Virus record (IMG/VR): IMGVR_UViG_3300031963_000893
Span: 1-24,516 of that record
Length of the DNA: 24,516 bases
From: a virus
Direction: 5' to 3' (one strand)
The notes beneath the pieces were generated by a model. It had not been told where the DNA came from and made no database searches. It saw only the letters and a list, made by a program, of their open reading frames with translations. This document shows, piece by piece, positions 1 through 24,516 of this stretch. The position numbers and the translations under genes were made by a program. The first letter of the stretch is position 1. Every line of letters begins with the position of its first letter.

Positions 1-3000
1 CATAGCTATATTAGCTTTTTTAGATATAGCTTCATATAACTGAATAGGCTTCATAGCCATACGTTTAGCTAAACTTTGGAACTCTGGAGTTTGTGAAAAC
101 TCTCTATTAGCTTTAGCAAACATCTCTTCAGCAAATGCATTGTTTCTTACTCTAGCAGATAGTAATGAACCACCAAGTCTTAAAGTTTCTCTAAACTCAG
201 CATCTTGAGTAATAACAGATTTAAGAGCAGGCATACCTGTTTTAGCAAATCTATAGATACCTGCTGGTGTTACCCAACCTGATAGACCACGAGCATTAAA
301 TAAATGCCAACCCTCATTCATCATGTGAGGTAAAGGGTTAAGCATCATGTTTTTAATTAAAGCACCACTTAAATAAGTAAGTGCATTCATATCATTTACT
401 TTAGCAAAATCTTCTATAATAGATGCAATGTCATCTTTAAAAACATAACCATCAAATTGAGGAACTCTATCTAAATATTTAGGACGTCTAAATCCTTCAG
501 GTATAGATTTACCTTCTGTTTTAAATGCATTTTCTTTAAACCAAGAAGAATCTTTAATATCTTCTAAGAATTTATTAGCTCTAATAAAGTTACGTAATTC
601 TGTTAAACGTTGATATACTACTCCTTGGAAATCTTTTTCATAAGTAAAAGGAGTATTAAGTTCAATTTCAGGTTCATAAGCTTCTTTTATAAAAGCATTT
701 TTAACTGTTTCACCAGGCCTAAATACACCTACCTCACTCATTTTAGCAAAAGGTACAGCTTTACCATTTACCCATTGGTATACAGAACCATCAGAACCTT
801 GTTGTAAAATGATACGTTTACCATTAGGAAGTTCACCAGCAAATACAGAACGAGCCATAGCAGCTCCAGGTTTCCTAGCTATATTAGGATTAAACCCACC
901 AAATTCACCACCACTAATTATATTTAAAGCTTTTTCAAATTTATCTCCTTGTTTAGGGATAAAGATACGTGGAACATTTTCACCTGTTACAGTAGATTCT
1001 AAATCAGTAGGTATTGTCCATCCTTTTTGTTGGGCATATTTAATTAAACGTTTACGTTCCATTAATTCTTGATTAGCATACTTCTTAAACAATTCTAATT
1101 CATTAGGATCAAGTTCAGCCCTACCTTCGGCATAAGCTCTCCATCTTTGTCTCATAGCAGTATCAACACCCGCTTTAGTAGCAGCTTCATGTCTTGCTCT
1201 AGCAATAATCATATCTCTTTCTCCACCTTTATCTAAAGCAAAGAAAGCATCTGCTAACCATGTTTCATTCTCGGCTGCATTTTTAGGTATTTTAGGAACT
1301 TCTACATCTGGTTGTGAGACATAAGGATCTTCTTTAACAGCATGATAAGCTTGTCTATTAATGTAATGTTCATAGTCTTTACGAAGTTGTTCTTCTGTAA
1401 ACACACCTGATTTATCCTGTGCAAATAAATCACCTTGTGGGTCTTGCATTTGTTTCCATTCTTCAAATGATAGACGAGTATGTTCATCTTCATGTTTAAG
1501 AATGAACTGTGCATATTCATAAGGAGTCTTAAATGCATTTTCATCTAAGCCAGCTTTAACCCATGGCTTATCTTCAAAACGATTAAGGGCTTCATCTAAG
1601 TCCATAATGATTTCTTTAGATGAACCATCTTCATTACGATAGTGACGAGCTATAACAGGTTTACCATCTTTCTGTACAGCTTGATTGCCTTCAGCATCTA
1701 CAATCTTAGCTACTTTAATAGGTATACCAGTCTCTGTTGTTTCAGGTACAGCCCATTTAGATGTCCACTCATTAGCTCCTACTTCTTCTGTAGATTGACG
1801 AGTCTTAGCAAATTCATCTAATGATCTATTAAATCTAGGAACAATGTTACCAACAGTATTACCTACTACTTCATTTACCTTCTTCGTATAGGCAGTAGGT
1901 TTAGCAGCTACAGCTGTAAAGCCAGCAGCTTCTATGATACGTTGTGCATTAAGATCTTCACCAGCTAATTTTTCATTACCAGCTTCAAATAAACCACCTG
2001 CAGTACCCATACCAATACGTTGCATTGCAGGTGTAATCTTTTTACCACCTTCTAATACAATATCTTTTAGAGCACCTGGTCTAAATAGAACTAGGTTACC
2101 TGATAGTTGACCTGCAAAAGATGTTTCAGGATTAGCTTCTATTTCTTTTTGTCTTGTTTGAGGATCATAACCAATGACTTCTTTTACAGAGTCTGGTAGT
2201 TTATCAAAAGCATATTCAACAGCTTTAGCACCACCAAGGAATCCTCCAACACCACCTACAACTCCTCCTACTAGACCACCTACTGGTCCACCTACAGCAG
2301 TGCCAGCGGTCGCGCCAAGTTCAGCGCCCAAAGCCATTGCTGGAGTAGCAGCGATACCAACAGCAGCGCTACCCCCAGCCGCTTTACCAAAGGAACGAGC
2401 TGCACTAATATCACTTTCAGACTTAGCAGGAACGTCGTTAAGATAGGGATTTGAAGGAGGCCTGGCTAACCCTTTCAAGTAAGGATTCTCAGGCTCAGGC
2501 TCTGGTGTTTTAACATCAGTAGCTTTGAATGAACCCTCAAGATAAGGGTTTTTAGAAGGAGCAGTATCAAAGTTTTCTTCTATCCAAGTACTAGAACGTT
2601 TAGGTTGATTGTACTTACTAGAAGGTAAACTTGCCCATACACCACCTAACTTTGCGTTAGCGGCTTGATAGTTTCCTTTTTTAACATCTTCAAGAGCATC
2701 ATTGTCTTTAATAAGTTCTAAAGCAATCTTGTCTTGAGATTCAGGAGAGAAGTCAGTAATACCAAGTTTCTTGGCATATCTGTCATATGTTGTTTTAGTA
2801 ATCTGATAACGACCAGCAGCAGTACTAGGACCTTCTTTAGTAGTTACTCCTACTACACCAGGATGTTTACTATAGTCGTCAAAGGTACTACCACCTACAA
2901 TAGTATTATAGTCAGCTTTCTCAGCTTTACTTAAATTGGAAAGGTACCCTTGAATATTAGCATCTTCTTGAGTCTTACCATAAGAAGAAGGTTTTGAAGG

Positions 3001-3042
3001 CGAATAACTTTCTATACCACTAAGGTAAGGATTAGAATCCAT
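1..3042 (-). CDS. Giant ejection protein with N-terminal lambda-R-type lytic transglycosylase, 3' end outside window
   Basis: Open from ATG at 3042 to the window edge: 1014 codons, no stop seen. SD AAGGAG lies five bases before ATG. Residues about 33-160 match the lambda endolysin R (GH104) pattern: E41 in SKAEKADYN (candidate catalytic Glu), IVGG (48-51), DYSKHP (56-61), AAGRYQI (75-81), LGITDFSPESQD (93-104), WASLPSSKY (136-144). Motif NPYL occurs at residues 4, 165, 186 and 198. A G/A/V-rich segment at 214-275 may insert into membrane. HEDEH (517-521) is an HExxH sequence of unknown meaning. The rest is long, charged and mixed. It fits the T7 gp16-position protein that digests peptidoglycan during DNA entry. 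Confidence 0.85.
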   Translation of the reverse strand, partial: MDSNPYLSGIESYSPSKPSSYGKTQEDANIQGYLSNLSKAEKADYNTIVGGSTFDDYSKHPGVVGVTTKEGPSTAAGRYQITKTTYDRYAKKLGITDFSPESQDKIALELIKDNDALEDVKKGNYQAANAKLGGVWASLPSSKYNQPKRSSTWIEENFDTAPSKNPYLEGSFKATDVKTPEPEPENPYLKGLARPPSNPYLNDVPAKSESDISAARSFGKAAGGSAAVGIAATPAMALGAELGATAGTAVGGPVGGLVGGVVGGVGGFLGGAKAVEYAFDKLPDSVKEVIGYDPQTRQKEIEANPETSFAGQLSGNLVLFRPGALKDIVLEGGKKITPAMQRIGMGTAGGLFEAGNEKLAGEDLNAQRIIEAAGFTAVAAKPTAYTKKVNEVVGNTVGNIVPRFNRSLDEFAKTRQSTEEVGANEWTSKWAVPETTETGIPIKVAKIVDAEGNQAVQKDGKPVIARHYRNEDGSSKEIIMDLDEALNRFEDKPWVKAGLDENAFKTPYEYAQFILKHEDEHTRLSFEEWKQMQDPQGDLFAQDKSGVFTEEQLRKDYEHYINRQAYHAVKEDPYVSQPDVEVPKIPKNAAENETWLADAFFALDKGGERDMIIARARHEAATKAGVDTAMRQRWRAYAEGRAELDPNELELFKKYANQELMERKRLIKYAQQKGWTIPTDLESTVTGENVPRIFIPKQGDKFEKALNIISGGEFGGFNPNIARKPGAAMARSVFAGELPNGKRIILQQGSDGSVYQWVNGKAVPFAKMSEVGVFRPGETVKNAFIKEAYEPEIELNTPFTYEKDFQGVVYQRLTELRNFIRANKFLEDIKDSSWFKENAFKTEGKSIPEGFRRPKYLDRVPQFDGYVFKDDIASIIEDFAKVNDMNALTYLSGALIKNMMLNPLPHMMNEGWHLFNARGLSGWVTPAGIYRFAKTGMPALKSVITQDAEFRETLRLGGSLLSARVRNNAFAEEMFAKANREFSQTPEFQSLAKRMAMKPIQLYEAISKKANIAM

Positions 3043-3054
3043 CGTTACTCCTTA

Positions 3055-4554
3055 TTATTTTTTAGTGCTAGCTTTATTCGGATTTAACTTAATATAATCT
3101 TCAAACTTAGCATCTGGATGAAGTTTAGACCAGTTAGCTTTAATCTGTTCTAATGCTTCAGGACGTTGGTTAATAGCTTGTACAGCTAAATTAATATCTT
3201 GCTGACTTGGTTTACCAACGGTATCTTCTTTAACTTCTTTTGAAGTAGTAGAAGCTTCTTCTTTAGAACCACCTTTAGGGACTGGCATTTCTTTAAGCTT
3301 AGCTTCATAACCTTTGATTTCTTCATCAATCTTTTTACGTTGACCATCAAGTGCATTTAAATCCTCCTGTAATGCAGTAACTTCAGCTATACGAGCTTCT
3401 TTAGTGAGCTTGTTACCATACTTGTCTGTTAAGATAGTACCACTTCTTAGACCATTAATTCTAAAGTTAATGTCATCAGACTTAGCTTCAATGTCTGAAC
3501 GATCTCTATTAGCAGCACTAATAATTGTACTAAGTTTACCCTTCATAGCATTGAACTCTCTAAGTTCCATACTCTTGTCAAAACGTAATTGTACAGCTTC
3601 TTGATTACGTGCTTGTGCTTGTAAACGTTTATTACCTAGATCTTCTCTAATTCTATTAGACTCTTCAGCACGTCTATTACGTCCTGATTCTTTTAGATAT
3701 TCAAGTTCTAGTTTAAGTTTATTAGCACCAGAGATAGCAGAGTCAGCATATTGTTGAGCTACTTGTTCTCTTAACTCTGGAGGAATTCTCATTAAATCAT
3801 CAACAGGAATACCAGCAGCATTAAGTTGCATTAATGCCGTACCCCAAGCTGCATCTTTATTTTGAGGATCAGCATCAATATAACCTTGTGCAATCTGACC
3901 AGTAACTTCAAGAACTTTCTTAGCAGAATCCATACGTCGTTCTTGAGCTATTGTACGAGTATTCTCTAAGTCTTGTGCAACCTTAAGTTGTTTTTGATAT
4001 TGAAGTAAAAGACCATTTTGTTTAAATAGTTCAGCTGTTTTATAAGCAGCATTAACTTGATCATTAATTTTAATAAAGTCTTGAGTAGCTACTTTAGCTT
4101 GTTGAATAGGTGTCTTAACAACTGGTTGTGTTTCAACAGTAGGTTCTGCTGTTTTACCTGGATAACTTTCCATAGTAGCAGGTTTAGTTTCATCCATTAC
4201 AGGTTCTTTAACACGTTCTTCTGTAGCTGCTCCTGTCATAAATGAAGGCATAGGTGTACCATCAGCAGACTTAGTACCTTGGAGTGACATAGCACCTTCA
4301 GGCATTACTGCTGGACGACCATCAAATCCTGTACCAGTAGTATAACCACCAGGTATAGCAGGAGGCATTTGACTTGTTTTTGTTTTAGTTAAGTCATCAA
4401 TAGCTTGCTTTTTAATAATGTCTTTAGCAGTTTTAAGTTCATCTAATTCAATCTGAGCTTCTTCTGTTTTTAGAACATCCATCTTTTCCCTAGCCATTTT
4501 AGCTTGAACTTCGCTAAAACTAGGAATACCATGATACATTGGAATACTAGCCAT
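3055..4554 (-). CDS. Coiled-coil internal ejection protein (T7 gp15-position)
   Basis: A 499-aa protein, mostly helical. It begins MASIPMYHGIPSFSEVQAKMAREKMDVLKTEEAQIELDELK. A Q/P/T-rich low-complexity part lies at about 60-150 (MPPAIPGGYTTGTGFDGRPA, KPATMESYPGKTAEPT). Then come long helices (AAYKTAELFKQNGLLLQYQKQLKVAQDLENTRTIAQERRMDS, LKLELEYLKESGRNRRAEESNRIREDLGNKRLQ). The C-terminus is charged and lysine rich, ending PNKASTKK. It fits the second ejected protein, which forms a tube with the gp16-type protein; identity is by composition and order, not by clear sequence match. SD AAGGA is seven bases before ATG. It lies between the hydrophobic ejection protein and the transglycosylase giant. 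Confidence 0.78.
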   Translation of the reverse strand: MASIPMYHGIPSFSEVQAKMAREKMDVLKTEEAQIELDELKTAKDIIKKQAIDDLTKTKTSQMPPAIPGGYTTGTGFDGRPAVMPEGAMSLQGTKSADGTPMPSFMTGAATEERVKEPVMDETKPATMESYPGKTAEPTVETQPVVKTPIQQAKVATQDFIKINDQVNAAYKTAELFKQNGLLLQYQKQLKVAQDLENTRTIAQERRMDSAKKVLEVTGQIAQGYIDADPQNKDAAWGTALMQLNAAGIPVDDLMRIPPELREQVAQQYADSAISGANKLKLELEYLKESGRNRRAEESNRIREDLGNKRLQAQARNQEAVQLRFDKSMELREFNAMKGKLSTIISAANRDRSDIEAKSDDINFRINGLRSGTILTDKYGNKLTKEARIAEVTALQEDLNALDGQRKKIDEEIKGYEAKLKEMPVPKGGSKEEASTTSKEVKEDTVGKPSQQDINLAVQAINQRPEALEQIKANWSKLHPDAKFEDYIKLNPNKASTKK

Positions 4555-4564
4555 ATTTTATCCT

Positions 4565-5509
4565 TTATCCAAAAAAGCTACCAATTGATGTACCAAGGCC
4601 AATAACACCTTGTAACAATTGTTCTTGTCTATTTCTTTCTGCAAGAGATTGATCGTAAGAAGCAGTTCTAAATGCATTAGCACCTGCAGCTGGAGATTGT
4701 CCTGCACCTGATAATTGAGTTAATTGGTTGTAGTAGTTATTAAACCAATTCTGTGCAGTCTCAGCACCATATTTTTGTAGAGAAGCTAATGTTGCACCAG
4801 ATTGTGCACCACCTAAAGCAGTTCTACTACGTAATAATTGTTTAGCTCCTTCTTCTTGAGCAAACTTATAACCAGGCATACCATATACTCTATTAGGATC
4901 TTTCATTAAAGCTGCTAAATCTTCTGCAGCAGATGCTCTAAATGGAGAGAAAGGATCAGCTTGTAATTGAGCTACATCAGGAGAAATACCTCTAGAAGCT
5001 GTTAGTGCACTATAAATATCATAACCTGACTTAGCTACATCAGCTACTTGTTTAAGTTGTCCAAAGATACCTTTTGATGCAGGGATACCACCAACCTCAC
5101 CAGCAGCAAGTCCTGAAGCAATAGAAGATGGAATGTAACCCAGAGCTTGTGTAGCGGCACTAGTAAGTCCACCAAGTGTTAATCCACCTGCGGCAGCACT
5201 ACCTAGAAGACCAGCACCAGCTCCAGTAGCAGCAGCATAACCAGCTAAAGCGGCAGGAGTCGCACCAACGGCTCCCATAAGTGTAGGCCCAATAAGACCC
5301 ATACTTGAGGCACTAACACCCGCACCTGCGGCTGCTCCACCTAAAGCTCCACTTCCTAGTCCAAAACCAGCTGGCCCTAGAGCAACACCTGCAGCAAGAC
5401 CTAATATAGGGTTGTCAAATACTTCACCAACAACATCACTAACAACATCACCTACGATGTCGGCTGCTCCTCCAACTACGTCTCCTACAAAATCAACAAC
5501 TCCACCCAT
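4565..5509 (-). CDS. Hydrophobic ejection protein (T7 gp14 / P22 gp7-type)
   Basis: A 314-aa protein. Residues 1-30 (VVDFVGDVVGGAADIVGDVVSDVVGEV) are an amphipathic repeat of D-V-V-G. Residues about 33-150 are a long G/A-rich hydrophobic stretch (LGLAAGVALGPAGFGLGSGALGG...) able to insert into membrane. The C-terminal half is soluble: DPFSPFRASAAEDLAALMKDPNRVYGMPGYKFAQEEGAKQLLRSRTALGGAQSGATLASLQKYGAETAQNWFNNYYNQLTQLSGAGQSP, a pattern seen in injected virion proteins. It is expected to be ejected first into the outer membrane, as T7 gp14. Start overlaps the GNAT-like gene by 17 bases. Confidence 0.8.
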   Translation of the reverse strand: MGGVVDFVGDVVGGAADIVGDVVSDVVGEVFDNPILGLAAGVALGPAGFGLGSGALGGAAAGAGVSASSMGLIGPTLMGAVGATPAALAGYAAATGAGAGLLGSAAAGGLTLGGLTSAATQALGYIPSSIASGLAAGEVGGIPASKGIFGQLKQVADVAKSGYDIYSALTASRGISPDVAQLQADPFSPFRASAAEDLAALMKDPNRVYGMPGYKFAQEEGAKQLLRSRTALGGAQSGATLASLQKYGAETAQNWFNNYYNQLTQLSGAGQSPAAGANAFRTASYDQSLAERNRQEQLLQGVIGLGTSIGSFFG

Positions 5510-5879
5510 GATCCATCCTTAAATAAATAATGTTATCTTTACGATTAACTTCTTCAAAACCAATACGTTTAACAAATTGTAGTCCTTTAGTATTACTTTC
5601 TATAACAGTTGTAACTACTTCTAAATAGTTTTTAAATAGAGGATTAAATACTGTTCTAATATATTTACGCATATTAAAAGGTTCAGTAACTGATATGTGG
5701 AATTCATTCTTACGAATCATAATAGCTCCAACAATACCATTTTTATTCTCTACAGGAATAATACTAAAATTTCTAACTCTTTCACAAAACTGTTCAAAAG
5801 AACACTTTCTTGAATCTTTATATCCTTCAAAGGCTTTTAATAATGCTTTATGCCGTACCGGGATCGATGTCCATTTCAC
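5493..5879 (-). CDS. GNAT-like protein, probable gp13-position assembly factor
   Basis: A protein of about 128 aa if GTG at 5879 is used. The middle and end have the GNAT pattern: FSIIPVENKNGIVGAIMIRKNEFHISV (strands), YLEVVTTVIESNTKGLQFVKRIGFEEV (helix then 'GF' turn). Acetyl-CoA binding (a Q/RxxGxG/A loop) is not obvious, so it may have lost acetylation. Its place between hub and ejection genes and its length fit T7 gp13 (138 aa, also GNAT-like as I recall), an assembly factor for the internal core. The frame is open to about 5963 (upstream ATG and GTG in MSFIKMVTLDEE), which would overlap the hub by 116 bases; I prefer GTG at 5879 with a 32-base overlap, though no clear SD marks either. 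Confidence 0.65.
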   Translation of the reverse strand: MKWTSIPVRHKALLKAFEGYKDSRKCSFEQFCERVRNFSIIPVENKNGIVGAIMIRKNEFHISVTEPFNMRKYIRTVFNPLFKNYLEVVTTVIESNTKGLQFVKRIGFEEVNRKDNIIYLRMDHGWSC

Positions 5880-7611
5880 AAGCTTGCAGTCTAATTGGCT
5901 GGTTGTCTGTGCAGAAATATTCATAAGCTCTTCGTCTAAAGTTACCATTTTGATAAAGGACACTTCTCATTGCGTTTAGGTCAACATTACGATATTGAGA
6001 CCAGTTTTGATAATCATCATCTGTATGTCGTACTCGGAGGGTAGCACCAATCTTATCACCTACTATTTCTAGTCTACCAATAAACTTACGTTTAGTAGAG
6101 TTAGCATCTATAAGAGGAGTTCTGATTCTAAATTGGATAGGACCAACTAAATCAGTATAAGTATGCTCACTAATATTATACAATACTCCGTTGTCATTGT
6201 CAAGTGCATATGCTTCATTATTATAAGAAGTAAAAAATACTCCGTCTAATATAGTTTCTTGCCCATTAACATAAGATGTCCAAATAGACCATTGTTTAGA
6301 TTTAATATCACAAACAAGAGTTAAATCATCATCTAATAAGTTAAGTACATAAAAGTAATGACCAGATACTTTTAAAGAGTATGATCTTACATTTTGTAAA
6401 CTAGATTGGTTTAGTATTCTTTCTACTGATACATCTGAAATTTGTACAGGTCTTGTACCATCTAACATAAGAACTGTTCTACCAGTATTACGTCCTACAG
6501 CTACCCATACAACTGTTTGTTGCATTTCTACTACTGAGTTACCATTAGCACATCCAAACTCAATACGGAATGTAGGGTTAGGTAATAATGGTGATCCTAT
6601 TGGTTGAGCAGCATCATAGAAGAACTCTGTAGACCATTGACCAAAAGCTAGTAAATAGTTAAAATGTTTAGCTAAAGCTACGCCTTTATCTGGTTCTGCT
6701 TCAGCAGTAATATAGTTTAATGCATCCCACTTAGTAGGATCATTAGGTTCACTATTCCAGATCTTACCATCATCTGTCATTACAAAAACATAAGTATCAA
6801 AGTAAGCTGTACCTGGTACTATATTACCTGATGGAAATCCATTTAAAGTACAAGTAGCAAAAGCTTGTGTACCTGAACCACCAGGTGCTGCTATAGTAAT
6901 TGTAGGAGCATTTAAGTATCCTGTACCAGCATTAGTAATAACAATATCTGTTACAATACCACCTGATATAGAAGAACTTCCTGTAGCTCTATTTCCTGCA
7001 TAAGTTAATGTAGCAGTACCATCTACTTGTGATCCACTAGTAAATGTAGGTGCAGTAGATGCTGTAGTACCAGCTACTGTTACTGTATATAAGTTAGCTC
7101 CATAAGCTACTTGATCATTAAGATTATAAGCTGTAGTAGCTTGCCACTCAGGACCAAATGTTACAGTAGGTGGAGATGCATATCCTGTACCACCTGCAGT
7201 AATACTGATAAAAGCTACACCATCACTTCTAACTTGAGCTAGAGTTGTGCCATCATAGGTATAGCCTTTATCACCCTTTTGAAAGAACAAATATCCATCA
7301 TTAAGGGTATTAGTAAAATAACAAGGAGTGGTAGTTCCTGTTAGTGTTCCTACTGTAGTAGTGGTAGTTAAATCAGTACGATAAAGAGTATTGTTTAATA
7401 CTGCATAAATTCTATTAGCATAGGTATATAAACCTTGTGCAGTACCAGTACCAAAGTCTACACCTGAAGATGTATATCCAGGTCTTTTCTTTGCATACAT
7501 AGTTCCATTATAGTCTTCTGCAAAGCAGTTAACCATCTTAGAACCTTTGTCTGTAGTATCATTACGAAACTCGACCCCATAGTTCATTGGTAATCGTAAG
7601 GTTTCTGACAT
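5848..7611 (-). CDS. Tail hub/nozzle (P22 gp10 / T7 gp12-type), packaged DNA stabilisation
   Basis: A 587-aa protein, beta-propeller-like. N-terminus LPMNYGVEFRNDTTDKGSKMVNCFAEDYNGTMYAKKRPGYTS is typical of this family. An inserted region at about residues 133-268 holds two 'GGTGYASPPTVTF' / 'NAGTGYLNAPTITIA' repeats (a bacterial/phage repeat module). Later blade strands include AKHFNYLLAFGQWSTEFFYDAAQPIGSPL and VVWVAVGRNTGRTVLMLDGTRPVQISDVSVERIL. It ends MDIDPGTA. In P22 this family plugs the portal; in T7 it forms the nozzle. The insertion makes it larger than P22 gp10 (472 aa). Start overlaps the adaptor's stop; the 3' end overlaps the GNAT-like gene. Confidence 0.85.
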   Translation of the reverse strand: MSETLRLPMNYGVEFRNDTTDKGSKMVNCFAEDYNGTMYAKKRPGYTSSGVDFGTGTAQGLYTYANRIYAVLNNTLYRTDLTTTTTVGTLTGTTTPCYFTNTLNDGYLFFQKGDKGYTYDGTTLAQVRSDGVAFISITAGGTGYASPPTVTFGPEWQATTAYNLNDQVAYGANLYTVTVAGTTASTAPTFTSGSQVDGTATLTYAGNRATGSSSISGGIVTDIVITNAGTGYLNAPTITIAAPGGSGTQAFATCTLNGFPSGNIVPGTAYFDTYVFVMTDDGKIWNSEPNDPTKWDALNYITAEAEPDKGVALAKHFNYLLAFGQWSTEFFYDAAQPIGSPLLPNPTFRIEFGCANGNSVVEMQQTVVWVAVGRNTGRTVLMLDGTRPVQISDVSVERILNQSSLQNVRSYSLKVSGHYFYVLNLLDDDLTLVCDIKSKQWSIWTSYVNGQETILDGVFFTSYNNEAYALDNDNGVLYNISEHTYTDLVGPIQFRIRTPLIDANSTKRKFIGRLEIVGDKIGATLRVRHTDDDYQNWSQYRNVDLNAMRSVLYQNGNFRRRAYEYFCTDNQPIRLQACEMDIDPGTA

Positions 7612-8354
7612 TATCTAAACCTTTGTACTTGTGCTCTAATATCAGGTTGGAAGAATGTAGAAGCATATTCCACGTCCCATGCCATTAATCTTTGTTTATA
7701 GTTTTCTGCTCTTTGAATAACACCTGCAAGTTTATCCATTGGAAGACCATAGTCAGCTGCTAATTCAGAAGCTAATCCCCAACGTAAACATTGATACCAT
7801 TCAGATGGAAAATCAAATGTTTGATTAGCACTTGTAATATCTTCAATAGGACGTTGTACAGTCATATGTAATTCATAGTTTGTAGCTGTACTTGAATTAG
7901 GTGTTAAGAATACTTTAACAGTACCATTTAATACTGATGGTTTATAAAATACAGAGTTTACTGTACCTGTAGAAAACTTACTACCTAAGATGTTGTATTC
8001 TTGTTCTGAAAGAATAGACATAGGTAAATCTATATAAGGACTAACTGATAAATTTCTTAAAAAAGATTGAATCAATCTTAAAGGTTTATTAGTTATTAAA
8101 TCATTTCCTGCACCAGGGCCTATTGTATAAGATGTTTTATTAGTTACTAGTGGAAGAGTTATTTCAACCACTGTCCATAGTTTAATACCATCTGTCATCC
8201 AGTCTTTTAACATCATGTTAAGAACTAGACTTGCATTCTCAATAGCATTAGCTGTAGGTTGAGCTCCTTCTTCAAGAACACCTAAAAGTCTTAAAGAAGA
8301 CTCAATAATGTCATTGCGAGTAACACTGAATGTTGTTGTTCCTGAAGTAGCCAT
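7611..8354 (-). CDS. Head-tail adaptor (P22 gp4 / T7 gp11-type tail tube A)
   Basis: A 247-aa protein. It begins VTRNDIIESSLRLLGVLEEGAQPTANAIENASLVLNMMLKDWMTDGIKLWTV, the classical start of portal-proximal adaptors (a helical bundle that sits below the portal). The middle is beta rich (VFLTPNSSTATNYELHMTVQRPIEDI). It ends with FPSEWYQCLRWGLASELAADYGLPMDKLAGVIQRAENYKQRLMAWDVE, a helical pair common in these proteins. It is longer than P22 gp4 (166 aa) and nearer T7 gp11 (196 aa). Stop overlaps the next start as TAATG, coupling it to the hub gene. Confidence 0.85.
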   Translation of the reverse strand: MATSGTTTFSVTRNDIIESSLRLLGVLEEGAQPTANAIENASLVLNMMLKDWMTDGIKLWTVVEITLPLVTNKTSYTIGPGAGNDLITNKPLRLIQSFLRNLSVSPYIDLPMSILSEQEYNILGSKFSTGTVNSVFYKPSVLNGTVKVFLTPNSSTATNYELHMTVQRPIEDITSANQTFDFPSEWYQCLRWGLASELAADYGLPMDKLAGVIQRAENYKQRLMAWDVEYASTFFQPDIRAQVQRFR

Positions 8355-8355
8355 A

Positions 8356-8541
8356 TTAGTCCTTTTTCTTTCCTAGTATTCTTTGAACAGTCTTTGTTTC
8401 GTAAATACGAATACATGTCCAAACAATAGTAAACAATGCTGCTAGTGGAGGTAATACTTGTGCCATAGTACCTAGTACTGTGACTACTGATGCTCCATCC
8501 AGAACATGCTTTGTTGCTTCATCTAAGTGGTGTTGTACCAT
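8356..8541 (-). CDS. 61-aa one-TM holin-like protein
   Basis: A short protein MVQHHLDEATKHVLDGASVV followed by hydrophobic VLGTMAQVLPPLAALFTIVWTCIRIYE (about residues 22-48, with a PP kink) and a basic C-terminus (LGKKKD). The layout of polar N-terminus, one TM and basic tail is that of class II/III holins and of T7 gp17.5-type small lysis proteins. It directly follows the SprT-like stop (TAA then ATG) with AAGGA upstream. Two membrane proteins are therefore in this cassette; one may act as holin and the other as pinholin or antiholin, or as a virion membrane protein. Roles cannot be told apart here. Confidence 0.65.
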   Translation of the reverse strand: MVQHHLDEATKHVLDGASVVTVLGTMAQVLPPLAALFTIVWTCIRIYETKTVQRILGKKKD

Positions 8542-8880
8542 TTATAAATCCTTTGGTTCCCAGCCGTATATAGCGGCTATTTGATATGTTAGTTTATAGA
8601 AGTTTTTGTTATGTAATTCATATCTTTTACCTTGTAGGTATAAAATAAGATGCACCATTTCATGTGCCATAGTTCTCTCTAAAGTTTCTAAATGACTCTG
8701 TTTAGCTGTACTGATTGTTATGCAGTGTGGTTCAGGTTGATACTGACCATATAGACCAGGATCATCTACAACTAAAAACTCTATCTCGGAAGGTCTTGGT
8801 AACTTATACTTGTTAAAAGGTGGTAGTTCACTTAACATTCTGTAAACTGCCTTACACGTTTCAACAGTGATAAGGTTCAT
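8542..8880 (-). CDS. SprT-like zinc metalloprotease
   Basis: A 112-aa protein, somewhat shorter than typical SprT proteins. The HExxH zinc motif is HEMVH at residues 73-77, in ERTMAHEMVHLILYLQGKRYELHNKNF; H90, before NKNF, is the likely third ligand, as in SprT-like domains. The strand before (EIEFLVVDDPGLYGQYQPEPHCITIS) also fits. There is no signal peptide and no C-terminal zinc ribbon. It sits between the endolysin and a 61-aa membrane protein, so it may serve lysis or protein processing in the virion; this is unproven. SD is weak: no clear GGAG before ATG at 8880, four bases after the previous stop. Confidence 0.78.
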   Translation of the reverse strand: MNLITVETCKAVYRMLSELPPFNKYKLPRPSEIEFLVVDDPGLYGQYQPEPHCITISTAKQSHLETLERTMAHEMVHLILYLQGKRYELHNKNFYKLTYQIAAIYGWEPKDL

Positions 8881-8884
8881 AGCA

Positions 8885-9316
8885 TTAGTATGGACGCGTG
8901 CCAGCTTTATCTATGATTAGAACTTGTTTGCGTGGTTTATCTGCAAACTTGTTAGGAATGGATATATGTACCCATGAATCAAACTCTCGAATAAGTTGGT
9001 CATACTCAAGGTTTGTTTTAAGTATCTCTTTAACAATATTGTCAGGTGTTAATCCTGGCACTCTAATATCAGCAGCACAACCAATGCAATGCTGACTTGT
9101 AGGTTTACTACCTATAGCTTTATTTACTTCTTGAGATCTATAAGCAGAGTTAACCATTATAGGTCTACCTAACACTCTACGAATATCTTCTAGTAACCTA
9201 GCTAATCTTGTTAAGTTAGCTTTAACATCTTCACTAGGAGTATTGTCTAGACCTAATCGTTCAGCAGTTTCACTGTGTGTTAATTCTTCTAAACTAAAAT
9301 TAGGTGTAAGTTTCAT
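8885..9316 (-). CDS. M15-family peptidase endolysin (D-Ala-D-Ala/L-Ala-D-Glu type)
   Basis: A 143-aa single-domain zinc peptidase cutting peptidoglycan stem peptides. It begins NFSLEELTHSETAERLGLDN. SAYRS (58-62) is a family feature. The zinc motif SxHxxGxAxD is SQHCIGCAAD at residues 74-83 (ligands H76 and D83); third ligand H117 in SWVHIS, with E111 as likely base. There is no signal peptide, so export through the holin is expected. Translationally coupled (ATGA) to the holin-type gene. The exact bond cut (D-Ala-D-Ala or L-Ala-D-Glu) cannot be told from sequence. Confidence 0.9.
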   Translation of the reverse strand: MKLTPNFSLEELTHSETAERLGLDNTPSEDVKANLTRLARLLEDIRRVLGRPIMVNSAYRSQEVNKAIGSKPTSQHCIGCAADIRVPGLTPDNIVKEILKTNLEYDQLIREFDSWVHISIPNKFADKPRKQVLIIDKAGTRPY

Positions 9317-9678
9317 TTCTTTTTAATGTAAAATAAACTTCTTTCACCAAACAAATAGAAACCAACTGCACTAGCAAAGTTATCTACTTCAAGTGTTGCA
9401 ATACCTTGTATGTGCATATATGCCCATGTAATTAATACAATTAAACCAATACCTGGTCTCATGAGTCTTACAATAGCTTCTACCCAAGGGTATGATGCAT
9501 TACCTGATCCTGCTTCATTCATGACCTTAAAGAACTCTAGGTCAATCTGTTTCATTTTAGCATATTGTTCTATGGTAGCAGGTTTAAACTGATCAGGTGC
9601 TACAAATCTGTTTATAAGTGATTTGCCTAAATCTACTGCTAATGGCCCTAAAGCTGCTAGTATAGTTACTGGGTCCAC
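9313..9678 (-). CDS. Holin-type membrane protein (3TM holin family), GTG start
   Basis: A 121-aa protein. Residues 1-20 (MDPVTILAALGPLAVDLGKS) are amphipathic. A helix follows (ATIEQYAKMKQIDLEFFKVMNEAG), then YPWVEAIVRLMRPG leads into TM segment IGLIVLITWAYMHI (about 76-90) and a second hydrophobic stretch FASAVGFYLF (101-110), ending in a basic tail (KKK). The order 'PWVEA.VR..RP' then TM fits the three-TM holins described from gene-transfer agents and phages. It would make the inner membrane lesion that lets the endolysin out. Start is GTG at 9678 with AGGAGAG upstream. Stop overlaps the next start as ATGA, coupling it to the endolysin. Confidence 0.75.
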   Translation of the reverse strand: MDPVTILAALGPLAVDLGKSLINRFVAPDQFKPATIEQYAKMKQIDLEFFKVMNEAGSGNASYPWVEAIVRLMRPGIGLIVLITWAYMHIQGIATLEVDNFASAVGFYLFGERSLFYIKKK

Positions 9679-9679
9679 G

Positions 9680-9829
9680 TTACTCTCCTCTTACTACTTG
9701 ATCACCATCAGCAGGAACACCTACTTCTTCTTTAGGAACTACTTTAGTTTCTACCACTGTCTCAGATTCTACAATAGTATCTTGAGATGGTTTATCTTCT
9801 ATACCAAATAGTTTCTTTAAAATAGACAT
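9680..9829 (-). CDS. 49-aa acidic small protein before the holin
   Basis: Starts MSILKKLFGIEDKPSQD, a short basic amphipathic helix, then a V/E-rich acidic tail (VESETVVETKVVPKEEVGV), ending VVRGE. Its ATG overlaps the stop of the gene before as TAATG, and its stop is one base before the GTG start of the holin-type gene. It is tightly embedded between two good genes, which makes translation likely. There is no TM segment. It could be a lysis regulator or a small virion protein; I do not recognise it. Confidence 0.6.
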   Translation of the reverse strand: MSILKKLFGIEDKPSQDTIVESETVVETKVVPKEEVGVPADGDQVVRGE

Positions 9830-10197
9830 TATTCAACCTCTGGAATTAAATCCCAAGTTAAAGTTTCTTCATCCCATGTATATCTTTTATCATCATTAGG
9901 ATATGGAGTAGGAGCTTCCCATTGTGCTGTTTCTGTGTTTAATGTCCATGAAGCAAATGGTTGTGGAGGAACGAAAGCATCTAAATCTGCATCATACTTA
10001 TAACCAATACCTGCATAGTTCTTACGGATGTTTCCGTTGTAAGATGTTTGTTTCCAATTACCACCAAGTAGATTAGTGCAGAAAGCAATACCTATTGCTT
10101 CGTTCTCTACACCATCTTGGTCTGCTGTGTCTTGGTTAGCAACTACAATGACTTGTGTTACTATGTTTTCTTCGTTTAACTGACAAAAATGTGCCAT
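9829..10197 (-). CDS. Conserved fibre-associated protein (tail appendage accessory)
   Basis: A 122-aa protein starting MAHFCQLNEENIVTQVIVVANQDTAD. It contains GGNWKQTSYNGNIRKNYAGIGYKYDADLDAFVPPQPFASWTLN and W-rich short strands (TAQWEAPTPYP, KRYTWDEETLTWDL). This type is common after fibre genes in marine and freshwater phages. Function is unknown; chaperone, adaptor or virion component are all possible. I chose ATG at 10197 because MAHF matches the usual start; an in-frame ATG at 10209 lies inside the end of the endonuclease gene. GGATGG is about eight bases upstream. Its stop overlaps the next start as TAATG. Confidence 0.75.
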   Translation of the reverse strand: MAHFCQLNEENIVTQVIVVANQDTADQDGVENEAIGIAFCTNLLGGNWKQTSYNGNIRKNYAGIGYKYDADLDAFVPPQPFASWTLNTETAQWEAPTPYPNDDKRYTWDEETLTWDLIPEVE

Positions 10198-10199
10198 AT

Positions 10200-10913
10200 T
10201 TAATTCCATCCTATATTAATTAATTTAGAAAAACATTCAGTATGACCAGCAAAAGATATTTTAGGTCTATATCTGTTTTGTTTATTCTGTTGCTTTAACA
10301 TCTTTTCTGCTTTGTATATTTCATACAATTTACCACTAATAGTTTGAATAGATACTAGTTTATAAGGTATCTTTCTAATTCTATCATGTAATTTTTGTCT
10401 TGTTATACCTAGTTTCCAAAAGTGTTCTATACCATTATCAAACTCCATAAGATATAAACGAGAATCTAATTCTTTCAAATGTGGCTTTCTTTCAAATGTA
10501 TCTGCTTGCATAAAACCATTGTTTAATTTAGAACAGCTAGGGCATCCATATGTATTATATAAAGATGTTTCTATACGTCTTGTAAATTCAAGGTTACAAC
10601 ATAAACATCTAAATTTGCCTTGTTTAAGTATTCCTTTGTATTCAGACAATAGTTCATAACCATTTTCTTTTATCTTGGCTTTGACATATTCAAAAGTATG
10701 TTTGTTTTTTGCACCTTGACTAGATGTTACTTCTTTACGATAGCATCCACATGACTTGGTATGACCACTTCTTATTTGTTTTCCATTAAGAGTTATGGTA
10801 TTTCCACATTCACATACACAATTCCACGCTGCTCTAGTATCTTCATTAGCAGCCCTAGAAACAATAGTAAGTCTATTAAACTTCTTACCTATCATGTCTA
10901 TAAGTTTACCCAT
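10200..10913 (-). CDS. Homing endonuclease, zinc-finger plus GIY-YIG-like
   Basis: A 237-aa protein with three parts. Residues 1-60: IGKKFNRLTIVSRA...WNCVCECGNTITLNGKQIRSGHTKSCGCYRKE, a CxC...CGC element common at the N-terminus of HNH/AP2-type homing enzymes. Residues about 72-130: a second ribbon with CLCC and CPSC (GKFRCLCCNLEFTRR, YGCPSCSK). Residues about 150-237: YLMEFDNGIEHFWKLGITRQKLHDRIR, then E in YKAEKML, and FAGHTECFSK, a GIY-YIG-superfamily pattern (a 'KIGIT...R' core, a conserved E and FxGxTECF). It would cut DNA and move its own gene; it is not expected in the virion. Stop-start TGATG coupling to the adhesin. It may be inactive or active; this cannot be judged here. Confidence 0.75.
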   Translation of the reverse strand: MGKLIDMIGKKFNRLTIVSRAANEDTRAAWNCVCECGNTITLNGKQIRSGHTKSCGCYRKEVTSSQGAKNKHTFEYVKAKIKENGYELLSEYKGILKQGKFRCLCCNLEFTRRIETSLYNTYGCPSCSKLNNGFMQADTFERKPHLKELDSRLYLMEFDNGIEHFWKLGITRQKLHDRIRKIPYKLVSIQTISGKLYEIYKAEKMLKQQNKQNRYRPKISFAGHTECFSKLINIGWN

Positions 10914-13900
10914 CAGCGTGCGTTAGAACTCTTAAACGGATTGCTTGCAAATGCCATAAATATATATGTGCCGCCTGAAGCGTTTTGACCTGTATCAGTT
11001 TCTCTTAATTTAAAGCCATTACTTAAAAAGTCAATTCCATAAGTGTAATAATTTGTTTGTGCAGCAGATGTATTAGCTTTTAATAAATCAGTTATGACAT
11101 TATATGCACCAATTCTACTGTCATACATGTTCCAATCATTGGCTGCGTCTGTTCTTTTAATCATAACAAATTTAGGAGCAAAATTAGTCGCTACAAACGG
11201 ACCATCAGCACTACCATTACCTGTGTAAGAACCAAAACGACTGAAGCCTGCTATTTCTGCCCAGCAATAAGCTACATAGGTTGCTGCATTAGCATTAATA
11301 CCGCCATAAGCACCAATACCAAATGTGGTTGAACTTGGAGCAGTTGAACCCCAATAATTTGCAAGATTATTATAGGCTGCATCTGTTGCATTTAAAAATA
11401 TGTATCTTTGAACACCTAAATCTGCATGATATATAGGCCAAGGGTTAGTTGCACTTCTTGATTTAACAATTATCATTTTAGGGCCTACGCCTAAACCATG
11501 ACCAACAGTAGAAGCTGTATTATTACCTGTGTAAGTTACAATACTAAACCCAGCAGTTGTGTTTACAGATACAGTAGATGTAATAGAGCCTGAAGTGTTA
11601 GATGATGTTGAGCCTTGACCAGCTTGCCATTGCCATGCTACTTGTGCATCACCATTTAAATTAGAAATAAAGTTTCCAGCAGTTCCTCCAGTTGTAAGAG
11701 TAAATCCATTAGAATCAAAACTATTAACTGAACCATAAGTTGACCATTGGTCTAATTCTTGGTCTGTAGTATTTGAATATAGTTCTTTTCTAACGCCACG
11801 AACAGAATCCACAATTCTATGGCTATAAGCAGTTGTTCTATCTTTATTCCAAATTAAATCAGGTTTAAATAATGCTGCATTAGTAATTGTTCTAGAAAGT
11901 GAACCATTACCTGTCCATAGCGTTGCATCCATATACTTATTACCCTGTAATATAGTTGGGGTAGGTAGGTTAAATGTGTTTAGTGCTACAAAGCCTGTAG
12001 GAGGTGTGTAAGCAAATGGGCGTTGTCCGAAGTTAAATGCAGCAGGTGACCAACCTCCACCACTAAAAGTAGCAATCAAAGTAGGTGCAACTAACTGATT
12101 TGGAGTTAATGTTGTATCAGTATGGACTAATGTATTATTTTTATAATATGCAACTGTTCCAGCATCACAATCAAAAGCAACTCCAATAATATCACCAATA
12201 CTTATAGCGCTAACACTAACAAGTGATGTACCTGTAAAGTTTTTATAATAAGAATTACTATGCCCATACCATGATATACCACTAGTAGTAACATTTGTAT
12301 TGGATGTAATACTTGCATTAGATACACCAACATAAGCTGGTAAACTACCGCTAATACTTACCCATTCAAAATACCATTTACCTGTTGATACCCAAAATGT
12401 TCCTTTTATTTGACTATAATCTGCTCCATTAAAATATAAATTTGCTTGTTGTGGAACTGGACTTGTAAAAGATTCTAATGGATTTAATGTGCAATAATTA
12501 GCTACAGTCGCACTTGTATTAGTAGGGACATCAGTCATAGCATCATAAGTTGTGCCTGCTGTTAAGCTAATGTTGTTAGTTGTCCAGTTATTACCGTTAC
12601 CTGAACTATCATTACCTAGTGTTGTGGTAGATGTTGTATTACCAAATGTTAGGTAGAAACCGTTAGTTCCGTATGTGCCTGTGTATTTAATTGGTTTCCA
12701 TACACCGTTAGTGTCATTGTTACCAAAGTAATATGGTTCTAGTGCTTGACCGTCAATGAAGTTAATGTCAGTCATGTAACCGTCAAGATAATTACTTAAT
12801 GTTGAGTTATACCATTGAGTGCCAATAGTATGTAAAACAGTGCTATTGTAAGAGTTTGTATTAGTATTTTGTGATGGATATGTAGCAGTAGAAAACGCTG
12901 TTATTTGGTTTCCATTTACATACAATTTTACTCTATTAGCTGCAGTTGCTTGTGTTGAGTCCCATACAGCTACAATGTGATACCAAGCTGAAGGGTCTCT
13001 AAATACTTGTGTTGTAATTAACTCACAAACTACAGAATTACTATTTTTAATTCTAAATTGTAAAGTATCACTATCAAAAGCAAAGTAGTCGTTTTCAGTT
13101 GTGCTTGGTCCATTTGCGTGCCAAATATCTTGAATACTACCTAATAAACCTCTTTTAACCCATGCAGAATATGTCCAAGTTTTTTGGTTTCCAGCAACTG
13201 TAGGAGTTCTTGACAAGTAAGCATTATTACTTCTTCTAAACCTTAAAGAATTGTTTAGATTATTAGTAAGTGGTGTTAAAGCACCTGTAGCTGTAAATGT
13301 GTGGATAGTATTACCACCTGATGATGTGACTAGACCACCGTTAAATAATTGTGAGCCAGTGTATGAGATGATAACAATACCTGAACCGCCTGACTGACCA
13401 TTGGTTGCTCCTAATGGATCACCTGCTGTTCCACCTGCACCACCACCTGTGTTTTGAGTGCCAGGAGTATTTCCTGTATTACTTGCTCCAGCTCCTCCGT
13501 TACCGCCACCACCTTGACCTCCTGTGCCAGCACTTCCTGAAGAGTAAGCACCGCCACCACCACCACCAGCATAGTATGTAGCTGTTCCTGTGATAGATGA
13601 TTGAACACCTATACCACCTGCACCGCCTGTTATTGTAACGGCTACTGAACCTGCAGCTCCTGCGCCGCCACCACCACCGCCACCGTTTACACCAGCTCCA
13701 CCGTTATTACCTTGTCCTGCTGTGCCTGTTCCTGCTGTTCTAGGTGATTCACCGCTACCACCGCCACCTGAACCGCCGTTAGCGCCTGTGCCTGTAGAGC
13801 CACCGCCTCCACCTCCACCTGTAGAAGTTAATGTTGTTAATCCTGTTCCTGATAATACAGAGTTGCTACCACTTGGTGCTACACCTGAAGATGTGCCTCC

Positions 13901-14944
13901 TGCTCCACCAGCACCTACAGTAACTACATAAGTTGCACCTGAATAAAGAGTTGTAGAGCCTGATAGTAAACCACCAGCACCACCGCCACCATTACCAGCA
14001 TATCCACCTAATTGTCTAGCACTACCACCACCACCAGCTACTACTAAATAACTAGCTGTTACAGGTGTAAGAGGGCTTAATGTGCCTGAAGATGTGAATG
14101 TATGTATTTGGTTACCACCTGAAGTAGTAAGAGTGCCACCTACAAATTTAGGTGTAGCAGATGCGTAAGATATAATGACTATGCCTGAACCGCCTGCAGC
14201 ACCACCACTAGCAAAACCTCTACCACCGCCACCACCGCCTGTATTAGCAGTACCAGCAGTAGCTGATGTATTGCCAACAGAGCCAGCACCACCTCCACCA
14301 GTTGCAGTTCCAGCAGTACCTGTTTGAGTTCCGCCTCCACCACCGCCTGCGTATGTTACAGATGAGCCACTAATAGAAGATGCAGTTCCTGAACCACCAT
14401 TTGCACCATTTGCATTAGTTGCAATAGAACCTGCTGAACCTGAACCACCACCACCACCGCCTCCTCTACTTCCACCAGCAGTTGAATATCCACCATTATT
14501 ACCTTGACCTGCTGTGCCTGTACCACCTGTAGAACCACCTGTTCCACCGCCGCCACCGCCACCGCCAGAACCACCATTGCCACCTGTATTTTGTGGGAAA
14601 TTTACGTCATCAGATGCACCACCACCACCGCCTACAGTTGTTACTGTGCTTAAGCCTGTTCCTGAAATAGATGAGCTAGTTCCGCTTGATGCAATAGATG
14701 TAGTATTTACCGCACCTGCACCACCTGAACCTACAGCAATAGAATATGTATTTAGTGTAGATAGTGTAAATGTAGATGTTAAAAGACCGCCAGCACCTCC
14801 ACCACCACCTGAACCTCCACCTGAACCACCTCCGCCACCACCAGCAACAACAAGATAAGATGCTGCTACTTTTGTTTTATCTGCGGACGATAGAATACCA
14901 TAAGCTCTTGCTGCTTGTACGGCTAGTCTTGACAATAATGACAT
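10913..14944 (-). CDS. Giant modular tail adhesin / receptor-binding protein
   Basis: A 1343-aa protein for host attachment. Residues 1-27 are a short anchor. Residues 28-296 and 297-560 are two glycine-rich repeats, each starting ASYLVVAGGGG and ending with SGIVIISY and GNxIHTFT...G.L(S/T)PLT. Residues about 566-770 are LamG/concanavalin-like (WVKRGLLGS, WYHIVAVWDS, VKLYVNGNQI, LDGYMTDINFIDG). Residues about 840-975 are SPRY-like (KWYFEWVSISGSLPAYVGVSN, GDIIGVAFDCDAGTVAYYKNNTLV). Residues 1009-1313 hold three C-terminal repeats. Glycine-rich runs resemble the polyglycine-II lattice known from S16-type gp38 adhesins; this is inference. SD AGGA overlaps the previous stop, and its TGA overlaps the next ATG. 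Confidence 0.85.
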   Translation of the reverse strand: MSLLSRLAVQAARAYGILSSADKTKVAASYLVVAGGGGGGSGGGSGGGGGAGGLLTSTFTLSTLNTYSIAVGSGGAGAVNTTSIASSGTSSSISGTGLSTVTTVGGGGGASDDVNFPQNTGGNGGSGGGGGGGGTGGSTGGTGTAGQGNNGGYSTAGGSRGGGGGGGSGSAGSIATNANGANGGSGTASSISGSSVTYAGGGGGGTQTGTAGTATGGGGAGSVGNTSATAGTANTGGGGGGRGFASGGAAGGSGIVIISYASATPKFVGGTLTTSGGNQIHTFTSSGTLSPLTPVTASYLVVAGGGGSARQLGGYAGNGGGGAGGLLSGSTTLYSGATYVVTVGAGGAGGTSSGVAPSGSNSVLSGTGLTTLTSTGGGGGGGSTGTGANGGSGGGGSGESPRTAGTGTAGQGNNGGAGVNGGGGGGGAGAAGSVAVTITGGAGGIGVQSSITGTATYYAGGGGGGAYSSGSAGTGGQGGGGNGGAGASNTGNTPGTQNTGGGAGGTAGDPLGATNGQSGGSGIVIISYTGSQLFNGGLVTSSGGNTIHTFTATGALTPLTNNLNNSLRFRRSNNAYLSRTPTVAGNQKTWTYSAWVKRGLLGSIQDIWHANGPSTTENDYFAFDSDTLQFRIKNSNSVVCELITTQVFRDPSAWYHIVAVWDSTQATAANRVKLYVNGNQITAFSTATYPSQNTNTNSYNSTVLHTIGTQWYNSTLSNYLDGYMTDINFIDGQALEPYYFGNNDTNGVWKPIKYTGTYGTNGFYLTFGNTTSTTTLGNDSSGNGNNWTTNNISLTAGTTYDAMTDVPTNTSATVANYCTLNPLESFTSPVPQQANLYFNGADYSQIKGTFWVSTGKWYFEWVSISGSLPAYVGVSNASITSNTNVTTSGISWYGHSNSYYKNFTGTSLVSVSAISIGDIIGVAFDCDAGTVAYYKNNTLVHTDTTLTPNQLVAPTLIATFSGGGWSPAAFNFGQRPFAYTPPTGFVALNTFNLPTPTILQGNKYMDATLWTGNGSLSRTITNAALFKPDLIWNKDRTTAYSHRIVDSVRGVRKELYSNTTDQELDQWSTYGSVNSFDSNGFTLTTGGTAGNFISNLNGDAQVAWQWQAGQGSTSSNTSGSITSTVSVNTTAGFSIVTYTGNNTASTVGHGLGVGPKMIIVKSRSATNPWPIYHADLGVQRYIFLNATDAAYNNLANYWGSTAPSSTTFGIGAYGGINANAATYVAYCWAEIAGFSRFGSYTGNGSADGPFVATNFAPKFVMIKRTDAANDWNMYDSRIGAYNVITDLLKANTSAAQTNYYTYGIDFLSNGFKLRETDTGQNASGGTYIFMAFASNPFKSSNAR
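11006..11920 (-). repeat. Three C-terminal adhesin repeats of ~75-80 residues
   Basis: Units at residues 1009-1084, 1134-1211 and 1236-1313 share a (W/Y)TGN start, a hydrophobic strand after KP or PK (FKPDLIWNK, GPKMIIVKSR, APKFVMIKR), a W or Y plus D/H motif (YSHRIVDSVRG, WPIYHADLG, WNMYDSRIG), and a close with a G-F/I-x-L/I turn. This kind of repeat is frequent in fibres of aquatic phages; they may form a receptor-binding head. Confidence 0.6.
13265..14056 (-). repeat. Glycine-rich adhesin repeat 2 (residues 297-560)
   Basis: The second copy of the unit, directly following the first. The same block order is kept, but lengths of the glycine runs and the non-glycine inserts differ (for example GESPRTAGTG here versus GGTGGSTGG). 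The copies have diverged enough that they are old rather than a recent duplication. Confidence 0.7.
14057..14863 (-). repeat. Glycine-rich adhesin repeat 1 (residues 28-296)
   Basis: Encodes the first of two about 265-residue units. It shares with unit 2, in order: ASYLVVAGGGG, GGGGAGGLL, SGTGLxTxT, GTGTAGQGNNGG, TYAGGGGGG (unit 2: TYYAGGGGGG), SGGSGIVIISY-like ending, and GNxIHTFT. DNA is locally G+C-richer than the rest because of glycine codons. Confidence 0.7.
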
Positions 14945-14953
14945 TGTTAATTC

Positions 14954-15775
14954 CTACTTAAATTGAGTTTGAGCTGCAAATACTGTGAATGTGGCTGAAC
15001 CTGTTTTAACGATAGTATAAGAGTAAGCATCTATACCTGAAGCATTACCACTTGACCATGCTGTACCACCTTGATATTTAGGTGTAACAGAGTTACCGTC
15101 AATAGTAACTGCATTGTTATAGTATGCTGTAGCACCTTGTGATACTAGGAATACGACTGTAAGTGCTTCACCAGTAGACATTAAAGTATTTAAAGAAGTT
15201 GTACCATTACCTCTAAAGTTTACTGTCCAGTTAGCTGAAGCATTTGTTGTATAGTATAATACTGATTGTGTAGTTACATCATAGTTAATAGTACCTGTAG
15301 CAGCAGTAGCTGATACTGTAGCTACTTCTGTAGCATTAGTAAATGCCGTGGCTAATGCTGATGTAGAACCTGAAAAGGTTTGTTTATTATTAAATGCACC
15401 AGTACCATTAAATACATTGTTACCACTAAATGTTTGAGCTTGTGCCCAAGTATTAGTAGAGTTTAATTGACCAAAGTTTTCAAGATCTGCTGCAGTAACT
15501 CTAAGTTCTACTTTATCACCAGCAGAGAATGCTGATGCAGTAGTATTATCTTGAGCACGTACAATTGTAAATGTATCTGTTGATCTTGCAGTTACTTTAA
15601 CAATTTCAATAACTGAACCTGATGTATTAGAAAGAGTACAGTAAAAGTATTGACCAGCTGTAGGGCTAGGAAACAAAGCACCTGTCCCTGCGGTAACTGT
15701 TAGAGAAAGATCTCCTGCTAAGATACCAGCAGATAGTACCGTTGCTGCGTTATTGGTAAATAAAATAGTTGCCAT
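14954..15775 (-). CDS. Tail fibre-like structural protein
   Basis: A 273-aa protein rich in T, A, S, N and G. Residues 1-95 (SAGILAGDLSLTVTAGTGALFPSPTAGQYFYCTL, IEIVKVTARSTDTFTIVRAQDNTTA) form a domain seen at the N-terminus of many fibres. Residues about 100-140 carry short repeats (NTWAQAQTFSGNNVFNGTGAF, NNKQTFSG), typical of trimeric fibre shafts. The C-terminal part (WTVNFRGN, LTVVFLVSQGATAYYNNAVTIDGNSV) is a beta domain common in phage receptor-binding regions. SD AGGA lies about eight bases upstream. It precedes the giant adhesin, whose SD overlaps this gene's TAG stop. Confidence 0.78.
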   Translation of the reverse strand: MATILFTNNAATVLSAGILAGDLSLTVTAGTGALFPSPTAGQYFYCTLSNTSGSVIEIVKVTARSTDTFTIVRAQDNTTASAFSAGDKVELRVTAADLENFGQLNSTNTWAQAQTFSGNNVFNGTGAFNNKQTFSGSTSALATAFTNATEVATVSATAATGTINYDVTTQSVLYYTTNASANWTVNFRGNGTTSLNTLMSTGEALTVVFLVSQGATAYYNNAVTIDGNSVTPKYQGGTAWSSGNASGIDAYSYTIVKTGSATFTVFAAQTQFK

Positions 15776-15779
15776 AGTT

Positions 15780-16133
15780 TTATCCTAAAGTTTTTGTATT
15801 TAAAGCTGAGCCATTAATAGCCGTTGTTGATTTGGTATGACTAGGGAAAATCAAAGTCGTTATTGTTACTGTCTCGGTTACTGGAATAAGTACTGGAGGT
15901 GCTACAAAAGCAAATGTTATAAACTGATCAGCAGGTTCTGGTCTTAACCATGGAGCTATCTGCGTATCAGGAACACCTCTTACAAAGTCTTGTGGTTGAC
16001 GTATTTCCCAATCATCATCACAACACATTAAACCATCCCAGCGTTGTGTTAACTGAGAGGCTTTATATTTACGACCACAGACATCACAGTCTGCTATCCA
16101 GTCTCCCTTGTCATATCTAGGTATGTAACTCAA
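15780..16133 (-). CDS. Zinc-ribbon-type conserved phage protein, TTG start
   Basis: A 117-aa protein. The N-terminal half has C16 and C19 (DCDVCGRKY), then C37 C38 (RWDGLMCCDDDWE), followed by IRQPQDFVRGV; this resembles a small treble-clef or zinc-ribbon unit that recurs in podoviral tail regions. The second half is V/T/P rich (FITFAFVAPPVLIPVTETVTITT) and may be a strand-forming tail. The start is TTG at 16133, supported by AGGAG six to seven bases before it and by the MSYIPRYDKGDW reading; no ATG is available before the conserved part. It is in frame with the previous gene, nine bases after its amber stop. Confidence 0.75.
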   Translation of the reverse strand: MSYIPRYDKGDWIADCDVCGRKYKASQLTQRWDGLMCCDDDWEIRQPQDFVRGVPDTQIAPWLRPEPADQFITFAFVAPPVLIPVTETVTITTLIFPSHTKSTTAINGSALNTKTLG

Positions 16134-16142
16134 GGAAGTCTC

Positions 16143-16454
16143 CTAAACGTTAAGAGGAGCTAATACTGGTAAATCTGCTACAATTGTATAGACATTAGTT
16201 AAAGATGTAGTAACTGACATTTCAATACGATAGATCACTCCATCTAAACCACCAGAAATTCTTTGAGAAACTAGTTGTCCACTAATACTTGGACTACCTA
16301 CTTTAATAGAATTAGGGCTAGGATCAGTTCCTTCTTTAACTTCTATAGTACAGGATGCTGAGCTAATTGTCTCAGATGATGCCATAATAGGGGAGAAGTC
16401 AAAGGTAAACTGCTCATTTTCTGTGGTTATTTTGTACGAAAAATCGGTACTCAT
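16143..16454 (-). CDS. Small Ig-like tail/fibre adaptor-type protein
   Basis: A 103-aa protein, mainly beta, like an immunoglobulin-type domain: FSYKITTENEQFTFDFSPIM, then ISSASCTIEV, SIKVGSPSISGQLVSQRISGG, VIYRIEMSVTTSLTNVYTIVADLPVL. The order of strands and the final 'Y.I.A.LPV' resemble small adaptor proteins linking fibres to the tail. Start and stop are coupled: ATGA overlap with the gene before, SD AAGGA ten bases upstream. Its TAG stop is in frame with the next gene. The adaptor role is inferred from size, fold pattern and position. Confidence 0.68.
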   Translation of the reverse strand: MSTDFSYKITTENEQFTFDFSPIMASSETISSASCTIEVKEGTDPSPNSIKVGSPSISGQLVSQRISGGLDGVIYRIEMSVTTSLTNVYTIVADLPVLAPLNV

Positions 16455-17338
16455 GAAAGCAGATCCTTATCAATAAATATTGTTCTAAATTTGGTAACAG
16501 TGACTTGTCTAATTCTATCAGCAGCATAAATTAGTCTATCTACGGGATAGTTAACAAACGATACTGCATTAGCAAGTAAACTTGCAATTACTGTAGAAGT
16601 AGCATTAATATATTTATTAATAAGCTTACTTAATATAATAACACAATTTACAGAAATTGTCAAGGTTTTTGACATAGTTTTTTCTAATATAGCAGTTACA
16701 CTTGAAACTACAGATAAAAGTCTATAATAGAACCTACCTGATAATAAAGTAACTGTTGAACTAACTGAAGCTGTAATAGTCTTAAAAAAGCTCTTTACAT
16801 ATAAAATAGTAGCTATTACGGATGATGTTACTAAAGGCATTATCTTTGATACTCCTTTAGTAATACTAACTGAAGATGATGAATAAGTTAATAGAGTAAT
16901 GAGTCTATTAGTAGCTGTTAATATAACTGCAGCTACAACTTCTATATCAGAGAGTAACTTATTAACAAGTTTTACAACACTAGCTGTAACTGTACTTGTA
17001 ACAGTTTTTGTAGTACTAATAGCTTTTGTAATAGCAGAGCTTGTACTAGATACTACAGATAATATTTTACCATAAGCAAAAGAAGATAATAAAGTTACTA
17101 TACTTGTTAAACTAGCTAGTAAAGTTTTATTAAATTGTTTTGTTATACTTGAGTTTACATAGCTATCAGGAGTAGAGGCACTATCAACAGCTCTTGCATT
17201 TAAGAAGAAACTATTGATAGCTCCACTAATATAGCTATAAACTTGATTGGCGTAAATGTACGCAACAAGTACTACATTACGTTGTACTGGTCCTCCATTT
17301 ACAACCTCTTCGTTAACTGCCCTTTGATTAAGAGCCAT
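16451..17338 (-). CDS. Hydrophobic protein built of ~20-residue repeats
   Basis: A 295-aa protein of unknown function. Residues 1-65 are a normal soluble-looking N-terminus. Residues about 71-262 are a chain of about nine units of 20-21 residues with the approximate pattern K-T/I-L-S/T-x-S/V-V-S-S-x-V-x-L-L-x-K, for example KTLLASLTSIVTLLSSFAYG (71-90), KILSVVSSTSSAITKAISTT (91-110), KTITASVSSTVTLLSGRFYY (186-205) and KTLTISVNCVIILSKLINKY (224-243). A basic C-terminus follows (VDRLIYAADRIRQVTVTKFRTIFI). Composition is V, S, T, L, I and K. Alternation of polar and apolar residues suggests a beta-solenoid or stacked strands as well as possible membrane segments. No SD is evident; it ends in an ATGA overlap with the next gene. 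Confidence 0.7.
   Translation of the reverse strand: MALNQRAVNEEVVNGGPVQRNVVLVAYIYANQVYSYISGAINSFFLNARAVDSASTPDSYVNSSITKQFNKTLLASLTSIVTLLSSFAYGKILSVVSSTSSAITKAISTTKTVTSTVTASVVKLVNKLLSDIEVVAAVILTATNRLITLLTYSSSSVSITKGVSKIMPLVTSSVIATILYVKSFFKTITASVSSTVTLLSGRFYYRLLSVVSSVTAILEKTMSKTLTISVNCVIILSKLINKYINATSTVIASLLANAVSFVNYPVDRLIYAADRIRQVTVTKFRTIFIDKDLLS
16553..17128 (-). repeat. Degenerate ~60-bp repeats encoding the 20-residue units
   Basis: This is the coding region of residues 71-262 of the hydrophobic protein. Repeats are clear at protein level (Lys at 71, 91, 111, 186 and 224 starting similar units) but diverged at DNA level. A longer duplicated block is visible: residues 71-105 and 186-220 match at many positions (K-T-x-x-A-S-x-x-S-x-V-T-L-L-S..., then L-S-V-V-S-S), an offset of 115 residues. 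Confidence 0.55.
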
Positions 17339-17344
17339 AGCATA

Positions 17345-17713
17345 TTAACTAAATTGAGTTTTAAAAGTGAACTGAATGCTATCACCTGATGTTAAACCAA
17401 TTCCTGTAAAGTCACCTTTAACAAATAAGTTACCAGATGTATTAGCATCAAACAAACCTGCATTAGTAATAGTTACAGTACCTGAAGCAGTTAATGTACC
17501 AATTACTTGATATGTATCATTAGTAGTTGTAGTTGTTTGTTGTGTTGCTGTACCAGTTGTACGAGATCCTGTCTCTGAAAAAAGAGTAGTATCTGTAGCA
17601 GATGTTGTACCAGCACCAGTACCCCAACCAACATACTTAGGTTGTGTAGCAGCACCACCAGCAAGGTAATTTGTTACAATAGCCTTACCAGTATCGACTA
17701 ATAGTGTAGCCAT
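17345..17713 (-). CDS. Tail-associated beta-rich structural protein
   Basis: A 122-aa protein of high T, G and S content with no charged clusters. It begins MATLLVDTGKAIVTNYLAGG, then PKYVGWGTGAG, DTTLFSETGSRTTGTA, and a T-rich run. It ends VTITNAGLFDANTSGNLFVKGDFTGIGLTSGDSIQFTFKTQF, strands like those at the base of phage fibres and tail-collar proteins. GGAG lies about nine bases before ATG, inside the coding region of the 51-aa gene. It opens the appendage block. A structural role is likely; the specific position in the virion is not known. Confidence 0.7.
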   Translation of the reverse strand: MATLLVDTGKAIVTNYLAGGAATQPKYVGWGTGAGTTSATDTTLFSETGSRTTGTATQQTTTTTNDTYQVIGTLTASGTVTITNAGLFDANTSGNLFVKGDFTGIGLTSGDSIQFTFKTQFS

Positions 17714-17853
17714 TTTTTAATTCTCCATAATAAACGTTTAATTGGGTTTTTATGCCAATATTGAATTGTTCCAAGATCTTCAATAGAACCATCTGCCCGA
17801 ACAATACGAGCAGATATTTCCATTTGTTTTACTTTAGCATTAGAAGCTATCAT
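17698..17853 (-). CDS. 51-aa conserved small phage protein
   Basis: A short gene ending KNPIKRLLWRIKKWLHY. The first half (VKQMEISARIVRADGSIEDLG) looks like a beta hairpin and the second is a strongly basic amphipathic helix with W at three positions. The start overlaps the stop of the previous gene as ATGA, and its 3' end overlaps the next gene by 16 bases in another frame; both overlaps argue for a real translated gene. Similar short proteins with 'HKNPxKR..WRIKxWL' occur next to tail genes in other phages as far as I recall, with no known function. The basic helix could bind membrane or nucleic acid (speculative). Confidence 0.7.
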   Translation of the reverse strand: MIASNAKVKQMEISARIVRADGSIEDLGTIQYWHKNPIKRLLWRIKKWLHY

Positions 17854-18200
17854 GATAAGTTTCTTAATTTATAAATAGTACTTAGATATAAAGCAATAAT
17901 TGAATCAATGATATTTTGAACAGCAGATCTAGATGAAGCAGAGTGACGTAATTTCTCAATCATGTTTACTTGCTTTACTAGGAAGTCATCAATTGGCTCT
18001 AAGGGTGTAGTAGCAAACAAAGGGATGTCTGCCATAATGCCTTCATCCCCTTGATAAGCTTCTGCAAGATCATCAGCTAAGTCAATAACTTCATCATAGA
18101 AGTTACCAAGAGCTTTATGCGCTGCATAACTCTTAGTTTTTAAATGTTCCTTATGAGCAACATTACGTGCGTGGAACAATAAACCTATGATCTCTTCCAT
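17850..18200 (-). CDS. Ferritin/Dps-like four-helix phage protein (DUF5856-type)
   Basis: A 116-aa all-helical protein. The pattern GLLFHARNVAHKEHLKTKSYAAHKALGNFYDEVIDLADDLAEAYQG is typical of a phage family resembling Dps/ferritin (helix with H, then H...FY..V..L.D). It ends with a second helical pair (DFLVKQVNMIEKLRHSA and NIIDSIIALYLSTIYKLRNL). I chose ATG at 18200 because GTGGAG lies six bases upstream and the sequence begins MEEIIGLLFHARN; an upstream ATG at 18227 gives a longer product that overlaps the previous gene. H, E and D residues spaced through the helices could bind metal, but the ligands are not proven. ATGA overlap with the next gene. Confidence 0.75.
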   Translation of the reverse strand: MEEIIGLLFHARNVAHKEHLKTKSYAAHKALGNFYDEVIDLADDLAEAYQGDEGIMADIPLFATTPLEPIDDFLVKQVNMIEKLRHSASSRSAVQNIIDSIIALYLSTIYKLRNLS

Positions 18201-18201
18201 G

Positions 18202-18618
18202 TTAACTCCACTGTTTAATACATTCAATAGTCATACTGAATGATAGTGTACCTGATGAATAACCATCTGTATCATACAAAACTTTACCATCTACACCGGT
18301 ACCTGCATTGTTTTGTAAGAAACCAAATTGTTCTGCATTTACACAACCTCTACCTGTAAATCTCCAGATAGGTACATCGGTAGTTGCATTCCAATAAAGG
18401 TTAACAGCTAAACCATCTTCTACGTCATAGTTAATCTTTTTAATTGCTACTTTAGTAGGTTGTTGTGAATTTAAGCCTGAAGCATTAACTGCAGCAACAA
18501 GTGCTGGATCAATTAATGTAGTTAAACTCACATTACTTGTATCTAAAATACCAACTAGTTTGATAACTAAATTACGTTCACTATCAACTAGTGTTTGAAC
18601 TGAGGTTACATTAGCCAT
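18202..18618 (-). CDS. Virion structural protein, unknown role
   Basis: A 138-aa, mainly beta protein. The N-terminal region NLVIKLVGILDTSNVSLTTLIDPALV is followed by KVAIKKINYDVEDGLAVNLYWNA, PIWRFTGRGC, DTDGYSSGTLSFSMTIECIKQW. The last part looks like a strand pair ending a small barrel. It has the best ribosome site in the block (AGGAGG, five bases before ATG). Two Cys residues (in GRGC and IEC) are present. Its place between decoration-type and ferritin-like genes suggests a minor head or connector protein. I cannot assign the family. Confidence 0.7.
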   Translation of the reverse strand: MANVTSVQTLVDSERNLVIKLVGILDTSNVSLTTLIDPALVAAVNASGLNSQQPTKVAIKKINYDVEDGLAVNLYWNATTDVPIWRFTGRGCVNAEQFGFLQNNAGTGVDGKVLYDTDGYSSGTLSFSMTIECIKQWS

Positions 18619-18630
18619 GTTAGCCTCCTA

Positions 18631-19338
18631 TTATCGTGTAACTTCTGTGGATGCTAAGATGTAATCAACAGTTAATGTATCAGTAGCTGTAGGTGTAATT
18701 TGCATTACTGGACCTAAGTTAGCGTTTGTTAATGTTGTACCTGAAGAACCAATAGTAGGTGCAGATACTCTAGCAACTAATACGTTATTTGAGAATACTA
18801 ATAAATCAGTACCATTGTAGTAGAAACCAAGTTCTAAGTATGTATCAGCAGCAGCTGTTGCAACGCCTGTAACTAAAGTAGTTGTAGTAGAACCAACAAC
18901 TGATACTAAGTTAACTGATGTTGAAGAAGCAGCTTTAGAGAACCAAAGACCATCATTAGCTGATGAACCTGCTCTTAAACCTACATAAAATGATTTAGTG
19001 CTTGAAACAGCAGAAGCTTTAAAACGTGTGCTGAACCACATTTGGTTACCTGCTACAAAAGCTACGTTAGATGCTGTTTTATATGCAGCTGTAGCTGTAG
19101 TTGTACCACCTGGAGTAAGAACAGCTAAACCACCATTACCTGCTGTTAAAGCAAGTGTAGATGATGTACCTGTTACTGTATACTCAGCAACTGTTGATAC
19201 GAAGTCGTTAGCATATTCTGCTACGCCTGTAGTTGTAGAACCACTTGTACTAAATGGAGCTGGTAACGGATAGTTACCAAATAAGTATTGTGCATCATTG
19301 GTTGATACACCATTTGAAAATCTTGTTGGGTTTGACAT
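18631..19338 (-). CDS. Virion structural protein with lectin-like beta fold
   Basis: A 235-aa protein rich in T, S, A, V and G. It begins MSNPTRFSNGVSTNDAQYLFGNYPLP, a start I associate with head or decoration proteins next to capsid genes. After a T/S-rich stretch, QMWFSTRFKAS, KSFYVGLRAGSS, DGLWFSKA, YLELGFYYNGTDLLVFSNNVLVARVSAP form alternating strands like a concanavalin A/LamG-type jelly roll. It ends with PVMQITPTATDTLTVDYILAS. The SD AAAGGAG is six bases before ATG, with hairpins just upstream. It is probably a capsid-surface protein; the exact location is unknown. Confidence 0.72.
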   Translation of the reverse strand: MSNPTRFSNGVSTNDAQYLFGNYPLPAPFSTSGSTTTGVAEYANDFVSTVAEYTVTGTSSTLALTAGNGGLAVLTPGGTTTATAAYKTASNVAFVAGNQMWFSTRFKASAVSSTKSFYVGLRAGSSANDGLWFSKAASSTSVNLVSVVGSTTTTLVTGVATAAADTYLELGFYYNGTDLLVFSNNVLVARVSAPTIGSSGTTLTNANLGPVMQITPTATDTLTVDYILASTEVTR

Positions 19339-19353
19339 GTAAATCTCCTTTGA

Positions 19354-19389
19354 CGTTGTTATGTTTTAACAACGCAGTTTAATCTGCGT
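19354..19389 (-). promoter_or_regulatory. Two overlapping, mutually exclusive hairpins before a structural gene
   Basis: The first hairpin on the transcript pairs ACGCAG with CTGCGT (19372-19377 with 19384-19389, six-base loop). The second pairs CGTTGTTA with TAACAACG (19354-19361 with 19367-19374, five-base loop, eight perfect pairs). They share bases 19372-19374, so both cannot form fully at once. The second ends a few bases before the AAAGGAG ribosome site of the 235-aa gene. This layout could tune translation or form an RNA-processing site. Pairing is read directly from the sequence; function is inferred. Confidence 0.45.
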
Positions 19390-19406
19390 CATCAGAGAAC
19401 AATAAA

Positions 19407-19466
19407 TTATTTGCCCTTCTTAACAGGTGGGCGTTTACCTTTTTTTTCTTGAATTGGGTATGACAT
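19407..19466 (-). CDS. 19-aa basic ORF after capsid gene
   Basis: A very short ORF translating to MSYPIQEKKGKRPPVKKGK, then TAA. It is supported by a strong ribosome site: TAAGGAG six bases before ATG, better than several larger genes here. Seven of 19 residues are Lys or Arg, with a PP kink. It sits alone in an interval of about 190 bases between the capsid and the next structural gene, with hairpins on both sides. No function is known to me. Short basic ORFs in this position occur in other phages and may be translated. It could also be a leader peptide or a decoy for ribosomes. Confidence 0.5.
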   Translation of the reverse strand: MSYPIQEKKGKRPPVKKGK

Positions 19467-19481
19467 ATAAACTCCTTAGGT

Positions 19482-19518
19482 AAAGATTGGAGGGACATTT
19501 TAAGCCCCTCCTACCTTT
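19482..19518 (-). other. Stable RNA hairpin after the major capsid gene
   Basis: On the minus strand, AAAGGTA-GGAGGG pairs with CCCTCC-AATCTTT across an 11-base loop: thirteen positions with one A/A mismatch and one G/T wobble, and a perfect six-pair G/C-rich core (19489-19494 with 19506-19511). It begins 14 bases after the capsid stop. There is no clear U-run after it, so it is not a classic terminator. It may protect the 3' end of capsid mRNA or mark a processing site. The 5' arm contains an SD-like GGAGG that would be hidden in the stem. Confidence 0.5.
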
Positions 19519-19531
19519 AATTAAGTCCTAA

Positions 19532-20446
19532 TTAAGGACCATTAACACCGTAGATTGCTCTAGGATCTGTCCAACCAAAGCTATATCTTTCGTAACCTTT
19601 AGCCTTAGCATTCATTGTATCAAAATCATTGTCTTGATCGAATTGAATACCAACGCGGCTATAGTACTTAAGACCGTTTTGGATGTTAGTACGAACAAAC
19701 CATGCATTTGGTGATGTTAAGTAGTGGTTCATTACGATACCTTCTGGTAAAGCATTTGTCGCTACTAAAACGTTCACTGCATTGTTTGCTGTTGATGGTG
19801 TATATGCTGACTTAAGAATACGATGAGCATTCCAGAAGTTTTGACGTGCAACAACTAAGCTTCTTGGCATAACATTGATCAAAAGACCACGGTCATTTTG
19901 GAAACCCATAATTGCTGTCAATGCATCTTCTAAAGAAGCTTCTGACAAGTCAGCAGCAACTGTAGGAGCATTAGCAAATGTACCACCAGATGTGTTAGGG
20001 TGTGCTGTAGAACATAGTTCAACACCGTCACCACCTTTGTATGTAGAATTAAATGCACGGTTGTAGATGTTAGCACCAACGTTTTCTTTCGTTTGACGGA
20101 AAGACATTGCTAATGCAGCAGATCTACGACGTGATACTTGTTCATACAAGTTGTCATCTAACTCTTCTTTTGTTACGATATAACCCAATGCATAAGCAAT
20201 GTGTGTGTATCGTGTTGTGAAACCTTGAATTTCTGAATCGTATGCAACGCCAGAACCTTCGGATTTAACTGGAGCTAAACCGAAACCTGTAAGTTGAACA
20301 TCTTCTTCATAGTTCATTGAGGATGTGTCACTGTCAAACAATTGAGAATATTCTTCTTTATGTTCGTCATAGACTTGACCCCACCATGCTTTGATCCCTG
20401 GCCATAGAGCCTTTGGATGTGAAGCGGTTGTTATAATACCAGCCAT
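19532..20446 (-). CDS. Major capsid protein
   Basis: A 304-aa protein, the expected size for an HK97-fold coat. It begins HPKALWPGIKAWWGQVYDEHKEEYSQLFD, with an N-arm rich in acidic residues. A central segment, about residues 80-115 (YTHIAYALGYIVTKEELDDNLYEQVSRRRSAALAMSF), fits the long spine helix preceded by the E-loop. C-terminal parts include LINVMPRSLVVARQ, NAWFVRTN and KYYSRVGIQF, strands typical of the A-domain of coat proteins. A strong SD (AAGGAG, eight bases before ATG) supports high expression. It follows portal, scaffold and decoration genes. A stable hairpin lies just after the stop. The fold is inferred from pattern and gene order. Confidence 0.88.
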   Translation of the reverse strand: MAGIITTASHPKALWPGIKAWWGQVYDEHKEEYSQLFDSDTSSMNYEEDVQLTGFGLAPVKSEGSGVAYDSEIQGFTTRYTHIAYALGYIVTKEELDDNLYEQVSRRRSAALAMSFRQTKENVGANIYNRAFNSTYKGGDGVELCSTAHPNTSGGTFANAPTVAADLSEASLEDALTAIMGFQNDRGLLINVMPRSLVVARQNFWNAHRILKSAYTPSTANNAVNVLVATNALPEGIVMNHYLTSPNAWFVRTNIQNGLKYYSRVGIQFDQDNDFDTMNAKAKGYERYSFGWTDPRAIYGVNGP

Positions 20447-20461
20447 GTTATATTCTCCTTA

Positions 20462-21085
20462 TTAAGCCGTGCCAACTGGGTTGAGGAATTGATGCTTGTT
20501 CCATTTTACCAAAGCTTGAGCATAGGCACCAGGTTCATTATTAACTGCTTGAACTAGGCCAATGATTTGTAATGGTAAAGCTAATGAGCCAGAAGACGCA
20601 ATAGCTAAGAATGAAGAAGCATTCAATACTGTGTTTGATAGCGGAGCTGATTGAGCAAGAGTTGTTTGGTTAGCTGTAATAGTTAAACCAGCATTCTTGA
20701 ATACGTCAGCAGCAGCTACACCTGTAGCATCACCTGTTACTTGGAAAATAACTGCTGGATCATCCACTACGTAAACGTAGCGAGTGCCAGAATTAAGAGG
20801 CAAGTAGATTGTATTAAGAGCCAATGTAGTACCTACAAGAGATACACCTGGATCTGATACGCGGATACCTACGATAACACCAACTGGTGTATCAGTAGTA
20901 AGCGCTTTTGTTACGTAAGGTACACCATTTGCATCGCTAGAACCTGCAACTTTAACAACGTCGCCAATAGCGTAAGTGTTAGAACCGTCGTTAGCGATAG
21001 CATAAAGGCGACCCTGTTCGTTGTACGCAGCACCAGTAATTGTTCCTACTGGGCTAAGTCCACGAGGGGTATTTGCGTTAGCCAT
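20462..21085 (-). CDS. Probable capsid decoration/stabilisation protein
   Basis: A 207-aa protein with short beta-strand and turn patterns, rich in A, G, T, V and nearly free of Cys and Trp. It begins NTPRGLSPVGTITGAAYNEQGRLYAI and continues with IGDVVKVAG and PVGVIVGI strands, like small beta-barrel head proteins (cement or decoration proteins) encoded directly before the capsid gene. It ends ALVKWNKHQFLNPVGTA. The SD AAGGAA lies seven bases before ATG. It is immediately upstream in transcription of the major capsid gene with only 15 bases between. It could instead be a minor head protein. Confidence 0.7.
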   Translation of the reverse strand: MANANTPRGLSPVGTITGAAYNEQGRLYAIANDGSNTYAIGDVVKVAGSSDANGVPYVTKALTTDTPVGVIVGIRVSDPGVSLVGTTLALNTIYLPLNSGTRYVYVVDDPAVIFQVTGDATGVAAADVFKNAGLTITANQTTLAQSAPLSNTVLNASSFLAIASSGSLALPLQIIGLVQAVNNEPGAYAQALVKWNKHQFLNPVGTA

Positions 21086-21110
21086 TTTTATTTCCTTTTA
21101 GAAATTAAGT

Positions 21111-21602
21111 TTATGTTTTGTAGTTAATACCACCCCTAGGAGTATAGAAACCATCAGAACTTGTACCGTCCTTAACGTTTACACCACCACGGATTGCATC
21201 ATCTACGCGATCATTTCGTTTTTGTAACTCTCTTTGATCTTCTTCCCACCATTCTTGTTTAATTTTTAACAAGTAGGCATAAAGACCATCACCTTTCTCA
21301 CTTGTACCGACGAGGTATCTTACCTTCTCTCCTAAATCTGTATTACCAGATGTAACACTATCCTTTACGCCGCCAACTTCGTCAGGAGATACAAACTCCC
21401 ATCCTCCGTCTATTGCGGTTTGGATACGACCAGGTTCATCATTAAAGATGTGTAGTACATATCCAGGGATTTGATGATTAACAGTTAACTTAGCTTGAGT
21501 ACCATTAAAAACGTTTCTAACACGTTCACGTGAAGGACGTTCTGCAGCAGTTCTAGTAAGTGCCTGTTCTTTTTTCTCTTCAATTGTTAATGCTTTTGCC
21601 AT
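21111..21602 (-). CDS. Conserved head-region protein of unknown function
   Basis: A 163-aa soluble protein with no membrane segment. Distinctive parts are a charged N-terminus (AERPSRERVRN), a central PGYVLHIFNDEPGRIQTAIDGGWEFV unit followed by DEVGG, then SGNTDLGEKVRYLVG, and LYAYLLKIKQEWWEEDQ. This arrangement is familiar from short-tailed phages, where the gene lies between scaffold and capsid genes, but I know no proven role. Possible roles are a minor head protein or an assembly factor. The SD AAGGAGA is seven bases before ATG, among the strongest in the window, which suggests good expression. It lies between the scaffold and the decoration-type protein. Confidence 0.75.
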   Translation of the reverse strand: MAKALTIEEKKEQALTRTAAERPSRERVRNVFNGTQAKLTVNHQIPGYVLHIFNDEPGRIQTAIDGGWEFVSPDEVGGVKDSVTSGNTDLGEKVRYLVGTSEKGDGLYAYLLKIKQEWWEEDQRELQKRNDRVDDAIRGGVNVKDGTSSDGFYTPRGGINYKT

Positions 21603-21613
21603 AATTGTTCTCC

Positions 21614-22480
21614 TTAATTCCAGTCGTAACTATCTACGTATTCTTGTTTAGATTTAATCCATCCATTTTTAATGAATCGATCACATGCTTGTTTTGCGTC
21701 ATCAGGTAAGTTATCATAAGACTTTTTACCAGATGATGTACCTCCTCTAACACTACCAGTAGAATCTACTGCGCTGCCCTTGGCTTTATTGCCTAAGACT
21801 TTTTGAGGAAAGTACTCCACAATTTTCTCATCAAGCTTATCTAAAAAAGCACGACCAGTAAGGTGAGGGAATTGCTTACGTACAGATGCTCCTAATCCGT
21901 TAGCTACGTCTGTCATCTCAATGTCTTGTCCAAACCATTGATTGCGACCTAACCAACTTTGTAAATCTGGATCATCAGGTACACTTGCTTGAGCTTCAGT
22001 TTTAGGTGCTGGTTCAGGTTTCTTTTCAGCTTCCTTCTTAGCCTCTTTCTGAGCTTCTTTTAATGAATCGATTTGGTCGTCAATATCAACTACCTTATCG
22101 CCATCCCCTGCTGCAATTGCTTCCCGTTTTTGAGTCTTTAACTGAGCTATTTGAACTTCATACTCAGCTGACTTACGTTCAAAAGATTCCTTTTGGAACT
22201 TCTTAAACTCTTCAACGGATGCCTTAATGCTGTCAATTTCCTTGGCTTTTTCATCTAATTTCTTCATAAGAAGTTCATTGTTCTTACGGAGAATTGGATT
22301 AATCTCTTTGCCACGTTTTACAAATACATCTGCATCTACCCAATCAGATTCTGATCCTCTGAATTCCTCTTTAGGAACCCATCCAAAAAGCCTCGCTTCT
22401 TTTTCGACTTGTGGATCTAATTGTTGGACTTCTTGTTCAGTACTTGCTTCTTGTTGCTCTACTTGTTTTTCTTCTGACAT
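21614..22480 (-). CDS. Scaffolding protein (capsid assembly)
   Basis: A 288-aa hydrophilic, strongly charged protein that fits an internal scaffold. Residues 1-25 are Q/E rich. Residues about 60-160 form a long coiled-coil-like run of K/E/A/Q (NELLMKKLDEKAKEIDSIKA through EAQKEAKKEAEKK), then a P/A linker (KPEPAPKTEAQA). A compact C-terminal half has the pattern WLGRNQWFGQD...ANGLGASVRKQFPHLTGRAFLDKLDEKI, common in scaffolds encoded before podoviral capsid genes; in P22 the C-terminal end binds coat. The last residues are basic and aromatic. The SD AAAGGA lies about seven bases before ATG. It sits between GroES and capsid-block genes. Function is from composition, domain pattern and order. 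Confidence 0.85.
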   Translation of the reverse strand: MSEEKQVEQQEASTEQEVQQLDPQVEKEARLFGWVPKEEFRGSESDWVDADVFVKRGKEINPILRKNNELLMKKLDEKAKEIDSIKASVEEFKKFQKESFERKSAEYEVQIAQLKTQKREAIAAGDGDKVVDIDDQIDSLKEAQKEAKKEAEKKPEPAPKTEAQASVPDDPDLQSWLGRNQWFGQDIEMTDVANGLGASVRKQFPHLTGRAFLDKLDEKIVEYFPQKVLGNKAKGSAVDSTGSVRGGTSSGKKSYDNLPDDAKQACDRFIKNGWIKSKQEYVDSYDWN

Positions 22481-22490
22481 ACTTTTTCCT

Positions 22491-22802
22491 TTATTCGACT
22501 ATTGCTACAACGTCTAAATCATTAATGATTCGGTATTCTTTTTCATCAGCTCCATCATAGATTAGGCCTGAGTACTTACCAAAGATTACATGGTCACCTA
22601 CTTTAGCCCAAGGGCTTGGTTGGTCTAACCATGCACTATCGCCAATTTCAACAATAGTACCTTTTAGCTGTGCTAGTCTTTCCCTATCTCTAGTTTCACC
22701 GACTGACAAAATAATACCACTTTGTGTTACTTCTTCCACTGGATCTGGGAGTATTAAAACTCTGTGACCCTTTGGATGAATGCCACTAGTATTTTGCGTC
22801 AT
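22491..22802 (-). CDS. Phage-encoded GroES-like co-chaperonin (Cpn10)
   Basis: A 103-aa protein of normal Cpn10 length (E. coli GroES is 97 aa). Family hallmarks in order: PKGHRVLILPDPVEE at the N-terminus (GroES 'PLHDRVIVKR'), a mobile loop with SGIIL (residues about 28-32; the hydrophobic triplet IIL binds GroEL), a glycine/acid turn in KGTIVEIGD, KVGDHVIFGKYSG (GroES 'VGDIVIF'), and a C-terminal strand DLDVVAIVE (GroES 'SDILAIVE'). It would cap the host GroEL chamber. Its position just before scaffold and capsid genes suggests it helps fold the capsid protein, as T4 gp31 does; that role is inferred. The start overlaps the previous gene by 17 bases. Confidence 0.93.
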   Translation of the reverse strand: MTQNTSGIHPKGHRVLILPDPVEEVTQSGIILSVGETRDRERLAQLKGTIVEIGDSAWLDQPSPWAKVGDHVIFGKYSGLIYDGADEKEYRIINDLDVVAIVE

Positions 22803-23010
22803 CTCTTGCTCCTTCTACTAGGTCCTCAAATGTTACGTTAAGGATACCTAAAATTGCGTTACATCTACCTCTTACTTCATTCTCATCAGATGAGTTACCT
22901 CTGACAAGTTGTTCTTTCATGTACTCTCTGTCGTTATGCAGAGCCTTCTTGAGTGCCTTGGTCACTGGATGTTCCACCCATTCCAAGAACTCCTGCTGCG
23001 TTATTATCAT
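22786..23010 (-). CDS. Small conserved phage protein between portal and GroES
   Basis: A 74-aa protein, mostly helical and charged, with no signal peptide or membrane segment. The N-terminal pattern EFLEWVEHPVTKALKK, followed by a charged middle and a GRCNAILGIL segment, resembles short proteins found beside portal genes in podoviruses; their function is unknown to me. The ATG at 23010 has GGAG about nine bases upstream, but this start makes a 77-base overlap with the portal gene. In-frame TTG and GTG codons just downstream (in EFLEWVE) are alternative starts with a shorter overlap, but they would cut into the conserved-looking N-terminus. Its stop overlaps the GroES start by 17 bases, suggesting translational coupling. 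Confidence 0.7.
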   Translation of the reverse strand: MIITQQEFLEWVEHPVTKALKKALHNDREYMKEQLVRGNSSDENEVRGRCNAILGILNVTFEDLVEGARDDAKY

Positions 23011-24516
23011 ACTCTATTGCTCCCTCGGTTGCTTTCATCATCATCTCAATAGATTTAAGAATACCTTCTTGGTGAGCTTTAGCAGCACCCAATTGAGTTT
23101 GCAACATAGCAATATCATGACCTGCTTTAACACCACCTGCTTCCTCAAGTGCTTTAGCCGCATCAGCTTCCATTTTAAGTATCTTAGCTCTATTTAGTTC
23201 TGCCTCTTGTTGTAACTTCATGACACCAAGTTTAAACTTAGTTTCAAGTGAAAGTTTACGTTCTTGGGCTTTAATTTGTTCAACTTGAACCTTAACATCT
23301 GGACCGCTTTGGATAGCGTTAGGACCTTGAGGATCAGGTAGAACTTCTTCAATGTTAGGTATCTTAAGTGCTTCAAGATATCTATACATAACTTTATAAG
23401 TATTGAATCCAGGTACCATAAGAGCTGTTTGTTTTAATGTTTCAGCTTGCATGATACGTTGAACATCAGATACTACATGTGGATCTGCAGCTGGTCTTAG
23501 ATCTGTAGAATTGCTTTCATAGTCAGATGCTAAAACTGCATTACCACCAAATCTATATTCTTCAGGTAAGTAAAGTTGATTTAAACGATATACTTTACGT
23601 AACTCTTCATTAAGAGATCTGTAAATACGTTTAAAGATACCTGCAAATACTTTCATACCTTGTTCTGCCATAGTACGTGATGTTTCTGCAGGAGTATTTT
23701 GACCTACATTCTCACCTACCATAATGTCTGTAGAACCTACAATACGTTCACCATAGTTAACAAGTGTTGTTAATAATGTGAATAATACATTGCTTGGTTC
23801 ACGAACAGGTAATGGATAAATACCTTTTGCTAAATCTTCGCCAGTAGAATCAACATGCTTCCACTCCAAAGGAGCAAAGTTATAATTACCGCCACGGATT
23901 TTAATTCCTCTTGAGAGAAACCCGCCAGCAGTATTAGCCATGGTACCAGCATCAACAAGTTGATTAATAATTGTATTGATAGATTCATTTAGAGGTCCTA
24001 AAAGAATACCAAAACCAATATCATAGAAACCACCATCAGGTGATGGAATAAATGAGTATTTGGTAAAGTAGCTTTCAGGTTTGATACTTAGTATCTCACC
24101 CTTAGCATTTCGTTTAATGGAACTATCAAAATAGTTAGCAACAATACGAACTACTTTTCTAGTGTCTTTATGAACTGTAATGATGTATGGTTCTTTAAAA
24201 CCATCACCATCAAGATCTTCCCAACGATGTTGCTCAATAAATTCAAAAGGAGTTGCAGGATCTGATTGAGGTGGATTTACACCTTGTGACTTATCTTGTG
24301 CATCTGCTAAGTCATCTCCTACAATTTGTTGTTGTATTCTTGCATTAAAGTCTTCTGTCCAAATACCTCTACGTTGTCTTGAAAGAACATCATTCTTTGA
24401 CAAGTAAAGAACATGGGATTGTCTGTTACAATCTTTAAGACTCTTTGTCCAATAAGATACAACAAAGTCTTTTGCTAAAATGTTTTCTGAAACTGGATGG
24501 TCTTCATTGAAGTCCA
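22934..24516 (-). CDS. Portal protein (head-tail connector), 5' end outside window
   Basis: Likely the dodecameric portal through which DNA is packaged and ejected. The frame is open without a stop to the window edge (reading DFNEDHPVSENILAK at its visible start), so the true start lies upstream; TTG at 24403 is only the first internal start-like codon. Visible features are charged, mixed alpha/beta sequence, a 'VGSTDIMVGENVGQNTPAETSRTMAEQGMKVF'-type central region (about residues 255-285 of the visible part; typical of podoviral portals), and a long C-terminal helix rich in K/E/Q/A (KLQQEAELNRAKILKMEADAAK region) that would form a barrel or coiled coil. It is the first gene before GroES, scaffold and capsid, the standard place for a portal. 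The 3' end overlaps the next gene by 77 bases. Assignment is from family resemblance and context; no search was run. Confidence 0.85.
   Translation of the reverse strand, partial: DFNEDHPVSENILAKDFVVSYWTKSLKDCNRQSHVLYLSKNDVLSRQRRGIWTEDFNARIQQQIVGDDLADAQDKSQGVNPPQSDPATPFEFIEQHRWEDLDGDGFKEPYIITVHKDTRKVVRIVANYFDSSIKRNAKGEILSIKPESYFTKYSFIPSPDGGFYDIGFGILLGPLNESINTIINQLVDAGTMANTAGGFLSRGIKIRGGNYNFAPLEWKHVDSTGEDLAKGIYPLPVREPSNVLFTLLTTLVNYGERIVGSTDIMVGENVGQNTPAETSRTMAEQGMKVFAGIFKRIYRSLNEELRKVYRLNQLYLPEEYRFGGNAVLASDYESNSTDLRPAADPHVVSDVQRIMQAETLKQTALMVPGFNTYKVMYRYLEALKIPNIEEVLPDPQGPNAIQSGPDVKVQVEQIKAQERKLSLETKFKLGVMKLQQEAELNRAKILKMEADAAKALEEAGGVKAGHDIAMLQTQLGAAKAHQEGILKSIEMMMKATEGAIEYDNNAAGVLGMGGTSSDQGTQEGSA

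Follow-up and report, generated by a model that had tools for sequence, protein, structure and literature searches.

A predicted GH104 wall-cutting domain in a motif-bracketed, probably exchangeable slot of a giant gp16-position ejection-type protein

A giant open reading frame (ORF) at the edge of an uncultivated virus contig occupies the position of T7 gp16 and starts with a domain recalling the lambda endolysin R. The question raised by this locus is whether a lysis-type enzyme has been recruited as the wall cutter of a virion, as the original prediction held, or whether the domain has another source. The window (the whole stretch analysed, 24,516 nucleotides of the IMG/VR record IMGVR_UViG_3300031963_000893) is a 24.5 kb virus contig whose minus strand encodes, in order, a portal, capsid, fibres, an M15 peptidase, an adaptor, and the head closure protein Hc3. 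A GNAT-like ORF comes next, then genes for a "DNA ejection" protein of 314 aa and a protein of 499 aa, and finally the giant ORF (Table 1).

Table 1. Coordinates of the features discussed in the text (window positions unless a contig is named).
Feature	Position	Strand	Remark
Giant gp16-position ejection-type protein	1..3042	-	first 1014 of 1280 residues; 3' part cut by window edge
GH104 (lambda R-type lytic transglycosylase) domain	2569..2958	-	residues 29-158
E41 codon	2920..2922	-	invariant; aligns with E19, the catalytic Glu of lambda R
NPYL motif copy 1	3016..3033	-	residues 4-9; left edge of swapped segment
NPYL motif copy 2	2533..2550	-	residues 165-170; right edge of swapped segment
NPYL motif copy 3	2470..2487	-	residues 186-191
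NPYL motif copy 4	2434..2451	-	residues 198-203
Gly/Ala-rich hydrophobic stretch, candidate membrane segment	2218..2388	-	~residues 219-275; sequence impression only
gp15-position protein	3055..4554	-	499 aa; without profile match
gp14-position protein	4565..5509	-	314 aa; PHROG 598 "DNA ejection", 1.5e-15
GNAT-like protein, T7 gp13 position	5493..5963	-	weak match; ORF overlaps both neighbours
Head closure Hc3 (P22 gp10-like stabilization protein)	5848..7611	-	
Separate M15 peptidase	8885..9316	-	Pfam 6.9e-23; PHROG endolysin 3.9e-41
Gene of ~437-443 aa, examples in relatives	L041:11168-12478; L050:11207-12535; L052:8137-9450		

The giant ORF opens with an ATG and is free of stop codons over its 1014 codons up to the window edge (ORF scan). 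Its 3' end, which had been proposed for recovery from a fuller genome, was located in an identical contig (L002, positions 6203-10051), where the gene encodes 1280 aa from the ATG and a fibre-like gene comes next. It closes the cassette of internal virion proteins, and both gene order and protein size fit T7 gp16. The upstream context was also as originally described, with two ejection-type genes (499 and 314 aa) and a GNAT-like gene, the last identified by a weak Pfam match (0.0011, under the family cut-off). When profiles of these two proteins (314 and 499 aa) were searched against PDB, all matches were at chance level.

Several other features of the neighborhood were observed. The GNAT-like ORF starts with a GTG within the Hc3 gene, which it overlaps by 116 bases, and shares 17 bases with the next gene, an arrangement that recurs in relatives. 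Directly 3' of the giant gene, many relatives have a gene of ~437-443 aa with an MKILLLD-type start, which is absent from the window family. Weak matches of the window protein to RTX, MccV, and C19orf12 were dismissed as Gly-rich compositional matches. A related contig of 47.7 kb (G001) has the same gene order plus a block of other genes on the reverse strand, and its terminase is 75% identical to that of a spring-water phage and 43% to that of the Alcaligenes phage vB_Af_QDWS535. One protein start is present at both ends of G001 (6-734 and 46668-47396; L028-L030) with non-identical end DNA, which suggests circular permutation of a ~46.7 kb genome or else a duplication that is nearly identical.

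All conserved blocks named in the original prediction (IVGG, DYSKHP, AAGRYQ, LGITDFSPESQD, and WASLP) are present in the N-terminal domain. In a phmmer search against PDB, the lambda lysozyme (3d3d/1am7) was its only significant solved relative (E 1.5e-22, residues 37-151), and endolysin and tail-lysozyme profiles of PHROGs matched residues 24-158 at 1e-30 to 1e-34. The lambda lysozyme also ranked first in the structural comparison, in which a model of residues 1-183 of fair quality (pLDDT 55) gave 3d3d (2.8e-5) and 1am7 (3.6e-4) as top Foldseek matches, and Slt70 appeared only at E 9.6. The Pfam SLT domain was not matched by the window protein or its relative L014, while it was by the sisters L007, L010, and L015. 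Sequence match, fold match, and the lack of a GH23/SLT match together confirm GH104 over GH23 as the family of this domain, and the domain is predicted to be a lytic transglycosylase. E41, proposed as the catalytic Glu, falls on E19 of lambda R and is invariant in 8 out of 8 aligned sequences, namely five members of the window backbone family, lambda R, and the GH104 proteins of Bordetella phage vB_BbrP_BB8 (BB8) and Aeromonas phage ST4 (ST4).

The rest of the giant protein, referred to here as the backbone, matched neither the gp16-type profile phrog_342 nor any of the named phages and genomes searched. No detectable similarity was found to solved structures, or by hhalign to the internal protein D of BB8 (0.5% probability), and an AlphaFold model of the C-terminal 1087 residues (pLDDT 34) was unusable. 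An N-terminal peptidoglycan hydrolase, as in T7 gp16-type proteins, is indicated by sequence; because backbone homology to T7-like gp16 was not detected, we refer to the protein as gp16-position and not as a member of the gp16 family.

Where did the GH104 domain come from? In a set of 63 GH104 domains (drawn from the 80 best matches in one scan and a few additional ones), it takes 2 changes on the tree to separate large proteins from small ORFs of endolysin size, compared to ~17 in shuffles, with many forks weakly supported. The spacing between the catalytic Glu and a conserved Tyr is three residues in 19 of the 20 measurable large proteins, and 9-13 in the small ORFs. The window domain, from which a 10-residue loop of lambda R is missing, is 66-93% identical to the others on the window backbone, 50-69% to those of other large virion-type proteins, 56% to BB8, 50% to ST4, and only 38% to lambda R. 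By these comparisons it appears to group with virion GH104s, which have a short active-site loop, and not with endolysins; on account of this grouping, the window domain would not be a fresh recruitment from lysis, and the corresponding part of the original prediction was not borne out. A recent capture from a lambda-like endolysin gene into T7 gp16 would explain the fold and blocks common to the window domain and lambda R, and the SLT domain that GH104 replaces is present in the out-group too. We nevertheless regard such a capture as unlikely, given the closer identity to large virion-type GH104s than to lambda R, the missing loop, and the clustering with large virion-type proteins on the tree. 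Less probable still, we consider it very unlikely that the protein is an endolysin or other lysis protein extended at its C-terminus, its GH104 acting at lysis. Although the best-known GH104 is indeed the lambda R endolysin, lysis presumably falls to the M15 peptidase encoded separately in the window, and the giant gene lies within the ejection cassette and encodes 1280 aa; further, its GH104 clusters with those of large virion-type proteins, and SLT, GH73, and GH24 alternatives occupy the same slot, as described below.

The sister phages show what can stand in place of GH104. With backbones 89-100% identical in DNA, they have SLT/GH23 where the window has GH104. GH104 is present in the close relatives L002, L003, L004, L005, L006, L008, L009, L014, and L016, and SLT in L007, L010, L011, L013, and L015, while L012 and L017 lack the N-terminus. 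PF01464 was above cut-off in all five SLT-bearing relatives scanned. SLT is also found in the more distant out-group (L023 and L026) and is therefore plausibly ancestral, the tree leaving the direction unfixed. As GH104 and GH23 are both lytic transglycosylases, this commonest swap keeps the chemistry.

At the DNA level, L002 and L015 are 81-95% identical just upstream of the giant gene, 53-63% from the start to ~+450, and about 79-97% over most of the gene after +600; their homology takes in the ribosome-binding site, start codon, and NPYL copy 1, is lost just after this copy, and is back at copy 2. L005 and L008 are 97-100% identical from just upstream to ~+750 and then mostly 67-90%, and the rest of the L008 gene is 85-99% identical to the SLT-bearing L013, L008 being an L005-like upstream region and GH104 joined to an L013-like backbone. 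From ~+1350 on, L007 and L002 are 98-100% identical, which could mean either one very recent event or a metagenome assembly chimera; the swap evidence from L015, L010, L011, and L013 is independent of this contig. The giant gene of L015 (2681-6449) is split into frames of 805 and 461 codons, probably by a sequencing or assembly frameshift.

On a backbone tree of 44 proteins, GH104 requires 6 changes, of which well-supported branches force at least 5 (mean of 6.6 in shuffles), and SLT 8 (at least 6 forced), compared to only 2 for "no enzyme". Judging from this tree, the presence of an enzyme is stable, while which enzyme is present is fluid. An ancient paralogy followed by lineage loss, without recombination, could also leave both domain types recurring over the family, as they do. 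We find this highly improbable, since the DNA breakpoints are sharp and fall at the repeats, identity switches along one gene, the enzyme labels are scattered over the backbone tree, and the N-domain and backbone trees disagree. Recombination remains our preferred reading. Of the original idea of a domain replacement in a conserved ejection machine, the replacement itself holds, as SLT sits on the same backbone in the sisters; as to the machine being that of T7, gene order and size fit, but the backbone gave no similarity to the T7-like gp16 of BB8.

The borders of the exchanged segment coincide with copies of a short repeated motif (Table 1). In the wider family (~50 distinct proteins), most members start with at least two copies of a lineage-specific motif of 8-12 residues, such as NPYLxG, NPFLKG, FVDPD, DPWD, KYQALL, FxxDxIV, NPWEEYSQ, FDPDAYLA, DPFxEYY, PWEQYQQP, FDDLLP, WNVV, and others. 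GH104, SLT, or GH73 lies between motif copies in all checked bearers on the window backbone with recognizable repeats, and in enzyme-less members the copies are adjacent. Pfam detected GH73 in L041 and L115, SLT in L085, L090, and L096, and GH24 in L089 and L093, the GH24-bearing relatives having no clear repeats. The upstream motif of a protein scored on average 33.4 against its own downstream motif versus 21.2 in mismatched proteins (14 with enzyme), and 34.8 versus 15.4 in the 19 without enzyme, a set in which L040 was missed, its second copy straddling the split. Taken by itself, the L041 pair is weak (8.5% of shuffles). Other GH104 proteins, with backbones unrelated to that of the window, have repeats of their own, bracketing the domain in L134 and on one side only in L137, L139, and L140, while BB8-like GH104 proteins showed none. 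Repeats of the PAGFEVV type also open the 1190-aa protein of the cultured Alcaligenes phage vB_Af_QDWS535, without a GH104 enzyme.

Some individual members deserve mention. The vB_Af_QDWS535 protein (L207:12096-15668) has three PxGFEVV-type repeats at its start, with a separate "lysozyme R" gene next to it. Between its NPFL repeats, L082 (5276-6175) has an NPGNI-type domain, possibly another wall enzyme, with matches to PHROG profiles of tape-measure proteins and endolysins (1e-8 to 3e-5). In the enzyme-less L050 (7809-11210), a GNAT acetyltransferase domain (Pfam 7.8e-7) forms part of the giant protein itself, unlike the usual separate GNAT gene heading the cassette.

Between close relatives, all copies of the motif in a protein change in concert, as if tracking a fast-changing partner. 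In pairs with different motifs, identity of the gp15-position protein is 23-64%, versus 62-89% for the last 450 residues of the giant protein, with some same-motif pairs also low (L008/L013 48%, L058/L061 45%). The motif was not found in other ORFs of the same loci in the 10 loci checked. By analogy with the "molecular tape" of T7 gp16, the repeats might tentatively be seen as a docking tape, two or more copies of which bind either the gp15-like tunnel or some other protein inside the virion, a reading that we hold as somewhat less than an even chance. Since a wall enzyme could then be inserted between copies without disturbing assembly, the repeats would mark out a plug-in slot of general use in the ejection proteins of podoviruses.

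Taking together what the sequences tell of enzyme family, catalytic Glu, slot, swaps, and repeats, we consider it quite likely that this is a gp16-position ejection protein of a presumed freshwater podovirus, in which the N-terminal GH104 is a virion-carried wall cutter in a motif-bracketed slot, exchanged by recombination. We infer that the giant protein would be packaged in the virion and thread out at infection, its repeats perhaps docking on the tunnel protein, and that GH104 would breach the peptidoglycan locally as the DNA enters, like the GH23 domain of T7 gp16. Recombination between related phages would exchange GH104 for SLT/GH23 in the slot with the backbone unchanged, and more distant relatives have GH73, GH24, or nothing there.

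Varied podoviral hydrolases, GH104 at the gp16 position (in BB8), and phage domain shuffling are already known. As far as we found in the open literature searched, three elements are new, namely that alleles of one ejection protein exchange wall enzymes of unrelated families, that motif copies bracket the slot, and that virion-type GH104s with a short loop form a lineage; searches on BB8, GH104 in virions, and ejection-protein repeats returned nothing relevant in open papers, which is no proof of novelty. The locus offers natural alleles with unrelated hydrolase families on one backbone and slot borders readable to a few codons, and turns the general statement of ejection-protein mosaicism into a testable design rule. 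These ready-made allele pairs can be used to ask how each wall enzyme benefits the phage, and an apparently unreported motif opens many giant ejection proteins, including that of the cultured vB_Af_QDWS535.

Among the closest known systems, BB8 internal protein D (MK984681, Autographiviridae) is likewise a giant gp16-position protein with an N-terminal GH104 that has the same short loop and Glu; GH104 at this position is therefore not unique to the window phage, and the terms searched for this domain were absent from the BB8 paper. Unlike the window protein, BB8 has a T7-like backbone (phrog_342, 488 bits), unrelated in sequence, and no motif before the enzyme. The lytic transglycosylase of ST4 (OR261032) is also a short-loop GH104 in a large virion-type protein, but ST4 is a contractile-tailed phage and its GH104 is C-terminal in a tape-measure-like protein. 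Wall-cutting activity in podovirus internal virion proteins is likewise represented by the virion lysozymes SP6 gp36 and phiKMV gp36, given as lysozyme and not GH104 in the portion of PMC5380687 available to us, which reports no allele-level swapping for them; hydrolases differ among podoviral internal proteins, according to the available portions of PMC5380687 and PMC8954989. Phage polyvalent proteins likewise are very large, are injected, and combine many domains, in some cases including a lysozyme (Iyer et al., 2017, PMC5512222); we found no motif-bracketed slot in that paper and no match to polyvalent-protein Pfam domains in the window protein. Recent domain exchange is documented for phage receptor-binding proteins and endolysins (Smug et al., 2023, PMC10684548), in a paper where the words "ejection" and "internal virion" are absent. 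T7 gp16 shares with the window protein its gene position, size, N-terminal lytic transglycosylase, and presumed role in entry, but has GH23 instead of GH104, and a likeness of backbones, judged via the T7-like BB8 protein, was not detected. The window enzyme ends at ~158 and is followed by the repeats at 165-203, the same relative place as the "molecular tape" after the transglycosylase domain of T7 gp16.
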